Shown: positions 1 to 64,000 of the stretch, piece after piece | Layout: every line of letters begins with the position of its first letter | How positions within the stretch are numbered: the stretch's first letter is position 1 | Assembly (NCBI RefSeq): GCF_029891575.1 | Contig: NZ_JARZHF010000001.1 | Location: 310,001 to 374,000, forward strand | DNA length: 64,000 nt | DNA from: Salipaludibacillus daqingensis | GTDB lineage: Bacteria; Bacillota; Bacilli; Bacillales; Salisediminibacteriaceae | Reading direction: 5' to 3' | The notes under the pieces: model-generated | Database searches by the model: none | What the model saw: the letters and a program-made list of their open reading frames with translations, nothing else | What the model was told of the DNA's origin: nothing | Program-made: the position numbers and the translations under genes

Positions 1-781
1 CATGAACCGTAAGCGAAGTGGCTATACCTTTGCTTAATTCTACCTCTTGTACGTCAGCATTATATTCAATTGTTACCCCTCGCTTTTCTAATTCGTCTGT
101 TAGGACTTCAGCAAGATGGGCATACCCACCTTTAATATACCAGATACCATGTTGATGTTCACTAAATGGAACAAGAGAATAAATCGCTGGCGTATGTTCA
201 GGGGAACCACCTATATACAAGGTTTGTAAAGAAAATGCTTCTTGTAATTTTTTAGCTTGAAAATATTTTTTTGACTGATTTTTCACCGATTGATAAGCTT
301 TCAGTTTCACAAGTGTTTTGACATTCTTTCTAGTCCAAAAGGATCGCTTTCTAACAAACGGTTGCTCTAAAAAAGCTTTTGATCCTTTTTCAAATCTATC
401 AGCCATATCTTTCATATATAAAGAAAAATGATCACTTTCACCTGGAAAATGTTTTTCAATTTCCTCTTTTTGCTTATTAACGTTACTCCACTTATGAAAA
501 GATGTTCCATCACGAAAGTGAAGAGGATAAGTTGGGTCAATTTGCACCATGTCAATTTGTGATAAATCAACGTTTACATCTTGTAAAATATTCCGAATCA
601 TTTGAGGGAGTAGAACAATGGTTGGTCCTTCATCAATTTTGAACCCATCCTGTTCTGTAAACGCTAAACGACCTCCTAATTTATGCATTCTTTCAAATAT
701 CGTAACGTTTTCACCTTTTTGATTTAAGTATAATGCAGTGATCATTCCACCAATTCCACCACCGACGATGGCATTGTTCAT
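1..781 (-). CDS. Carotenoid desaturase (CrtN/CrtI family), C-terminus missing
   Basis: Flavin-dependent desaturase or oxidase of C30/C40 carotenoid synthesis. Only the first 260 residues lie in the window; the frame is open at base 1. It begins MNNAIVGGGIGG, an FAD-binding Rossmann motif at residues 5-12, followed by an acidic residue closing the second strand (FE) and the GGRLAF segment typical of phytoene desaturases. A good ribosome site (GGAGGTG) precedes the ATG. The start overlaps the stop of the next gene upstream by four bases (ATGA), so the two are translationally coupled. The split from the neighbouring desaturase resembles the several crtN-like genes of pigmented Bacillaceae. Whether it acts as desaturase or ketolase cannot be told from the visible part. 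Confidence 0.85.
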   Translation of the reverse strand, partial: MNNAIVGGGIGGMITALYLNQKGENVTIFERMHKLGGRLAFTEQDGFKIDEGPTIVLLPQMIRNILQDVNVDLSQIDMVQIDPTYPLHFRDGTSFHKWSNVNKQKEEIEKHFPGESDHFSLYMKDMADRFEKGSKAFLEQPFVRKRSFWTRKNVKTLVKLKAYQSVKNQSKKYFQAKKLQEAFSLQTLYIGGSPEHTPAIYSLVPFSEHQHGIWYIKGGYAHLAEVLTDELEKRGVTIEYNADVQEVELSKGIATSLTVH

Positions 782-2280
782 ATCTTCACCTCCTCTTTAC
801 TATACTTTTTGATTAATAAACTAGCTGTAATTCTTGCAGATTCAAAAATCGTTGGTAGACCACTTCCAGGATGTGTTCCCCCTCCAACAAGCCATAGTCG
901 ATCAATTTCATTAAATTGGTTATGAGGTCTGAAATACATCATTTGACCTAAATTATGAGCAAGATTAAACGTTGCTCCTTTATAAACATGTTTTTGATGT
1001 TCCCAATCGTATGGTGTAAGCACTTTTTCTACTTCAATATTACTTTCTAAATCTTTTAATCCAGTTCTTTTCTTTATCTGATTAAAAATCAATTCTCTAA
1101 ATGTATCTGTTTCATTGTTCCAATCAATTCCACTGAAATTATTCGGTACTGGAGCTAAAATATACAGAGCTGATTTTCCTTGTGGAGCCAGTGTCGGATC
1201 TGTTACGGATGCATTTTGTACGTAAATAGAAGGATTATCCGATAAAATTTTCGTTTTCGTAATCTCTTCCACGTTTTTCTTGTAGTCATCTGAAAACAAT
1301 ATGGTATGATGATCCAAATCAATTGGTTGATTGACACCAGCATAAATCATAAAAGTCGAACAAGAATACTTTTTCTTTTGCAAATGAATATTTTTAAATT
1401 TACGTCTTTTATCGTCATCAATTAATTTTGTCATCCCTTGTGCAAAATCAGCATTCATGATTACATCATCGGCCTCAACCAACTCTCCATCATCTAATTC
1501 TAACCCTGTTACTGCTCGACGATCATCAAGAAGAAGTTTTTTCACACCAACTCCAGTATGAATTTCTCCACCATGTTCTTTCACAACTTTTGCCATGGAC
1601 TTTGTTAATTGATTTAAGCCCCCAATAGGATGGAATACTCCATACTCATGTTCCATAAATGAAAGAATACTAAATGCTCCTGGGCAATCCCAAGGAGACA
1701 TTCCTAAATATTTGGATTGGAATGTAAAGGATAATTTCAAACGTTCGTCATCAAAGTATTTAGACAAAACTTCATACAACGACTTTCCTAATTCCAACTG
1801 AGGAAGCGCTTTTAGCGTTCTAAGCCGCATATAATCAAACAAAGAAGCATGGTTATTTTGCAAAATTGGAGAAAGTGCTGCCATTTTTTTTCTTGTATCA
1901 ACCATAAAACGTTCGTAACTTTCTCCATTCCCTGGAAATAATTGTTCAATATTTTTTTTCATTTTATCAGGATCTCTTGTCGCTCTTATTGTCATCTCAT
2001 CAAACGATAAAGAATACATCGGATCCAATTCTTTTAACGTTGTGTAATCTTCTAACTTTCGATTAGAAGATTCAAAAACTTCTTCTAAAATGTGCGGCAT
2101 ACTTAAAAAAGTAGGACCCAAATCAAATGTGTATCCCTTTTCAGTAAATGATGATGTTCTACCACCTACATACGGTTGTTTCTCAAATATTTGAACACGA
2201 AACCCTTTAGCTGAAAGTATCATTCCAGCAGCTAATCCACCGGGACCTGCACCAATTATTGCAATTTTACGAGCTCCCAC
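778..2280 (-). CDS. Phytoene/diapophytoene desaturase family protein
   Basis: FAD-dependent carotenoid desaturase of about 500 residues, the usual length of CrtI/CrtN. The N-terminus carries IAIIGAGPGGLAAG (FAD motif) and VGGRTSSF; the C-terminus has the family signature GGGTHPGSGLPTIFESA, a flavin-contacting segment. I chose the GTG at 2280 rather than one three codons earlier, because AAAGGGG lies eight bases ahead of it, while it would abut the earlier GTG. It is the first gene of the crt pair, downstream of a sigma-A-like promoter. The substrate (C30 diapophytoene or C40 phytoene) is not determined by the sequence. No phytoene or diapophytoene synthase gene is in view; it may lie beyond base 1. 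Confidence 0.85.
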   Translation of the reverse strand: MGARKIAIIGAGPGGLAAGMILSAKGFRVQIFEKQPYVGGRTSSFTEKGYTFDLGPTFLSMPHILEEVFESSNRKLEDYTTLKELDPMYSLSFDEMTIRATRDPDKMKKNIEQLFPGNGESYERFMVDTRKKMAALSPILQNNHASLFDYMRLRTLKALPQLELGKSLYEVLSKYFDDERLKLSFTFQSKYLGMSPWDCPGAFSILSFMEHEYGVFHPIGGLNQLTKSMAKVVKEHGGEIHTGVGVKKLLLDDRRAVTGLELDDGELVEADDVIMNADFAQGMTKLIDDDKRRKFKNIHLQKKKYSCSTFMIYAGVNQPIDLDHHTILFSDDYKKNVEEITKTKILSDNPSIYVQNASVTDPTLAPQGKSALYILAPVPNNFSGIDWNNETDTFRELIFNQIKKRTGLKDLESNIEVEKVLTPYDWEHQKHVYKGATFNLAHNLGQMMYFRPHNQFNEIDRLWLVGGGTHPGSGLPTIFESARITASLLIKKYSKEEVKI

Positions 2281-2359
2281 ATTCCTCACCCCTTTACTAT
2301 CAAATATGATCTAAAATACCCATTCCCTCTTTTACGTTCTATAAACAAAACTTATACAA

Positions 2360-2388
2360 ATTGTATATCGACTTTAATAAGAATGCAA
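2360..2388 (-). promoter_or_regulatory. Sigma-A promoter for the crt genes
   Basis: On the minus strand TTGCAT (2383-2388) and TACAAT (2360-2365) are 17 bases apart, about 80 bases upstream of the desaturase start. Predicted by eye only. Confidence 0.5.
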
Positions 2389-2444
2389 AAGATTTGCTGA
2401 ACTCTGCTATAAAGGGATTTTTTTAAAAATTCAGGTAGTTTCAA

Positions 2445-2473
2445 TTGTCAAATTCGGTCTTTTTCGTCATAAT
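2445..2473 (+). promoter_or_regulatory. Sigma-A promoter for the two MoaD-like genes
   Basis: TTGTCA (2445-2450) and CATAAT (2468-2473) are separated by exactly 17 bases and lie 22 bases before the start codon, leaving a very short leader that holds the AGAGGTG ribosome site. Confidence 0.55.
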
Positions 2474-2494
2474 GAAGAAAAGAGGTGATGACGC

Positions 2495-2773
2495 ATGAAG
2501 GAAATTAAAGTGTTTGCAACATTTAGAGAAATTTGTGATGGCAAAACGATTCAAGTCTCTTACCGTGAAGGACAATCAATCGATGAAATTTTAGCCGATG
2601 TGACAAATCAATTTCCAGATATGGAAGAGGAATTATTCACAGAGGAGCATCAAGTAAGACAGCATGTCCATGTTTTTATCAATGGCAAAAACATTATTCA
2701 CCTCAATGGCCTTAAAACAGAGGTTAAACCTGAAGACCAATTAGCGTTGTTCCCTCCAGTTGCAGGAGGTTAA
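2495..2773 (+). CDS. Ubiquitin-like small modifier / MoaD-ThiS family protein
   Basis: A 92-residue beta-grasp protein ending in LFPPVAGG. The C-terminal diglycine is the residue pair that MoaD, ThiS and archaeal SAMP proteins use for adenylation and thiocarboxylate (or isopeptide) formation. The pattern KVFATFREICDGK near the start and DQLALFPPVAGG at the end fit a sulfur carrier for molybdopterin, here possibly tungstopterin, synthesis. The ATG follows AGAGGTGATG. The stop is two bases before the next gene, and that gene's ribosome site AGGAGG is built from the last codons of this one, so the pair is co-translated. It converges on an aldehyde ferredoxin oxidoreductase, which would need such a cofactor. 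Conjugation to proteins is possible but not shown. Confidence 0.8.
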   Translation: MKEIKVFATFREICDGKTIQVSYREGQSIDEILADVTNQFPDMEEELFTEEHQVRQHVHVFINGKNIIHLNGLKTEVKPEDQLALFPPVAGG

Positions 2774-2775
2774 TA

Positions 2776-3045
2776 ATGACTGAAAAATTAGAAATTCGAG
2801 GGATTCATCATAAAGACATTATTAGTTATTTAATGGAATTAGGAGGAGAAAAGGTACCGAGTGAAGAAGATTTCGTTGTGATCGATAGTAAGGAGTGGAA
2901 GTGTACTGTATCACCAGAACAATTCTTTACATTTATGCATTCTTCTATTCCGAAAGTACATCTTGAATTTCAATCAGATAACAGTGAATTGTTAACTGAG
3001 GTACTACGAAAATTCCGATTAAAAACGTTTCGTGCTGGAGGTTGA
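2776..3045 (+). CDS. Small protein resembling the MoaD-related C-terminal domain (DUF1952-like), also ending in diglycine
   Basis: An 89-residue protein with no signal peptide or membrane segment. Its end, KTFRAGG, also terminates in Gly-Gly. The fold suggested by the alternating pattern (GIHHKDIISYLMELGG, then WKCTVSPEQFFTFM, then a strand and a helix) resembles the DUF1952 domain that in some bacteria is fused behind MoaD. The fusion is my recollection of family architecture, not a search result. Here it is a separate gene two bases after the MoaD-like one. The function is unknown; a role in pterin cofactor assembly or in maturing the neighbouring oxidoreductase is inferred from position only. 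Confidence 0.7.
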   Translation: MTEKLEIRGIHHKDIISYLMELGGEKVPSEEDFVVIDSKEWKCTVSPEQFFTFMHSSIPKVHLEFQSDNSELLTEVLRKFRLKTFRAGG

Positions 3046-3072
3046 TCCAGATTCATGCCCTACGCCACAACA

Positions 3073-3110
3073 AAAGGACGTGTTAAGTTTCATTAACAAA
3101 CGTCCTTTTT
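3073..3110. terminator. Terminator between the MoaD-like pair and the oxidoreductase gene
   Basis: AAAGGACG pairs with CGTCCTTT and TGTTAA with TTAACA, with a two-base bulge and a six-base loop. A T-run follows on the plus strand and a shorter one on the minus strand, so it can serve both convergent units. Confidence 0.75.
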
Positions 3111-3179
3111 AATTTTGCTCTATTTTTACCCTTTCTATGTTGATAATATATATTCAACAAAAGCTTTAACTTTGTATTT

Positions 3180-5000
3180 TTATGCTCCTACTGTTGAGAT
3201 ATTTAGTTCTTTTAATTTTTCTGGAGGAACAACACCATCTTTCCAGCCTCGAACATCATAATATTCCTCAAGCATTTCAGGTAAATGAGAAACTTCGCCT
3301 TCTGAATTTCCTGTCGCTTTTTCTTTCAGGAATCGTTCTGGAAGACTGTCATCTTTACCAGTAAATCCAGCTTTATTATTAAAGTAGCGCTCGATATTGT
3401 AAACCCTTTCACCAATCTTCATAATATCATCGGCGCTTAACTCAATACCAACAACTGCTGTATATTGCTCCGCGTACAAATCAGCGTTCTCAGAAAATGC
3501 GGAGAACTTACAAAGATCTAATGAATCAGAGAAAGCATGGAGATCTTGGAAAATCTTTAATAGGTTGCCTTTTCCTTCTACCGCTAACCGATCTACGGGT
3601 TCAGGAAGTCCTGCAATTTCAGCAGACACGGAGTAACCTCTTAAGTGACAAGCACCTCGATTACTAGTGGCATAACCTAATCCAATACCTTGAATGCCCC
3701 GCGGATCATAGGCTGGAATCGATTGATTTTTCGACACCATCGCAAGCCCGCCGTTTCCAAATGAAATGGCTGCTCGACCTGGACCTTCTGCAAGAACATC
3801 CCCAATACCTTGACGGTGAACAATCTTTTCTATCCATTCGATCATCGTATCCACATCACCCCAGTCCAAGCGTTCTTTTATGAGGCCTTTCTCGTAAGCT
3901 TCCATGGCTACAGAGAAACAATGACCAAGCTCAATTGTATCAATGCCATATTCATTACAGCGGTCAATCATATAAGCGACGGCTTCTTTATTTCCAGTAC
4001 CACAGTTTGGTCCAAGTGCCCACGCTGATTCAAACTCAAAGCTTTCTACTTTCACTTTATACTTGCCTTCTGTCACTTCTACTTCTTTTTTACAAGCTAC
4101 TGGACACGCATGACAAGTAGGTTCACTGACAAGAATTTCCTCACGAACCGTTTCACCACTCACACCTTCTGCATGCTCTGAGTGTGTGGATTGTGAGTTA
4201 TTTGTTGGAAGCGCACCTGATTCGTTAATAATATTCATCAGTACGTTTGTGCCGTAAACCGATAATCCACCTTTGTTTGGTGCCGTTAATGCTCCTTCAT
4301 TGATAGCTTTTAATCCAGCCTTAACTGCCGTTTTATATTGATCTGGAAGAGCAGGTTGCGGCATGTTACCTCTCTGAGTCGCTTTGATCACAATGGCTTT
4401 TAAATTTTTAGAGCCTGCAACTGCTCCCGATCCTCCACGCCCAGAAGCTCGGTCATCTTCATTCATCCAACCTGCATAACGGATTAGATTTTCTCCACCT
4501 TGGCCAATAGACATAATACTTGTATCTTTTTCTCCGTAAAGTTCTTCCAATGCTTTAATTGTTGGACGTACACCTTTTCCCCATAAAGACGATGCATCTT
4601 TTAATTCAGCTTTTCCATCCTCAACATACAAATAAACTGGCTTATCGCTTTTACCTGTGAAAATTAAGTTGTCAAAACCTGCCCATTTCAGACGAGCGGC
4701 TGTCCACCCTCCCATATGGGAATCTGTAACAGTTCCTGTTAGCGGTGAACGTGTGACGGTGCATAAACGACCACTCATGTGAATTCGAGTTCCTGTTAAA
4801 GGTCCTGTCATAACAGCAAGAATATTGTCTGCTGAAAATGGCTCCACGTCATACACTCCATGGTCTACCATGTACTTGACCCCTAATCCCCTCGCGCCAA
4901 CATAATTCCGTAAATCCTCTTCATTCAACTTACGATACGTGACTGTACCTTTCGACAAATCGACCCAGGCTTCGTGATTCTTATAGCCTCCAAGATTCAT
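3180..5000 (-). CDS. Aldehyde ferredoxin oxidoreductase (tungsten/molybdenum) family protein
   Basis: A 606-residue cytoplasmic oxidoreductase of the AOR family, which oxidises aldehydes to acids (or the reverse) at a bis-pyranopterin tungsten or molybdenum centre with a [4Fe-4S] cluster. The cluster ligands are visible as CHACPVAC (about residues 293-300, C-x2-C-x3-C) and a distal Cys in LCKF near residue 497, the spacing of the family. The glycine-rich RASGRGGSGAVAGSKNLKA is the characteristic cofactor-domain signature. The ATG at 5000 follows GGGGAGG by seven bases; a longer frame upstream has no such site. It is a single gene that converges on two MoaD-like genes. No dedicated ferredoxin or tungstate transporter is nearby. 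The substrate is unknown. Confidence 0.9.
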   Translation of the reverse strand: MNLGGYKNHEAWVDLSKGTVTYRKLNEEDLRNYVGARGLGVKYMVDHGVYDVEPFSADNILAVMTGPLTGTRIHMSGRLCTVTRSPLTGTVTDSHMGGWTAARLKWAGFDNLIFTGKSDKPVYLYVEDGKAELKDASSLWGKGVRPTIKALEELYGEKDTSIMSIGQGGENLIRYAGWMNEDDRASGRGGSGAVAGSKNLKAIVIKATQRGNMPQPALPDQYKTAVKAGLKAINEGALTAPNKGGLSVYGTNVLMNIINESGALPTNNSQSTHSEHAEGVSGETVREEILVSEPTCHACPVACKKEVEVTEGKYKVKVESFEFESAWALGPNCGTGNKEAVAYMIDRCNEYGIDTIELGHCFSVAMEAYEKGLIKERLDWGDVDTMIEWIEKIVHRQGIGDVLAEGPGRAAISFGNGGLAMVSKNQSIPAYDPRGIQGIGLGYATSNRGACHLRGYSVSAEIAGLPEPVDRLAVEGKGNLLKIFQDLHAFSDSLDLCKFSAFSENADLYAEQYTAVVGIELSADDIMKIGERVYNIERYFNNKAGFTGKDDSLPERFLKEKATGNSEGEVSHLPEMLEEYYDVRGWKDGVVPPEKLKELNISTVGA

Positions 5001-5153
5001 GAAGATACCTCCCCATTTCAGAATTTTCCTACACTTGAATAGATTCTTCATCGTTTGCTAAAATTCCTCTTTTATCTAAATTTTCTTTTTAATTTTTATT
5101 CCGTTATTAATAATATTTTTGACTTTTGCTATGTTAAATAATTTTACTTTGTT

Positions 5154-6998
5154 TTATATCTCTACATTATATTCTTCAAACCACATGTCTAGTTGAAGCA
5201 AGTAAGCAATAAGTTGTGGTCCTGACATTAATTGGCCAAAATAGGGAGTTTGAAATGAAGCACCTTCCGATTCAACTAAGTATTGAAGTTTCTCATAGTC
5301 AAAGATGTCGTATAGCTGTGATTCTTTTTTTTCTAACCGATTCTTTAATGCCGTGGTCACTAATTTCGTATAGATTGGATGATGTGTTTTAGGATATGGA
5401 CTCTTTTTTCGATAAAGTACATCTTCTGGCAGAACTCCTTCTAATGCTTTTCTTAAAATCCCTTTTTCACGTCCGCCTAACATTTTCATCTCCCAAGGGA
5501 TGTTCCAGACATACTCCACTAATCGATGATCTGCAAATGGAACTCTCACTTCCAAACTTTTTGCCATACTCATTCGATCTTTTCTTTCTAAAAGAGTCGG
5601 CATAAACCAAATCATATTTGCATAAAACATCTCTCTTCGTTTAGCTGCTATCCCTGATTCTCCCTCTAATCTTGGTACCTCAGTCAACGTTTCTGCATAC
5701 CTCAGTTTCGCGTATTTATTTAAGCTAATCCTTTTCTTCCATTTCGTATGAAGAAGCCCTTCTCTTTCAGTTACAGAATTCATCCAAGGGAATACATCAC
5801 TATATAATTTCTTCGGATCGTGAAACCATGGGTATCCTCCAAATATTTCATCAGCACATTCTCCCGATAATCCAACAGTGGCATGATCACGCACCTTACC
5901 ACAAAACCATAATAGAGACGAATCTATATCAGCCATTCCTGGTAAATCACGAGCTTTCATCGCATCTTTTAATAAGTAGACTAGTTTTTGTTGGTCAATC
6001 ACTGCACGATAATGGTCCGTACCAAATGCTTTGGAAACTTTTTTTACCCAAGGAGCATCTTGATTCGGTTGAAATGCACTTTCTATAAAATACATCTCAT
6101 TGTCTTCGTAATCAATGGAGAAAGTTTTTAAATGAGACCTTCCTTGTCTTGCCTCATATTCCGTTGCAAAAGCTGTTATAGCACTAGAATCAAGCCCTCC
6201 AGATAAAAACGTACACACAGGGACATCAGCCACAAGTTGTCGTTCTACCGTATCTTTAAATAACTCTTTTATATGCGTAGCTGTATCTTCAACTGATTCC
6301 GTATGCGGAGCACTTTGAACTTGCCAGTATCTTCTGCACTCAAACTCTCCTTTTGATACACGCATCCAGTGAGCAGCTTTTAATTCTTCCATTCCTTTGA
6401 ATATGCCATGTCCCGGTGTTCGTGAAGGACTTAACGCTAATAACTCTTGCAATCCTTCTTCATCCAGCTTTGCTTGCACTGATGGGTGAGCAAGAATCCC
6501 TTTAATTTCAGAACTAAATAATAACCCTTCCCCTAATCGATACATAAATAAAGGCTTAACACCTAAACGATCTCTAGCTAAAAAGAGCTGTTCTTTTTTT
6601 CCGTTCCAAATAGCAAATGCAAAAATCCCATTTAGTTTTTTTACACACCCTTCCCCCCAGTGAATATAGGAAAATAGTAAAACTTCCGTATCTGAATGAG
6701 ATTGAAATTGATAACCGAATTCTTTAAGTTTATTCCTCACTTCCTCGGTATTATACAACTCTCCATTGTAACAAATGGTATACGTGTGACCATTTACTTT
6801 TCTTGTCATCGGCTGGCCTCCGCCAGTTGGGTCAACAACTATTAATCTTGTATGACCAAAAACCACGTGGTCGGTTGTCCACGTGGTAGTAGCATCAGGC
6901 CCTCTTTTACCGAGAGTATTTGCCATATTTAATACTATTTTTCTCTCTTGTTCATTTAACGGTAGTGTAAAATCGATCCACCCTGTTACTCCACACAC
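5154..6998 (-). CDS. asnO: Asparagine synthetase, glutamine-hydrolysing (AsnO-like)
   Basis: Converts aspartate, glutamine and ATP to asparagine. The mature N-terminal nucleophile is Cys2 (MCGVTGW, read from a GTG start). The class II glutaminase domain fills residues 1-200, with NGELYN and RGPDA motifs; the synthetase domain follows with the PP-loop SGGLDSS near residue 265. The length of 614 residues matches the B. subtilis AsnO paralogue, linked there to sporulation, rather than AsnB or AsnH. GTG is preceded by AGAGGGA. It stands alone, about 150 bases downstream of its nearest upstream neighbour. Enzyme class is secure; assignment to AsnO among paralogues is by length and resemblance. Confidence 0.9.
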   Translation of the reverse strand: MCGVTGWIDFTLPLNEQERKIVLNMANTLGKRGPDATTTWTTDHVVFGHTRLIVVDPTGGGQPMTRKVNGHTYTICYNGELYNTEEVRNKLKEFGYQFQSHSDTEVLLFSYIHWGEGCVKKLNGIFAFAIWNGKKEQLFLARDRLGVKPLFMYRLGEGLLFSSEIKGILAHPSVQAKLDEEGLQELLALSPSRTPGHGIFKGMEELKAAHWMRVSKGEFECRRYWQVQSAPHTESVEDTATHIKELFKDTVERQLVADVPVCTFLSGGLDSSAITAFATEYEARQGRSHLKTFSIDYEDNEMYFIESAFQPNQDAPWVKKVSKAFGTDHYRAVIDQQKLVYLLKDAMKARDLPGMADIDSSLLWFCGKVRDHATVGLSGECADEIFGGYPWFHDPKKLYSDVFPWMNSVTEREGLLHTKWKKRISLNKYAKLRYAETLTEVPRLEGESGIAAKRREMFYANMIWFMPTLLERKDRMSMAKSLEVRVPFADHRLVEYVWNIPWEMKMLGGREKGILRKALEGVLPEDVLYRKKSPYPKTHHPIYTKLVTTALKNRLEKKESQLYDIFDYEKLQYLVESEGASFQTPYFGQLMSGPQLIAYLLQLDMWFEEYNVEI

Positions 6999-7123
6999 TG
7001 GTCATCCCTCTTTTCATGAATCAAGTATGATATCTGCTTTTACCATGCTATTCAAAAGAGCTTATCCCTAATACAATGGATTTTTAAACTTCGAGTAAAA
7101 GACGCGTACCTTATTGTTAAAAT

Positions 7124-7160
7124 AAGAAAACCCCTCTTTTTTTTAAAAAAGGGAGGTTTC
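7124..7160 (-). terminator. Terminator of the methyltransferase gene
   Basis: On the minus strand AAACCTCCCTTTT pairs with AAAAGAGGGGTTT with one mismatch and one wobble, 13 bases past the stop codon, and the stem runs into TTTTC. Confidence 0.6.
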
Positions 7161-7172
7161 TCAACAAGCTAA

Positions 7173-8162
7173 TTATTTCATTTTTTTCATGGTAACTAAA
7201 TACCAACCACCCTCTTTAATAAGTGGTTTTGCATCTTTTAAAGTAAGCCCCACTCTTTTCCCGTTTTCCTTTATTTCATCCAACGTTGGCAACGAATATA
7301 AATTCTCGTGGGCAGTCATAAATGCATTAAATGCTGAGGTAAACGACTGTCCATATTTAGCTTTCATCATTGGACTTATAAATGTGACAATTCCATCTTT
7401 TTTCATCACATTCGATATATTTCTAAAAAGATCCATTCGTTTATCTTCAGGGAAATAATAAAGAAAATTATGTGCCATTACCATATCAACTTTTCCCTGA
7501 AAATTTTTAATATACTCCATCATATCCCCTTCGGAAATGGTTACATCTTTACCTAAATTTTCATTTGCTTTTGCTGCTAACTCGGTGTTTATTTCGACTC
7601 CATGTAATTCAATCTTTGGAAATTTAGTGTGGATACTATTTAAATACCCTCCATAGCCACAGCCTAAATCAATAATGGACGTTGGCTTTTCTTTTTTTAT
7701 CCATCTTAATATAGGTGGAACAGCCGCTTTTTCTAATAGCGTAGACGTCTGCGCGACAATATCTGCAAATGAATCTTCTAAGTAAGTGAGTCGTTCATTT
7801 GTTTTTAATAATTCTGGATATTTAAGGAGAGTAGGAATATGAAGTTCCATCATTTCTCTTAATAAAATCCCTACTGACTCTGGACTATCTGCTGAAGCGT
7901 ACTTCACCATTTTCTTTTTTGCTTTTACTTTACCTGCTAATCCTTTCTTTAAGTGTCCTACTTCAATCCCGACTTCTACCCATCTTTCTAACAAGGCGAT
8001 ATTTAGCTCGCATTCCTTAGCAACTTGTTCTACAGATTTTGACTTTTCTAAGCATTTAAATAAATCTAATTTATATCCAACATGTGCATGCCAAGTTGTT
8101 AAAAAATCTTCATTACTTTTCATCCAATTTCTTGCAATAATAAAACGATGTAGTTCACTCAA
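7173..8162 (-). CDS. Class I SAM-dependent methyltransferase
   Basis: A 329-residue protein. Residues 1-120 form a helical region of the kind that precedes small-molecule O-methyltransferase cores (EQVAKECELN looks like a winged helix). The Rossmann core starts at IIDLGCGYGGYL (motif I, about residue 163), continues with HGVEIN (acidic end of strand 2), then SEGDMMEY and MVMAHNFLYYF. A TTG start follows GAGAGGAG by nine bases. It is monocistronic, with a terminator behind it and its own upstream gap. The substrate is unknown; the architecture resembles methyltransferases acting on hydroxylated small molecules. Confidence 0.75.
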   Translation of the reverse strand: MSELHRFIIARNWMKSNEDFLTTWHAHVGYKLDLFKCLEKSKSVEQVAKECELNIALLERWVEVGIEVGHLKKGLAGKVKAKKKMVKYASADSPESVGILLREMMELHIPTLLKYPELLKTNERLTYLEDSFADIVAQTSTLLEKAAVPPILRWIKKEKPTSIIDLGCGYGGYLNSIHTKFPKIELHGVEINTELAAKANENLGKDVTISEGDMMEYIKNFQGKVDMVMAHNFLYYFPEDKRMDLFRNISNVMKKDGIVTFISPMMKAKYGQSFTSAFNAFMTAHENLYSLPTLDEIKENGKRVGLTLKDAKPLIKEGGWYLVTMKKMK

Positions 8163-8255
8163 CTCGTTCAGCTCCTCTCAAGCATTACCAACAGATGTAA
8201 AGCACATTTCCCTTACTTTTACATTGTTAAACTATTTTAGCTGTTCTTATTGAAC

Positions 8256-8291
8256 AATAAAAACCAGCAAAGCTATGATCGCTTATGCTGG
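8256..8291 (-). terminator. Terminator of the phosphatase gene
   Basis: The minus strand reads CCAGCATAAGC, a short loop, then GCTTTGCTGG followed by TTTTTATT, just after the phosphatase stop codon. Confidence 0.8.
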
Positions 8292-8298
8292 CTTCTAG

Positions 8299-8775
8299 TT
8301 AAAGTTTTTCTTTTTTGGAAATGTAGCTTAATAATTTTTCGCAACCTTTATCGATGAGATCATACACCTCTGTAAAATTACCTGTAAAATAAGGGTCCGG
8401 AACATCTTCTGTCTTCACGTCAGGAACAAAATCTAGCAAGCGATGGATCTCGCCGCTTGACGTATCCAAACTTTTTAAACGGTGAATATTCCCTAAATTT
8501 GATGCGTCCATAGCAATAATATAATCAAACTCTTTTAAATCTTTCTTCTCCAATTGTCTTGCTGATAACTGATCGTGGTTTACATTATATTTCTCTAAAA
8601 TTTCTAATGTTCCTTCATGTGGTCGTTTTCCGATATGCCAATTGCCGGTCCCCGATGAATCCACTTTTATATGATTTTCTAACCCTTCAGTTATCACTTT
8701 ATCACGAAAAATTGCTTCAGCCATTGGCGATCTACAGATGTTTCCTAAACAGACAAATAATACATTTATCAACAT
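8299..8775 (-). CDS. yfkJ: Low-molecular-weight protein tyrosine phosphatase (YfkJ-like)
   Basis: Cytoplasmic phosphotyrosine phosphatase of 158 residues. The P-loop CLGNICRS (C-x5-R-S) is at residues 9-16, and the general-acid DPY loop is at VPDPYFTGN near residue 126. The variant CLGNICRSPMAEA resembles YfkJ rather than the arginine phosphatase YwlE, which has Thr residues in the loop. ATG follows AAAGGAGAG. It is a single-gene unit bounded by terminators on both sides. The substrate proteins are not known. Confidence 0.85.
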   Translation of the reverse strand: MLINVLFVCLGNICRSPMAEAIFRDKVITEGLENHIKVDSSGTGNWHIGKRPHEGTLEILEKYNVNHDQLSARQLEKKDLKEFDYIIAMDASNLGNIHRLKSLDTSSGEIHRLLDFVPDVKTEDVPDPYFTGNFTEVYDLIDKGCEKLLSYISKKEKL

Positions 8776-8828
8776 TTTTCTCTCCTTTATTCATTTCACT
8801 CTCATTATTATAGACTAGAATTAGACAA

Positions 8829-8857
8829 AGAAAAACCTCTTGGATGAACCAAGAGGT
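8829..8857 (-). terminator. Terminator of the small acidic protein gene
   Basis: ACCTCTTGG and CCAAGAGGT form a perfect nine-base stem with a five-base loop, followed on the minus strand by TTTTTC. Confidence 0.8.
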
Positions 8858-8872
8858 AAATAATTTATAAAC

Positions 8873-9160
8873 TTATTGAAACAATTCCGTATAGTTTAAT
8901 CGAATGTCTTGAACGATCGCATCAATGGAAGGAAATGTTTCACCAACTAAATACGTTTTTACACTTTTTAGTGAAGACGAAGACTCTGGATCTCCTTGTA
9001 AAATCTGAACTTGCTCTTCAGGATCACATTCAATTTCTTCAATGTTTTGCCCTTCACAATGGCAGTCAACATTATCAAAGCGCTCATACACGACAAATAC
9101 GTTCCCATTTGTCTCGTCGGTTAATAACTCTCTTGTTTCCACTAAGTCTTTTACGATCAT
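8873..9160 (-). CDS. Small acidic Cys-containing protein of unknown function
   Basis: A 95-residue protein starting MIVKDLVETRELL. I do not recognise a family. It is acidic and has three cysteines in its middle (CHCEGQNIEEIEC), which could bind a metal or form a disulfide. A central serine cluster (SSSSLKSVKTYLVGE) leads into a C-terminal helix. The start at 9160 is set by AGAAAGGAAG eight bases upstream; a longer in-frame reading lacks a ribosome site. It is an independent transcription unit with its own terminator and about 210 bases separating it from the next minus-strand gene. Confidence 0.65.
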   Translation of the reverse strand: MIVKDLVETRELLTDETNGNVFVVYERFDNVDCHCEGQNIEEIECDPEEQVQILQGDPESSSSLKSVKTYLVGETFPSIDAIVQDIRLNYTELFQ

Positions 9161-9373
9161 CGTAAAAACTTCCTTTCTGTTCGAAGATATTATTTTTGTG
9201 AATTTAATCACGTACTCTTTGAATTACAATACTTACTATACACTATCTTTACTATTTCTTTGCTACTATCGTGTGAACATTAGGTTACATTTCCAAGACA
9301 AAAAAGTAAACGGAGTTACTTAAAGGTACCCTAAAAAATATGCTTAACTAAATAAAATGAACCTAAAAGATTT

Positions 9374-10171
9374 TTATTTTTGACGTAGTTGTTTACCTGC
9401 TACCTTTTCCACTATCCTTGGACACAATTGATACAAAGTAGATCCTATTCCCATCCAAATCGGAAGGTTCAACTCTCGTTTCGGTTTTTTTATAAGTTGG
9501 ACTATTTTTTTTGCAACATATTCTGCTTCTAAAATAAATTTTTCCATACTCTTTTCATACTCACCTGTTTTATCTGCAATAGTAAGAAACTCCGTTCGAA
9601 TTGGTCCAGGATTAACGACACTTACATGAATCGGGTCATCGTGTAACTCCATTCTTAATGAGTTTGCAAAACCTAATACCGCATGTTTTGTTGCAGCATA
9701 TACGCTCGCTTTTGGAGTTGCAAGTTTTGCTGCTTGCGATGCAACAAATATAATTTGACCGTAATGATTGTCTTTCATATAAGTTAGTACTTCTTTCGTA
9801 CATGCAATAGTTCCGAGAACATTCACTTGAAACATCGCTTTAGCATCATCTAACGATGCTTCCAAAACCGAGTCAAATTTCGCGAACCCTGCATTATTTA
9901 TTAATGTTGTAATTGGTCCATGCTCTTTATAGATTTGTTGAAAGGTTAACTTAATTGATTCTACATCTGTAATATCTAACCGATAATAAGGAGCATAGAT
10001 TCCTGTTTCGTATTGAATTTGCTGAGAAATTAATTGTAATTTATCTTCAGACCGAGCTAATAAAATAGGTACTCCACCTCTTTTTGCCACTTCTAAAGCC
10101 ATTTCTTTCCCAATCCCGCTTGATGCTCCAGTAATTGCTACACGTTCGTTACTAATTGTTTTACCTGTCAT
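9374..10171 (-). CDS. yqjQ: Short-chain dehydrogenase/reductase (YqjQ-like)
   Basis: NAD(P)-dependent oxidoreductase of 265 residues. The cofactor motif TGASSGIG is at residues 14-21, NNAG is near residue 92, the catalytic Ser sits in FVASQAA and the YxxxK pair in VYAATKHAV, so all active-site residues are present. The C-terminal extension (PIWMGIGSTLYQLCPRIVEK) is like that of B. subtilis YqjQ, which sits in the same genomic neighbourhood. ATG follows GAGAGGG. The substrate is unknown. Confidence 0.8.
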   Translation of the reverse strand: MTGKTISNERVAITGASSGIGKEMALEVAKRGGVPILLARSEDKLQLISQQIQYETGIYAPYYRLDITDVESIKLTFQQIYKEHGPITTLINNAGFAKFDSVLEASLDDAKAMFQVNVLGTIACTKEVLTYMKDNHYGQIIFVASQAAKLATPKASVYAATKHAVLGFANSLRMELHDDPIHVSVVNPGPIRTEFLTIADKTGEYEKSMEKFILEAEYVAKKIVQLIKKPKRELNLPIWMGIGSTLYQLCPRIVEKVAGKQLRQK

Positions 10172-10618
10172 AAAGAAAACCCTCTCTAAATAATAGTTGT
10201 AGTCAACTCATTATATCTACATCTGCAAGGAAACATCAAAACATCTCTTTGTAGGTTGACATTTATGTCTAGCAGGCTCATAATGATAGAAATTTCAACC
10301 ATTTTCTGAATAAATAAACTTTTTGATGTAGCGTCACTTATTTCTTCTTTGCTTTGTTATTATTTAAAGTTTAATATTAAAAATTAATTAAGACTTCTTT
10401 AGGGAAAAGGTTTAGAGTGTGATATTTCTAAAACAGCAACAGAATAGTTATCGGAGAATTTTTTAACAACCGTGCATAATTGAACATTAAACTCTTTTTT
10501 TTTCGTTAAAATGACAATTTTCCAATCGTTATCGGGCAGGATTCTTTAGACTATCCGTCATTTACGGCCATTAAAAAAGAGCATAAATATATTTATAAAT
10601 GACAAAAGGCGGGATACT
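10172..10618. other. 447-base intergenic region between yqjQ and proI
   Basis: AT-rich. Contains a plus-strand promoter candidate and a long presumed proI leader. No open frame with a ribosome site and no T-box consensus or recognised riboswitch was found by eye. Confidence 0.6.
10256..10284 (+). promoter_or_regulatory. Strong sigma-A promoter candidate, probably for proI
   Basis: Perfect TTGACA (10256-10261) and CATAAT (10279-10284) with a 17-base spacer. Transcription from it would give about 325 bases of leader before proI. Confidence 0.55.
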
Positions 10619-11464
10619 ATGAATATGAATGTAACATTGATTGGAGCGGGCTCCATGGCAGAGGCTCTCATTACTGGGTGGTTAAGATCAGAAAAACTGT
10701 TACCTGAAAATATAATGGTTACAAACCATAGTAATAATCAACGTTTACAAGACCTCACCACTACTTATGGTATACAAACTTCTCGAAATCCAGAACTTCT
10801 TCTTGATCATGGACATTTATTTATTCTTGCATGCAAACCAAAAGATTGGAAAAACGCACTAAAACCATTCCAACAAACAATTCATTTGCCGGTAGTTTCT
10901 GTAATGGCTGGGGTAACTATAAAAGATATAGAAAACTTTTTTCCTCACTCTCATGTCTCTGTCATCCGGTCAATACCAAATACTTCCGCTGTAGTCAACG
11001 CTGCTATGACACCTTTTTCAATAGGACAGTGGGTTACTCCTGTTCAAAGAAACCTTGTGGAAGAACTATTTCAACTAGTTGGGGAAACAGCTGAAGTTCC
11101 TGAGAAACATATGGATGCTATGACTGCTTTAACTGGAACTGGACCTGCTTATATTTATTATTTAATGGAATCGATGGAAATTGCTGCAGAAAAAATTGGC
11201 ATTGATAAAGACTTAGCGAGACATTTAGTATCTCAAACACTTCTTGGTGCTGGATTACGTGTCCAAACAAAGGAGCTTTCACCTAAGATGCTATATGAAC
11301 AAATCATGAGTCCTGGTGGTACAACAGAAGCAGGATTTAAAGTCTTGCAAGAACAAAAATTGCAAGAAACAATGATCGACTGTATCTATCGAGCTTATGA
11401 ACGATCAAAAGAATTAGGTAATGCGAAACCAAATGTTCTTATTAGTGATAAGTATCAACAATAA
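10619..11464 (+). CDS. proI: Pyrroline-5-carboxylate reductase (ProI-like)
   Basis: Last step of proline synthesis, reducing pyrroline-5-carboxylate with NAD(P)H. It is 281 residues long, normal for the family. The N-terminal Rossmann motif is TLIGAGSMAEAL, the middle has SVMAGVTIKDIE and IRSIPNTSAVV, and the C-terminal dimerisation domain carries ALTGTGPAYIY and MSPGGTTEAG, the family signature. ATG follows AGGCGGG. The location next to yqjQ and namA (yqjM) agrees with B. subtilis proI (yqjO), supporting ProI over ProG or ComER. Osmotic regulation is not visible. Confidence 0.9.
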   Translation: MNMNVTLIGAGSMAEALITGWLRSEKLLPENIMVTNHSNNQRLQDLTTTYGIQTSRNPELLLDHGHLFILACKPKDWKNALKPFQQTIHLPVVSVMAGVTIKDIENFFPHSHVSVIRSIPNTSAVVNAAMTPFSIGQWVTPVQRNLVEELFQLVGETAEVPEKHMDAMTALTGTGPAYIYYLMESMEIAAEKIGIDKDLARHLVSQTLLGAGLRVQTKELSPKMLYEQIMSPGGTTEAGFKVLQEQKLQETMIDCIYRAYERSKELGNAKPNVLISDKYQQ

Positions 11465-11655
11465 TAAATATCCATTATTTTCAATCTTTCTCTTCTTTTT
11501 CTTAGCATAGCGAACCACCTTTCTCTCTATAATTAGGATTCTTCTCTTTAAAACCTTTCCATTGTAAGATATAATTATTAACAATGTCACAATAGTATTT
11601 ACTATAAATTTAGGTCGATTTCGTTGAATTTCATATACATTGGGAGGTATCGCAA

Positions 11656-12969
11656 ATGAGAACGAGCCAATACGATATAGTGGTAGTTGGTGGGGGGTTA
11701 GCAGGATTGTCAACTGCAGCTTACTTAGCATACCACGGGAAAAAAGTGGCTCTCCTAGAGCGAGGCAAATTGGGAGGTCGTGCAATGACAATCCAACTAA
11801 AAGGATATCAGTTTAATTTTGGAGCTCATGCGATTTATGCTCGAGATACCTCATATTTATCTAAATTGGAACAAGAATTAGGCTTAAATATCCATTGGGA
11901 AGATTTCACTCAACTTAAAGCAAAATTTGATATGGGTGAAGATACCTCCGTCATTCCATCCAACATAGGAGGCCTGTTGCAAACCAAACTTCTTAAAGGA
12001 ATGGATAAATTTAGGTTTGCTTATCACATGTTATTTACTACGTTAGGATTTGAAAAAGGCGATCCTAATTTGTCTATACAAGAATGGATTGATTTAAGGA
12101 AAATTAGTCCTGCTGTTAAAGAAATGATGCTTAATTTGGCTACGACAAACTTCTTTTCTGGAGATCCTGACAGCATCCCGTCGGATGTGTTCTTTAGTTA
12201 TTATCGTAGATTATTTAAGACGAACATTCCGGTTAGTTTTATTCAAGGTGGATGGAAAGTTCTCATTGAGGAATTCAAGAGAATTATTAAAAAAAATGGT
12301 GGAGACATTATAGAAAAAACAAAAATCACCAATGTCCTATCTAATGACAGTGAAGTCACAGAAGTCCAAACGAAAAAACACGCTTATTCTGCAAAAGAGT
12401 TTGTTTTTGCTATCCCTCCGGAAGAATTGCAAAAGCTTTTTCAAGACTCACCAATTAAATCAGAACTAGAACGTTTTACTGACTATGAACCCACGTATGT
12501 CATGTTTTATGACGTCGGTCTAAAAAAACGAATTGAATCAGATTATACTTATATTTTTGATAAAGATCGACAAATATTTATTACGGATATTTCTTACTAT
12601 GATATGGAAGCTGCTCCTCCAGGAGGACAATTACTGCAAGCAGTTGGATATTTAAGTCAAAACGAAATTCATGATCCTCTGGCACATGAGGAAATGATCA
12701 AGAGGATGGAACATTTCTATGATAAACATTTTGATGGTTGGCGAAAACAGTTAGTTATTCCAAGAGCATCTAAAAAACCTGTCTTACAAGCGATTCGCTG
12801 GTCAATGAATCAACGAGGATTACCAACACACTTTGACAAGTTACCAAATGTCCATTTTGCCGGTGATTGGTGTCAAGGAACTGGTCAACTATCTGAATTA
12901 TCTTTCTCAAGCGCCTATAATGTATCTAAGAAGATTTTAACCAAAAAAGCAGCAATACAAGGTGTTTAA
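11656..12969 (+). CDS. FAD-dependent desaturase/amine-oxidase-like flavoprotein
   Basis: A 437-residue protein of the NAD(P)/FAD amine oxidoreductase and carotenoid desaturase superfamily. FAD motif IVVVGGGLAGLSTAAYL at residues 8-24, LERGKLGGRAM at about 36-46, and the C-terminal flavin segment FAGDWCQGTGQLSELSFSSA, where the Asp binds ribityl FAD. It is shorter than and clearly different from the two CrtN-like proteins at the left end. The GGG-rich motif is followed by a substrate domain with a membrane-facing look (MDKFRFAYHMLFTTLGFEKG). ATG follows GGGAGG. Function is uncertain: a carotenoid-modifying oxidase is plausible, but a role in another amine or isoprenoid oxidation cannot be excluded. 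Confidence 0.75.
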   Translation: MRTSQYDIVVVGGGLAGLSTAAYLAYHGKKVALLERGKLGGRAMTIQLKGYQFNFGAHAIYARDTSYLSKLEQELGLNIHWEDFTQLKAKFDMGEDTSVIPSNIGGLLQTKLLKGMDKFRFAYHMLFTTLGFEKGDPNLSIQEWIDLRKISPAVKEMMLNLATTNFFSGDPDSIPSDVFFSYYRRLFKTNIPVSFIQGGWKVLIEEFKRIIKKNGGDIIEKTKITNVLSNDSEVTEVQTKKHAYSAKEFVFAIPPEELQKLFQDSPIKSELERFTDYEPTYVMFYDVGLKKRIESDYTYIFDKDRQIFITDISYYDMEAAPPGGQLLQAVGYLSQNEIHDPLAHEEMIKRMEHFYDKHFDGWRKQLVIPRASKKPVLQAIRWSMNQRGLPTHFDKLPNVHFAGDWCQGTGQLSELSFSSAYNVSKKILTKKAAIQGV

Positions 12970-12975
12970 CATTAG

Positions 12976-13005
12976 GAGGGTACTCTTTAGGGTAGCCTCT
13001 TTCTT
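12976..13005 (+). terminator. Probable terminator after the flavoprotein gene
   Basis: GAGG pairs with CCTC and TACTC with GGGTA around a TTTA loop with one G-G mismatch, followed by TTTCTTCTG. Confidence 0.5.
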
Positions 13006-13203
13006 CTGTTATTTATTTTTAGTAGAATAATAGAGTATTTATTTTATTGGTTACCCTAAAAACTAATCAAAAAGAGTTCCTACTTTTTGCCTTCCACTTT
13101 ATAAGAGAAGCGAGTGTTAATCTCAGAGCAATCTCTTATGATAATAGGTCATTTTATTGCTTGGTAACAATATTGAAACTGAAAATTGTTGGAGGAATTC
13201 ACT

Positions 13204-14019
13204 TTGAAAAATCATAAAAAGTTGCCCGTTTGGAAACAAAAATTAGGTCAACTAGTAGAAAATCGTTGGTTTACAAGTTCTGTTATAATATTAATCTTGA
13301 TCAATGCTATCGTAGTGGGATTGGAAACATACCCTAATCTCTATTCAGAATATAAGTCTGCTTTTTGGACTGCAGACCGGATTTTATTATGGATTTTCAC
13401 TGTGGAAATTGCGCTTAGATTATTAGCAGCTCCTTCGTTAAAGCATTTTTTTACAAACAGTTGGAATTGGTTTGACTTCATCATCGTTGCAGCTGGACAT
13501 GTTTTTGTTGGTGCACATTTTGTAACTGTCTTACGTATTTTGCGGGTACTTCGAGTGTTCCGCGCTATATCTGTCGTACCTTCTTTACGAAGACTTGTTG
13601 ATGCATTGCTTATGACGATACCAGCTTTAGGAAATATTATGCTATTAATGAGTATTATTTTTTATATTTTTGCCGTAATCGGTACGATGTTATTTCAACA
13701 AGTATCCCCCGAATATTTCGGTAATTTACAACTGTCTCTTTTGACATTATTCCAAGTTGTTACGCTAGAGTCTTGGGCAAGTGAAGTGATGCGCCCTATA
13801 TTTGAAATACTTCCATGGTCTTGGTTATACTTCGTGTCTTTCGTTTTAGTAGGTACATTCGTTGTGTTTAATTTATTTATTGGTGTTATCGTTAATAATG
13901 TTGAAAAGGCTGAATCCGCAGAGGAAGAAGTAAAAGACACCCATAATGAAGTAATGGAACTTAGAAAAGAAGTACAAGAGTTAAAACATTTAATAAAAAA
14001 TGAAGTCATTAATAAATAA
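13204..14019 (+). CDS. Voltage-gated sodium channel of the NaChBac family
   Basis: A single-domain, six-helix ion channel of 271 residues that forms tetramers in the membrane. The voltage sensor S4 has regularly spaced arginines (RILRVLRVFRAISVV). The pore filter TLESWAS at about residues 187-193 is the same as in NaChBac of alkaliphilic Bacillus and specifies Na+ selectivity. The cytoplasmic C-terminus (EEEVKDTHNEVMELRKEVQ) is a coiled coil, as in the family. I chose the TTG at 13204 because GGAGG lies eight bases ahead; the same GGAGG lies inside the frame of an earlier TTG. In alkaliphiles the channel provides Na+ re-entry for pH homeostasis and chemotaxis. It is monocistronic. Confidence 0.92.
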   Translation: MKNHKKLPVWKQKLGQLVENRWFTSSVIILILINAIVVGLETYPNLYSEYKSAFWTADRILLWIFTVEIALRLLAAPSLKHFFTNSWNWFDFIIVAAGHVFVGAHFVTVLRILRVLRVFRAISVVPSLRRLVDALLMTIPALGNIMLLMSIIFYIFAVIGTMLFQQVSPEYFGNLQLSLLTLFQVVTLESWASEVMRPIFEILPWSWLYFVSFVLVGTFVVFNLFIGVIVNNVEKAESAEEEVKDTHNEVMELRKEVQELKHLIKNEVINK

Positions 14020-14072
14020 AAGATTACATTTATACCTATAATGGGACTATTATTCCTTTCCAACCTAGCCCA

Positions 14073-14124
14073 TGTTAGATAATCTCACAAAAATACCAAC
14101 TTCTTTTTCGTTCCATGATATAGT
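14073..14124 (+). promoter_or_regulatory. TnrA box and promoter of tnrA
   Basis: TGTTAGATAATCTCACA (14073-14089) fits the TnrA/GlnR consensus TGTNA-N7-TNACA at every fixed position. A -10 element TATAGT lies at 14119-14124, putting the box centre close to -50 from a start near 14131, the position of an activating TnrA site. This predicts positive autoregulation. Confidence 0.65.
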
Positions 14125-14162
14125 ATGAAAAAAGCGAATGTTGAAGAAGGAAGGGATTTCGT

Positions 14163-14462
14163 TTGACTGCTACTTACAAAGATAAAAAAGTGATTAGTAT
14201 AGGAATTGCAAGCGAACTGACAGGCTTATCAGAACGTCAAATTCGCTATTATGAAGAACGTAAATTAATTTTCCCGGAAAGAAGTAAAGGCGGGACTAGA
14301 AAATATTCGTTTGCAGATGTTGAAAGGCTCGTAGACATTGCAAATAAAATGGAAGATGGAATGCAAACATTCGAAATTCGTAAAGAAGAAATGAAGAAGA
14401 CAGATCTTCGCGATAAAATGCTTCGCGGTCAGCTGAATGCCGCCTTTAAGATGCGAAAGTAA
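14163..14462 (+). CDS. tnrA: Nitrogen-responsive MerR-family regulator TnrA
   Basis: A 99-residue global regulator active under nitrogen limitation. It has the MerR winged helix ([21 protein letters not shown]), then [20 protein letters not shown], nearly as in B. subtilis TnrA, and a C-terminal tail ([13 protein letters not shown]) that in TnrA contacts feedback-inhibited glutamine synthetase. The short C-terminus and the absence of the GlnR-type autoinhibitory tail favour TnrA. It starts at TTG after GAAGGAAGGG. No glnA is nearby; tnrA genes are usually separate from it. A rho-independent terminator follows. Confidence 0.88.
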
Positions 14463-14532
14463 CTTTTTTAGAAGGGGCATTGGAAGTAAACTGTGAAAGA
14501 CATTTAACATTAAATGATTCCATTTTGAATGG

Positions 14533-14557
14533 CCACCGAAAAAATCGGTGGTTTTTT
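14533..14557 (+). terminator. Terminator of tnrA
   Basis: CCACCGA and TCGGTGG pair around AAAAA and are followed by six T. It separates tnrA from the next gene and supports that gene's start being downstream at 14618. Confidence 0.85.
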
Positions 14558-14617
14558 CATGGATTCTCGTATATGACACATACTAATAAATACAACTATT
14601 CTTTTAGGAGGCATTTG

Positions 14618-15448
14618 ATGGGAATTTTAGGGTATTTATTAGATAAACGTTTCATCGTTATTTGTGTCATAGTTTTGTTCACCTTCACTTGTATTTACAA
14701 CCTTTCCGTTCAAGCAGAGAACCTATTAACGGATAGAAAAGCAGCTATTATCATCGATGATTTTGGTGGTGTTGCGAAGGGAACACAGGAATTTTTAGAA
14801 AGTGATATTCCTATAACCGTAGCTGTTATGCCTTTTTTAGAACAATCAACGGAAATTGCAGAGCAAGCAAACGAATTAGGTTTTGAAGTAATTATTCACC
14901 TTCCGATGGAACCTAAAAAAGGAAAGCGTTCTTGGCTTGGCCCTAATCCTATTACTTCTGACTTAAGTCAAGATGAAGTAAAGCAAAGAGTGGAAGAAGC
15001 GATCGAAAATGTCCCCCATGCAAAAGGAATTAACCAACATATGGGCTCTAAAATTGTAGAGGAAAAAGAGACAATCACAACTATTTTAAATGTCATTAAG
15101 GACCATGATTTATATATCGTGGATAGTGGAACGAACCCTCATTCATACATTTCAGATATTTCTGAACAGTTAGGGGTTCCTTTTGCAAAAAGAGACCTCT
15201 TTCTGGATAACACTCTTTCCTCTGAAGATCACGTCTACGATAAGGCGATCCAACTTGCTGACTTAGCAACGAAAGGTGGAAGTGTAATAGGAATTGGTCA
15301 TGTTGGTATTCATGGAATAGAGACTTATCAAGCACTGGAGAAAGCCCACTCATATTTTATAGATAACCGAGTAGACATCGTTCCTACTTCTCAATTAATC
15401 AAGTCAGATATAGATAAAAATCCTGATAACTTTTGGTCAGAATATTGA
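14618..15448 (+). CDS. Divergent polysaccharide deacetylase family protein (YibQ-like)
   Basis: A 276-residue exported protein. Residues 8-30 form an N-terminal membrane or signal segment (FIVICVIVLFTFTCIYNLSV), followed by AAIIIDDFGG, the start of a NodB-like barrel, and VIIHLPMEP and GINQHMGSKI. These are the hallmarks of the divergent polysaccharide deacetylase (DUF610/YibQ) family, whose metal-binding residues differ from the classic NodB set. Length is typical. ATG at 14618 follows AGGAGG by seven bases and lies after the tnrA terminator; a longer in-frame reading would cross that terminator. Substrate and activity are unproven in this family. Confidence 0.8.
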   Translation: MGILGYLLDKRFIVICVIVLFTFTCIYNLSVQAENLLTDRKAAIIIDDFGGVAKGTQEFLESDIPITVAVMPFLEQSTEIAEQANELGFEVIIHLPMEPKKGKRSWLGPNPITSDLSQDEVKQRVEEAIENVPHAKGINQHMGSKIVEEKETITTILNVIKDHDLYIVDSGTNPHSYISDISEQLGVPFAKRDLFLDNTLSSEDHVYDKAIQLADLATKGGSVIGIGHVGIHGIETYQALEKAHSYFIDNRVDIVPTSQLIKSDIDKNPDNFWSEY

Positions 15449-15540
15449 ACCTTTCCATTCTATTTTTACAACTTATCTTTTACTAAAGGAAAAATTTAAT
15501 AATTCAAGACTCACCCTTTGTGAAAATTAATTTCTCCTAT

Positions 15541-16266
15541 CTACCATTCCAACAAAAATTTCAATAATAACACTATAATAGAGTAACTAACTGATCCAAT
15601 AGCAAACGAGGTAAAATGCGTATCTCTCGCTAACGGCACTTCAAATCGCATAACATTTAATATCATAGCTCCAGATATAAACGCGAAAATAACAGACAAA
15701 GAAAATGGGGATAATTGTATAAACATTCCGGCAAGCCATCCTGAAATAATTCCTAAAACAAGGAACAACCGGCCGTATCTGTTATAGCGTTTATTATCTT
15801 TTAACCACAAATCATGTGCCACTGCTACAAAATGCATACCAATTGCCACAGAATAGAAGGCAGCTTGGACCCCTTCTACTTCAGCGGAAATAACAATATA
15901 GGAAACTAACATATTGTATAAACTGAAAAATGATAGCTGGACCCAGAAAAAAATCTTCTCCCCTTTTCCAAATTTATTATGCTGATAGTAACTTGCTGCA
16001 TTTTGTATAGCGAAAAAGATTAGCATTCCTATAAGTCCAAAAATATAAAGCTCTGATTCCATAGCCAACGTGTCAGAAATCTCTTCAAAACTCGCCTGTT
16101 CTTCATGAAGTGCAGGTAAAATATAAATAAAAACATAAGAAGCCGCCACACCTGCAGAAAAAGAGAGCCATTTATTTCTTTTAATTCGTGAACTTGGGAG
16201 AATGGTATTTGTTAATAAATGAATTGTTATGAAAAGTAGTCCTGTTATAATTGCACCAACTGTCAA
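15541..16266 (-). CDS. Seven-helix integral membrane protein of unknown function
   Basis: A 241-residue protein that is almost entirely hydrophobic helices, about seven by eye, with short loops. ASYVFIYILPALHE early in the chain and a conserved-looking His pair (GMHFVAVAHDLWL) later recall ZIP-type metal transporters, but I do not see a complete ZIP signature. It starts at TTG after GGAGGG. It is monocistronic and converges with the deacetylase gene. The transport function is a guess from topology only. Confidence 0.65.
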   Translation of the reverse strand: MTVGAIITGLLFITIHLLTNTILPSSRIKRNKWLSFSAGVAASYVFIYILPALHEEQASFEEISDTLAMESELYIFGLIGMLIFFAIQNAASYYQHNKFGKGEKIFFWVQLSFFSLYNMLVSYIVISAEVEGVQAAFYSVAIGMHFVAVAHDLWLKDNKRYNRYGRLFLVLGIISGWLAGMFIQLSPFSLSVIFAFISGAMILNVMRFEVPLARDTHFTSFAIGSVSYSIIVLLLKFLLEW

Positions 16267-16605
16267 TACTAGCCCTCCTTCCCCATAAAAAACTCTTCGT
16301 CTTATTCACTCTCGTTCCCTCACTTCAAAGTATTTAATCTATTTGTAATAGCTATTCGTATAGAAACAATAGTGCTGAATTTAGCTTGTTGTAAACCCAG
16401 CATGAAAAATAAGAACTTTTAGTTGAGCTTTATAAGAAGTAAATTGGATATCAATTAATATCTGATTAAATATAAAAACCCGAATAAGGAGGCACTTCTT
16501 TTAAGTGTCCTTTATTCGGGTTACAGTTCCATTTGCCGGTTCTTTTTTTAGTTAAGGAACAAATGTTAGATGATTCTCAATCACCCTTTTCAATCTTACG
16601 TTATT
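16267..16605. other. Intergenic region before the OsmC gene end
   Basis: 339 bases holding the OsmC-unit terminator and the promoter side of the membrane protein gene. No further gene is visible. Confidence 0.5.
16475..16522 (-). terminator. Terminator of the permease-OsmC unit
   Basis: AACCCGAATAA pairs with TTATTCGGGTT, with an inner AAGTG/CACTT stem region, followed on the minus strand by TTTTTATA. It lies about 85 bases after the OsmC stop. Confidence 0.8.
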
Positions 16606-17037
16606 TTAAACTTGCTTCCAACTATCAACCATATTTACATTGGCTGCGGCCATCATCGTATATACGGGACAGCGAGATTCAACTTTTTTCTGAAGTTCTT
16701 TTATTCGATCTTCAGATTCATTCGTTTCCACTTCTGCATCCACTTTTACAGTCTGAAAATACGGACGTATATTAGGATCTCCCATGAATCCTTTCGGATC
16801 GAATTCTCCAGTAATTTTAAAATCAATGTCTTTCAAATCAAACTTCATCTCTTTTGCGACAATTCTTGCCGTAACATTCTCACAAGATGCCAAAGCAGCT
16901 AGTGATGTTTGAAGAGGATTTGGTCCTTGATCTTTACCACCCATTTGACTACCTTCGTCTAATACTAGTTCGTGTTTCCCAGCTTTCGCATGTAATGTTA
17001 ACCCTTCTGTTTTTGCATCTACTTTAAATTTCATCAT
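16606..17037 (-). CDS. OsmC family protein
   Basis: A 143-residue protein of the OsmC/Ohr superfamily, thiol-dependent peroxide-related enzymes. Both conserved cysteines are present, in ALASCENVTA (about residue 51) and ESRCPVYTM (about residue 122). The overall type resembles the YhfA/OsmC-like branch rather than Ohr. It lies 77 bases downstream of a BASS-family permease on the same strand with no terminator between, so they are probably co-transcribed. The operon's palindromic operator suggests control by a thiol or metal sensor. The physiological substrate is unknown. Confidence 0.82.
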   Translation of the reverse strand: MMKFKVDAKTEGLTLHAKAGKHELVLDEGSQMGGKDQGPNPLQTSLAALASCENVTARIVAKEMKFDLKDIDFKITGEFDPKGFMGDPNIRPYFQTVKVDAEVETNESEDRIKELQKKVESRCPVYTMMAAANVNMVDSWKQV

Positions 17038-17114
17038 GACTATTGATCACCATACCTTTTCATAAATTTATATATTAGACAGGGAAATTGAATGAGCCCC
17101 TGTGACTCGCTATG

Positions 17115-18110
17115 CTAAACGTTTGCCGATACTTTTTTTATTTTTGTATCCGCTTTTTCTTTGAACCAGCGCTTTCCAGCTATTTTAGCGTAATAAGTGA
17201 TGCTCTGATATTGCAACATAAAAGCAATCGTCACAAGTAATGCCGCTTCTCCTCCAAACGACGTTGCCGCAATACCAACCGCTATCGATAAATTTCTAAG
17301 AACTGTTCCATTTACTAGAGCAATTCCATCATTACGATTAAACCATTTCAAAGAAATCATCGTAACGAGTGTATAATTAATAACATAAAAAAGGATAAGA
17401 GCTATTAGCGCTAAGAGAATAAGTTGTAAATTTGAGACAATCATTTCCGCTCGAGTACTAGTACTGACAAATACAACATATAATAATCCCCAAATACTTA
17501 ATGGAGTCATGTTAGGTTTAATTTTTTTCTGAAAATACTCTTTAGAATATTTTTTCAATAAAATCTTTGTTGTTATCTGCCCTAAAATCAGTGGTATGAA
17601 TACGACCATCATGATCGTATGTATTGTTCTCATGATCTCAATATTGACATACTGACCAACCATTCCTAATAAATACCACGGTGTTAATAAAGAACCAATG
17701 ATTAATCCAAATACAGTTAACTTAACTGCTGCAGGAACATTTCCTTTTTGAATTCCCGTCCATGAAATGGTCATGCCACTTGTAGGTAATAATGCAACCA
17801 ACGCTAAACCTGCAAACATTAGTGGTTGATCCCTAAAGAAAATCAATCCTATACCAAACGCAGTAAGTGGTATCATAGCAAAATTGATTAAGATGGATAT
17901 TCCAATCAGCTTCGAGTCACTTTTTAACTTCGTTAACTCTTCTAACCTTAAACCTACCATCGTCGCAAAAATCATTACGATTGTAGCTATCATTATCGTA
18001 GGTCTCAATGATGAAGTATCAACATATAATCCGACGACAAAACTGATAACTAATATAAGCGGAATAACAAATAACATATTCTTTTGTGGATAATGGTAAA
18101 ATTTCATCAT
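17115..18110 (-). CDS. Bile acid:sodium symporter / arsenical-resistance (BASS) superfamily permease
   Basis: About ten transmembrane helices over 331 residues. The pattern with VALLPTSGMTISWTG and, late in the chain, NGTVLRNLSIAVGIAATSFG resembles the ACR3/BASS superfamily (helix-break motifs of helices 4 and 9). The usual ACR3 Cys in helix 4 (PCT type) is replaced here by PTSG, so arsenite export is not assured; an organic or sulfur anion is equally possible. ATG at 18110 follows AAAGGGTG; a longer hydrophobic extension has no ribosome site. It is the first gene of a two-gene unit with an OsmC protein. Confidence 0.7.
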   Translation of the reverse strand: MMKFYHYPQKNMLFVIPLILVISFVVGLYVDTSSLRPTIMIATIVMIFATMVGLRLEELTKLKSDSKLIGISILINFAMIPLTAFGIGLIFFRDQPLMFAGLALVALLPTSGMTISWTGIQKGNVPAAVKLTVFGLIIGSLLTPWYLLGMVGQYVNIEIMRTIHTIMMVVFIPLILGQITTKILLKKYSKEYFQKKIKPNMTPLSIWGLLYVVFVSTSTRAEMIVSNLQLILLALIALILFYVINYTLVTMISLKWFNRNDGIALVNGTVLRNLSIAVGIAATSFGGEAALLVTIAFMLQYQSITYYAKIAGKRWFKEKADTKIKKVSANV

Positions 18111-18136
18111 TACTTGCACACCCTTTTCATTATTCT

Positions 18137-18188
18137 TATACCCTACTAGGTATATAAATACTATAAGGGGTATACAAAAAAGAATCAA
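18137..18188 (-). promoter_or_regulatory. Promoter and palindromic CsoR/CstR-like operator of the permease-OsmC unit
   Basis: TATACC-N6-GGTATA is a perfect inverted repeat at 18137-18154, and a second half-site TATACCCC lies at 18167-18174 on the minus strand. A promoter TTGATT (18183-18188), 17 bases, TATAGT (18160-18165) is interleaved, so a bound repressor would block it. The sequence resembles the operators of CsoR-family copper or persulfide sensors. No such regulator gene is in the window. Confidence 0.5.
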
Positions 18189-18210
18189 CAATTTTTATAT
18201 TTCATCACAA

Positions 18211-18238
18211 AATGGTCACAATTAACATTGTGACCATT
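18211..18238 (-). terminator. Perfect 12-bp inverted repeat, possible terminator
   Basis: AATGGTCACAAT and ATTGTGACCATT are separated by TAAC. On the minus strand it is followed by TTGTG, a poor T-run. It lies between the 80-residue hypothetical gene and the permease promoter, so it could end transcription of the former or bind a protein. Confidence 0.4.
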
Positions 18239-18379
18239 CTAAAATAAGTTATTGATAGGTAATCCCTCAGTCATATTTAGGATACTGTAACGAGAATTGT
18301 TTATAAAACTCATAGTTTAATCATTATCTTAAGACTGCCAGTTGTCACCACTTCTTTTTATTACTATGTAATGGTCAAT

Positions 18380-18417
18380 TAGATCAAAAACCTTCTTTAA
18401 CCTAGGTTTTTGATCTA
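18380..18417 (-). repeat. Inverted repeat overlapping the end of the 80-residue gene
   Basis: AGATCAAAAACCT (18381-18392 region) is repeated inverted as AGGTTTTTGATCT (18404-18416 region). The right arm contains the last codons and stop of the gene. No T-run follows, so it looks more like an mRNA 3'-end stabiliser than a classic terminator. Confidence 0.45.
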
Positions 18418-18644
18418 AAGGGAATGACTTTTGCTGGTGGCTGTTTTATATATTCCACATAATATTGATACCCTGCTTTTTTTCTTTTTTCAAATGTACT
18501 CTTCGTTATTGGTCTTTTCCGACCCCATTGAAGAGAAGTTGGATCATCCCATGACGACGACGTTATCATTTCCTGCTTATAAAAATAACAGTTTCCTGAT
18601 AAATATGTTTCGCAAAAATACCGAACGGTAAGTTTCGTATGCAT
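18402..18644 (-). CDS. Small basic protein of unknown function
   Basis: An 80-residue protein, MHTKLTVRYFCETYLSGNCYF at the start, rich in Lys, Arg, Tyr and Trp (WGRKRPITKSTFEKRKKAGYQYY). I do not recognise it. The ATG follows GGAGGTG with good spacing, and the reading is uninterrupted, which supports a real gene. The last codons lie in an inverted repeat that may form the mRNA end. It is divergent from the c-di-AMP-binding protein gene. Confidence 0.6.
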   Translation of the reverse strand: MHTKLTVRYFCETYLSGNCYFYKQEMITSSSWDDPTSLQWGRKRPITKSTFEKRKKAGYQYYVEYIKQPPAKVIPFRSKT

Positions 18645-18735
18645 TGTAACACCTCCATTTTTCAGTATGGCAATTCTTTCGTAAAATTAAACGATAAACA
18701 TACACATATCAGCAGAAAAAAACATAGATAAACAA

Positions 18736-18784
18736 TGTAAGCGTTTGCAATAAATTTGACATTTTCAAAAACTATCGCTAACAT
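18736..18784 (+). promoter_or_regulatory. Promoter and cre-like site of the CBS-protein gene
   Basis: TTGACA (18756-18761) and TAACAT (18779-18784) are 17 bases apart. TGTAAGCGTTTGCA at 18736-18749 matches the catabolite-responsive consensus with one mismatch and sits just upstream of -35. Confidence 0.45.
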
Positions 18785-18823
18785 TATAGGAGGGAATATT
18801 AAATGGTTTGAAAGGTCATCGCT

Positions 18824-19330
18824 GTGGAATATAAAGGTGAGAGCTCAAATCTTAAAAAGAAAGTGTGCATGATTATGCCTAATTTACAAGATAACGATGT
18901 TTTAAATCGCTCTACAACGTCATTTTTAATCCCTGCCGAGCAAGTTGCTCATGTTCAACCAGATAATAATCTTGAACACGCATTACTCGTTTTAGTCAAG
19001 TCAGGTTATACCGCTATTCCCGTACTTGATACGGCATACAAACTACAAGGATTAATTAGCAAAGCTCAAATCCTTGATTCTATTCTTGGTATTGAACGAA
19101 TTGAGCCAGAAAAGCTTGGTCAATGGACTGTACAAGAAGTCATGACGTCAGATATTGCTGGTGTTTATGATGAAACACCGTTTGAAAAAGTACTATCTTT
19201 ATCTATCAACCATCCCTTTATTTGTGTTCAGAATAAACAAGGAGCATTCATGGGTATTATTCCTCGAAGTAAAATATTAGCTTACCTTAATGGGTATTTT
19301 CACGAACAGCGAAAACATATGCGTTCTTAA
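18824..19330 (+). CDS. cbpB: Cyclic-di-AMP-binding CBS protein (DarB/CbpB, YkuL-like)
   Basis: Two CBS domains in about 168 residues. The run VAHVQPDNNLEHALLVLVKSG is very close to B. subtilis DarB (YkuL) and Listeria CbpB, which bind c-di-AMP and, when free, stimulate the (p)ppGpp synthetase and pyruvate carboxylase. TAIPVLD and GLISKAQIL mark the first CBS, MTSDIAGVYD and FMGIIPRSKIL the second. The N-terminus is unsettled: the written start is GTG at 18824; an internal ATG at 18869 would give a length closer to the relatives; and the best ribosome site (AGGAGGG at 18790-18796) leads to an out-of-frame ATG followed at once by a stop. A terminator follows the gene. Confidence 0.85.
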   Translation: MEYKGESSNLKKKVCMIMPNLQDNDVLNRSTTSFLIPAEQVAHVQPDNNLEHALLVLVKSGYTAIPVLDTAYKLQGLISKAQILDSILGIERIEPEKLGQWTVQEVMTSDIAGVYDETPFEKVLSLSINHPFICVQNKQGAFMGIIPRSKILAYLNGYFHEQRKHMRS

Positions 19331-19343
19331 GGATGCAACACGT

Positions 19344-19373
19344 AACTGAGTGTTTTTATAGCACTCAGTTTTT
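19344..19373 (+). terminator. Terminator of cbpB
   Basis: AACTGAGTG and CACTCAGTT pair perfectly around a nine-base loop and run into TTTTT, 14 bases past the stop. Confidence 0.85.
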
Positions 19374-19400
19374 AAATTGAATTAGCAGTTTAATCAATAG

Positions 19401-19541
19401 TCAACGATAATTTTCACCATAGTCTGCCTTGTTATTTCTTCGAAGAGAGTAATTCATGTAACGATGCATAAACCACTCCCCTGCAATGATTAATCCCTAA
19501 TAAAATAGAAGATTTGCAAAAATATCAGACAATATATTCAT
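19401..19541 (-). pseudogene. Small membrane-protein gene interrupted by an in-frame amber codon
   Basis: On the minus strand a ribosome site AAGGATGAGG precedes ATG at 19541. The frame reads MNILSDIFANLLFY, then TAG, then continues without loss for 31 codons (GLIIAGEWFMHRYMNY, LRRNNKADYGENYR) to TGA. Read through, it would be a 46-residue protein with one membrane helix and a basic tail. Either it is a miniprotein gene broken by one point mutation or only the 14-residue peptide is made. Not recognised; the coding look is my judgement. Confidence 0.45.
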
Positions 19542-19591
19542 TGTATCCTCATCCTTCTTATTACTACCTTGCTACAAAATGAAAGTTCTAT

Positions 19592-19642
19592 GCCCTCCTT
19601 CTGACATTTATTGCGCTTTATGATACAGTTAAATCGTATCAT
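19592..19642 (+). promoter_or_regulatory. namA promoter region with a palindrome
   Basis: CTGACA and TACAGT are 17 bases apart upstream of namA. ATGATAC (19620-19626) and GTATCAT (19636-19642) form a perfect inverted repeat with nine bases between, overlapping the -10 region, as a repressor operator would. Confidence 0.4.
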
Positions 19643-19672
19643 GTAAAATGATAGAATAAGGAGTCGGTAACA

Positions 19673-20689
19673 ATGAAGTCAAAACTATTTACCCCATACA
19701 CCGTGAAAAATGTAACAATAAAAAACCGAATTACAATGTCACCTATGTGCATGTATTCTTCTGAAAATGAAGATGGAAAAGTCACAGATTGGCATCTCAC
19801 CCATTATATAAGTCGAGCAGTAGGACAAGTCGGTTTAATCATGCTTGAAGCAACTACTGTAACAAGACAAGGGCAAATTTCTCCTCACGACCTAGGAATT
19901 TGGAGTGATGAGCACGTATCAGGATTATCGAAATTAGTTGCTGGTATAAAGGCTCATGGTTCAACAGCAGCTATTCAGCTTGGCCACGCAGGACGAAAAG
20001 CTATATTCGATGGTGATATCATTGCTCCTTCATCCATCCCGTTTGATGAGTCTACAAAAAAACCAATAGAAATGTCCAAATCTGATATCAAAGAAACGAT
20101 CGATGCGTTTAAACAAGGAGCACGGAGAGCAAAAGAAGCAGGGTTCGATATTATCGAAATCCATGGAGCGCATGGCTATTTGATCAGTCAATTTTTATCT
20201 CCACTTTCAAACAAACGGACAGATACATATGGAGGTTCAAAAGAGAACCGATTAACTTTTTTAATAGAAGTATTGGAATGCGTTAAGGAAGAGTGGAGTG
20301 GTCCTATTTTTGTTCGTATTTCTGCAAATGAATACCATGAGCAAGGCAACCAATTAACTGATTTCATTTACTATTCAAAGGAGATGAAAAAGCGTGGCGT
20401 TGACCTCATTGATTGCAGTTCAGGTGGTGTTGTTCGAACAGCTATAAATGTTTTTCCTGGATACCAACTCAAGTATGCGGAGGCGATTAAAAAGGAAGCG
20501 GACGTTGCCACAGGGGCTGTGGGGATGATCACTTCAGGATTGCAGGCAGAGGAGATTTTGCAAAACAACCGAGCGGACTTAATTTTTGTAGCCAGAGAAT
20601 TGCTTCGCGATCCTTATTGGCCGAGAACCGCTGCCAAAGAGTTAGGGGAGGAAATTGAGCCCCCTAAACAGTATGGTCGCTCCTGGTAA
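19673..20689 (+). CDS. namA: NADPH dehydrogenase, old yellow enzyme family (NamA/YqjM)
   Basis: FMN-dependent ene-reductase that reduces alpha,beta-unsaturated carbonyls, quinones and nitro compounds with NADPH. It has 338 residues, the same as B. subtilis YqjM, with Cys26 and Tyr28 in MSPMCMYSS, the His pair in EIHGAHGYL, and Arg336 in the C-terminal KQYGRSW, which in YqjM reaches into the partner subunit's active site. ATG follows AAGGAG. Own promoter with an operator-like palindrome, and a terminator behind. Its usual role is detoxification of electrophiles. Confidence 0.95.
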
Positions 20690-20721
20690 AAGGTGACCCT
20701 TTACATTTCGGATAACATGAT

Positions 20722-20764
20722 GAACCCGGCATCCAAGCAACTGCTTATTATCCGGGTTCTTTTT
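20722..20764 (+). terminator. Terminator of namA
   Basis: GAACCCGG pairs with CCGGGTTC, followed by TTTTT that runs up to the stop of the convergent gene. Confidence 0.85.
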
Positions 20765-21195
20765 CATTTAAATTTCTTTTTCAGCTGTTTTTTACGATCA
20801 TTAAACATTCCCTTTAAAACAAAATTTGCGAGGAGCGGAGGAACATATGCTTCATATTCCACACGGTCAATCATTTTCGTCTTTTCCTCATTTACCTTTT
20901 TAAATGCATGTACATGTTTCCAAGACTTAAAAGGAAATGGAAGACTCTCCCCTTCGTCTATAAAATAAGCTTGTTCAACAACTTCAGTAATCTTGCCTTT
21001 CCATTGCAATTTAACAACAAAAAAATTTAACTGCAAGTGAACAGACGCACCTTCAAAAACATCCACATCTCCTAAAATATCAATTTTTGGGAATGCCGTG
21101 ATCGCTGCTAAATTTTCGTTCGTTTGAAAAAAAGACCAAACCTCTGAAATAGGTTTAGGTATTTCTGTTTTATAGTAAAATGTATCGTGGAACAT
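20764..21195 (-). CDS. SRPBCC (START-like) superfamily protein
   Basis: A 143-residue protein with the helix-grip fold pattern: MFHDTFYYKTEIPKPISEVWSFF at the start (strand, then helix), alternating strands (ASVHLQLNFFVVKLQWKGKI), and a long C-terminal helix (LANFVLKGMFNDRKKQLKKKF). Such proteins bind hydrophobic ligands. It is often named cell-division inhibitor or coenzyme Q-binding in annotation, without proof. ATG at 21195 follows AAAGGGTG by six bases; a GTG three codons earlier lies inside that ribosome site. Convergent with namA. Confidence 0.72.
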   Translation of the reverse strand: MFHDTFYYKTEIPKPISEVWSFFQTNENLAAITAFPKIDILGDVDVFEGASVHLQLNFFVVKLQWKGKITEVVEQAYFIDEGESLPFPFKSWKHVHAFKKVNEEKTKMIDRVEYEAYVPPLLANFVLKGMFNDRKKQLKKKFK

Positions 21196-21288
21196 ACGGA
21201 TCACCCTTTCCTTCTTTATCCTTCTATCTTAAAATGAAGAGGGCAGATAAACAACAAATTAAGCTTGACCATGTGAGGAGGACGTATT

Positions 21289-22524
21289 ATGAGTTTTCGT
21301 TTTCAAAAAAGAGTTCGAGTAGCACCTGGGGTTCGACTAAACTTTAGTAAACGAGGAATAAGTACATCCGTTGGTCGCCGCGGTGCTTCTGTTACAGCAG
21401 GAAGAAGAGGTTTATACGGAAATACAGGAATTCCAGGTACAGGGTTATCTTACAGATCTAAGATTAACAAAAAAAGCCACTCTTCATCAAAAAAACGCCA
21501 TTCTACTAAATCATCGAAAACCAATGAACAACATCAACCTATTGAAGTATTATGGGATGATTCTCTTCAAGATGTTCGGTTTGAAAAGAGCAATGGCCAA
21601 GCGTTAACAGACCAAGAAGAAAAACAAGTACGTAGACAATATAAAAAACAGCTCATTAAAATTTATGAAGATAAAGCAGCTGAAATTAACGAAAAGACAA
21701 ATCGTTTGTTAGACCTTCATCATCATCTATTTCCACCAATTGATTCTTTGTCTACGAATGCTATTGATTCTATAGAAATGTCGTTAAGAGAGCCCAATAA
21801 ATCTACGATTTTCCAGAACATCTATGAAGAAAAGAAAAAATCCCTATCTATTTTTGAAAAACTAAAATTATTATTTCCAGGCCCACGAAACAAATTTAGC
21901 TCCTCTATCGATAACGAAGCTTTGGCAATATACAATGAACAATTACATGAATACACAGAGGAAAAGAATGCAGTGGAAGAAGAGAAGGAGAACCGTTTGA
22001 CGATGGCAAATAACGTCGCAGAAGGTCAAGTAGAAGCGATGGAAGAATGGGTAGGTCTATTCCTCGATGAATTAGACTTTCCACTGGAAACGGACGTTGA
22101 CTTTCAAGTACGTTCATCAGATGTTGCTTATGTTGACATTGATCTACCTAAATTAGAAGAAGTCCCAATAAAAAAAGCCGAGATTTTAAAGTCTGGCAAA
22201 TTAAAAATACAAGACAAGACTCAACGAGATCACCGGGAGCACTATGCTTTAATGGTTGGCGGAAGTGCCTTGTATTTAGCGAGCTTTTTCTTTCGATTTT
22301 TACCTACTCTTCAAACGATTACTTTATCAGGCTACAATCAAATCGTCGATCCTTCCACTGGCCATGATGAAGATCAATATATTTATAGTTTGATCATTGA
22401 TAAGAAAACACTTTATTCCCTCCATACAGAACGAGTGCATCCAATTGCAGCTTTTGATCAATTTAAACCAAAGATCAACGCTACTAAAACATATATGTTT
22501 AAAGAAATTGTCCCTTACGATTAA
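21289..22524 (+). CDS. DUF4236 domain protein with long C-terminal region
   Basis: A 411-residue protein. Residues 1-58 match the DUF4236 pattern: FRFQKRVRVAPGVRLNFSKRG, then GRRGASVTAGRRGLYGN and TGIPGTGLSYR. The middle is a basic linker followed by a long helical, charged segment (residues 110-260, coiled-coil character). The last 110 residues look like a separate small domain (ALMVGGSALYLASFFFRFLPT). DUF4236 is common in phage-related and bacterial proteins of unknown role. ATG follows GAGGAGG. Its stop overlaps that of the convergent lacI-type gene. Confidence 0.75.
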   Translation: MSFRFQKRVRVAPGVRLNFSKRGISTSVGRRGASVTAGRRGLYGNTGIPGTGLSYRSKINKKSHSSSKKRHSTKSSKTNEQHQPIEVLWDDSLQDVRFEKSNGQALTDQEEKQVRRQYKKQLIKIYEDKAAEINEKTNRLLDLHHHLFPPIDSLSTNAIDSIEMSLREPNKSTIFQNIYEEKKKSLSIFEKLKLLFPGPRNKFSSSIDNEALAIYNEQLHEYTEEKNAVEEEKENRLTMANNVAEGQVEAMEEWVGLFLDELDFPLETDVDFQVRSSDVAYVDIDLPKLEEVPIKKAEILKSGKLKIQDKTQRDHREHYALMVGGSALYLASFFFRFLPTLQTITLSGYNQIVDPSTGHDEDQYIYSLIIDKKTLYSLHTERVHPIAAFDQFKPKINATKTYMFKEIVPYD

Positions 22525-23501
22525 GTCGTTTTTCTTTTCACTAACTCAACGGGGAAAATTGTCGCTTTTGGCACTTTCTCCCCACCTATTTGCTGAATTA
22601 GGAGATCCACTGTTTTTTCGGCCATCTTTTGAATAGGCTGATGGATTGTTGTCAACTCAGGAGTGAAAACAGCACCAATCTTCACATCATCGTAACCAAT
22701 AATTTTCACTTGTTGAGGTACTTGTATATTTAGACGTTGGCATACTTTCAAAACATAAGACGCAATAATATCACTCGTTGCAAAAACTCCATCAATATTT
22801 TCATGTAAGTTAAAGAGGTTTTCAGCTATTTGTTCATACTCCTCAAAATCAAATCCGTTTAAATTTGTTTGAAGAGACGTATGCCATACTTTGTTTTTTG
22901 ACAGTGTTTCAGCAAACCCATCATACCTTTTTTTCGCCAATAGATCTAAATCAACATTCCCTCCAATATATGCGATTTTTTGACAACCTTTTTTTAAAAG
23001 TTCTTCCGCTGCTAACACACCTCCATTGAAATTATCCGAACATATATAAGGAATATTCTCTGATATTTTTCGATCGATCGTAACAAGAGGCTGATGAACA
23101 TTTACATATTCAAGAACATCCATCGTATGACTCCCCATAATAATTCCATCAACTTGACTAGCTCTTAGCATATTTAAATACTCTTCTTCTTTCTTTGGAT
23201 CGAGCTGTGAATTACATACAAGTAGTTTAAATCCTAGACTAAACGCATACGTTTCAATAGCACTCGTCAACTCTCCAAAAAATGGATGAGCTACATTAGG
23301 AATAATAAGACCAATGATATTTGATTGTTTTTTTTGAAGAGACCTTGCTAATTCATTAGGCTGATAGTTTAATTCCTCTATAGCCGATTGTACTTTCTTT
23401 TTCAAATCGTTGCTTAAGTATCCTCTATTATTTAGAACTCTAGACACACTCGTTACAGAAATACCTGCTATTTTTGCTATGTCTTTTATGGTTGCCATCA
23501 T
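22521..23501 (-). CDS. LacI-family transcriptional repressor of sucrose phosphorylase
   Basis: A 326-residue regulator with the LacI helix-turn-helix at the start (TIKDIAKIAGISVTSVSRVLN), the hinge helix with LARSLQKKQSN, and a periplasmic-binding-protein-like sensor (IIGLIIPNVAHPFFGEL). ATG at 23501 follows GGAGGACG; an upstream in-frame stretch lacks a site. It lies downstream of the sucrose phosphorylase gene, separated by a hairpin, and a good LacI-type operator lies upstream of that gene, so it very likely represses it. The inducer is probably sucrose or a derivative. Confidence 0.88.
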   Translation of the reverse strand: MMATIKDIAKIAGISVTSVSRVLNNRGYLSNDLKKKVQSAIEELNYQPNELARSLQKKQSNIIGLIIPNVAHPFFGELTSAIETYAFSLGFKLLVCNSQLDPKKEEEYLNMLRASQVDGIIMGSHTMDVLEYVNVHQPLVTIDRKISENIPYICSDNFNGGVLAAEELLKKGCQKIAYIGGNVDLDLLAKKRYDGFAETLSKNKVWHTSLQTNLNGFDFEEYEQIAENLFNLHENIDGVFATSDIIASYVLKVCQRLNIQVPQQVKIIGYDDVKIGAVFTPELTTIHQPIQKMAEKTVDLLIQQIGGEKVPKATIFPVELVKRKTT

Positions 23502-23566
23502 CAATCGTCCTCCGAGTTTAAATAAATACACTTTACAATAACACAAACAGCCTTTTGATGGTGAAA

Positions 23567-23594
23567 ACGAACCTCCATTTATAGAAGGTTCGTT
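23567..23594 (-). terminator. Hairpin after the sucrose phosphorylase gene
   Basis: AACGAACCT and AGGTTCGTT form a perfect nine-base stem. Only TTT follows on the minus strand, so termination may be partial and allow read-through into the repressor gene. Confidence 0.6.
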
Positions 23595-23604
23595 AAAATT
23601 AAAG

Positions 23605-25059
23605 TTAAATCCCAGCTAATACTTTCTTTGCCCCTGTTTCAGGTTCAATATATGTTACCTCATACTCATGCGTTTTTAGATTTGCTTTTAATGTCGCTTG
23701 GTGCTTGCCGTTCGTTCGAATAATTTCCATGATAGGTGAGTCTGGTTGTTCAATTACTTCAATTTCCCCATCAAATGCAGGAAAATCATTACGAAACTTC
23801 ATTAAATTTGTCAATCGGTCCATCACAGGACGTTTCATATTCTCATCTATTTCTTCTTTTGTATAGTAGTGCCGATTAATGTTCCGTCCTTCTTTCGTTT
23901 CTTCCAGAAGCTCAATGTCATTTTCTCCAGCCAATAGTCCTACATAATAAACTTGCGGGATCCCAGGTGTAAAAAATTGAATAGCTCGAGCAAGCACGTA
24001 AGCATCATCTTTGTTTCCTAATGCAGAGTAATACGTACAGTTCAACTGATAAATATCTAAATTATTGTATTCCATCGTGTTGTAAACTCTTTTTACATTT
24101 GCACCTTTCGTGAACAAATTATCTCTTGTCTCTTCCATTTCTTCATTTGATAGAAGATCAGCGACATCAACGACACCGATGCCATCATGTGTATCAAGAG
24201 TCGTAAACTGTTTCTTTGGGCATATTCTTAGCCAATTTGTTAAACGATCAGAACGACCGCTGTAAAGCGCATGAAGGACGAGCATCGGTAAAGCAAAATC
24301 ATATACCCAATAACCACGTTCTGCTATTTTTAGTTGGATAGAATAGTGTTCATGTATTTCTGGTAGAATTTCCACTCCGTAAGGATCTAAAATAGCTTTG
24401 ATTTCATCAAGCATCTCCCACGTATCAGGTTCAATGAAAAAGCAGTTTGTCCCTGGCTGCTTTGTGGCATAAGCAAATGCATCCAACCGCATGATAGACG
24501 CACCTTTTTTTGATAAATATTCAAGATTTTCTTGAATGAACTTCTTTGTTCGCTCATGATATACGTTTAAATCTATCTGTTCTTCATTAAACGTACACCA
24601 AATCTTTTCAGTTGATCCATCACCGAACGTGACATCAATATAAGGTGCTCTTGGCTTCCTTTTGTAGATTTTATCTACGTCTTCTTGCGTTGGTTCTCCG
24701 TTTGGCCAAAAATTCTTATACTGAATAAAAAGATCCGCGTAATCTGACCCCTCTTTTTTTTGTTTGAAATCCTGAAAATATTCCGAGCTCTGGGAAATGT
24801 GATTAACCATAAAATCAAACATAAGATAAAAGTTATTGGATAAATCTTGGACGTCTCGCCAAGTACCCAAAGGTTTGTCTACTTCTTTGTATGTTTTAGG
24901 GGCAAACCCTCGATCTGCCGATGATGGATAAAATGGTAGTAAGTGAACTCCTCCGATTGTTCCTTTAAAATGTTTCGTAAGAACTTCATTTAACTCTTTT
25001 AAATTTTTCCCCATACTATCTGCATAAGTAATAAGCATGACTTCATTTTTAATGGACAT
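23605..25059 (-). CDS. gtfA: Sucrose phosphorylase (GH13 family)
   Basis: Splits sucrose with phosphate into glucose-1-phosphate and fructose, saving one ATP. It has 484 residues, the length of the GH13_18 enzymes. Visible are the entry motif GGVHLLPFYPSSADRGFAPKTY, the nucleophile Asp in IMRLDAFAY (about residue 195), the acid/base Glu in EILPEIHEH (about residue 236), and the third Asp in LDTHDGIGVVD. ATG follows GGGGAG. No sucrose transporter is adjacent, so uptake must be encoded elsewhere. Regulated by its LacI-type repressor and, from the cre site, by CcpA. Confidence 0.93.
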   Translation of the reverse strand: MSIKNEVMLITYADSMGKNLKELNEVLTKHFKGTIGGVHLLPFYPSSADRGFAPKTYKEVDKPLGTWRDVQDLSNNFYLMFDFMVNHISQSSEYFQDFKQKKEGSDYADLFIQYKNFWPNGEPTQEDVDKIYKRKPRAPYIDVTFGDGSTEKIWCTFNEEQIDLNVYHERTKKFIQENLEYLSKKGASIMRLDAFAYATKQPGTNCFFIEPDTWEMLDEIKAILDPYGVEILPEIHEHYSIQLKIAERGYWVYDFALPMLVLHALYSGRSDRLTNWLRICPKKQFTTLDTHDGIGVVDVADLLSNEEMEETRDNLFTKGANVKRVYNTMEYNNLDIYQLNCTYYSALGNKDDAYVLARAIQFFTPGIPQVYYVGLLAGENDIELLEETKEGRNINRHYYTKEEIDENMKRPVMDRLTNLMKFRNDFPAFDGEIEVIEQPDSPIMEIIRTNGKHQATLKANLKTHEYEVTYIEPETGAKKVLAGI

Positions 25060-25100
25060 GTGACGCTCTCCCCTCGAGTTTTAAGATTATTAATCATTTA

Positions 25101-25114
25101 TGATATCGTTTTCA
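25101..25114 (-). promoter_or_regulatory. Catabolite-responsive element (cre) upstream of sucrose phosphorylase
   Basis: TGATATCGTTTTCA fits the CcpA consensus TGWNANCGNTNWCA at every fixed position and lies 42 bases upstream of the start codon, where CcpA binding would repress. Confidence 0.65.
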
Positions 25115-25147
25115 TACTAATAATTAAATTATAAATCGCTTCTATTA

Positions 25148-25169
25148 ATATGTCAAACGTTTAACATAT
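25148..25169 (-). promoter_or_regulatory. LacI-type operator upstream of sucrose phosphorylase
   Basis: A 22-base near-perfect palindrome centred on CG: ATATGT and ACATAT flank a core AAACGTTT, with only one symmetric pair mismatched. The central CpG is the mark of LacI-family operators. Likely bound by the adjacent repressor. Confidence 0.65.
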
Positions 25170-25202
25170 AATTATTACTTAACGTTTATCTTAAATTTAT
25201 GC

Positions 25203-25238
25203 AAAAAACGTTACAAGACATAAGTCTCATAACGTTTA
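25203..25238 (-). terminator. Terminator of yaaR
   Basis: AAACGTTATGAGAC and GTCTTGTAACGTTT pair with one mismatch and lead into TTTTTT on the minus strand, immediately after the yaaR stop. Confidence 0.8.
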
Positions 25239-25676
25239 TTATGCATAAATATTAACTAGTAATCCGCGTATTTCTCCAACCATGTTAAGAATGTCGAGTC
25301 CTTTTTTTTGTTCTTTAATAACAGCATCTGTTAAATCAAGAAGTTTTCGATCGACCTCACGAACGATCTTATAAACTTTTGTTCTTCCTCGTCGATTAAA
25401 CCCTTTTCGTTCTTCTAAGCTCAAGCCTAATTTTACTGCATCATCCATAAACTCTTTGACTAGTTGTTTATATTTCTTTAGTTCATCAACTGTCCTAGAC
25501 TCAGATAACGTTTTTCCTTGGTCATCTATCTTTTGCATCAGCTGACCTAGACGTTCATATTGTGAATTATCTCGACCCCGCTGCATGATCTCTTGAAAGG
25601 ATACTTTCGCTTCTGTCCCTGTATTTTTTTGGGTTGTTTTATTTATGCTCGCTCGACCTACTCTTTGAACATCCAC
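25239..25676 (-). CDS. YaaR family protein (DUF327)
   Basis: A soluble, helical protein of 145 residues. The family traits are KVSFQEIMQRG near residue 25, then a long helical bundle (ELKKYKQLVKEFMDDAVKLG, then KVYKIVREVDRKLLDL) ending in LLVNIYA. I placed the start at GTG 25676 (MDVQRVGR) because GGGGGG lies six bases ahead; an ATG twelve codons upstream is possible but has a weaker site. YaaR proteins have no established function. Here it follows the flagellin gene behind a terminator, which suggests but does not prove a motility link. Confidence 0.8.
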   Translation of the reverse strand: MDVQRVGRASINKTTQKNTGTEAKVSFQEIMQRGRDNSQYERLGQLMQKIDDQGKTLSESRTVDELKKYKQLVKEFMDDAVKLGLSLEERKGFNRRGRTKVYKIVREVDRKLLDLTDAVIKEQKKGLDILNMVGEIRGLLVNIYA

Positions 25677-25914
25677 CTTATTCCCCCCATTCCGTACAAT
25701 ATCTCTTACCATTATAAAGATATCCCTAGAATATTCATAGAGACGATTGCTTTTTATTTAGTACCTATTTTTACAAGATGATATTGAAAATACCTCTCAC
25801 GTCCTTTTTGACGAGGCGTGAACCCTATGCAAACTCGTTTCCCCCAAGATTGCGCAAGAATCAAAATCAACACTAGTATTAAGAAAATTATTATAAAATC
25901 CACGTATAAAGAAT

Positions 25915-25942
25915 ATGAAAGGCAACCATAGGTGCCTTTCAT
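25915..25942 (-). terminator. Terminator of the flagellin gene
   Basis: ATGAAAGGCA and TGCCTTTCAT form a ten-base stem with a short inner ACC/GGT pairing, ten bases past the flagellin stop. The T-run behind it is imperfect. Confidence 0.7.
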
Positions 25943-25952
25943 CTCGTAATAA

Positions 25953-26831
25953 CTATTGGAGGAGCTGAAGAACTCCTTGAGGTAACTGGTTCGCTTGCGC
26001 TAGCATAGCAGTAGCAGACTGATTTAAAATATTATTTCTCGTAAACTCCGTCATTTCCAACGCCATATCCGCATCACGAATACGAGACTCCGCACTCGTT
26101 AAATTCTCATGCGTCACTTGAAGGTTGTTTATCGTATGTTCCATACGATTTTGCAGAGCACCTAGTTGAGAACGTGCGTTAGAGACAGTTTCTATAGCAC
26201 TATCAAAAGATTCTATAGCACTTTCTGCTCCTACTTGATTTGTTACATTTATTACATTTTCACCATCGTTTTCTCCTTCAAAATTATACCCTTCAATTCC
26301 TAACTCTTCTGAACTCATTTTAGGAATTTCAATATTTACTGATTGATTAGCATTCGCACCTATTTGAAAGATTAAATTTAACGGATTGCTTTCTGCATCT
26401 TCATCTTCATTTTCTGCACCAGCTAACAGACTTCTAGTATTAAATTCAGTCTTATCAGCAATACTATCTACTTCTTCAATCAGTTCATTAATTTCTTTTT
26501 GTATTTGCTCGCGATCTTCTTGTGTATTCGTGTCATTTGCTGCTTGAACAGACAGTTCACGCATTCGCTGTAACATGGAATGAACTTCTGTAAGTGCACC
26601 TTCTGCCGTTTGAATTAATGAAATTCCATCCATTGCATTACGTTCAGCTTGTTTTAATCCACGAATTTGTGAACGCATTTTTTCCGAAATAGCTAGTCCT
26701 GCGGCGTCATCTGCAGCACGATTAATCCTAAGGCCAGATGATAACTTCTCCAAGTTTTTCGACGTTGCATTTTGATTTTGATTTAAATTACGATAAGCAT
26801 TTAATGCTTGAATATTATTGTTAATTTTCAT
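25953..26831 (-). CDS. hag: Flagellin
   Basis: Structural protein of the flagellar filament, 292 residues. The conserved D0/D1 N-terminus MKINNNIQALNAYRN and LSSGLRINRAADDAAGLAI and the C-terminus ALEMTEFTRNNILNQSATAMLAQANQLPQGVLQLL, cited here in part, fix the family. The variable D2 portion in the middle is short and acidic (ENEDEDAES, NFEGENDGENV), as often in alkaliphiles. ATG follows AAAGGAG. It lies 17 bases after fliS with no promoter between and is transcribed with it from a sigma-D promoter. No fliD, fliW or csrA is nearby. Confidence 0.96.
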   Translation of the reverse strand: MKINNNIQALNAYRNLNQNQNATSKNLEKLSSGLRINRAADDAAGLAISEKMRSQIRGLKQAERNAMDGISLIQTAEGALTEVHSMLQRMRELSVQAANDTNTQEDREQIQKEINELIEEVDSIADKTEFNTRSLLAGAENEDEDAESNPLNLIFQIGANANQSVNIEIPKMSSEELGIEGYNFEGENDGENVINVTNQVGAESAIESFDSAIETVSNARSQLGALQNRMEHTINNLQVTHENLTSAESRIRDADMALEMTEFTRNNILNQSATAMLAQANQLPQGVLQLLQ

Positions 26832-26848
26832 TTTTTACCACTCCTTTT

Positions 26849-27262
26849 TTATTCGAAGATCGCATTTTTTTCGTAAGCATTTTTTTTCAATTTCACTGTT
26901 TTATTTTCGTGATCTACATTTTTTTTCATTGCTTTAGACCAAGCTGTATATAATGTCTCTATATTCTTTACAACTTCATTAATTATTTCTGGATCTTTAT
27001 GATAATTTGCCTGTACAACTCGATCCGCCAAGTAGTTGTAAAGTGCATCTAGCTGGTCTGCGACAATTCCTGCCTCATAGTTGATTCCCGCACCTAATCG
27101 ATAAAGAATATCATTCGCTTTTTGTAATTTTTCATTAGCCACCATCAGGTCATTTATTTCAATTGCTCGTTTTGCTTCTTCCAAATTATCTAAACAAGCT
27201 TCATATAATAGGGAAGTGATTTCTTGCGGTGTTTTTTTATGTAAAGCTTCATTTGAAATCAA
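26849..27262 (-). CDS. fliS: Flagellar export chaperone FliS
   Basis: Cytoplasmic chaperone that binds flagellin's C-terminus before export. The mainly helical chain of 137 residues contains LLYEACLDNLEEAKRAI and ANEKLQKANDILYRLGAGIN, which fit the FliS four-helix pattern. I chose the TTG at 27262 because GGAGGGG is six bases ahead; an ATG eight codons upstream has no site and would place the GGAGG inside the frame. The C-terminal tail (KKNVDHENKTVKLKKNAYEK) is longer than usual. Directly upstream of hag, a sensible pair. Confidence 0.85.
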   Translation of the reverse strand: MISNEALHKKTPQEITSLLYEACLDNLEEAKRAIEINDLMVANEKLQKANDILYRLGAGINYEAGIVADQLDALYNYLADRVVQANYHKDPEIINEVVKNIETLYTAWSKAMKKNVDHENKTVKLKKNAYEKNAIFE

Positions 27263-27322
27263 TTTTGTCCCCTCCACTAAATCCATGATGATCCAATTTC
27301 ATTCACGTTCTTTCTAATCGTA

Positions 27323-27349
27323 TTATCGGCTTAAATATTGAAATAGTTA
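27323..27349 (-). promoter_or_regulatory. Sigma-D promoter for fliS-hag
   Basis: TAAC (27346-27349) and GCCGATAA (27323-27330) are separated by 15 bases, very close to the sigma-D consensus TAAA-N15-GCCGATAT. It sits 60 bases before the fliS start and overlaps the stop of the ylqH-like gene. Confidence 0.8.
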
Positions 27350-27646
27350 ATAATTTCTTTCGATTTCTTCGATTAATAATAAAATTTCTGCAATAACTGC
27401 ATATAATTGGGGCGGAATGTTCTCCCCTAAGTCCATATCAATTAAATTCTCTAATAACATTTGATCTTCTTCCATATGAATATGATTTTCCTTCGCTAAC
27501 TCCATGATCCTTTCTGCAATATAACCTTTTCCAGACGCAATAACTTTAGGATCTTCTCCTTCTTCATCATTGTAGCGAATGACTGCAGCAGAAGGACCAT
27601 TTATTTTTCGCCGATTAACGTGGTTGAAGTGTTTAGATATCATCAT
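27347..27646 (-). CDS. ylqH: FlhB C-terminal-domain homologue (YlqH-like)
   Basis: A 99-residue protein like the cytoplasmic domain of FlhB/EscU-type export switches: AAVIRYNDEEGEDPKVIASGKGYIAERI resembles the post-NPTH part of FlhB, and the C-terminus IPPQLYAVIAEILLLIEEIE is conserved in family members. It lacks membrane helices and has NGPSAA where FlhB has the self-cleaving NPTH. Start overlaps the ylqG-like stop (ATGA). In B. subtilis ylqG-ylqH lie by rnhB; here they precede fliS-hag. Its role in export is not established. Confidence 0.82.
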   Translation of the reverse strand: MMISKHFNHVNRRKINGPSAAVIRYNDEEGEDPKVIASGKGYIAERIMELAKENHIHMEEDQMLLENLIDMDLGENIPPQLYAVIAEILLLIEEIERNY

Positions 27647-30036
27647 ATTTTATAATCAAACCCTTCCTCTGTCATAATCGGTAAAACTGCTAGTTTTTCA
27701 TCTTCTCGTTTTGTATTCATGTCAGGAGTAGGATTATTCTCTTCCACAGTCATAGGAGAAATCTTTAGCTTATTTACCTGATATCCCACTTCTTTTAATT
27801 GATCAATATATTTTTGACCTAAAGGCTCAACACTTTCTGCAAATCCTTCTGTATCATTTTTTAAGGTAACATTCAGTGAGCGTTCTGTTACGTTCAATGA
27901 AATTCCAAGTGGTCCGAGACTTTTCGTGTCGATATGAAAATAGAGATTACAATTTTCCCAATCTAAGGACTCTTGTTCGTTTCTAGAATTAATATATACT
28001 TGAAGGTTTTCCGACTCTCCTTTGATCATTAACGGAAGTTGAAACAAGTGCATTTGATTTTGTTGCGTATCGTTTCGATTTAGAAGCTGGCTTCCCGATA
28101 AACTTTGCAACGTCTGTTGCGCTTGCTGTTGTTGTCCTCTTGCACTTTCCTCTTCTCCCCGAGCTATATTCATTAAAATGGTTTTTAAGTTCCTTTGCTG
28201 AGCTTCTGTAGGGATTCCCTTTCCTGCTGCAAAAATTTGGGCAAGTTCCGCTTCACGATTCAATCCCATCCCTCTAATTCCTTCAAATATTTGCCGAGAT
28301 GACCCATCATGATTTAGAAATGTACGTGTCGTTTGCTCCATTTGCTGAGATAAACGATGTACTTGTGCTTTCGGTTCGTTCCATTGTTTCTCTTCAGATA
28401 TCATATGCTGGACTCTCTGATTAGAAGGTTGAAACTTTATTTGATCCATTGTTTGTTGGACTTGACGAACAATTTGTCTTGCATCTGAGTGTTTCCCTTG
28501 AACTAGTAGTCTTTTTGCATCAGCAAGTTTACTACTTGCACCAAGCAATGTTCTTTCTGTTTTCATGTCGGCAAACAACATAAAATCACTCTTCATAATC
28601 GCTCGATCCATCTGTTTTATGACATTTTCAAGCATCGGTTTTGTTTGCTGAACGGCATTTTGTCTAAATTGCTGGATCATCGTTTCTATTCGATGGAGCT
28701 GTTTAGCTGTATCTCTCTGGAATACTTTAAACTCATCCGTTGCCTGCGCTAAACGTTCTGTTACTTCTGTAATTAAAATGCTTTTTGAAGATAAGCCTGA
28801 TGCTTGAATGATTTCATTTCTAACGTATTCTTGCATTTCTATTCTTGACTGTGAAATATCCTGAGAAGTCGAATTTGGCATCATTTGTTGAACTTGATTC
28901 AACGCATCTTGCACAGTTTGACGAGCTTTTAGCTCTCTGCCTGAGTCTAGTTCGGTTAAAGCTTTCGTCAAAGAGCGTTCCAATGATTCTGCTATAGGTC
29001 GAGAAAGCTGCTGATCCATTTCATTTCGAACTGTTTCTATTGCCGCAGTAAGATTCGGTTGATTTTGAATCATCGTTGACCAATTTTGAACGCTGGAACT
29101 GCTGCTAGATGAAACGGTAGGTTGAGATGTTGCTAATAAATTTCCCGTCTGCGTGATGCTTTGACTAAGTTGTTGCGCCAGTTGTTCCATTCTTCCAGCA
29201 GCTGTTTCTCGACCCGACTGGGCTTGTAATTGAATCATTTCTCTTAAAGCTTGATTCACAGTTTGTCTCATCGCACTATCACCATTTCGTTGAACAACTT
29301 GTTGTAATTGCTCAATCGACTGTCTCACATTATTTCCTGTTTGAAGTGCTGTTCTCACTTGGTCTACTGCGCGAAGGATTGCTTCTCGAGAATTTGAACT
29401 AGCAGCATGCTGAGAAGATGACACGATATGTGAACGATCTGACCTTGAGCTGCCGGTAATTCTTCTAACTTGATCGGATACTTTATTACCATGCAACGCC
29501 TCATGAACGGCTCGAATTTGATTACCACTAGGCTCTAGCCGTTTTTGTGCCATCACATCAATCGTTTGCATCCTTTGTCTTTCTGTCCCTCGATCAGATT
29601 GTAAATATCGATTCAAATCATTAACCGTTTCTCTAGTTAAAGGAACTCCACGGTCCATCATTCTCTGTGTTGCTTGACGTAACTCACCGCTCGGCTGACG
29701 TATCCCCATGTCCCTTAGTACACGATCCGCTGACTGAGTTTCTCTCCCTGCAGAACTTCCACTCTCTCTTTGTTGTCCTTGCTGAGACTCTCCCCTTATT
29801 TCGCGTACACGCACTCCATCACTTGACCTTTCTTGCACTTGTATATTTACTCGGTCTCGCTCTGGAACTTTCCCTTCAAATTTAGCTTTTACTTCTTGTC
29901 CACGAATCGAAATAATTGCTTCTCTATCTGAGACACGCGATTCGATTCGCGCTCTATATACTTCGCCCTCTCTCATTTGGATGGGGCGTTCATTCGTTTT
30001 TGATTGAACATTTACTTGTTGTCCTTGAATTTCCAT
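27643..30036 (-). CDS. Large Gln-rich flagellar-associated protein (YlqG-like, hook-length-type)
   Basis: A 797-residue soluble protein. The N-terminal 80 residues form strands (EGEVYRARIESRVSDREAIISIRGQEVKAKFEG), then a very long Gln/Arg/Ser-rich low-complexity and coiled-coil region, then a folded C-terminal domain of about 130 residues (HLFQLPLMIKGESENLQVYI, then LGPLGISLNVTERSLNVTLK) resembling the FliK/YlqG C-terminal domain. ATG at 30036 follows GGGAGGAG by nine bases. Coupled to the YlqH-like gene by a four-base overlap. A hook-length-like or export role is inferred from the pairing with a FlhB-like protein. Confidence 0.72.
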   Translation of the reverse strand: MEIQGQQVNVQSKTNERPIQMREGEVYRARIESRVSDREAIISIRGQEVKAKFEGKVPERDRVNIQVQERSSDGVRVREIRGESQQGQQRESGSSAGRETQSADRVLRDMGIRQPSGELRQATQRMMDRGVPLTRETVNDLNRYLQSDRGTERQRMQTIDVMAQKRLEPSGNQIRAVHEALHGNKVSDQVRRITGSSRSDRSHIVSSSQHAASSNSREAILRAVDQVRTALQTGNNVRQSIEQLQQVVQRNGDSAMRQTVNQALREMIQLQAQSGRETAAGRMEQLAQQLSQSITQTGNLLATSQPTVSSSSSSSVQNWSTMIQNQPNLTAAIETVRNEMDQQLSRPIAESLERSLTKALTELDSGRELKARQTVQDALNQVQQMMPNSTSQDISQSRIEMQEYVRNEIIQASGLSSKSILITEVTERLAQATDEFKVFQRDTAKQLHRIETMIQQFRQNAVQQTKPMLENVIKQMDRAIMKSDFMLFADMKTERTLLGASSKLADAKRLLVQGKHSDARQIVRQVQQTMDQIKFQPSNQRVQHMISEEKQWNEPKAQVHRLSQQMEQTTRTFLNHDGSSRQIFEGIRGMGLNREAELAQIFAAGKGIPTEAQQRNLKTILMNIARGEEESARGQQQQAQQTLQSLSGSQLLNRNDTQQNQMHLFQLPLMIKGESENLQVYINSRNEQESLDWENCNLYFHIDTKSLGPLGISLNVTERSLNVTLKNDTEGFAESVEPLGQKYIDQLKEVGYQVNKLKISPMTVEENNPTPDMNTKREDEKLAVLPIMTEEGFDYKI

Positions 30037-30074
30037 GGGTAATATCTCCTCCCATATTATTGCTCTCACCTACT

Positions 30075-30102
30075 GTATCGGTTTATATAGCTTAAATGTT
30101 GA
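30075..30102 (-). promoter_or_regulatory. Candidate sigma-D promoter for the ylqG-like gene
   Basis: ACCGATAC (30075-30082) resembles the sigma-D -10 element; TCAA lies 16 bases upstream, one base off the ideal spacing and with one mismatch. Confidence 0.45.
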
Positions 30103-30141
30103 GGGTAAACTACGTGAAAACAATCGGATATTTTTCTCACC

Positions 30142-30182
30142 AAAAAAGAGTAGCTTTGAGCTTTAAACTCTGAGTCTACTCT
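30142..30182 (-). terminator. Terminator of the DNA polymerase IV gene
   Basis: AGAGTAG and CTACTCT pair across an internal loop and are followed by TTTTTT on the minus strand. The left arm contains the stop codon. Confidence 0.7.
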
Positions 30183-31444
30183 TCATCAAACAAACCGTCT
30201 CTCAAAAAATCCTTCTCTAGACTTGTTCCTCTTATTTTTTTATCTCTCAATTGATCACTTCGATCAGACTCTCTCAGTTGAGTCCCTTTTAGTAAAATAT
30301 TTTCTCCATATTTATTTCTCAAATCATCCACAATTCCACTGAGACGATAGTCTTTTGTATCCTTTTCATAAGAAAATAAATCTAGTTGCTTGTATGCTTG
30401 TCCTTTCTCAACTAAATCCATTCCTGTTACACCAAGAAGACGAACTGGATCTCCGTTCCAATATTTTTCCCAAAGTCTCCAGCTAGCTTTGAATATATCA
30501 TCGTGGGTATGAATTGGATGATTTAATTTACTCGAGCGAGTAATTGTCTTTCTGTCATGGTAGCGAATCGTAAGTTGAATATTCCCTGCATAAACATCTT
30601 TTCTGCGTAACCTTCTCCCTACGGAGTCACTCAAATTCATCAGGACTTTTTTCACGAGCTCAGGTCTTATCGTATCTTCAGGTAATGTTGTGGAATTCCC
30701 AATACTTTTGAATTCATTCACTGCATCTGGATCAACAATTCTTAAATCAATCCCATTTGCTCTTTCGTGAATTCTCAGACCACTTACGCCTAATTTTCGA
30801 TGCAAAAGATCTTTTGATGCAGTTGCTACATCACCAATTGTATAAATTCCTATTTTTTCGAGTTTTTCAGCTGTTTTTCCTCCGATTCCATGCATTTCAA
30901 TACACTTCATTGGCCATAATAGTTGTTCAATTTCTCTTTTTCTTAATACTGTTATTCCCATTGGTTTTTTCATATCACTAGCCATTTTAGCTAAAAACTT
31001 ATTAGGTGCAATTCCAATGCTAGATGGTAAATTCAACTCTTTTTTCAATCGATTTTGAATGTGTGTGGCTAACTGGACTGCTTGAAAATCTCCTTTTGCA
31101 TCAGTAACATCCATATACCCTTCGTCAATAGATACAGGCTCAACAAGAGGGGTGTATTCATATAATAATTGAAACATTTGCGTTGATGCTAAACGGTAAC
31201 GATCAAAATTTGGTGGGCGCACTAACAATTCAGGACAAAGTTTCTTCGCCTCCCACAAGGGCATTGGTGGTTTAACTCCTCTTGCTCTTGCTTCATAACT
31301 TGCCGTTACAACTATTCCTCTTCGTTCTTTTGCATTGCCCGCAATAGCAAGTGGTTTTCCGAGCAACTCTGGCTCATATGCAGCCTCAACGGAAGCATAG
31401 AAGCTATTCATATCAACATGAAAAATGATTCGTGCGTTTCCCAC
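30176..31444 (-). CDS. polY1: DNA polymerase IV, Y family (PolY1/YqjH)
   Basis: Error-prone translesion polymerase, about 422 residues. Catalytic carboxylates are in FHVDMNSFYASVE (residues about 8-20) and SIDEGYMD; the sugar-selecting Tyr is in SFYASVE. The helix-hairpin-helix IEMHGIGGKTAEKLEKIG and the little-finger domain follow, and the C-terminal KQLDLFSY is the clamp-binding motif. GTG at 31444 follows AAGGGTGT by six bases; a longer TTG reading has no site. Location near yqjE matches B. subtilis yqjH. Confidence 0.92.
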   Translation of the reverse strand: MGNARIIFHVDMNSFYASVEAAYEPELLGKPLAIAGNAKERRGIVVTASYEARARGVKPPMPLWEAKKLCPELLVRPPNFDRYRLASTQMFQLLYEYTPLVEPVSIDEGYMDVTDAKGDFQAVQLATHIQNRLKKELNLPSSIGIAPNKFLAKMASDMKKPMGITVLRKREIEQLLWPMKCIEMHGIGGKTAEKLEKIGIYTIGDVATASKDLLHRKLGVSGLRIHERANGIDLRIVDPDAVNEFKSIGNSTTLPEDTIRPELVKKVLMNLSDSVGRRLRRKDVYAGNIQLTIRYHDRKTITRSSKLNHPIHTHDDIFKASWRLWEKYWNGDPVRLLGVTGMDLVEKGQAYKQLDLFSYEKDTKDYRLSGIVDDLRNKYGENILLKGTQLRESDRSDQLRDKKIRGTSLEKDFLRDGLFDEE

Positions 31445-31701
31445 AATATGACACCCTTTTCGCAACCTTTTCTTTCATCATGACTGTTTTGAGTATGAAA
31501 ATCAATCTTCATCCCTTGATAATAATTAGAACGGCCTTTTATAATAAGTTATTTGACTTTTTATAAAAAATATTTTTAACATTCACGGTATCGCTGTGAA
31601 AATTTGTTAGAATTTTTGACAATTTTTTGATGTTGATATTAACAAAATATTAGCTAAATATGGTATGATATGAATTAATTAAATAGAAAGGTGGTCAAAA
31701 A

Positions 31702-31899
31702 ATGTCACAATTTGTTCATGAACAATCACACCACCATTGTATTTTATTCTTAGTAGTAGAGATTTTGACTGCCCATGCAAAAAACGAATGGCCTTCACCA
31801 ACGATTAAACAACTTTCAAATATAACTGGTTATTCAGAAGAAAGTATTCTTGAATCCATGGAATTTGGTACATCAGAACCTGAATTCCTGCTTCAATAA
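31702..31899 (+). CDS. Small protein of unknown function with helix-turn-helix-like C-terminal half
   Basis: A 65-residue soluble protein with two sequential His (SHHHC) at the start and a segment (TIKQLSNITGYSEESILESME) that reads like a small helix-turn-helix. AAGGTGG precedes the ATG. The last six codons and the stop fold with downstream bases into a strong terminator, so the gene's C-terminus is constrained by RNA structure. Function not known. Confidence 0.65.
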   Translation: MSQFVHEQSHHHCILFLVVEILTAHAKNEWPSPTIKQLSNITGYSEESILESMEFGTSEPEFLLQ

Positions 31900-31921
31900 G
31901 CAGGAATTCAGGCTCTTTTTT
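31879..31921 (+). terminator. Terminator overlapping the end of the 65-residue gene
   Basis: A 15-base perfect stem (CCTGAATTCCTGCTT with AAGCAGGAATTCAGG, loop CAAT) followed by CTCTTTTTTG. Confidence 0.9.
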
Positions 31922-31951
31922 GTTTTAACCATTACTAAATCATAAAGTAGA

Positions 31952-31978
31952 AACCCCTTACCTTTGGAAGGTAAGGGG
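31952..31978 (-). terminator. Terminator of the tripeptidase gene
   Basis: CCCCTTACCTT pairs with AAGGTAAGGGG around a tiny loop, followed by TTTC on the minus strand. Confidence 0.75.
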
Positions 31979-31991
31979 GATATCATCATTT

Positions 31992-33116
31992 TTATTTTGA
32001 CTTAGCAACTCTTTCTATGATTGCAACAACTAGTTCCGTTGTTTTAACCAATTCTTCCACAGGAATTTTTTCGTTTGTTGTATGAATTTCCTCATATCCC
32101 ACACCTAAATTAATACTAGGGATACCATGTCCAGCAATAATATTTGCATCACTACCTCCACCAGATCGTTTTAATGTAGGTGGTCTTCCAATCGACTCCA
32201 CTGCGTCTTTTGCTATTTTAACAAGGTGGTCTCCTTCTTGATGTTTAAACCCTGGATAAGCGACTTGAATATCAACATCGACTGAACCACCCATTTCAGC
32301 TGCTGCTGATTCAAATGCATCTGTCATTGCTTTCGTTTGAGCTTCCATTTTTTCCGCAACGAGTGAACGGGCCTCTGCTAATATATCTACACGGTCACAA
32401 ACAATATTCGTTTGGCTTCCTCCTTCAAAACGTCCAATGTTAGCTGTCGTTTCATCATCAATTCTGCCTAAAGGCATTTTTGAAATCGCTTTGGAAGCGA
32501 TTGTTATCGCCGACACCCCTTTTTCGGGAGCAACACCAGCATGTGCCGTTTTACCATAGACCGTTGCCTTTACTTTAGATTGATGAGGAGCAGCAACAAT
32601 AATATTCCCTACTTTACCATCACTATCTAGTGCGAATCCGTATTTAGCGATCACTTTTGTTGCATCCAGTGCTTTCGCTCCGACGAGTCCAGATTCTTCT
32701 CCTACAGTAATGATAAATTGAATCGTCCCGTGGGTAATGTTGTTTTCTTTTAACGTTCGAACCGTTTCCAACATCGCTGCCAATCCAGCCTTATCATCTG
32801 CACCAAGGATGGTTGAACCATCTGTTTTTATGTAGCCATCTTCAAAAATAGGTTCGATCCCTTTTCCAGGTACAACTGTATCCATATGAGACGTGAAATA
32901 AATGACGTCTGTTTCTTTTGATGAACCTTCCAATGTACAAATAAGATTTCCTGCCCCATGACCCGTGACAGACGTTGAGTCATCTTCTATCACTTTCACA
33001 CCTAAGTTTTCAAATTTTCCCGTTAATACATTTGCAATTGTACGTTCGTAACGAGTTTCCGAATCAACTTTCACTAGTTCGATAAACTCATCTATTAATC
33101 GTTGTTTGTTAATCAT
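31992..33116 (-). CDS. yqjE: M20/peptidase T-like metallopeptidase (YqjE)
   Basis: Zinc aminopeptidase of 374 residues, related to tripeptidase T. Metal and catalytic residues are visible: TSHMDTV (His and Asp ligand), GADDKAG (bridging Asp), GEESGLVGA (catalytic Glu and ligand Glu), ALDSDG (Asp) and, at the C-terminus, EEIHTTNE (His). The dimer domain HAGVAPEKG is present. ATG follows GGAGG. It lies 89 bases after the carboxylase gene and has its own terminator. Confidence 0.9.
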   Translation of the reverse strand: MINKQRLIDEFIELVKVDSETRYERTIANVLTGKFENLGVKVIEDDSTSVTGHGAGNLICTLEGSSKETDVIYFTSHMDTVVPGKGIEPIFEDGYIKTDGSTILGADDKAGLAAMLETVRTLKENNITHGTIQFIITVGEESGLVGAKALDATKVIAKYGFALDSDGKVGNIIVAAPHQSKVKATVYGKTAHAGVAPEKGVSAITIASKAISKMPLGRIDDETTANIGRFEGGSQTNIVCDRVDILAEARSLVAEKMEAQTKAMTDAFESAAAEMGGSVDVDIQVAYPGFKHQEGDHLVKIAKDAVESIGRPPTLKRSGGGSDANIIAGHGIPSINLGVGYEEIHTTNEKIPVEELVKTTELVVAIIERVAKSK

Positions 33117-33204
33117 ATCATTATTTCCTCCATTGCAATTTAGTCATCGTCATTGTAGCAAACATTCTTAGCTTATCCTAGGAATAGTTCACTCATTTAC
33201 AACA

Positions 33205-34752
33205 TTACAATGGTATGTTTCCATGTTTTTTTGCTGGCCGATTCTCTTCTTTTTTAGACAGCATCCGAAGGCTTTGTATCAACTTTATTCTTGTTTCTCT
33301 AGGATCGATCACATCGTCTACCATCCCGTTTGCTGCAGCAATATAAGGGTTCGCAAATTTATTTCGATACAGTTCAATTTTTTCCTGTCTAATTTTTTCT
33401 GGCTCATCACTCTCATTAATTTCTCTAGCAAAAATTACGTTTGCCGCTCCATGAGGTCCCATGACAGCTATCTCTGCATTAGGCCAAGCAAACACTAGGT
33501 CTGCTCCTATCGCCTTGCTATTTAGAGCAACGTAAGCTCCACCGTATGCTTTTCTTGTAATAACAGTAATTTTTGGAACAGTTGCTTCGGAGTATGCGTA
33601 CAAGATTTTCGCCCCATGACGAATAATTCCTCCATGTTCCTGCTGAACACCTGGTAAAAATCCTGTGACATCTTCAAATGTAATAATAGGTATATTAAAC
33701 CCATCACAAAAACGAATAAATCGAGATATTTTATCCGATGAATTAATATCTAGACCACCAGCCATCACTTTCGGTTGATTAGCTATAATTCCAATAGAAT
33801 TGCCGCCAATTCTTGCAAAACCGACCACTGCATTTTTAGCAAACTGTTTGTGCACTTCCATAAAACTACCCATATCAGCTATTTGATTAATTACTTTTCT
33901 AACATCATAAGGTTTGCTTGGATCGATCGGTACATGATCTAGTAAATCATAGAGAAAATCATCACTTTCTTCTTTAGGTAATTTGGGTGGTTTCTCTTCT
34001 TGGTGCTGCGGTAAAAATCCAAGCAATTTTCGCACTTCACCTAATACTTCTTCTTCCGTTTCACAAGAAAAGTGTGCGTTTCCACTTTTTGTACTATGAA
34101 TATACGCTCCACCTAACTCCTCTGAAGTAATGGATTCCCCAGTGACGGTTTCAATCACTTTTGGTCCTGTTATAAACATTTGACTCGTTTTTTCCACCAT
34201 AAACACAAAGTCAGTAATAGCCGGGGAATAAACTGCTCCTCCAGCACACGGACCCATAATCACAGATATTTGAGGAATGACTCCAGAATATATCGCATTT
34301 CGGTAGAAAACGTGACCATAACCATCAAGAGACAAAACCCCCTCTTGAATTCTCGCACCTCCCGAATCATTCAATCCTATAAAAGGCGCTTTGTTTTTTA
34401 CCGCTAAGTCCATCGCTTGAGCAATTTTTTTGGCATGCATCTCTCCCAAAGCACCACCATAAACAGTAAAATCTTGTGCAAATAGAAAAATTGTCCTTCC
34501 ATTCACTTCCCCGTAACCAGTCACAACACCTTCGCCTGGTGCTGAGCCTTTTTCCATACCTGGTTCATCAAAACGGTGTTCCATAAATGCATGAAGCTCA
34601 ACAAACGTGCCTTCATCAAGCAAAATGTCGATTCGCTCTCTAGCTGTTAATTTGCCTTTATCATGTTGTTTATCTATTCGACGTTCCCCACCCCCCATCT
34701 CAATTTTTCTGCGGCGGTCGTAAAGTTCATTGATTTTATCGTACATATCCAT
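33205..34752 (-). CDS. yqjD: Acyl-CoA carboxylase carboxyltransferase subunit (propionyl-CoA type, YqjD)
   Basis: Biotin-dependent carboxyltransferase of 515 residues that transfers CO2 from biotin to propionyl-CoA or related acyl-CoA (or the reverse in decarboxylases). The chain has the twin crotonase-like halves: TARERIDILLDEGTF and GGARIQEGVLSL in the first and GFLPGVQQEHGGIIRHGAK and GGAYVALNSK in the second. ATG follows GGAGGCC. It follows the mutase and mutase-epimerase genes directly (three bases), making a propionate/methylmalonyl unit. No biotin carboxylase or carrier gene is in view, so it must use a partner encoded elsewhere. Confidence 0.9.
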   Translation of the reverse strand: MDMYDKINELYDRRRKIEMGGGERRIDKQHDKGKLTARERIDILLDEGTFVELHAFMEHRFDEPGMEKGSAPGEGVVTGYGEVNGRTIFLFAQDFTVYGGALGEMHAKKIAQAMDLAVKNKAPFIGLNDSGGARIQEGVLSLDGYGHVFYRNAIYSGVIPQISVIMGPCAGGAVYSPAITDFVFMVEKTSQMFITGPKVIETVTGESITSEELGGAYIHSTKSGNAHFSCETEEEVLGEVRKLLGFLPQHQEEKPPKLPKEESDDFLYDLLDHVPIDPSKPYDVRKVINQIADMGSFMEVHKQFAKNAVVGFARIGGNSIGIIANQPKVMAGGLDINSSDKISRFIRFCDGFNIPIITFEDVTGFLPGVQQEHGGIIRHGAKILYAYSEATVPKITVITRKAYGGAYVALNSKAIGADLVFAWPNAEIAVMGPHGAANVIFAREINESDEPEKIRQEKIELYRNKFANPYIAAANGMVDDVIDPRETRIKLIQSLRMLSKKEENRPAKKHGNIPL

Positions 34753-34754
34753 TG

Positions 34755-35603
34755 TTATTGGCCTCCTTCATTCTCGGCATCTTGTTTTGACTCATAGAGT
34801 TCAATTAATGCTCCATAAGTGCTTTTAGGATGCAAAAATGCAATAGGGTTTCCTGATGCCCCTTTTTTAGGCTTTTCATCAATTAAGCGGATCCCCTCTG
34901 CTTTTAATTGGTCAAGACGCTGCTGTATATTATCTATTTCAAACGCAACATGATGCAGCCCTTCCCCACGCTTTTCAATAAATGCGTGAATAGGACTGTT
35001 CTCATCTAGTGGTTCTAATAGTTCAATCTTACAGTTACCCAATGGCAGAAAGGCTACACGAACTCCTTGATCAGGAACTTCAGCAATGGTCTCTACATTC
35101 ACATGAAAATGATTTGAATAAAAAACTGCTGTTTCTTCAATAGACTTGACTGCTATTCCAATATGATCCACCCTCTTTGGTGGAGTTTGTAACATCGGTG
35201 TTTCTCCGCGATGCTCCGCTACCGCTTGCTCAATATATGTTGCAACGACTTTTGTCGATGTCCCTGGTGTGAAAATTTTTAATATACCATTTTTCTCAAG
35301 AACTTGAATATCCTCTAGTGGGATGACTCCCCCACCAAATACTAAAATATCTTCAGCCTCGTTTCTCGATAGTTCTTTTAGTACTTCAGGAAAGAGAACA
35401 TTATGAGCTCCCGATAAACTAGACAAACCGATCACATCGACATCTTCTTGTACAGCTGCTCGAACAATTTGTTTTGGCGTTTGCCTCAGTCCTGTATAAA
35501 TCACTTCCATCCCTGCATCTCGTAACGCTTGCGATATAACAAGAGCTCCTCGATCATGTCCATCTAACCCCGGTTTTGCAATCAATACGCGAATTTTATC
35601 CAT
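34755..35603 (-). CDS. Fusion: methylmalonyl-CoA mutase B12-binding domain plus methylmalonyl-CoA epimerase
   Basis: A 282-residue two-domain protein. Residues 1-130 are the cobalamin-binding domain of methylmalonyl-CoA mutase: [10 protein letters not shown] carries the DxHxxG base-off ligand motif, followed by GLSSLSGAH and FGGGVIP, as in the mutase small part. Residues 140-275 form a glyoxalase-fold epimerase with metal ligands in [21 protein letters not shown] and ALIELYE. The start at 35603 follows GGAGGTG by six bases. The mutase catalytic chain is the gene 23 bases upstream. This puts the B12 carrier and the racemising enzyme of the pathway on one chain. Confidence 0.88.
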
Positions 35604-35626
35604 CTTCGCACCTCCATCTATCCCTT

Positions 35627-37264
35627 TTAATATTCTCCGTATACATCCCTTAACGCATGACAAATCTCCCCGACCGTTGCGTATTCTTTTACCGCCTCAA
35701 TAATCGGGTACATTAAGTTTTCTTTGCCTTCTGCTGATTTTTTTAACTTCTCAAGAATGTCTGAGACTTTTTCTTGGTCTCTTTCTTTTCGAATTTGGTT
35801 TAATCGTTCAATTTGAGATTCAACAAACGCCTCATCAACTTTTAACAAGTCAGGCTGTTGCTCATCTCCTACCGTAAACTTATTTACACCAACAACGATA
35901 TCTTCTTCATTTTCTAATCGTTTTTGAGCTTCATACGCTGCTCGATGAATTTCTCGTTGCATGTATTGTTTTTCAACAGCCGAAACCGCTCCACCCATGT
36001 CATCAATATGATCCATATATTTTTGTGCTTCCGCTTCTAGTTCATCCGTTAATGATTCAACATAATAAGATCCACCCAACGGATCCACCGTGTCAGAAAC
36101 GCCCGTTTCATGAGCTATGATTTGTTGTGTACGTAAAGCAATCCTAGCCGAATCTTCCGTCGGCAAAGAAAGGGCCTCATCTTTCGAGTTGGTATGCAAA
36201 CTTTGCGTACCACCAAATACCGCTGCCAAAGCCTGTAAAGCTACTCGCACAACATTATTTTCAGGCTGTTGAGCGGTTAATGTAGAACCTGCCACTTGTG
36301 TATGAAAACGAAGTTGCCAACTTTTTGGGTTCTTTGCGTGAAAACGTTCTTTCATTAACTTAGCCCACATTCTCCTAGCCGCTCTGAACTTAGCTACTTC
36401 TTCAAAAAATTCATTATGGCCATTAAAAAAGAAAGCTAGTCTTGGTGCAAATTGATCGATGTCTAGTCCTGCTTCAAGCGCAGATTCCACATAAGCGACA
36501 GCATTAGATAATGTAAAAGCTAACTCTTGCACCGCAGTAGAACCAGCTTCGCGAATATGATATCCACTAATACTAATCGTATTAAACGAAGGGACGTTCT
36601 CTGAACAGTAAGCAAAAATATCCGTAATCAATCGCATCGAAGCTTTCGGTGGATAGATGTATGTTCCTCGTGCAATATACTCTTTCAATATATCGTTTTG
36701 AATAGTTCCACGAATTTGTTCTTTTGACACACCTTGTTTTTCTGCAACGACAATATACATTGCTAACAATACTGCTGCTGGTGCATTAATAGTCATAGAT
36801 GTACTTACTTGATTAAGCGATATTTTGTCAAATAAAATTTCCATGTCTTCTAACGAGTCTATCGCAACACCAACTTTACCTACTTCTCCTAAAGCCATCG
36901 TATCATCTGAGTCATAGCCTATTTGAGTGGGTAAATCAAAAGCGACAGACAATCCTGTTTGTCCTTGATCTAATAAATAGCGAAAACGTTCATTTGTTTC
37001 TTTAGCAGAACCAAACCCTGCATATTGTCTCATTGTCCAATGTTTACCTCGATACATTGTGCCACGAATTCCTCTTGTAAAAGGATATTCCCCGGGAAAT
37101 CCTAGCGATTTTATGTAAGCGTTATCAATTTTGTCCGGAAAATAAGCTCTCTCAATTGGAATGTTGGAGGATGTTTGAAACGTATCTTTTCTCTCTGGTC
37201 GTTTTTTAAGTTCTTGCTGAATTTGCTCTTGCCATTTAGTGAAAGATTGTTTATATTCTTTCAT
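35627..37264 (-). CDS. mcmA: Methylmalonyl-CoA mutase, catalytic subunit without B12 domain
   Basis: A 545-residue TIM-barrel chain. Family landmarks include [36 protein letters not shown], and [16 protein letters not shown] and [18 protein letters not shown]. It lacks the cobalamin-binding domain that follows the barrel in the fused enzymes; that domain is supplied by the next gene. Converts methylmalonyl-CoA to succinyl-CoA with adenosylcobalamin. ATG at 37264 follows AAAGGGGATCACG. It heads the propionate unit. No B12 riboswitch was seen upstream. Confidence 0.92.
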
Positions 37265-37456
37265 TACGTGATCCCCTTTCAAATTCATATAATCTTGTCG
37301 AGGTTATTCAAAACAAGTATGATAACCCTTCATTTACGTTGTTCACTTTGTTACATACTTTCTGATAGTATAGATATAATATAACATATCATGGAATCTA
37401 CATGGACATTTCCATATACAAGAATAGAATTTATAGCTTAACCCATCGTCTTCCTC

Positions 37457-37485
37457 TTGAAAACAATACAAAAACCCATTAAAAT
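37457..37485 (+). promoter_or_regulatory. Sigma-A promoter for prli42
   Basis: TTGAAA (37457-37462) and TAAAAT (37480-37485), 17 bases apart, 30 bases before the start codon. Confidence 0.55.
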
Positions 37486-37515
37486 AGAATTAGAAACGTA
37501 AGAGGAGGGAATTAC

Positions 37516-37605
37516 ATGCCCCGTAAATTTCGTAAAGCAATTGTATATATGATGATTGTCGTAATGTTTTTAGGAACAGTCCTTGCAGGAGTATCCTATT
37601 TCTAA
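37516..37605 (+). CDS. prli42: Stressosome-associated membrane miniprotein Prli42
   Basis: A 29-residue protein, MPRKFRKAIVYMMIVVMF then LGTVLAGVSYF: a short basic N-terminus and one membrane helix. This is the pattern of Prli42, first shown in Listeria to anchor the stressosome, and conserved as a tiny gene in many Firmicutes. AGAGGAGGG lies before the ATG with ideal spacing, and a good promoter is upstream, so it is expressed despite its size. No stressosome genes are nearby. Confidence 0.72.
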   Translation: MPRKFRKAIVYMMIVVMFLGTVLAGVSYF

Positions 37606-37666
37606 ACAAATTTTTTAAAAACGTTTTTTCTTTTATTTTAATTTTAAATTACTCAAGAATAAACGG

Positions 37667-37695
37667 AAGGACAGCCACTCTCGGTGGCTGTCCTT
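37667..37695. terminator. Bidirectional terminator between prli42 and the L,D-transpeptidase gene
   Basis: AAGGACAGCCAC and GTGGCTGTCCTT form a 12-base perfect stem with a five-base loop, located between two convergent genes. Confidence 0.8.
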
Positions 37696-37703
37696 TATGC
37701 ATT

Positions 37704-38213
37704 TCATTTGCCTATTGCTCCATTTGCTTTCCCTAATTGTTCAAAAGACTCGTCTTCCGAAGTAACAAGAATCTTCGTACCAAGCGGAACTTCTTCATAC
37801 AAAACTTCCACATCCGAATTTTTCAAACGAATACAACCGTTTGTAATCCTTTGACCAATAGACGAGGGTTGATTTGTTCCGTGTAAACCAAAAACACGTC
37901 CGTCGGTATCTTCTGCATCAAAGCCAATCCATCTAGAACCGAGAGGGTTCTCACTGTCTCCTCCTTGGATATCTAATTTTCTGTAATATGGATTCTTCGC
38001 TTTCACAATCGTCATAAATTCTCCTTCAGGAGTCTCTTGACCTTCCTTGCCTATTGCCACATCAAAAACTTGTTGCACTTCCCCTTCATTAATAAAAGCC
38101 ATTTCATATGTTTGCAATTGAACGATGATATACGGATCACCTTCTAATGGGTTTTCCCCTAACGGCCAAATGGGGGAAACAATCGAAAGAACAGATAATA
38201 GTATTGCGAGCAT
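37704..38213 (-). CDS. L,D-transpeptidase (YkuD domain)
   Basis: An exported 169-residue protein. Residues 1-20 form a signal or membrane segment (MLAILLSVLSIVSPIWP). The YkuD domain follows with the catalytic motif HGTNQPSSIG, then ITNGCIRLKNSDV, where the Cys is the nucleophile. It links or modifies peptidoglycan peptides; cell-wall crosslinking or spore cortex roles are known for relatives. ATG at 38213 follows GGAGTG. B. subtilis yqjB-region homologues lie by yqjA as here. Confidence 0.85.
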   Translation of the reverse strand: MLAILLSVLSIVSPIWPLGENPLEGDPYIIVQLQTYEMAFINEGEVQQVFDVAIGKEGQETPEGEFMTIVKAKNPYYRKLDIQGGDSENPLGSRWIGFDAEDTDGRVFGLHGTNQPSSIGQRITNGCIRLKNSDVEVLYEEVPLGTKILVTSEDESFEQLGKANGAIGK

Positions 38214-38266
38214 GCTTATCACTCCGTCTCTTTTTTCCTATCATTTGCCCCGTTAACGTCCTCTAT

Positions 38267-39235
38267 TCACCGAAAAACTTTATATTCTTTCGTTGGTTTA
38301 AATTGTTGTTTAATGTCTAAATATTGCTCTAGTTCTCTAACAAGGTGTACCAATGCCGACCTTGTTTCAAATTCTTCTCTTGTTTGAGGTAATGCCATGT
38401 TTTTATAAGATTCTTTTAATGAATCTAATTTATCAATAAAGATGTGCGCCGTATTTTCTGGGTGCACCCCACCACTTAATTCCTCCATAAAATCTGCAAG
38501 CATATCAGCTTGACTTACATGATGATCAATTGTTGTTAATAGTGGCATCATTCTTTCCATAATATCTAACTGTTTTTCACGCATTTTAAAATAGTGATAA
38601 TAAACATCTTCATACCGCAATATATGATTTTCCAAATTTTGTAACGCGTTATTTTTCGCTTCTTTAAGAAGCTCGGCAGACTTAGTTATCTCTTTACCGT
38701 CCCAATTATTATCTCCATACCGTACATAATAAGCAAATTCATAGAATATTTTAGCGTAGTTATCTTCAATTTGTTTTTGAAAATCTTCTAAACGATTTTC
38801 TTGACTTGGCATATAAGAATTCATTAATAAAGCCATTCCAATTCCAATAATGATTAACGCTAGCTCGTTCATGACAAGGGACATACTTAGATTAGCTACC
38901 GTATAGATATGAAACATGATAACCGCACTTGTGACAATCCCTCCTTGTACCTTCAAAACAAGGGTAGTTGGAATAAATAATAGCAACAATATCCCAATAG
39001 AAAGAGCGTGATACCCAATGATCTCAAAAATAACAATCGCAAATACCATCCCTATCACACACGCCAAAAAACGTTCCCAAGAATCATGAATGGATCGTCT
39101 TCTCGTCTTTTGAACACATAAGATAGTAAGTATTCCTGCTGAAGCAAAAAAATCTAATTGAAGAGCCTGAGCAATAGCTACAGCAATTGTTGCACCAACA
39201 GCTGTTTTCAGTGTTCGGTAACCAATTTTAAACAT
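38267..39235 (-). CDS. yqjA: Aromatic acid exporter family protein (YqjA/DUF939-like)
   Basis: A 322-residue membrane protein. The N-terminal 150 residues contain about six transmembrane helices (TLKTAVGATIAVAIAQALQL and the following ones) with the CVQKTRRRSIHDSWERF signature of the FUSC/aromatic acid exporter-like fold. The rest is a long cytoplasmic helical domain (KEITKSAELLKEAKNNALQNL). ATG at 39235 has AGGTG seven bases upstream. The neighbourhood (L,D-transpeptidase, prli42, mutase block) resembles the yqj region. The substrate is unknown; the family name is only a prediction. Confidence 0.8.
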   Translation of the reverse strand: MFKIGYRTLKTAVGATIAVAIAQALQLDFFASAGILTILCVQKTRRRSIHDSWERFLACVIGMVFAIVIFEIIGYHALSIGILLLLFIPTTLVLKVQGGIVTSAVIMFHIYTVANLSMSLVMNELALIIIGIGMALLMNSYMPSQENRLEDFQKQIEDNYAKIFYEFAYYVRYGDNNWDGKEITKSAELLKEAKNNALQNLENHILRYEDVYYHYFKMREKQLDIMERMMPLLTTIDHHVSQADMLADFMEELSGGVHPENTAHIFIDKLDSLKESYKNMALPQTREEFETRSALVHLVRELEQYLDIKQQFKPTKEYKVFR

Positions 39236-39432
39236 TTTCATTCACCTGTTTCAAGTTGATATTCTCATTAACGCTTTTCATCTTATCATATTTTAATACT
39301 TAAAATTATCTTCTATCCAATTACAACTATTTGTTGCTTATTCTTACTATTTTGAATGAGCTTTAAAAGCAACTATTCAACTATTATCGAGCCAATTGAT
39401 CCAATTCTTCGCAATAGCTTATATAAGATAAC

Positions 39433-39464
39433 AAAAAACCCTTTAGCACTAAAAGCTAAAGGGT
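39433..39464 (-). terminator. Terminator of the tRNA gene
   Basis: ACCCTTTAGC and GCTAAAGGGT form a ten-base stem with a loop, followed by TTTTTTG on the minus strand. Confidence 0.85.
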
Positions 39465-39477
39465 GTATATATAATAT

Positions 39478-39552
39478 TGGCGCGCCTGCCAGGATTCGAA
39501 CCCGGAACGCGAGAGCCGAAATCTCGTATGATATCCATTTCACCACAGGCGC
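39478..39552 (-). tRNA. tRNA-Arg (anticodon UCG)
   Basis: A 75-base cloverleaf on the minus strand with a genomically encoded CCA. Acceptor GCGCCTG pairs with CAGGCGC; the D arm is GTGA/TCAT; the anticodon stem CGAGA/TCTCG encloses TTTCGGC, giving anticodon TCG (39517-39519); the T arm is CCGGG-TTCGAAT-CCTGG. It stands alone, not in a tRNA cluster. The amino-acid call rests on the anticodon and should be confirmed with a covariance model. Confidence 0.88.
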
Positions 39553-39635
39553 AAAGAAATGCGGAATGCTCTCATCCGCACTATTGGAGTATAACAATTT
39601 TGTTTTAGAAAATCAATACTAATCTAAAATTAATT

Positions 39636-39992
39636 TTATTCTTCCATTACATCGTCTTCAAACATCTTCTCAAAACGTTCGTTCATTTGTTCTTCATTAT
39701 ATCCCATGTTACCAAGTCGAGCAGCAAAGTTCTGAGCCCATAACGTTAACCTCTGCGACATTTTAAGATATTTCTTTGCTTTCTGTCCTTTTACTTCTTT
39801 TGAGCGTCCTTCAGCATTGGACATGACATTTTCAGAAATAAATAAGGCTTTCCATAATGTTTCTTCATCAAATTGATCCGCTTTTTCATTAAAATAAGCA
39901 ATCACTTTTTTATAATACTTTTCAAATTCATCGAAAGGAATTTCTTCTTCCATTTTCAAGTAAATATGGATCTGTTTATACATCTCGTTCAC
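39636..39992 (-). CDS. Small helical protein of unknown function
   Basis: A 118-residue soluble protein dominated by acidic and basic helices (EEEIPFDEFEKYYKKVIAYF, then KEVKGQKAKKYLKMSQRLT). I do not recognise it. GTG at 39992 has GAGGAGTG nine bases upstream. It lies between the tRNA and brxB and has no clear partner. Confidence 0.6.
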   Translation of the reverse strand: MNEMYKQIHIYLKMEEEIPFDEFEKYYKKVIAYFNEKADQFDEETLWKALFISENVMSNAEGRSKEVKGQKAKKYLKMSQRLTLWAQNFAARLGNMGYNEEQMNERFEKMFEDDVMEE

Positions 39993-40055
39993 TTAATAAC
40001 ACTCCTCTTCATCTATGTACAAATAATTAATAGGACGTACAAAATTATAGCATAA

Positions 40056-40084
40056 AGAAAAGGAGGCTTCCACCTCCTCTTCTT
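40056..40084 (-). terminator. Terminator after brxB
   Basis: AAGAGGAGG pairs with CCTCCTTTTCTT with loop TGGAAG and a TTTTC tail on the minus strand. Confidence 0.7.
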
Positions 40085-40112
40085 ATTATAAGAAACTTTA
40101 AGTTAACAATTC

Positions 40113-40538
40113 TTATTTAAAGTAACTGTCAACACCCTCTTCAAGCTTTTGCACGACTTCAATTGGTTCATGACCTTCAATTTGATGACGTTCTAACATC
40201 ATTTTAATTTCACCATCTTTAAGCAATGCAAAAGAAGGCGATGATGGTGCATAACCTGTGAAGAATGATCGTGCTTTTTCAGTAGCTTCTTTGTCTTGTC
40301 CGGCAAAAACTGTTACATAGTTATCAGCCTGTACTTCATAATTTTTCATGTAAGCAGCTGATGGTCGTGCAATTCCTCCTGCACATCCACATACTGAATT
40401 AACCAATACTAGTGTAGATCCAGGTTTATTAAAGACTTCCTCCACTTCTTCTGGAGTTGTTAACTGTTGATATCCGGCTTCAACCATATCATTACGAGCA
40501 GCTTGCACTACATCATTCATAAACATTTGAAATTCCAC
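40113..40538 (-). CDS. brxB: Bacilliredoxin BrxB (YqiW-like)
   Basis: Thiol-disulfide oxidoreductase of 141 residues that removes bacillithiol from bacillithiolated proteins. The redox motif CGC is at residues 50-52 (VNSVCGCAGGIARPS), characteristic of the YphP/YqiW family. Starts at GTG after AAAGGGTG. In B. subtilis yqiW lies by the yqj/bkd region, which agrees with this location. Confidence 0.92.
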   Translation of the reverse strand: MEFQMFMNDVVQAARNDMVEAGYQQLTTPEEVEEVFNKPGSTLVLVNSVCGCAGGIARPSAAYMKNYEVQADNYVTVFAGQDKEATEKARSFFTGYAPSSPSFALLKDGEIKMMLERHQIEGHEPIEVVQKLEEGVDSYFK

Positions 40539-40616
40539 AAACAGACACCCTTTCTTCTTAGACTATAATCTTATTTTACAACTTATAAAGCTTGTTTACC
40601 AACATTAAGTTTAGAA

Positions 40617-40644
40617 AAGCACCTATTCCGAAGAATAAGTGCTT
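40617..40644 (-). terminator. Terminator of the zinc-binding lipoprotein gene
   Basis: AAGCACTTATTC and GAATAGGTGCTT form a stem with the loop TTCG (a stable UUCG tetraloop) and are followed by TTTCT on the minus strand. Confidence 0.75.
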
Positions 40645-40653
40645 CACAGTGAC

Positions 40654-42015
40654 TTATTGTAGTGCCGTTTCTAACGTCTCAATGTTTTGTCTCATAAGAC
40701 TGAAATAATCTTCATTATTCTCAATATCTTCCTCTGTTAAAACTTCAAGGTTATGGAGCCATAACTCTTCCGCTCCCACCTCTTCTCGCACAGTTTCAGC
40801 AATGTTTGTAGGAATGTTCTGTTCAAACATAACATAATTAATATCATTGTCTTCCATATGAGAAATGACATCTTGAATCTGCTGGATAGATGGCTCATTA
40901 GTTGGAGACAAACCAGCTATTCCAATTTGCTCGATATGATAGCGATCTTCCCAATATCCGTATCCGGCGTGAGAAACAATAATAGTATCTTTTACTTTTT
41001 CATCTGCCATTGCCTGAAAATCTTCATGTAACGACTCTAAATCTGCTTTCAACTCTTCAAAATTAGCAGTAAATTCTTCTTCTCCCTCTGGACGAACATC
41101 GATAAGAGCATTTTTAATATTTTCAGCATACTCAATGGAAAGAACTGGATCTAACCATACGTGTGGATCTTCATCTCCATGAGCATGATCATGTCCATCA
41201 TTGTCGTTATGACCATGGTCGTTGTCATTATGATTATTGTCATCATTATGACCATGGTCGTTGTCATTATGATTATTGTCATCATTATGACCATGGTCGT
41301 TGTCATTATGATTATTGTCATCATTATGACCATGGTCGTTGTCATTATGATTATTGTCATCATTATGACCATGGTCGTTGTCATTATGATTATTGTCATC
41401 ATTATGACCATGGTCGTTGTCATTATGATTATTGTCATCATTATGACCATGGTCGTTGTCATTATGATTATTGTCATCATTATGACCATGGTCGTTGTCA
41501 TTATGATTATTGTCATCGTTATGACCATGGTCGTTGTCATTATGATTATTGTCATCGTTATGACCATGGTCGTTGTCATTATTGTCATCATTGTGGTCGT
41601 GGGTGTCTTCTAAAAGACTTATCCCTTCCACTGCTTCTAAAACTGTCACATCATGATCAGCAACAGCATCTTTCACACTACCTGCAAAACCTTCGAAGTC
41701 TGCACCATTAAAAATAAATAGATCAGATTCTGCCACCTCAATCATTTGATTTGCGGTTGGTTCAAACGTATGGGCATCAGCGCCAACAGGAACCATATTT
41801 GTAACTTCAACGAAATCTTCTCCAATACGCTCAGCAAAATACTCCAGTGGGTAAAGTGTTGTCATCACATGAACAGTTTCAACATTACCTTCACTTAAAT
41901 TTTCTTCCTCCTCGTTTAATTCATTCGATCCTGCATTGTTATCATTACCACAAGCTGCCAAAAAAGTACTCATAGCCAACATTGTAGTCAAAGTTATCGT
42001 TAATTTTTTAAACAT
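40654..42015 (-). CDS. znuA: Zinc ABC transporter substrate-binding lipoprotein with a 13-residue His/Asp repeat tract
   Basis: Extracytoplasmic Zn2+-binding protein (ZnuA/AdcA family), 453 residues, much longer than usual because of a repeat tract. The signal peptide ends with the lipobox LAAC. Metal ligands are in ADAHTFEP, SHAGYGYW and MFEQN. Between residues about 140 and 270 a 13-residue unit (NDNDHGHNDDNNH) recurs about ten times, the hallmark of a zinc-scavenging loop, here greatly expanded. The start at 42015 follows GAAAGGGGATG. It is controlled by three Zur-box-like sites. The ATPase and permease genes are not nearby. Confidence 0.9.
   Translation of the reverse strand: MFKKLTITLTTMLAMSTFLAACGNDNNAGSNELNEEEENLSEGNVETVHVMTTLYPLEYFAERIGEDFVEVTNMVPVGADAHTFEPTANQMIEVAESDLFIFNGADFEGFAGSVKDAVADHDVTVLEAVEGISLLEDTHDHNDDNNDNDHGHNDDNNHNDNDHGHNDDNNHNDNDHGHNDDNNHNDNDHGHNDDNNHNDNDHGHNDDNNHNDNDHGHNDDNNHNDNDHGHNDDNNHNDNDHGHNDDNNHNDNDHGHNDDNNHNDNDHGHNDNDGHDHAHGDEDPHVWLDPVLSIEYAENIKNALIDVRPEGEEEFTANFEELKADLESLHEDFQAMADEKVKDTIIVSHAGYGYWEDRYHIEQIGIAGLSPTNEPSIQQIQDVISHMEDNDINYVMFEQNIPTNIAETVREEVGAEELWLHNLEVLTEEDIENNEDYFSLMRQNIETLETALQ
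41211..41600 (-). repeat. Ten tandem 39-bp repeats inside znuA
   Basis: GACCATGGTC (plus strand) recurs at 41211, 41250, 41289, 41328, 41367, 41406, 41445, 41484, 41523 and 41562, an exact 39-base period. Units are almost identical in sequence; two carry CATCGTTATG instead of CATCATTATG. The low sequence divergence indicates recent expansion. Confidence 0.95.
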
Positions 42016-42026
42016 GTTGCATCCCC

Positions 42027-42112
42027 TTTCGTAATCATTACGGTTTATTTTTAAGTACAAAAGGGATTATATCGTAAATATAACGATTTGTAAATAATAA
42101 TGGTTACGATTA
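42027..42112 (-). promoter_or_regulatory. znuA promoter with three Zur-box-like sites
   Basis: The promoter is TTTACA (42089-42094), 17 bases, TATAAT (42066-42071). Three palindromic sites resemble the Zur box (TCGTAAT/ATTACGA core): 42027-42047 at the ribosome site, 42069-42089 covering the promoter spacer and 42092-42112 upstream of -35. Matches to a remembered consensus are about 16 to 18 of 20 fixed positions. Confidence 0.7.
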
Positions 42113-42113
42113 A

Positions 42114-42569
42114 TTAAAACTCTTTAATCGCTTCTCTCATTTCAGAATTCCAACTTTTTTTTAATGTTAAAATATGAGGAATATTTTTTTTAATTTTCTC
42201 TTTTTCTCTATCTTTCACCGCTGCTAAAAAATGTTCTTGTAGTAACTCATGTTTGTGATACCAATCTTCAGAAATTTGTTCATATAACTCCTCTTGCTTT
42301 TCATTGTCAAAATCTTTTAATTTTTTATTGATAGCTTCTCTTTCACGAACCATTTGTTGCCAATCCTCTAGTAAATCTGGTCTGTGTTTCTCGACAAGTA
42401 GCTCGTAATAATAATTAAAATGGATTTGAAAAGAACTCTCGTAATCAACCCATTCGATGAAGTTTTGATCTTCAACATTTGTTTTATAATGATCCGTTAA
42501 CATATCCGCCCCTAAGATTGGTCCAGTAATTACTTGAAAACTTAAAACGATCAAGCCTAAAATTGACAT
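42114..42569 (-). CDS. Exported or membrane-anchored helical protein of unknown function
   Basis: A 151-residue protein with an N-terminal hydrophobic segment (ILGLIVLSFQVITGPILGADM) and a charged helical remainder (QMVREREAINKKLKDFDNEKQEELYEQI). ATG follows GGAGGAAG. Its stop lies next to the third Zur box, so it sits upstream of znuA on the same strand. I do not recognise it. A signal peptide or anchor is likely; its location outside the membrane would fit the acidic and basic helices. Confidence 0.65.
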   Translation of the reverse strand: MSILGLIVLSFQVITGPILGADMLTDHYKTNVEDQNFIEWVDYESSFQIHFNYYYELLVEKHRPDLLEDWQQMVREREAINKKLKDFDNEKQEELYEQISEDWYHKHELLQEHFLAAVKDREKEKIKKNIPHILTLKKSWNSEMREAIKEF

Positions 42570-42752
42570 CGAACTTCCTCCTTTTTCAGATTAGTATGTA
42601 CAGAGTTTTCCTCAATATGAATTCAAACTAATTCAAAGCCTTATTGAATCGAGTTTTCAAATATAATTTTTAAAATTTGGCTCTATGGCAATCTTTCTCT
42701 CTACCATAGGTATTCAACTTTCACACTGGTATTTAACTAAGATTAAAACAAA

Positions 42753-42788
42753 AAAGATGAACGAAAGGATTTCCTTTCGTTCATCTTT
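42753..42788 (-). terminator. Terminator of the bkd operon
   Basis: A perfect 17-base stem of AAAGATGAACGAAAGGA with TCCTTTCGTTCATCTTT around two bases, followed by TTTGTTTT on the minus strand. Confidence 0.9.
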
Positions 42789-42798
42789 GAAATATTCA

Positions 42799-44076
42799 TT
42801 AATATATCGTTACTGTATTTTCATTCATATTTTCTAATGATTGTTTAATTTGAGCCATAAACTTACCAGAAATCAAACCATCCAGTACTCGATGATCTAA
42901 CGACATACATAAGTTAACCATATGTCTCACTGCAATTGCGTCATTGTCTAATACAACCGGTCGCTTAACAATCGACTCAACGGACAAAATTGCTGCTTGA
43001 GGCGTATTTATAATCGGTTGGGATTGAATGGAACCAAATGATCCTGTATTATTCAGTGTAAATGTTCCACCTTGCATATCTTCTTGTTTCAACGAGTTAG
43101 AACGAACCTTTTGGGAAATGGTTGTCAGCTCGCGTGCAAGTCCTTTGATATTTTTTTCGTCCGCATGGCGAATGACTGGGACAAAGAGTTCATTTTCAGT
43201 AGCTACTGCCATCGATAAATGAACATCTTTATGTCGAATAATTTTATCTCCATCCCATTTAGCATTCACTTCTGGATATTTCTTTAAAGCATCAATCGTT
43301 GCTTTCATAAAGAATGGGAGGAAAGTTAACTTCATTCCTTCCTTTTCTAAAAACTCATTTTTAACTTTTTCTCGAAAACGTACAAGATCGGTCACATCCA
43401 CTTCGATCATCATCCAAGCATGTGGTGCTTCGTGTTTTGATTTCACCATATTTTGTGCGATAGCTTTACGAACACCGCTTACGGGAATTACTTCCGTGCG
43501 ACCATCAGATGATATCGGAGCTTGGCTAGCTTGTGATTTCGTAATACCCTCGTCTGCTACAGGCATATCTGCTGGCTTTGCCTCTTGAGCTGCTTCCGGT
43601 GCTTTTGGACGATCTCCACTAGCGATAATCGCTTGTAAATCTTTTCTCGTTATTCTTCCTCCACGACCTGACCCATTAACTTGAGTCAAATCAATGTCGT
43701 TTTCTTGAGCTAATCTTAAAACCGCTGGAGAGTAACGTTTCTTATTATCTTCTTCAACACTATTAGATATTTGTGAGGACTCTTGCTGCTCTTCTTTCGT
43801 CGTCTCTTTTGTCTCGTTAGATTGTTCTGAGTTACTGTCTTCTAAATCCATTTTACAAATGATCTCCCCGACCGCAATCGTTTCGTCCTCTTCTGCTATC
43901 AATTCCTTGATTGTTCCACTGTAAGAGGAAGGTATTTCGGCATTTACCTTATCGGTCATCACTTCTGCTAATGGATCATATTTATTTACTTGATCACCTG
44001 GTTTAACAAGCCATTTTGTTATTGTTCCTTCTGTTACACTTTCGCCCAATTGAGGCATGGTAATCTCCGTTGCCAT
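42799..44076 (-). CDS. bkdB: Branched-chain alpha-keto acid dehydrogenase E2, lipoamide acyltransferase
   Basis: Core subunit of the branched-chain keto acid dehydrogenase complex. The lipoyl domain (residues 1-75) has the modified Lys in VMTDKVNAEIPS; a linker rich in Glu, Ser and Gln follows; the peripheral-subunit-binding domain (YSPAVLRLAQENDIDL) and the catalytic domain with DHRVLDG (catalytic His and Asp) complete it. Length 425 is normal. ATG follows AAAGGAGG. It is the last gene of the operon, separated by 157 bases from bkdAB and followed by a strong terminator. Confidence 0.95.
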   Translation of the reverse strand: MATEITMPQLGESVTEGTITKWLVKPGDQVNKYDPLAEVMTDKVNAEIPSSYSGTIKELIAEEDETIAVGEIICKMDLEDSNSEQSNETKETTKEEQQESSQISNSVEEDNKKRYSPAVLRLAQENDIDLTQVNGSGRGGRITRKDLQAIIASGDRPKAPEAAQEAKPADMPVADEGITKSQASQAPISSDGRTEVIPVSGVRKAIAQNMVKSKHEAPHAWMMIEVDVTDLVRFREKVKNEFLEKEGMKLTFLPFFMKATIDALKKYPEVNAKWDGDKIIRHKDVHLSMAVATENELFVPVIRHADEKNIKGLARELTTISQKVRSNSLKQEDMQGGTFTLNNTGSFGSIQSQPIINTPQAAILSVESIVKRPVVLDNDAIAVRHMVNLCMSLDHRVLDGLISGKFMAQIKQSLENMNENTVTIY

Positions 44077-44233
44077 CCGTGTAACCTCCTTTTATATTAG
44101 ACTCTGTTAGTAATCATATTGATAAACGATCGATGCGAAACCCTATATGTTCTTCTATTTGAAGTTTCCATTCGGGCCAACGTAAACATATTTAATCAAT
44201 ACTGTCCTCTAACAAAATCATATTATCAACTTT

Positions 44234-45217
44234 TTAATATTCTGCTAAATCACGCATTGCTTTTTCGACTTTATCTGGGTTAACCATGAAGTTTTTCTCC
44301 ATAGGTTGTGCATATGGCATGGACGGAACATCTGGACCTGCAAGACGTTCTACAGGAGCATCCAAATCAAATAAGCAATTTTCAGCAATAATCGCTGATA
44401 CTTCACTTATGATGCTTCCCTCTTTGTTATCTTCTGTAAGTAACAACACTTTACCTGTCTTTTTCGCCGCTTCAATAATTGCCTCTTTATCAAGTGGATA
44501 GACCGTGCGAAGATCAAGTACATGAGCATCATATCCATCCTTGGCTAAGTTCTCTGCCGCTTGGAGAGCAAAATGTACACAAAGTCCATAGGTGATTACA
44601 GTAATGTCCTCTCCTTGTCTTTTCACTTCGGCTTTACCAATTGGCAGGGTGTAATCTTCGTCTGGGACTTCCCCTTTAATGAGGCGATAAGCCCGTTTAT
44701 GTTCAAAAAACAATACAGGATCATCGGAACGAATAGCTGCTTTTAATAATCCTTTTGCGTCATATGGAGTGGAAGGCATGACAATTTTCAGGCCTGGCAC
44801 ATTTGCGAACAGTGCTTCCACTGATTGAGAATGGTATAGCGCTCCGTGAACACCACCACCGTAAGGCGCTCTAAATGTAATCGGACAAATCCAATCATTG
44901 TTTGAGCGGTACCGAATCTTAGCTGCTTCCGAGACAATTTGATTGACTGCCGGCATAATGAAATCTGCAAACTGCATTTCTGCAATTGGTCTCATACCGT
45001 ACATCGCAGCACCTATTCCCACACCTGCAATAGCTGATTCTGCAAGAGGAGTATCAATGACTCTCTCCTCACCAAACTGATCATACAATCCATTTGTTGC
45101 GCGAAAAACGCCCCCACGTTTTCCAACATCTTCTCCTAATACAAATACGTTATCGTCTCTTTCCATCTCTTCTTTCATTGCTCTAGTAATTGATTCGATA
45201 TAAGACATTACTGGCAT
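44234..45217 (-). CDS. bkdAB: Branched-chain alpha-keto acid dehydrogenase E1 beta subunit
   Basis: Beta subunit of the thiamine-dependent E1 decarboxylase, 327 residues, the same length as B. subtilis BkdAB. It carries FVLGEDVGKRGGVFRAT, DTPLAESAIAGVGIGAA, and the C-terminal domain motifs (FALQAAENLAKDGYDAHVLDL). ATG at 45217 follows GAGGAGTG five bases upstream; a longer upstream reading has no site. The start overlaps the end of bkdAA region closely (stop at 45222), suggesting translational coupling. Confidence 0.95.
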   Translation of the reverse strand: MPVMSYIESITRAMKEEMERDDNVFVLGEDVGKRGGVFRATNGLYDQFGEERVIDTPLAESAIAGVGIGAAMYGMRPIAEMQFADFIMPAVNQIVSEAAKIRYRSNNDWICPITFRAPYGGGVHGALYHSQSVEALFANVPGLKIVMPSTPYDAKGLLKAAIRSDDPVLFFEHKRAYRLIKGEVPDEDYTLPIGKAEVKRQGEDITVITYGLCVHFALQAAENLAKDGYDAHVLDLRTVYPLDKEAIIEAAKKTGKVLLLTEDNKEGSIISEVSAIIAENCLFDLDAPVERLAGPDVPSMPYAQPMEKNFMVNPDKVEKAMRDLAEY

Positions 45218-45221
45218 ATGA

Positions 45222-46217
45222 TCACTCCTCTCCGTATACATGATTCATCATGGATTCTGGTTCTGCGTATGGAGCTTTTTCCGCATAATCCGTTGCTTCG
45301 TCAATTTCTCGACGGAGCTTAGCGCGGATATCTTGTTCAATCTCATCCGATAAAATCCCAATTTCCTTTAAATAAGAACCAAACGTATGAATCGAATCAA
45401 TTTTCTTAGCTGCTTCCACTTCTTCTCTCGCTCGATAAACGCTGTCATCATCATCACTTGAGTGCGGAGTTAAGCGATAAGAAACCGTTTCGATAATAGA
45501 CGGACCTTCCCCATTAAGAGCCCGTTTTCTTGCGTCATAAACCTCTTTATAAACAGCTAAAGGATCATTGCCATCAACCGATTCACCATAAATACCGTAT
45601 CCTACAGCTCTATCAGAGACTTTTTCAATATTTAATTGTTTATCTAAAGGCACAGATATCGCATATTTATTATTCTCACACATGAAAATCACAGGTAAAT
45701 CATGAACACTTGCGAAGTTGATCCCTTCATGGAAATCTCCTTGGTTAGAGGAGCCTTCACCAAATGTTGTAAAAGCAACAAAATCCTCTTTCTTCATTTT
45801 TGCAGCTAAACCAAATCCAACAGCGTGAGGAACTTGCGTTGTTACAGGAGAAGATCCGGTAACAATCCTGTTCTTCTTCGAACCAAAATGTCCAGGCATC
45901 TGCCTTCCTCCTGAGTTCGGGTCTTCTGCTTTTGCAAATGCTGACAGCATAATGTCTTTCGCTGTCATACCAAATTCAAGCACAACTCCTAAATCACGGT
46001 AATATGGTAAAACATAATCTTTCGTATTATTCAAAGCCATCGCAGCACCTACTTGGGCTGCCTCTTGCCCTTGACAAGAAATAACGAACGGAATTTTCCC
46101 TGCTCTATTTAACAACCACATTCTTTCATCGATCATTCGCGCCATTAACATCGTTTCATACATGTTAAGGACATCTTCATCTTTCAAACCAATATCATGA
46201 TGACGAAGCTTACTCAT
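45222..46217 (-). CDS. bkdAA: Branched-chain alpha-keto acid dehydrogenase E1 alpha subunit
   Basis: Alpha subunit of E1, 331 residues. The thiamine diphosphate motif GEGSSNQGDFHEGINFA and the nearby CENN are clear, and the phosphorylation-loop-like PHSSDDDDSVYR is present. ATG follows AAGGAGG. Works with BkdAB, BkdB and LpdV to oxidise the 2-keto acids of Val, Leu and Ile to branched acyl-CoA and CO2. Confidence 0.95.
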   Translation of the reverse strand: MSKLRHHDIGLKDEDVLNMYETMLMARMIDERMWLLNRAGKIPFVISCQGQEAAQVGAAMALNNTKDYVLPYYRDLGVVLEFGMTAKDIMLSAFAKAEDPNSGGRQMPGHFGSKKNRIVTGSSPVTTQVPHAVGFGLAAKMKKEDFVAFTTFGEGSSNQGDFHEGINFASVHDLPVIFMCENNKYAISVPLDKQLNIEKVSDRAVGYGIYGESVDGNDPLAVYKEVYDARKRALNGEGPSIIETVSYRLTPHSSDDDDSVYRAREEVEAAKKIDSIHTFGSYLKEIGILSDEIEQDIRAKLRREIDEATDYAEKAPYAEPESMMNHVYGEE

Positions 46218-46304
46218 TAAAAGACCTCCTTCAAATCATATCTAAAATATTGTATTCATTTCTCTCAAGTCAACTTTAAGGTTTCTTTTTCAATAGTAGA
46301 AATC

Positions 46305-47732
46305 TTATCCTCCATGAATTTCTTTCCCATCCACTGCTAAAGCCGCTTCACCAATCGCTTCTGACAAACTTGGGTGAGGGTGTATCGTGTCTGCTACTTC
46401 CCAATGAGTAGCATCTAATACTTTTGCTAATGCTGCTTCAGAAATCATATCCGTTACATGAGGACCAATCATATGTACTCCTAAAAGGTCATCGGTGTTC
46501 GCGTCTGAAACGAATTTCACAAATCCTGAAGTATCTCCATGAACAAGTGCTTTTCCTATTGCTTTAAATGGAAACTTTCCTGTTTTCACTTTGAAACCTC
46601 TATCAATCGCTGCTTTTTCTGTCATTCCAACACTTGCTACCTCAGGAGAGGAATACGTGCATTTCGCTACCATATCTTCTTCAACAGGATGAGGATTGTT
46701 TCCCGCGATATGTTCAACTGCTGCAATCCCTTCATGTGAAGCAACATGTGCCAGTTGTAAACCGCCAATCACATCACCAATTGCATAGATGTGGGATTCT
46801 TTCGTTTGATAGTGTTCGTTAACAGAGATCACATGATCTTTCACTTGAATATCTGTATTTTCCAAACCTACATCAGAAACGTTAGCAGAGCGCCCTACTG
46901 AAACGAGTAATTTATCTGTAGTGATTTCTTTTGTATCACCTTTATGTTCATATGAAACTGTTACATCATCGTTAGCAACTGATATATTATCAGAAATTAC
47001 TTTTGCACTCGTTAATACTTTTACCCCTTTTTTCTTTAAAGAACGTTGCATTTCTTTTGAAATTTCTTCATCTTCAAATGGCAAAATCCGGTCTAAATAC
47101 TCTAATACTGTAACCTTGACTCCAAAATCAGCAAACATTGATGCCCATTCGATCCCGATAACACCACCGCCAATAATTGTCAATGAGCTTGGTAATTCTT
47201 CAAGTCGAAGAGCACCTTCAGAAGAAAGAATCACCTTTTCGTCTAAAACCAATCCTGGAAGTGATTTAGGCTTGCTTCCAGTAGCGATAATCACGTTTTT
47301 AGGAACTAACATTTCATTTTCCGTTCCATCATTATTCTCTACAGAAATCGTTCCAGATGTTGGTGAAAAGATAGACGGCCCAAGAATTCGACCAAAACCT
47401 TCAAATACGTCAATTTTTCCTTTTTTCATTAAATGTTGGACACCTTTGTAAAGTTGATCAACGATTTTTGTTTTTCTTTCTTGAACTTTAATAAAATTTA
47501 AAGAAGGTTTTTCGCTAATAACCCCAAATTCTTCCGCTTCTTTTACCGTTTTAAACACTTCTGCACTGCGTAAAAAAGCTTTACTAGGAATACATCCTTG
47601 ATGGAGACATGTTCCTCCTAGCTTTTCTTTTTCCACAACCGCAACTTTTAACCCAAGTTGAGAAGCACGTATAGCAGCAACATATCCACCAGTACCAGCT
47701 CCTAATATGACCAGGTCATATTCTTTAGCCAT
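46305..47732 (-). CDS. lpdV: Dihydrolipoyl dehydrogenase of the Bkd complex
   Basis: E3 flavoprotein of 475 residues. FAD motif LVILGAGTGGYVAAIRA; redox disulfide in GGTCLHQGCIPSKAF (Cys-x4-Cys); NAD motif IIGGGVIGIEWASMF; and the C-terminal His/Glu dyad in HPHPSLSEAI. ATG follows AGGAGGG. Reoxidises the dihydrolipoyl arm of BkdB. The placement between buk and bkdAA matches the bkd operon of B. subtilis. Confidence 0.95.
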   Translation of the reverse strand: MAKEYDLVILGAGTGGYVAAIRASQLGLKVAVVEKEKLGGTCLHQGCIPSKAFLRSAEVFKTVKEAEEFGVISEKPSLNFIKVQERKTKIVDQLYKGVQHLMKKGKIDVFEGFGRILGPSIFSPTSGTISVENNDGTENEMLVPKNVIIATGSKPKSLPGLVLDEKVILSSEGALRLEELPSSLTIIGGGVIGIEWASMFADFGVKVTVLEYLDRILPFEDEEISKEMQRSLKKKGVKVLTSAKVISDNISVANDDVTVSYEHKGDTKEITTDKLLVSVGRSANVSDVGLENTDIQVKDHVISVNEHYQTKESHIYAIGDVIGGLQLAHVASHEGIAAVEHIAGNNPHPVEEDMVAKCTYSSPEVASVGMTEKAAIDRGFKVKTGKFPFKAIGKALVHGDTSGFVKFVSDANTDDLLGVHMIGPHVTDMISEAALAKVLDATHWEVADTIHPHPSLSEAIGEAALAVDGKEIHGG

Positions 47733-47774
47733 AAAAATCCCTCCTACAAAATAATTTTAATGGTCAAGTTTTAT

Positions 47775-48857
47775 TTACACAACATAATCTTTTGGTTTCT
47801 CGTCTCCACGTAACACTCGCAACGCTCCTTCTGAAAGGGCATGCATCTCATTTTCTCCTGGTTCTATAATGACCTTTGATATCCATTTTACACGAGATAC
47901 GATTTTATGGACAAATTCTTTTCCATAAGCCAAACCACCAGTTAAAACGATAGCGTCTACCTCCCCTGATAAAACTGCTGCATTACTGCCAATTTCTTTA
48001 GCAATTTGATAAGCCATTGCCTCATAAACTAATTCAGCCTGCTCGTCCCCTTTAGATATTCGATTTTCCACTTCTACGGCATCATTTGTTCCGAGGTATC
48101 CGACTAAACCACCTTGACCTACAATTTTTTTCATAATTTCGTCTGGATAATACTCTCCTGAAAAGCACATGGATACGAGATCCCCTGCTGGAACCGTTCC
48201 TGCTCTTTCTGGTGAAAAAGGCCCTTCTCCGTGAAGTCCATTGTTTACATCAATGACCTTCCCTCCTCTATGCGCACCAACGGTTACACCACCACCCATA
48301 TGTACAACGATCAAATTCAACTCATCATAGGCTCGACCCATATCGGCCGATACTTTTCGCGCCACTGCTTTTTGATTAAGTGCATGAAAAATACTTTTTC
48401 TTTCAAAGTCAGCAAAACCTGATACTTTCGCAACAGGATCTAATTCATCTACAACAACTGGATCGACGATATATGCTTCAATATTCAACTGCTCAGCAAT
48501 TTCATTAGCAATAATTCCACCTAAATTCGATGCATGCTGCCCAGAATAGCCTTGACGTAAGTCTTTTAACATTTGTTCATTAACTTTGTATGTTCCACCT
48601 TTTATCGGTCGAAGTAACCCTCCTCGTCCAACAACTGCTGACAACTTAGAGAGATTAATTCCACTTTGATCTAGTATATTAAGAATCATCTCTTTTCTAA
48701 ACATATATTGATCAATAATGGAATCAAAGGCACTTAAAGATTCTCGGTCATGACGAATCGTTTCTTCCAGTATTTCAATCTCATTATCATATACAGCAAT
48801 TTTCGTTGAAGTAGACCCTGGATTAATAGATAAAATGCGAAATTCTTGATGTTCCAC
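47775..48857 (-). CDS. buk: Butyrate kinase, branched-chain type
   Basis: Acetokinase-family kinase of 360 residues that forms ATP from butyryl- or branched acyl-phosphate. The ATP/phosphate motif [15 protein letters not shown] is at residues about 10-24; further landmarks are [21 protein letters not shown] and [11 protein letters not shown] at 48857 follows TTGGAGGG; a TTG seven codons before it lacks a site. Paired with ptb, it recovers ATP from acyl-CoA produced when the complex runs in catabolism. Confidence 0.93.
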
Positions 48858-48899
48858 TTGTATTCCCTCCAAACGCAATGGAAAAGCTTAATAACTTGG

Positions 48900-48990
48900 C
48901 CCCCTTCTTAAATAAAAGAGATCTGTTAAAGAATAATATTGATTTTCGTTATCATAACGAAACGATAACAGAGCCTAATAAAGAAGGGGG
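48900..48990 (-). other. Long folded RNA element between bcd and buk
   Basis: In the bcd-buk gap of 152 bases, CCCCCTTCTT (minus-strand reading) at one end pairs with AAGAAGGGGG at the other, CTGTTA with TAACAG inside it, and TTTCGTTA with TAACGAAA at the tip. The result is one extended stem about 90 bases long. No T-run follows, so it does not look like a terminator; an mRNA processing or stability element is more likely. Confidence 0.55.
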
Positions 48991-49009
48991 ACAGTTTTTT
49001 CTATTACCG

Positions 49010-50110
49010 TTAAGACCTTCCACGGCTTAATATACTCATGCCATTCGTTAAAAATTGTCTTCTTGATTTTCTCATTGTTTCAATTCTTTCTTCGGCCATA
49101 CGATTCGCTGCAACGTATGATGGAATTTTATCTCGTTTTGAAATTTCAAAAATTTTAGAAATACTATCATAAATTGTTTCAACTTTTTTCATAGCACGGT
49201 CACGGTTATAGCCGATTAATTCATCAGCCACATTGATTACACCACCTGAGTTTATCACGTAATCAGGGGCATAAACGATTTCTTTATCTTGTATAATATC
49301 ACCATGTCTTGTTTCCTTTAACTGGTTATTAGCTGCACCAGCAATAACTTTGGCTTTCAATTGCGGAATTGTTTCATCATTGATAATGGCTCCTAAAGCA
49401 CAAGGAGAGAAGATATCACAGTCAACGGCATAGATGTCATTAATATCAACAGCTTTTGCGCCGAACTCCTCTACTGCTTTTTTAACAGGTTCTTTATTAA
49501 TGTCCGTCACTACTAATTTTGCTCCTTCTTCATGGAGGTGCCGACACAATTGATAAGACACATTTCCTACTCCTTGAACAGCAATCGTTTTCCCTTCAAG
49601 TGAATCATCACCAAAAGCTTCTTTTGCTGCCGCTTTCATACCAACATAAACGCCATAAGCTGTCACTGGAGATGGATTCCCCGATGATCCGAATGCAGGA
49701 GAAATTCCCGTTACATATTCTGTTTCTGAATAAACCAAATCCATATCTTCAACGGTAGTTCCTACGTCTTCCGCCGTAATATACCGACCATTCAAACCTT
49801 GAATGAATCTTCCGAATGCCCGAAACATTGCTTCGTTTTTATCTTTTCGTGGATCACCAATAATGACCGTTTTTCCACCACCTAAATTCAAACCTGCTGC
49901 AGCATTCTTATATGTCATCCCTTTTGCCAATCGAAGTGCATCTTCAAACGCAGCTTCTTCTGATTCATATGTCCACATTCTAGTGCCACCAAGCGCCGGA
50001 CCTAATGTTGTATCGTGAATAGCAATAATTGCTTTCAGTCCCGATTCCTTATCTTGACATACAACAGTCTGTTCATAATCATACATTTCCATATACTTAA
50101 ATAATTCCAT
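49010..50110 (-). CDS. bcd: Leucine (branched-chain amino acid) dehydrogenase
   Basis: NAD-dependent oxidative deaminase of Leu, Ile and Val to the 2-keto acids used by the Bkd complex, 366 residues. Catalytic Lys region [12 protein letters not shown]; the substrate motif [13 protein letters not shown]; the Rossmann motif [17 protein letters not shown] follows GGGGGAA. It lies between ptb and buk, as in the B. subtilis operon. Confidence 0.95.
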
Positions 50111-50145
50111 GATTCTATTCCCCCTAAGAAAGTTTTTATCCGTAA

Positions 50146-51051
50146 TTATTTTGCAGCACTTAAAGCCATAGCCATAGAAAATAACTTACTATCAGCTGAG
50201 TCTGAGCGAGACGTTAATATAATTGGAGCTTTTGCACCTAATATCATCCCACCTACTATAGCTTGACCAAAGTGCGTCAATGATTTGTACAATACGTTTC
50301 CTACTTCAATTGTTGGAACCATTAGGATATCTGCTTTACCTGCGACACTAGAAGTAATTCCTTTTTGAGTCGCCGCTTCTTCTGATACTGCATTATCGAA
50401 ACCGAGTGGTCCATCAATATCACATTCGAGAATTTGGTTTCTACGATTCATTTGTGTTAGTGCAGCTGCATCGATTGTTGCTTGCATCGCTGGATTTACA
50501 GTTTCTACTGCAGCAATGACAGCAACTTTTGGCCTGTTGAATCCCATTTTTCTTAAGGATTGTACAGCATTCTCAATGATCTGTGCTTTTTCTTTTAAGT
50601 CAGGTGAGATATTCATCGCTGCATCAGTTACAAAAAGTAACTTAGAACTCGCTGGCATCGAGAATCCTGCTAAATGGGAAAGAATATTGCCAGTTCTTAA
50701 CCCGTTTTCCTTATTTAACACAGCTTTTAATATCACAGAGGTTGAAACCATTCCCTTCATCAAGGCATGCGCTTTTCCATTTTTCACACATTGAACAGCT
50801 TTGTTTGCTGATGATAGGCTATCTTGCGTATAAGCCCACTCTATCTGCTCCATTTCATACTCATTAAAATAAACATTTTTTTTCGCTTTGTCCATCTCTT
50901 CTTTAGGCCCAATAAAAATAAATGAGGCTAATTTTTTCTCCATTGCTTTTTTTGCCGCTTCAAATAAAGAAGGGTCTGTGGCGTGAGCAATAGCAATCGT
51001 TTTCTGTTCTGGTTGTTTTTGAATCGCTTTAACCAAACTTTCAAGATTCAT
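50146..51051 (-). CDS. ptb: Phosphate butyryltransferase
   Basis: Transfers the acyl group between CoA and phosphate, 301 residues. PTA/PTB-family motifs: [15 protein letters not shown], a mid-chain [16 protein letters not shown] and the C-terminal [22 protein letters not shown] at 51051 follows GAAAGGTGG; an earlier ATG pair has no site. First gene of the bkd operon, behind the sigma-54 promoter. Confidence 0.93.
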
Positions 51052-51104
51052 ATCTTTCCACCTTTCAGTCATCATTCACTAACCCCACCTTAATATAATT
51101 TAGA

Positions 51105-51121
51105 TGCAATAATCATGCCAA
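51105..51121 (-). promoter_or_regulatory. Sigma-54 promoter of the bkd operon
   Basis: TTGGCATGATTATTGCA contains GG and GC exactly ten bases apart, the -24/-12 signature of SigL (sigma-54). It lies 54 bases before ptb and directly downstream of the BkdR gene. Confidence 0.85.
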
Positions 51122-51172
51122 GAGGTTATATAACTTGATAACGCTTTCATCGATATACTTGCACTCAGATAC

Positions 51173-51233
51173 CCACGCAAAATATTTCATGTTACGCAAT
51201 ATTTTGCGTGCAATTATTTGCACAAAATGCGTT
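51173..51233. promoter_or_regulatory. Probable BkdR upstream activating sites
   Basis: Three related motifs, ACGCAAAATAT, the imperfect palindrome ACGCAATATTTTGCGT and CAAAATGCGT, are clustered 50 to 130 bases upstream of the sigma-54 promoter, where an enhancer-binding activator would sit. Assigning them to BkdR is inference. Confidence 0.5.
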
Positions 51234-51245
51234 ACACATATTTCC

Positions 51246-53309
51246 TTACAAGTTGTATTTATCAATTTTATAATACAAATTTCTTAGTGATACTCGTAAT
51301 AACTTTGCAGCTTTTGTTTTATTACCATCGTTTTGTAACAAAGCATGATGAATAATCATTTTCTCTTGCTTATTCATTTGTTCTTGCAGTGACATGTCAT
51401 TAGGACTAGCTTTGGCCAACTCAAAATTGTCAGAATCATTATTAACAGCTAACCCATTTAGTTTTGGCAAGTTTTTTTCATTAATTTCCTTTTCAGCATA
51501 ATGCATATGTATCATTGCTCGCCCTAACACATTTTCTAACTCTCTTACATTCCCCGGCCATTCATATTCCATTAGTCGTTTCAAAGCCTGTTCTGATATC
51601 GTTTCTACACTTCTCCCGTAGTCTTGATTCAATTTTGTTAATAAATGAAGAGATAAGTCCAAAAGATCGCTTTTTCTTTCCCTTAAAGAAGGAATATAAA
51701 TTGGCATGCGATTCAACCTGTAATATAGATCAGAACGAAATACCTTTTCTTGCATCTTTTTTTCAATGTTTACATTCGTTGCAGCAATCACTCTGACATC
51801 GATATCAACAGGTTTCGTCCCTCCAACACGAACGATCTCATGTTCTTGGAGTACTCTTAAAAGTTTCGCCTGCATATTTGACGACAGTTCTCCAATTTCA
51901 TCAAGAAAAATGCTTCCGTTATTCGCTTCTTCGAATAATCCTTTTTTTCCACCTCTTTTAGCTCCTGAAAATGCTCCTTCTTCATAGCCAAATAATTCAC
52001 TTTCTAATAATGATTCAGAAATTGCTGCACAGTTCACTCGAATAAACTTATTATATTTTCGACTACTTTTATTATGTATCGCATGGGCGAACAGTTCTTT
52101 CCCTGTTCCAGATTCACCTCTTAAAAAAATGGTCGCAGGTGTTCCTGCAGCAACATTTGCTTGTTGAATCGCAAATGTTAATTCAGCTGAATTACCTATG
52201 ATATCCTCAAAATGGTATTTCGCTTCTAACGTTCTAATAATTTTTTTTGCTCTTTCTAATTCATGAGTTAATTCTTCCATTTCAGACATATCATGAACGA
52301 CACCAACACTTCCTTTTAATATGCCATCAACAATAACAGGTGCAACATTGACTATCACGTCTTTTCGGAAAGGACCTACTTTCATTTTCACCCCGCGGAC
52401 GGGCTTTTTAGTCTTTAATACTTGCATATGCATACTTTCGCCTTCGGAAATATCCGTTGTGGCTGGTTTTCCGATAACTTCTTCTTTTGTTAGTCCGGTT
52501 ATTCTCGTATAAGCTGGGTTGATCAATAACCCTTTACCATTTTCATCAACGACAGAAATGGCATCATCTGAAGAGAAAATAATAGCCTCAAGCATCGTTT
52601 GAATACTTTTTAAATTTGTCACTTCTTCTGCCATTTTAACAATTTCTGTAATATCGCGAAATACGGCTAACGCACCGATAAGTTGGCCTTCATTAAACAT
52701 CGGTACCCTCGTCGTTATAATGGAACGATCTTGAGAAAGAACTTGTTTTCGATTTTTTTCACTTGTTTTCGTATGTAACACTCTTGGTAATTCACTCGTT
52801 TTCATCACATCAGTTATCTTTTTTCCTAATACATTCAAACGAGATAGACCTGTAATGTCCTCCGCTCTTTTATTAATTAGCGTGACATGTTCACTTTGGT
52901 CAATGGCAATCATTCCATCATGGGTGGAATTTAATATATTATTCATTTTCTCATTATGATTTTTTACTTCTTCTAACAACTGTTCTTTTTCTTCCATTAA
53001 ATAAAACATAATAGAAGCAATTGAACTTGGTATCACAGTAATGGAATTGTCTGTTAGATGCTCCTTAATATCACTATACAGTTGTTGATTTCCAGTCACT
53101 TCGATAATCACATCGATAGGAGATAACTGTTTCACTGCCAATTTCCAGTCTTCAAATAAAAGGATCGCAGGTTTCAAAGCTCTTATTTTAGCCAAACTAT
53201 TTGGATCTTTATCGACAACACCAATCACTTCTAAATGGTCTGTCTCAGAGAGGACATCTAATATAGCGGATCCCCCATCTCCTGCGCCAATCAACACAAC
53301 TCGCTTCAC
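51246..53309 (-). CDS. bkdR: Sigma-54-dependent transcriptional activator BkdR
   Basis: Enhancer-binding activator of 687 residues. The N-terminus is a Rossmann-like region (VVLIGAGDGGSAILDVL), then PAS domains (about residues 125-230 and 240-345), then the AAA+ sigma-54 interaction domain with GESGTGKELFAHAIH (Walker A), the variant loop GAFSGAKRGGKKG, and FLDEIGELS (Walker B), and finally a Fis-type helix-turn-helix (NKTKAAKLLRVSLRNLYYKI). GTG at 53309 follows AAAGGGGG; an earlier reading is unsupported. It activates the adjacent bkd operon. Note GAFSGA in place of the common GAFTGA. Confidence 0.95.
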   Translation of the reverse strand: MKRVVLIGAGDGGSAILDVLSETDHLEVIGVVDKDPNSLAKIRALKPAILLFEDWKLAVKQLSPIDVIIEVTGNQQLYSDIKEHLTDNSITVIPSSIASIMFYLMEEKEQLLEEVKNHNEKMNNILNSTHDGMIAIDQSEHVTLINKRAEDITGLSRLNVLGKKITDVMKTSELPRVLHTKTSEKNRKQVLSQDRSIITTRVPMFNEGQLIGALAVFRDITEIVKMAEEVTNLKSIQTMLEAIIFSSDDAISVVDENGKGLLINPAYTRITGLTKEEVIGKPATTDISEGESMHMQVLKTKKPVRGVKMKVGPFRKDVIVNVAPVIVDGILKGSVGVVHDMSEMEELTHELERAKKIIRTLEAKYHFEDIIGNSAELTFAIQQANVAAGTPATIFLRGESGTGKELFAHAIHNKSSRKYNKFIRVNCAAISESLLESELFGYEEGAFSGAKRGGKKGLFEEANNGSIFLDEIGELSSNMQAKLLRVLQEHEIVRVGGTKPVDIDVRVIAATNVNIEKKMQEKVFRSDLYYRLNRMPIYIPSLRERKSDLLDLSLHLLTKLNQDYGRSVETISEQALKRLMEYEWPGNVRELENVLGRAMIHMHYAEKEINEKNLPKLNGLAVNNDSDNFELAKASPNDMSLQEQMNKQEKMIIHHALLQNDGNKTKAAKLLRVSLRNLYYKIDKYNL

Positions 53310-53700
53310 CGTTATTCCCCCTTTGATTTTGACAATACCATGCAATTTTTTTCAATCCGCCCACTTCACTATACACTTTTTTTCCTTATAGCAAAAGTTT
53401 ATACCCATGAAAATAAAAATACAGCAGAGTGAACTCCTGCTTCATTTTGCTTGGATTCACGGTGTCTTCTTTAATCAATCACCCTCTCCGAGTTGACGCA
53501 CTGTGCGGTCATTTCTGAGCGCTTCTTCCGTTGGAGTACAAGCATAGCTTCCACTTACCTTCGTCAGTAAGAATAAATTATTTTCATCTGTCATGATGCG
53601 AAAGATTTGCATTGGGGTCTTTCATGCATTCTCTTTCTCGACTTCGTTTTTTATATAGTATAAAATAGGAGAAGAGATTTAAGGAGAAAGGAATGGAATC
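53310..53700. other. Intergenic region between bkdR and yqzF
   Basis: About 390 bases with divergent promoters and one candidate 45-residue frame on the minus strand. No RNA element or terminator was identified. Confidence 0.5.
53475..53612 (-). CDS. Candidate small protein upstream of bkdR
   Basis: A 45-residue minus-strand frame from ATG 53612, beginning MQIFRIMTDENNLFLLTK and ending TVRQLGEGD. The amino-acid mix looks protein-like, but the only upstream purine tract is GAAAG, a weak ribosome site. Not recognised; kept as a low-confidence call. Confidence 0.25.
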   Translation of the reverse strand: MQIFRIMTDENNLFLLTKVSGSYACTPTEEALRNDRTVRQLGEGD

Positions 53701-53940
53701 ATGACTGTTCAACGCTTTATCGCCCTTACCATTTTATTAATTCCAGCATTTATTGCAGGTTATGGAATTAAATTAATGAGAGATACATTATTTCAAATTT
53801 TAAATTGGCCTTATGGTTCACACTATTTTCAATTTCTCGCGGGCATTATTTTCCTCGTTGCTGGGGTATGGTTTATCGGAGGATTTATTCTACATCGAGA
53901 TCGTAAAAATAATAAAGTAGCCCCACGTTTTCAAAAATAA
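53701..53940 (+). CDS. yqzF: Small membrane protein YqzF (DUF2627)
   Basis: A 79-residue protein with two transmembrane helices: residues about 5-25 (FIALTILLIPAFIAGYGI) and 43-63 (FLAGIIFLVAGVWFIGGFI), ending in a basic tail. ATG follows AAGGAGAAAGG. B. subtilis yqzF occupies the same spot between the bkd activator and spo0A. Function unknown. Confidence 0.82.
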   Translation: MTVQRFIALTILLIPAFIAGYGIKLMRDTLFQILNWPYGSHYFQFLAGIIFLVAGVWFIGGFILHRDRKNNKVAPRFQK

Positions 53941-53941
53941 G

Positions 53942-53983
53942 AAAAGGCCGTTTCAAAAGTTTAAACTTTTGAAACGGCCTTTT
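53942..53983. terminator. Perfect 42-bp palindrome, bidirectional terminator
   Basis: Each half is 21 bases (AAAAGGCCGTTTCAAAAGTTT and its complement) with no spacer. It is between the convergent yqzF and spo0A and has T-runs on both sides. Confidence 0.9.
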
Positions 53984-53990
53984 TTACTAG

Positions 53991-54785
53991 TTAACTTACT
54001 TTATGTTCAATGCGCAATTTATCGGCAACCATGGCAATAAACTCTGAGTTCGTTGGTTTCGCTTTCGATACATTTACAGTGTATCCGAACATTTTTGAAA
54101 TGGATTCAATATTTCCTCTGCTCCAAGCCACTTCAATCGCATGACGAATTGCACGTTCTACCCTGCTAGCTGTTGTATTAAATTTTTTGGCGATGTCTGG
54201 ATAAAGAACTTTCGTAATTGAGCCTAAAAGTTCTATGTTGTTATATACCATTGTAATTGCTTCTCTTAAATACATATATCCTTTAATATGAGCTGGTACA
54301 CCAATTTCATGAATGATACTTGTAATACTCGCGTCCAAGTTCATTGGTTTATTCTCACGTCTCATCTCCGCTGCTGTTTGTGTTGACCGACGTCCATAAG
54401 TGGTCGTCCCTTGACCTGACACATCTCTAATTTTATTCATAAGTGTATCCATATCAAAAGGCTTTAACACATAATAAGAAGCTCCTAGCTCAACTGCTTT
54501 TTTAGTCACATCTTCTTGACCAAATGCTGTTAACATAATAATATTTGGATTTTTTTCCAAATTCATATTATGTAATTTCTCCAAAACAGCTAAGCCATCT
54601 AAATGGGGCATAATAATATCTAAAATCAACACATCAGGCTGCACTTCTTCCACTACATTTAAACATTCTTGACCATTAAATGCTTTCCCAACTATATCCA
54701 TATCTTCCTGAGAGTCAATATAGTCCTCTAACAAATTCACTAATTCTCGATTGTCATCTGCCACACACACTTTTAAATTACTCAC
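53991..54785 (-). CDS. spo0A: Sporulation master regulator Spo0A
   Basis: Response regulator of 264 residues. The receiver domain has acidic pocket residues Asp10 and Asp11, the phosphorylated Asp56 (VLILDIIMP), Thr in MLTAFGQ and Lys in YVLKPFD. A charged linker follows, then the DNA-binding domain ([21 protein letters not shown] and [18 protein letters not shown]), the most conserved part of Spo0A. It starts at GTG after GGGGAGG. Activated by the phosphorelay, it binds TTCGACA boxes. Confidence 0.97.
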
Positions 54786-54834
54786 TTATTTTTGCCTCCC
54801 CAATAATCATGATTAAAATTGTCTTATCCTCTCT

Positions 54835-54861
54835 ATTCGACACCTCATTTATTTTTCCTTT
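54835..54861 (-). promoter_or_regulatory. Sigma-H promoter of spo0A with an overlapping 0A box
   Basis: AAAGGAAAA (54853-54861) and GTCGAAT (54835-54841) are 11 bases apart and match the sigma-H consensus at all fixed positions. TGTCGAA at 54836-54842 overlaps the -10 and is the complement of the Spo0A box TTCGACA. Confidence 0.8.
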
Positions 54862-54964
54862 AATTTTTTGATTTTTTCTTAAAAATCTTTACTTTTCTTC
54901 AGTTTAGTCTCGAATACTCTTTTTTTCGACGTTATTCGATTAATATCGGTAAAAACTGCTCTTT

Positions 54965-55019
54965 TGTCGAATATTCTTTATAGACCTATTATAACATACG
55001 ATTCTGAATGACAAAAACA
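54965..55019 (-). promoter_or_regulatory. Upstream vegetative promoter region and 0A box of spo0A
   Basis: TATAAT lies at 54988-54993 (minus strand) with TTGTCA about 15 bases upstream. The box TTCGACA on the minus strand corresponds to 54965-54971. Spacing of the -35 is shorter than ideal. Confidence 0.5.
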
Positions 55020-55040
55020 TCCCCTTTTTTATATAAAATT

Positions 55041-55065
55041 AGCACCTATTTTTGAAATAGGTGCT
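55041..55065 (-). terminator. Terminator of spoIVB
   Basis: AGCACCTATTT and AAATAGGTGCT form an 11-base stem with a three-base loop, followed on the minus strand by AATTTTAT. Confidence 0.7.
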
Positions 55066-55084
55066 TCAGAGTAACGATATAAAG

Positions 55085-56434
55085 TTATCCTGCTTCTTTC
55101 CATTCTTCACTTTCAATATCAATGCCAGCATCTTGTAACATCCATTCAATATGACAACCATATCCACTCGTTGGATCATTAACAAATACATGCGTCACAG
55201 CACCGACTATTTTATCGTTTTGTATGATGGGACTTCCGCTCATTCCTTGGACAATTCCACCTGTTTTTTCTAGCAGTTCATCATCCGTAACTTTGATTAC
55301 CATCCCTTTTGTTGCCGGGAACTTTTGAGGTGTACTGTTGATGATCTCAATTTCAAACCGTTTCACTTCTTCTCCTTCAAGCACGGTTAAAATTTCGGCA
55401 GGACCTTCCTGCACTTGATCTGCTAGTCCAATTTCCTTGGGCTCTAATTTCGTTTCATTTTCCATTCCCTTTTTTATTTTTCCGAAAATTCCGAACTCTG
55501 AGTTTTTGGTAATATTACCTATAACTTTTCTTTCATTTGAAAAGCGGGCTAATTTTTCCCCAGGTTCTCCAGTTAATCCTTTTTCAATAGACGTAACATT
55601 AGATCTAATAATTTCACCATCGCCTACTTCAATCGGTTCTTTTGTTTCCATATCAGATATTACGTGACCTAACGCTCCGTATTTCCCAGATTTCGGTTCA
55701 TAAAATGTTAGCGTTCCAACTCCAGCAGCCGAATCACGTATATACAAGCCTAAATGAAATCTTCCATCTCCTTTAGCTTTTACCGGAGTTAGTTCTTTTT
55801 CAATTATTTTTCCATCTCTTTTCACTTCAAATTTTATTGATGTTTTCTTTTCACCCGCTTTTTGCACTAACGGTTGAATGTCACTCATTTCCTTTATGTC
55901 ATTCCCATCCATTTTCATGATCATATCTCCTACTTGTATATCTGATACTTCTCCAGGAGATACTTTTCCTGCACCCGTATCCATTAAGTGATGCCCTACA
56001 ACCAAAACGCCGTCTGTTTGAACGCGAACACCTATCGATTCACCACTTGGGACTATTTTCAATTCTGGATGAACGGTTACGTCCATCGACCGAATAGGAA
56101 AACCATTTATCCCCATTACTACAGAGCTTTGTGAGTGGTTCATGGCTTCTATAGTTTGGTCTGATTCAGAGTTATAATCAATAGATGAATCATCATAATT
56201 TAATACAGAGACTGTGCTTGGAAGCTCCATCATTTGCCCTTCAAAAAGAGCAACTTCATGAGGAATTTGAACATACTTTTGTATAGGTGGGTAAAATGCA
56301 ATGAAAAACAGAATGACAAGGAGAAGTATTCCTGTCGCCTTTCGGATCCATCCATGATTCAACCTTTTCACTCTCCTCGACTTTTCCTTCACCTCCACCA
56401 TGGCTGTAATACTAATTTTGCCTTTAAATCGCAC
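55085..56434 (-). CDS. spoIVB: Sporulation signalling protease SpoIVB
   Basis: Serine peptidase (S55) secreted from the forespore that triggers pro-sigma-K processing. It has a membrane or signal segment (residues about 34-53, ATGILLLVILFFIAFYPP), a PDZ domain (VSPGEVSDIQVGDMIMKMDG), and the peptidase with GALGHVISD (His) and VQGMSGSPII (Ser). Length is 449 residues, slightly longer than in B. subtilis. GTG at 56434 follows GAGAGG; alternative starts nearer the signal segment have worse sites. Confidence 0.93.
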   Translation of the reverse strand: MRFKGKISITAMVEVKEKSRRVKRLNHGWIRKATGILLLVILFFIAFYPPIQKYVQIPHEVALFEGQMMELPSTVSVLNYDDSSIDYNSESDQTIEAMNHSQSSVVMGINGFPIRSMDVTVHPELKIVPSGESIGVRVQTDGVLVVGHHLMDTGAGKVSPGEVSDIQVGDMIMKMDGNDIKEMSDIQPLVQKAGEKKTSIKFEVKRDGKIIEKELTPVKAKGDGRFHLGLYIRDSAAGVGTLTFYEPKSGKYGALGHVISDMETKEPIEVGDGEIIRSNVTSIEKGLTGEPGEKLARFSNERKVIGNITKNSEFGIFGKIKKGMENETKLEPKEIGLADQVQEGPAEILTVLEGEEVKRFEIEIINSTPQKFPATKGMVIKVTDDELLEKTGGIVQGMSGSPIIQNDKIVGAVTHVFVNDPTSGYGCHIEWMLQDAGIDIESEEWKEAG

Positions 56435-56458
56435 ATTTATAACCTCTCGTAAAGAAAA

Positions 56459-56482
56459 AAACTAACCTCATTTGGTTAGTTT
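56459..56482 (-). terminator. Terminator of the ahrC-recN unit
   Basis: AAACTAACC and GGTTAGTTT pair around six bases and run into TTTTC on the minus strand, between recN and spoIVB. Confidence 0.75.
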
Positions 56483-56500
56483 TATCATGGAAAATAATCA

Positions 56501-58228
56501 TTAAGTTTTCATTTTTGCAGCTTGAGCCAATAATTCTTTCGCATGTTCCCGAGTAAGATCAGTTATTTCAACACCAGAAATCATACGACTAATCTCTTCC
56601 GTTTTATCGTTAAGCGATAATGGTTGAGCTTTTGTAATTGTTCTTCCATTTATTTCATCTTTAGATATAAACAAATGCGTATCCGCCATAGCTGCAACTT
56701 GAGGTAAATGAGTAATACATAATACTTGAGATCCAACAGAAATATGTTGAATTTTCTCAGCGATTGCCTGGGCAACTCTACCACTAACACCTGTATCTAC
56801 TTCATCAAAAATGAGTGAGGTTACACCTTCATGTCTCGCCAAGATTGATTTCAATGCTAAAATCATTCTGGAAATCTCACCTCCAGAAGCAACTTTTGCT
56901 AATGGTTTTAATGGTTCTCCTTTATTTGTTGCAACCATAAACGAAACATAGTCAATCCCAGATTTTCTAAATGGAGAATTTTTTATCAGTTCATTTACTG
57001 AAAGATCGGTTTGTTTTTTTGTATCAAATTCGATATCGAAAATTGTGTCTTTCATGTAAAGATCATCTAATTGTTTTTTAATAGAAGATATCAGTTTTTT
57101 AGCGTGTTTTTTCCTTAACTCAGTTAAGTGGTTTGCCTCTATGGATAAATCCTTTGCACAAGCAACTAGTTCTTTCTCCCATTGTGAAAAACGCTGTTCA
57201 CGATTTGTTAACGCATCCATTTCCTCTTCAATTGTTGTCGCATATTCTAAAATGTCGTTAACGGTTTCTCCATATTTCCTTTTTAATTGGCTAATTTCAC
57301 TTAAACGAGCCTCGATTGAATTTAACCGCTCCGGATCAAATTCAATCCCCTCGTAATATTCCCTTAAAGAAAAAGACGACTCTTCAAGTAAATAATAAGA
57401 ATTAGCAATTGTTTCATGCAGGTTATGTAACGCTGGATCCATTGAAGCCGCTTCTTCGATTTGATTCATTGCAGCCATGACCCATTCGAGACCTTTTCCA
57501 TCGCCATATAATGATTCATATGTGCCGTGTACAGTTTGGTATAAGTCTTCACTATTGGATAATTTTTTTCTTTCTTCACTTAAGGATAGATCTTCATCTG
57601 GTTGTAATTCTGCCTCATCAATTTCTTTGAATTGATATCGAATTAAATCAAGTCGCTGAGCCATTTGTTGTTCGCTTTCAGTTAATTGCATCAGCTGCTC
57701 TCTTTTCTTTTGGAACTGTTGAAAAAGTTTTTCATACTCTTTTTTTGTTTTTGTAAGTGCAGATTCCGCAAATCGATCTAAAAATAATAAGTGCTTGTCG
57801 GTTTGCAATAATTTTTGATGTTCATGTTGACCATGAATATCTACAAGTAATTGTCCAACTTCTCTCAAAACGGCAAGCGTTGTTAATTTTTCATTTATTC
57901 GACAGATACTTTTTCCTTGTGTTGTCATTTCACGCCTTAAAACAATTGTTTCTTCTTCGTCTAACGAAATATCCAAGTCTTTTATTAGCTTGATCAATTC
58001 TTTTGACATATGATCTTCAACTGAGAATACGCCTTCAATTTCTGCACGTTTACTGCCATGACGAACATAATCGACAGAACCTCTTCCACCGATTAATAGG
58101 CCGATGGCATCAATAATGATCGATTTTCCTGCCCCTGTCTCACCTGTCATTACTGTTAAACCCTCTTCAAATGGCACCGTGATTTCATCAATGATTGCAA
58201 AATTACGAATAGAAAGTTCCAATAACAT
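56501..58228 (-). CDS. recN: DNA repair protein RecN
   Basis: SMC-like repair ATPase of 575 residues that gathers broken DNA ends. Walker A TGETGAGKSIIIDA near the N-terminus, a long coiled-coil middle, and the ABC signature VASGGEISRMILALKS with Walker B LIFDEVDTGVSG near the C-terminus. ATG at 58228 follows GGAGGTGG. It follows ahrC by about 40 bases, as in B. subtilis. Confidence 0.95.
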   Translation of the reverse strand: MLLELSIRNFAIIDEITVPFEEGLTVMTGETGAGKSIIIDAIGLLIGGRGSVDYVRHGSKRAEIEGVFSVEDHMSKELIKLIKDLDISLDEEETIVLRREMTTQGKSICRINEKLTTLAVLREVGQLLVDIHGQHEHQKLLQTDKHLLFLDRFAESALTKTKKEYEKLFQQFQKKREQLMQLTESEQQMAQRLDLIRYQFKEIDEAELQPDEDLSLSEERKKLSNSEDLYQTVHGTYESLYGDGKGLEWVMAAMNQIEEAASMDPALHNLHETIANSYYLLEESSFSLREYYEGIEFDPERLNSIEARLSEISQLKRKYGETVNDILEYATTIEEEMDALTNREQRFSQWEKELVACAKDLSIEANHLTELRKKHAKKLISSIKKQLDDLYMKDTIFDIEFDTKKQTDLSVNELIKNSPFRKSGIDYVSFMVATNKGEPLKPLAKVASGGEISRMILALKSILARHEGVTSLIFDEVDTGVSGRVAQAIAEKIQHISVGSQVLCITHLPQVAAMADTHLFISKDEINGRTITKAQPLSLNDKTEEISRMISGVEITDLTREHAKELLAQAAKMKT

Positions 58229-58267
58229 ATTTTCCACCTCCATAAATAACCTTAACTTTCGAGGGTG

Positions 58268-58717
58268 TTACAACATATTTAAAAATCTTTCGCTAATTAA
58301 ACTCGTATCGTTTTCCGAACGACAAATAATCAAAATCGTATCATCTCCACAAATACTGCCCATTATTTCATGCCAATCTAAATTATCAATTAAAGCACCA
58401 ACAGCATTGGCATTTCCTGGTAAAGTTTTCATGACAATCATATTGTTTGTATGATCAATGGAAACAAAGCTATCCATCAATGCTCGTTTCAGCTTTTGCA
58501 GTGGGTTAAAACGTTGATCTGATGGCAAACTGTACTTGTATCTTCCATCCATCATCGGAACTTTCACGAGGTGAAGTTCTTTTATATCTCTGCTAACCGT
58601 TGCTTGAGTAACGTTAAATGCTGCCTCTCGAAGTTGTTCTACTAAGTCGTCTTGAGTTTCAATTTCTTGATTTGCTATGATATCTCTAATTTTAATATGC
58701 CTTTGACCTTTGTTCAT
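58268..58717 (-). CDS. ahrC: Arginine repressor AhrC/ArgR
   Basis: A 149-residue regulator, the length of B. subtilis AhrC. The N-terminal winged helix ([37 protein letters not shown]) and the C-terminal arginine-binding hexamerisation domain ([17 protein letters not shown] and [12 protein letters not shown]) are complete. ATG at 58717 follows GGAGGTT by seven bases. It represses arginine synthesis and activates its breakdown. Co-transcribed with recN from the promoter upstream. Confidence 0.95.
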
Positions 58718-58762
58718 GTGTATAACCTCCATTTAATCCATTCAGTTGAAGTCGCTTTATTT

Positions 58763-58791
58763 ATTATAAACGAAACCTCATAATTATACAA
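58763..58791 (-). promoter_or_regulatory. Sigma-A promoter for ahrC-recN
   Basis: TTGTAT (58786-58791) and TATAAT (58763-58768) separated by 17 bases, about 50 bases before the ahrC start. Half-sites resembling ARG boxes nearby are too weak to call. Confidence 0.6.
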
Positions 58792-58893
58792 TAAATGAAT
58801 AAACATACGCTTTTACCTTACCGTTACTTCTGATACGCATTAACGTATTTAAGAGGAAAGGCCTCAACTGATTGTTTTTGAAAGTCATGAGAA

Positions 58894-58924
58894 AAAGAGA
58901 CATCTGATTATCATCTGTCTCTTT
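58894..58924 (-). terminator. Terminator of yqxC
   Basis: AAAGAGACA and TGTCTCTTT form a nine-base stem with a loop, followed by TTC on the minus strand, just past the yqxC stop. Confidence 0.8.
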
Positions 58925-58930
58925 ATTTGT

Positions 58931-59734
58931 TCATTCGGAATGATGAGCACCATCAACCACGTTATTCATTTTTTCTTCTGAGAAAAACTCTTCCCCTGAT
59001 TGGTGACGAAGATGTAAAAGAAATTCTATGTTTCCTTCTCCACCTCTAATCGGAGAGGGTACCAATCCATGAACGGAAAAACCAATTTCTTCACAAAAGC
59101 TAACGATCTTTTTAACCACTTTTAAATGTACTTTCTTATCCCTAATAATACCTTTTTTTCCTACTTCTTCTCTTCCTGCTTCAAATTGAGGTTTAATAAG
59201 AGCTGAAACATCGCCATTTTCGGATAATATGTCTTTTAAAACTGGTAAAATTAGCTTCAATGAAATAAAAGAAACATCAATCGTAGCAAAATCAGGTCGA
59301 CCACTTTTAAAATCATTTATCGAAGAATATCGAAAGTTCGTTCGCTCCATGACGATCACGCGATCATCTTGCCTTAATTTCCAAGCCAACTGATTGTACC
59401 CAACATCCAAAGCATAAACAAGTTTTGCTCCTTCCTGGAGGGCACAATCTGTAAATCCGCCTGTAGAGGATCCAATATCTAATACAACTTTATCTTTAAG
59501 GTCAAAAGAAAATACATCAATTGCTCGCTTTAACTTCAATCCCCCACGGCTTACGTAAGGCATCACTTGACCTTTCAAAGTCAGTTCTGTATCAATACTT
59601 ACTTTCGTTCCAGGCTTGTCTATTCTTTCTCCATTAGCAAGAACCAATCCTGCCATAATCGTTCTTTTTGCTTTTTCTCTCGTTTCTGCAAGTCCTTTTT
59701 CTACAACTAGGACATCAATCCGTTCTTTTTTCAT
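58931..59734 (-). CDS. yqxC: TlyA family rRNA methyltransferase / hemolysin-like protein (YqxC)
   Basis: A 267-residue protein with an N-terminal S4 RNA-binding domain (RIDVLVVEKGLAETREKAKR) and a Rossmann methyltransferase core (VVLDIGSSTGGFTDC, ALDVGYNQLAWKLR, ATIDVSFISL) with the K-D-K/E-type residues of TlyA. It likely methylates 2'-O of rRNA; the mycobacterial relative does so. ATG follows dxs by four bases, so it is coupled to it. Confidence 0.88.
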   Translation of the reverse strand: MKKERIDVLVVEKGLAETREKAKRTIMAGLVLANGERIDKPGTKVSIDTELTLKGQVMPYVSRGGLKLKRAIDVFSFDLKDKVVLDIGSSTGGFTDCALQEGAKLVYALDVGYNQLAWKLRQDDRVIVMERTNFRYSSINDFKSGRPDFATIDVSFISLKLILPVLKDILSENGDVSALIKPQFEAGREEVGKKGIIRDKKVHLKVVKKIVSFCEEIGFSVHGLVPSPIRGGEGNIEFLLHLRHQSGEEFFSEEKMNNVVDGAHHSE

Positions 59735-59737
59735 TTT

Positions 59738-61627
59738 TTACGCACGTTTCCTCTTCTTCGGAATAATTTGCTCCACTTGAGTAACAACATTTTCTGTAGT
59801 CAATCCAATTTCTTCAAGTAACTCTGGAACACTCCCGTGTTCAATATATTTATCTGGAATACCCATTCTTTCCACAACCATCGTATGGTGGTGATTTTCA
59901 TGGAAAAATTCTAATACAGCACTTCCAAATCCACCTAATAGAGCCGTCTCCTCCAACGTTAAAATTGGACGATGACTTTTCGCAAGTTCTGTTAATTTAT
60001 TATGATCTAACGGTTTGATAGATCGAGCATTAACCACTTCAACATTTATGCCTAGAGCATTTAATTTCTCCGCTGCTTCCATTGCAACTGGGATCATTGT
60101 TCCAAAGGTTAAAATAGAGAGATCTGTTCCTTCTTTTAATATTTCCCATTCTCCAAGAGGAATGACTTTCAATTCCTCGTCCATCTTGACCCCTAAACCA
60201 GCGCCTCTAGGATAGCGTACTGCGATTGGTCCATCATCGTAACATGTTGCTGTATAGATCATATGTTGAAATTCATTTTCATCTTTAGGACATAATATTT
60301 TCATATTCGGCAAATGGCGTAAATAAGAAACATCAAAAACTCCTTGGTGTGTTTCACCATCAGCGCCTACTAGACCCGCTCGATCTACAGCAAAAAAGAC
60401 GTTTAAGTTTTGCCTACAAACATCATGAACTAGCTGATCGTATGCCCGTTGTAAAAACGTTGAATATATCGCCAATACTGGTTTCATTCCTTGAGTAGCT
60501 AAACCTGCTGACATTGTCGTTGCGTGTTGTTCAGCAATGCCTACATCAAACATGCGAGTTGGAAATTCTTTAGCAAACTTATCAAGTCCTGAACCACCCG
60601 GCATCGCTGGAGTAATCGCAACGATACGTTCATCTTGTCTTGCAATTCCTTTTAATGTTTCTGTAAATACTCCACTATAACTAGGCGGTCCTGGTTTTTT
60701 CACCACTTCCCCTGATTCGATTTTATATGGTCCAAGGCCATGCCATGTTCCTTTTGCATCGTTTTCTGCAGGAGCATATCCTTTTCCTTTTTTAGTGATA
60801 ACATGCACAAGAACAGGCCCTTTTGTCTTTTTAGCGTATTTCATGTTCGTTTTTAAATCTTCTAAGTCATGGCCATCGACTGGTCCAAGGTATGTGAATC
60901 CCATCTCTTCAAAAAACATTCCTGATACAAGCAAATATTTTAAACTGTCTTTTACTCTTTCTGCTGTTGCCGCTAACCTGCCTCCAAAAGCAGGGATTTT
61001 CTTGATCAACATCTCTAGTTCTTCTTTTGCTTTTTGATACTTTCCTGCGGTTCTCATTCGTCCTAGCATGGAATGCAACGCTCCGACGTTTGGCGCAATT
61101 GACATCTCATTATCATTAAGGACGACAATCATATCTGTTTGCTCATGTCCGATATGATTAAGCGCTTCCAATGCCATACCTCCAGTCAGAGCGCCGTCTC
61201 CAATAACAGGAATAACGTAATTATCTGACCCTTTCAAGTCTCTTGCAAGAGCCATTCCCATTGCTCCTGACAATGACGTTGAACTATGCCCTGTTTCCCA
61301 GACATCATGCTTACTCTCTGATCGCTTGGGAAATCCACATAACCCTTGATACTGGCGAAGGGAACCAAATTGGTCCGCTCTCCCAGTTAAAATTTTATGC
61401 ACATAGGCTTGATGTCCCACATCCCATAAAAATTTATCTTTAGGACTATCGAACAATTGATGTAGAACAAGTGTTAACTCGACCACTCCTAAATTAGGAC
61501 CTAAATGCCCCCCCGTAACAGAGAGGTTTTCAATTAAAAATTTCCGAATATCCTTAGCAAGGTCTTCTAGATCTTTGTTGCTGTAATCTTTGACAAATTT
61601 AGGTTCATTTATGCTTAGCAAATCCAA
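59738..61627 (-). CDS. dxs: 1-deoxy-D-xylulose-5-phosphate synthase
   Basis: First enzyme of the methylerythritol phosphate pathway to isoprenoids, 629 residues. Thiamine diphosphate motif [17 protein letters not shown]; conserved [11 protein letters not shown] with the binding His; [16 protein letters not shown] with the catalytic Glu; and the C-terminal transketolase domain. TTG at 61627 follows GTGAGGG. Next to ispA and the OLE/OapA locus. Confidence 0.96.
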
Positions 61628-61636
61628 GAAAAACCC

Positions 61637-62254
61637 TCACTTTCTTTTATTATTCTTATTACCCTTCTTTTTACGTTTATTATCTTTGAATATGGTTATT
61701 TTCAATTTTACCTCTAAAAAGTAAAATAATCTACCCACATGGTCTATGATCTCCGTTGAAAACTGAATAGCTACTGTTTTTCCTACAGATTTACCGCCTA
61801 CAGTCAAAGCTGCAACCACACTCGTAAACAAAACAGAAATAGCAAATTGCACATTGGAACCCTCTTCATAGCCCATTTGTAAACCTAATTGGATAACGAC
61901 ATAAGCAGAAGCCGTTCCACTAATGACACCTGCAATATCACCAATAACATCATTTGTGAAATTTGAAAATCGATCAGCATTTCTTGTAATCATCACGGAT
62001 TGTTTCGCACCTGGTATTTTTTCTGCAGCCATCGCATGAAAGGGCTTCTCATTAGCTGCCGTTGCTGCCACACCAATCGTATCAGAAATAACCCCGGTCA
62101 ATACGATAAAGAAAACAATCATCATACCAATACCCCAGCTTACCCCACTTAGAACTGCTGTTGAGACAATGGAAAAAATAGCCGCCAGCACCAAGGTGAT
62201 AACGGCTACTATTAAACTCCAATTTAACGATTTTTTCAACGAATTCTTCATCAT
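61637..62254 (-). CDS. oapA: OLE-associated membrane protein OapA (DUF21-like)
   Basis: An integral membrane protein of 205 residues with about four helices: residues about 13-37 (LIVAVITLVLAAIFSIVSTAV), about 42-60, and two more around 105-125 and 140-160, then a very basic tail (DNKRKKKGNKNNKRK). The conserved GVISDTIGVAATAANEKPFH resembles the DUF21/CNNM transmembrane domain. In Bacillus halodurans this protein binds OLE RNA at the membrane. ATG follows AAAGGAAG. Located between OLE RNA and dxs, the established OLE context. Confidence 0.85.
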   Translation of the reverse strand: MMKNSLKKSLNWSLIVAVITLVLAAIFSIVSTAVLSGVSWGIGMMIVFFIVLTGVISDTIGVAATAANEKPFHAMAAEKIPGAKQSVMITRNADRFSNFTNDVIGDIAGVISGTASAYVVIQLGLQMGYEEGSNVQFAISVLFTSVVAALTVGGKSVGKTVAIQFSTEIIDHVGRLFYFLEVKLKITIFKDNKRKKKGNKNNKRK

Positions 62255-62277
62255 TCATCAACTTCCTTTAAAATACA

Positions 62278-62308
62278 TTAGCACCTACTTCATTTTCGTA
62301 GGTGCTAA
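62278..62308 (-). terminator. Hairpin between OLE RNA and oapA
   Basis: TTAGCACCTAC and GTAGGTGCTAA form an 11-base stem with a loop, followed on the minus strand by TGTATTTT. It is 24 bases upstream of oapA and about 140 bases after the OLE 3' boundary. It may terminate the RNA partly, so that only some transcripts reach oapA. Confidence 0.6.
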
Positions 62309-62448
62309 TGCATTCTCCATATTCCGGCAGCAATGCTATTATACATAGCTTGTCTTCTTTTAAAGCTTATTATTTTAAAATATGTGTGATATTAAACAAA
62401 TTCATAAAACCCACAAATAATTTGTCTCAACCAATTCAAATATGTAGT

Positions 62449-63032
62449 GGCGAGTGGTCATTCAAAGAGTTAAAACTGCGCCTTAGGTCCAGTAGGTTTT
62501 CCCAAGTGAGTACCTCAGCGTCGCCGCTGTGACGGTTTCCCATTAAACTCACCTTGACGCTGTCACCAAACGTCAGACTGGATTACCACTTAGAACGCAC
62601 TATAATCCCCTTTAAATGTCCTGTGGAACAGTCTAGGAGTTTTCCTCGACAGTTCTTATCCATCCTCTATCCTCTTTTGCAGAGACGATTTCATATGAAT
62701 GATTGCTAATGAATACAACCTAGCATTCATAATCCCCTCGTACTCCACTCAAGGCAGGCTACGCTGCTCACAAGTTCCCGAAACTTGCAATGCAGGTTCA
62801 TACCCTCACACGTAATACCGTCGGTTTACGGTTACCACATGGAAGGGCCTCCGCGGCTAGAGGGTCAACGCCCACATGCCATTGTGGATCGCCCTCAAGC
62901 CTTTACTCCCAATCATGACCCAAGGCTGGGCGCCTCAAGCCATACCTAGGAACTTCATCGATGTGCCCTTTAGCGGATTTTTAGGCCCGCTTTCGAAAAT
63001 GGAGAACCGACTAGAATACTGCACCACTCACC
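62449..63032 (-). ncRNA. ole: OLE RNA (ornate, large, extremophilic)
   Basis: A 584-base GC-richer non-coding stretch on the minus strand between ispA and oapA, the genomic context that defines OLE RNA in extremophilic Firmicutes. The ends GGTGAGTGGT and ACCACTCGCC pair over all ten bases (one G-T), giving the closing P1 helix that sets the boundaries. No open frame is visible, and short self-complementary stretches are frequent (for example GGCGCCCAGCC, CCTCTAGCCGCGGAGGCC). Identity rests on context, size, P1 and structure density; a covariance search was not run. OLE RNA forms a membrane complex with OapA that is linked to cold, ethanol and metal stress. Confidence 0.9.
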
Positions 63033-63038
63033 TTATTA

Positions 63039-63068
63039 ATTATACCATGATATGAATACGTCAGACAA
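63039..63068 (-). promoter_or_regulatory. Promoter of OLE RNA
   Basis: TTGTCT (63063-63068) and TATAAT (63039-63044) lie 18 bases apart. The predicted start, seven bases after -10, falls exactly on the first base of P1 at 63032. It sits in the gap after ispA. Confidence 0.65.
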
Positions 63069-63119
63069 CATACAACGACTAGCAATTTCACCATGATTTA
63101 CTAAAAACATAAAAACTAG

Positions 63120-64000
63120 TTAACTTGTGCGAGATCCAATATAATCAACCAAACCAAGCAAAATATCTTTGTCTATCTCTACATTATTAAGGTGATTCTT
63201 CGCACTACTTAAGTGAAAAGATAACTTCTCTTTAGCACCTTCCATTCCAAGTACTTTCGGGTATGTTGTTTTGTTATTTGTCTCATCACTGCCTACTGGT
63301 TTTCCGATTTTGTCTTCATCACCTTCAACGTCTAGGAGATCGTCTTTAATTTGAAAAGCTATACCTAGATGCTTGCCAAATAACTTAAGTTCCTTCGTTT
63401 CAGTCTTTGTCGCTGAAGATAAAATCGCTCCGCACTCCAATGCAACAGAAAGAAGATCTCCCGTTTTTCGATGATGAATATGTTGTAATTGTTCTACATC
63501 GAGCAGTTGATCTTCCCCTTCCATATCTTCTACCTGTCCACCAACCATCCCCGTTGGACCTGACGCAGCTGCAATTTTGCCGATTACACTCACTTTCTTG
63601 TCAGCTGACAAGTAGTCTAATCCAGCGATCAACTGAAAACTATAAGTTAAAAGCCCGTCTCCAGCTAAAATAGCTAAAGCTTCTCCAAAAACTTTATGAT
63701 TTGTTGGTTTTCCGCGCCGTAAATCATCATCATCCATCGCAGGTAGGTCATCATGAATTAAAGAATACGTATGAATCATTTCTAAAGCACAAGCGACATC
63801 ATAACCGTTAGTTAACGGTTGCCTAAATCCTTTTAATGTAGCTAAAAGCAAAATAGGTCGAACCCTTTTTCCTCCTGCTTCAAGGGAATAGATCATCGCT
63901 TCTTTTAGTGAAGCTGGTGCCTTTAATTCATTAATAAAATTAGGAAGTAACCGATCAATTTGCTTTTTCTCATCTTCTATAAATTTATCTAATATCGGTT
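63120..64000 (-). CDS. ispA: Farnesyl/geranylgeranyl diphosphate synthase IspA, N-terminus outside the window
   Basis: Condenses isopentenyl diphosphate with allylic diphosphates to farnesyl diphosphate. At least 293 residues are visible, starting inside the N-terminal helix region (PILDKFIEDEKKQIDRLL); the frame is open to the right edge. Conserved GGKRVRP, the first aspartate-rich motif HDDLPAMDDDD and the second FQIKDDLLDVEGDE are all intact. The gene precedes OLE RNA, and its product feeds dxs-derived precursors onward. Confidence 0.95.
   Translation of the reverse strand, partial: PILDKFIEDEKKQIDRLLPNFINELKAPASLKEAMIYSLEAGGKRVRPILLLATLKGFRQPLTNGYDVACALEMIHTYSLIHDDLPAMDDDDLRRGKPTNHKVFGEALAILAGDGLLTYSFQLIAGLDYLSADKKVSVIGKIAAASGPTGMVGGQVEDMEGEDQLLDVEQLQHIHHRKTGDLLSVALECGAILSSATKTETKELKLFGKHLGIAFQIKDDLLDVEGDEDKIGKPVGSDETNNKTTYPKVLGMEGAKEKLSFHLSSAKNHLNNVEIDKDILLGLVDYIGSRTS

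Follow-up and report, generated by a model that had tools for sequence, protein, structure and literature searches.

An OLE RNA gene beside oapA in Salipaludibacillus daqingensis, and the altered P9 arm of OLE RNAs in its family

The window, that is, the whole 64,000-nt stretch of Salipaludibacillus daqingensis DNA that was analysed, was scanned with Rfam at the gathering threshold, and OLE and one tRNA were found. The OLE model RF01071 (gathering score 50 bits) matched positions 62438-63043 of the minus strand over its full length (model positions 1-616 of 616) with a score of 502.7 bits and an E-value of 1.1e-145; this is the one OLE match in the host genome. Counted from one end of its closing helix to the other, the OLE RNA occupies 62449-63032 (minus strand), with the outermost pair formed by positions 63032 and 62449, and its length of 584 nt is exactly that given in the first-pass annotation. 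According to ORFs and Pfam matches, the gene order on the minus strand is, from 5′ to 3′, ispA, OLE, oapA, dxs and genes for an S4-FtsJ protein, an arginine repressor and a RecN-type protein. The polyprenyl synthetase gene ispA (63120-63998, minus strand; PF00348, 202.4 bits) has its 5′ end beyond the window edge. The ORF at 61637-62254 (minus strand) was identified by its homology to the protein of Halalkalibacterium halodurans as oapA, encoding the OLE-associated protein A of 205 aa, and dxs is located at 59738-61627 (minus strand; PF13292, 396.6 bits). The full-length match on the minus strand and the neighbouring genes bear out the earlier proposal of an OLE RNA-oapA locus in an isoprenoid gene cluster, with OLE between ispA and oapA and with dxs downstream. 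By homology and gene order, the OLE RNA gene is genuine and lies next to that of its partner, oapA; the locus, the partners and the gene neighbourhood are all already known for OLE. The RNA is carried by all 35 sampled genomes of the window's family, including its own, and by 17 of the 25 other members of the order. A plasmid origin of the locus was rejected, as no match was found in the plasmid collection. OLE is one of the largest RNAs conserved in bacteria for which, to our knowledge, no biochemical task has been established. The OLE dimer is recent knowledge, obtained with protein-free RNA.

The closing helix P1 is formed by a 5′ arm (63023-63032) and a 3′ arm (62449-62458), both on the minus strand. 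It had been described as perfect; the helix is indeed present with 10 pairs, but the word was slightly generous, given that nine of them are Watson-Crick pairs and one is a U.G pair. Across the 35 family members, the longest closing helix comprised 6-11 pairs and reached at least nine pairs in 28, compared with 147 of 4,020 shuffled 3′ segments (201 rows from the window's family and others, each shuffled 20 times; 13 of 214 rows, all from outside the family, had no anchor for the helix analysis). Pairs 8 and 9 are represented by several pair types among the family members, with a bias toward standard pairs because the helices were chosen as the longest.

A promoter-like site, TTGTCT-18-TATAAT with a TG ahead of the -10 element, was found at 63039-63068 (minus strand), just upstream of the helix. 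The scan of the region alone proves little (6 sites against a shuffle mean of 4.7), and the promoter call is therefore based on conservation: the top-scoring site immediately 5′ of the helix reached at least 9/12 in 31 of the 35 family members (3.0% in shuffles) and at least 10/12 in 24 of them (0.5% in shuffles). This conservation across the family backs the earlier suggestion that the RNA has a promoter of its own, reading from 63068 to 63039. The pattern is also common outside the window's family, where at least 9/12 was reached in 95 of 162 loci (3.8% in shuffles). The published description of the H. halodurans cluster treats it as one polycistronic transcript (PMC12265935), so the putative OLE promoter would be an addition to that picture, made on sequence evidence only. 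A scan of 61600-63200 revealed no terminator-like site. An inverted repeat of 13 bp, enclosing a 9-nt loop, lies in the spacer between OLE and oapA (62276-62310, minus strand). A dispersed repeat was considered as its source and rejected, since the 9-bp core pattern has one site only in the genome. A 12-bp relative of this repeat with the same core AGCACCTAC was observed at locus L030 of a genome of the same genus (G007).

Genes for the OLE partners OapA, OapB, OapC and bS21 are all encoded in the host genome. OapA is 71% identical to the H. halodurans protein over residues 5-191, and the H. halodurans locus (L116) likewise holds OLE and oapA together; no Pfam or NCBIfam match for OapA was found at an E-value of 0.001 and no PDB match at an E-value of 1. 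The OapB candidate is a 100-aa KOW protein that matched the PDB entry 'OLE-associated protein B' (114.8 bits, E-value 1.9e-32), and the ORF upstream of it was recognised by eye as what we take to be methionine aminopeptidase. The OapC candidate is an 82-aa L7Ae-like protein that matched YbxF structures and scored above the cut-off of an NCBIfam L7Ae-like model; its gene is flanked by ORFs that, judged by eye, presumably encode RpoC and RpsL. The bS21 gene is represented by rpsU. CNNM proteins (MpfA family) were not found in the host genome at an E-value of 0.001. A strong CNNM match was obtained in one of the eight genomes of the window's genus, in 18 of the 35 OLE-bearing genomes of its family and in all 25 other members of the order, including the OLE-bearing ones. 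The anticorrelation of OLE and CNNM/MpfA described in PMC11332333 thus agrees with what is seen in the host genome, but its family does not follow it clearly. The 18 CNNM-containing family genomes are more than the anticorrelation, as described there, would suggest.

According to the accessible descriptions of the Clostridium OLE cryo-EM structures (PMC12286853; PMC12265935; PMC12412911), the dimer has three bridges, namely B1, formed by the A-rich loop L4, B2, formed by L5, L6 and L7, and B3. The latter is described as a kissing loop between the P9 tips with the palindrome GGCC, or GAUC or AGCU in some relatives (PMC12286853). The bridge assignments used here are taken from these published structures, while the RNA of the window is known from its sequence. 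Its P9 arm, taken as the sequence flanked by the conserved elements CCUUGAG and UGAAA, is located at 62694-62747 (minus strand); arm measurement and alignment showed that it is shortened to 54 nt and contains no GGCC palindrome, i.e., B3 is absent. The P9 arm of H. halodurans (L116), in contrast, is 72 nt long and carries GUCGGCCAAC, which the window's arm lacks, and the B3 kissing loop published for Clostridium (nucleotides 315-318, GGCC) has no counterpart in the window.

The P9 arm was measurable in 238 of 243 loci, and 213 rows were kept for the counts, 35 from the window's family and 178 others. Among the rows dropped were 14 named loci of the window's family, 13 of which matched genomes already counted; the remaining one, L095 from Alteribacter natronophilus, has a 51-nt arm with GAUC only in the stem. 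Twelve loci of a recheck of split OLE genes (low-scoring OLE variants included), five loci without both P9 anchors and one identical sequence were also dropped. A palindromic tetramer was counted wherever it occurred beyond base 12 of the arm, whether or not it was in the loop. With this test, arms that are both long (57 nt or more) and palindromic were found in 156 of the 178 rows outside the family and in 0 of 35 inside it, and 22 of the 178 OLE RNAs outside the family lack such an arm. Note that the phylum-level rows in these counts are biased, consisting of the 30 best-scoring loci and 14 added mostly for short OLE length, eight of which were short. The tetramer was GGCC, GAUC or AGCU in 155 of the 156 and CCGG in L006. 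The four GGCC columns are gaps in all 35 family members, and two family arms of 33-34 nt (L027, L191) have a GGCC or AGCU tetramer in their stems. All 17 OLE-bearing members of the order outside the family have long palindromic arms of 67-76 nt. In one of them, L006, the P9 palindrome GACCGGUC replaces GGCC; it is not among the three named in the text of PMC12286853. In the class-level set, which comprised all 56 loci over the cut-off among 200 genomes searched, 13 were short, the window's own included. The P9 kissing loop is therefore a common but not a defining feature of OLE, and it is absent in the window.

A FastTree analysis of OLE without the P9 columns (support values left out of account) placed the window's family in one clade. 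Parsimony gave at least seven changes of the P9 state over the sampled OLE tree, and hence B3 has probably been lost several times over. Other OLE columns changing in step with the loss of P9 were sought, and none was convincing; one column, OLE 389, differs. A statement that high-scoring OLE RNAs of the window's family lack the P9 kissing loop was not found in the OLE literature searched, namely the accessible texts of PMC12286853, PMC12265935, PMC12412911, PMC11332333, PMC9723947 and PMC12054373, with supplements and most subscription papers outside the scope of the search.

The loops assigned to the other bridges are retained. The P4 hairpin (62973-62990, minus strand) carries the A-rich loop CUAAAAAU, which forms bridge B1 in the published structures, and the P5.1 loop GCCCA (62924-62934, minus strand) and the P6.1 loop CAANGGC (62872-62887, minus strand) belong to bridge B2; the CAA motif of the latter is the published bS21 site. 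By the published descriptions of the C. acetobutylicum and C. botulinum dimers (PDB 9MCW, 9LCR), their L4, L5 and L6 loop sequences are the same as in the window. CUAAAAAU, GCCCAG and CAANGGC are each present in 35 of 35 family members. Outside the family, they were found in 152, 145 and 154 of the 154 long-arm rows and in 21, 19 and 21 of the 21 short-arm rows, respectively, with three rows omitted that had too little flank; the scoring covered L4, L5.1 and L6.1, and the P7 loop, also part of the published B2, was too variable to score. Since the three loops occur in short-arm rows too, they persist once B3 is gone, and B3, absent while the B1 and B2 loops are intact, looks dispensable or exchangeable as far as sequence comparison can tell. 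The retained loops support a dimer without B3 but do not show it, and they could instead serve protein binding. Between P4 and P5.1, the P4a/J4a element with the palindrome AUCGAU (62949-62965, minus strand) has the commonest form, found in 30 of 35 family members; its role as a contact region for OapA and OapC comes from the published papers. A strengthening of B2 offsetting the loss of B3, in the form of a G at the variable L6.1 base, was considered and rejected: this G was found in 0 of 35 family members, and independent pairs were unsupportive. Outside the family, it was present in 9 of 22 short-arm and 17 of 156 long-arm rows.

The arms of the window's family form a graded series. Its genera are referred to here as g1 to g8, with g1 for the window's genus, g3 for Texcoconibacillus, g4 for Evansella, g5 for Alkalicoccus and g6 including Salisediminibacterium. 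The P9 arm is 67 nt long in g3, 51 nt in g8, 49-55 nt in g1, g2 and g4, and 31-39 nt in g5-g7; arms of 46-56 nt were not found among 179 rows outside the family. In a FastTree phylogeny of OapA, IspA and partial Dxs (support values again left out of account), g3 and g8 are apart from the rest, followed by most g4 genomes, then two g4 genomes with g2, and then g1 with g5-g7, so that g4 is not one clade on this tree.

All these characteristics lead us to an explanation that we regard, taken as a whole, as highly probable. The locus would comprise a gene for OLE RNA that is sited ahead of oapA and dxs and transcribed from a sigma-A-type promoter of its own. By homology, its RNA would form a membrane-bound particle with OapA, OapB, OapC and bS21. 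According to published work, the particle of the relative H. halodurans helps the cells to grow when stressed by Mg2+, cold, alcohol or the carbon source, and the one considered here may do the same. We infer that bridge B3 was most simply lost in the common ancestor of the family, with the arm shortened afterwards and the L4, L5.1 and L6.1 loops of B1 and B2 unchanged meanwhile. The dimer would most likely be held by B1 and B2 alone, and the P9 tip of several genera may have been reused for another contact. A more specific version is offered only tentatively, with somewhat less than an even chance: the family would have swapped the symmetric P9 kissing loop for this tip, which makes a different contact (with a new partner or as an AU-rich kiss), and nearly the whole arm would later have been lost on one branch.

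The tip is the family-specific apical motif CUAGGUUGUA (62714-62723, minus strand), in which each of the 10 columns is the same in at least 18 of the 19 genomes of g1, g2 and g4, with the next bases of the loop variable. Such conservation could mean that the tip is a binding site for some family-specific protein or RNA and has nothing to do with dimerisation. We consider this possible but on the doubtful side: no candidate partner was found for CUAGGUUGUA, and the tip is missing outright in g5-g7 without a matching change elsewhere in OLE. The sequence ACAAC was examined as a receptor for the tip inside OLE and was rejected, as it belongs mostly to one hairpin near OLE 481 and does not occur in every genome; of the 19 genomes with the tip, 11 have it, and of the 12 without, none.

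It is somewhat less likely that B3 was replaced rather than lost, with the new P9 tip kissing via an AU-rich palindrome (UGUAUACA or GUAUAC) that was subsequently lost by decay in Salipaludibacillus and Alkalicoccus. GUAUAC or a longer palindrome is indeed present in the g3 genome, in all three g8 genomes and in seven of nine g4 genomes, and the predicted pairing of two UGUAUACA strands (L028) amounts to -8.8 kcal/mol, equal to that of two 8-nt GGCC loops (-8.9 kcal/mol). The CCGG-centred palindrome of L006 mentioned above would likewise be a substitute for GGCC. However, palindromes of this type were found in 0 of 8 g1, 0 of 2 g2 and 0 of 12 g5-g7 genomes, and UGUAUACA is absent from the window's own arm. 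Moreover, the chance of an AU-rich palindrome in shuffled sequences was 0.02-0.47 per sequence, the sequences being related; for the g4 palindrome UGUAUACA it was about 0.07, i.e., weakly unlikely by chance, again among related sequences.

The shortening of P9 down to a mini-hairpin and the repeated changes of its state over the OLE tree would also be expected if the arm were just decaying, with no new function and with OLE drifting or on its way out. This is unlikely in view of the strongly conserved tip in 19 genomes, the well-conserved B1 and B2 loops and promoter, and the short stems, which stay paired by compensatory change. In g1, g2 and g4, 18 or 19 of the 19 stems are paired at each of eight pairs, and pair 5 is A-U in nine and G-C in nine. 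Each of the first six pairs is formed in 11 or 12 of the 12 g5-g7 stems, where several pair types are seen. In the register used, only one of the three g8 genomes can form pairs 6 and 7. The predicted stability of the window's P9 arm is unremarkable: its z-score is -1.44, and equal or better folds were obtained for 18 of 200 shuffles. Two copies of AUUCAU are available as pairing partners of AUGAAU within 62694-62731, which gives two folds, and the best fold of the arm differs with the stretch folded.

Finally, a variant 1 OLE RNA as published (TANB77 clade; PMC11332333) would share the shortened P9 with the window, but this reading is very improbable. As described there, variant 1 has P7 and P8 shortened as well, and the OapB site is often lost. 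In the window, P7, P8 and the OapB site appear present, hairpins taken for P7, P8 and P13 being seen in the Rfam alignment, and the score of 502.7 bits is not the weak one expected of variant 1 (the published 'full-length' cut-off of 390 bits comes from a different model).

Under the preferred explanation, with B3 lost and the B1 and B2 loops kept, the main interest of the locus is the altered P9 arm rather than the boundaries of the RNA. A family that is naturally without one dimer bridge provides natural deletions, in which the bridge can be tested without mutation. If such RNAs still dimerise and protect cells, the P9 arch would be an accessory; if they do not, dimerisation would be optional for OLE. 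If the swap of the kissing loop for the new tip were true, a membrane RNA particle would dimerise via B1 and B2 only. The arm series (67 nt; 49-55 nt with the new tip; the 31-39-nt mini-hairpin) offers matched RNAs for structure work.

In four phylum-level genomes, two or three OLE matches were obtained, and split OLE genes were considered for them; the location of most pieces at the start of a contig suggests broken assemblies instead, and this candidate was rejected. A 74-nt OLE match of 22.9 bits, below the cut-off, was observed at L217 (genome G164) and is possibly a decayed gene; the four other OLE-bearing members of the family of this genome have short P9 arms.
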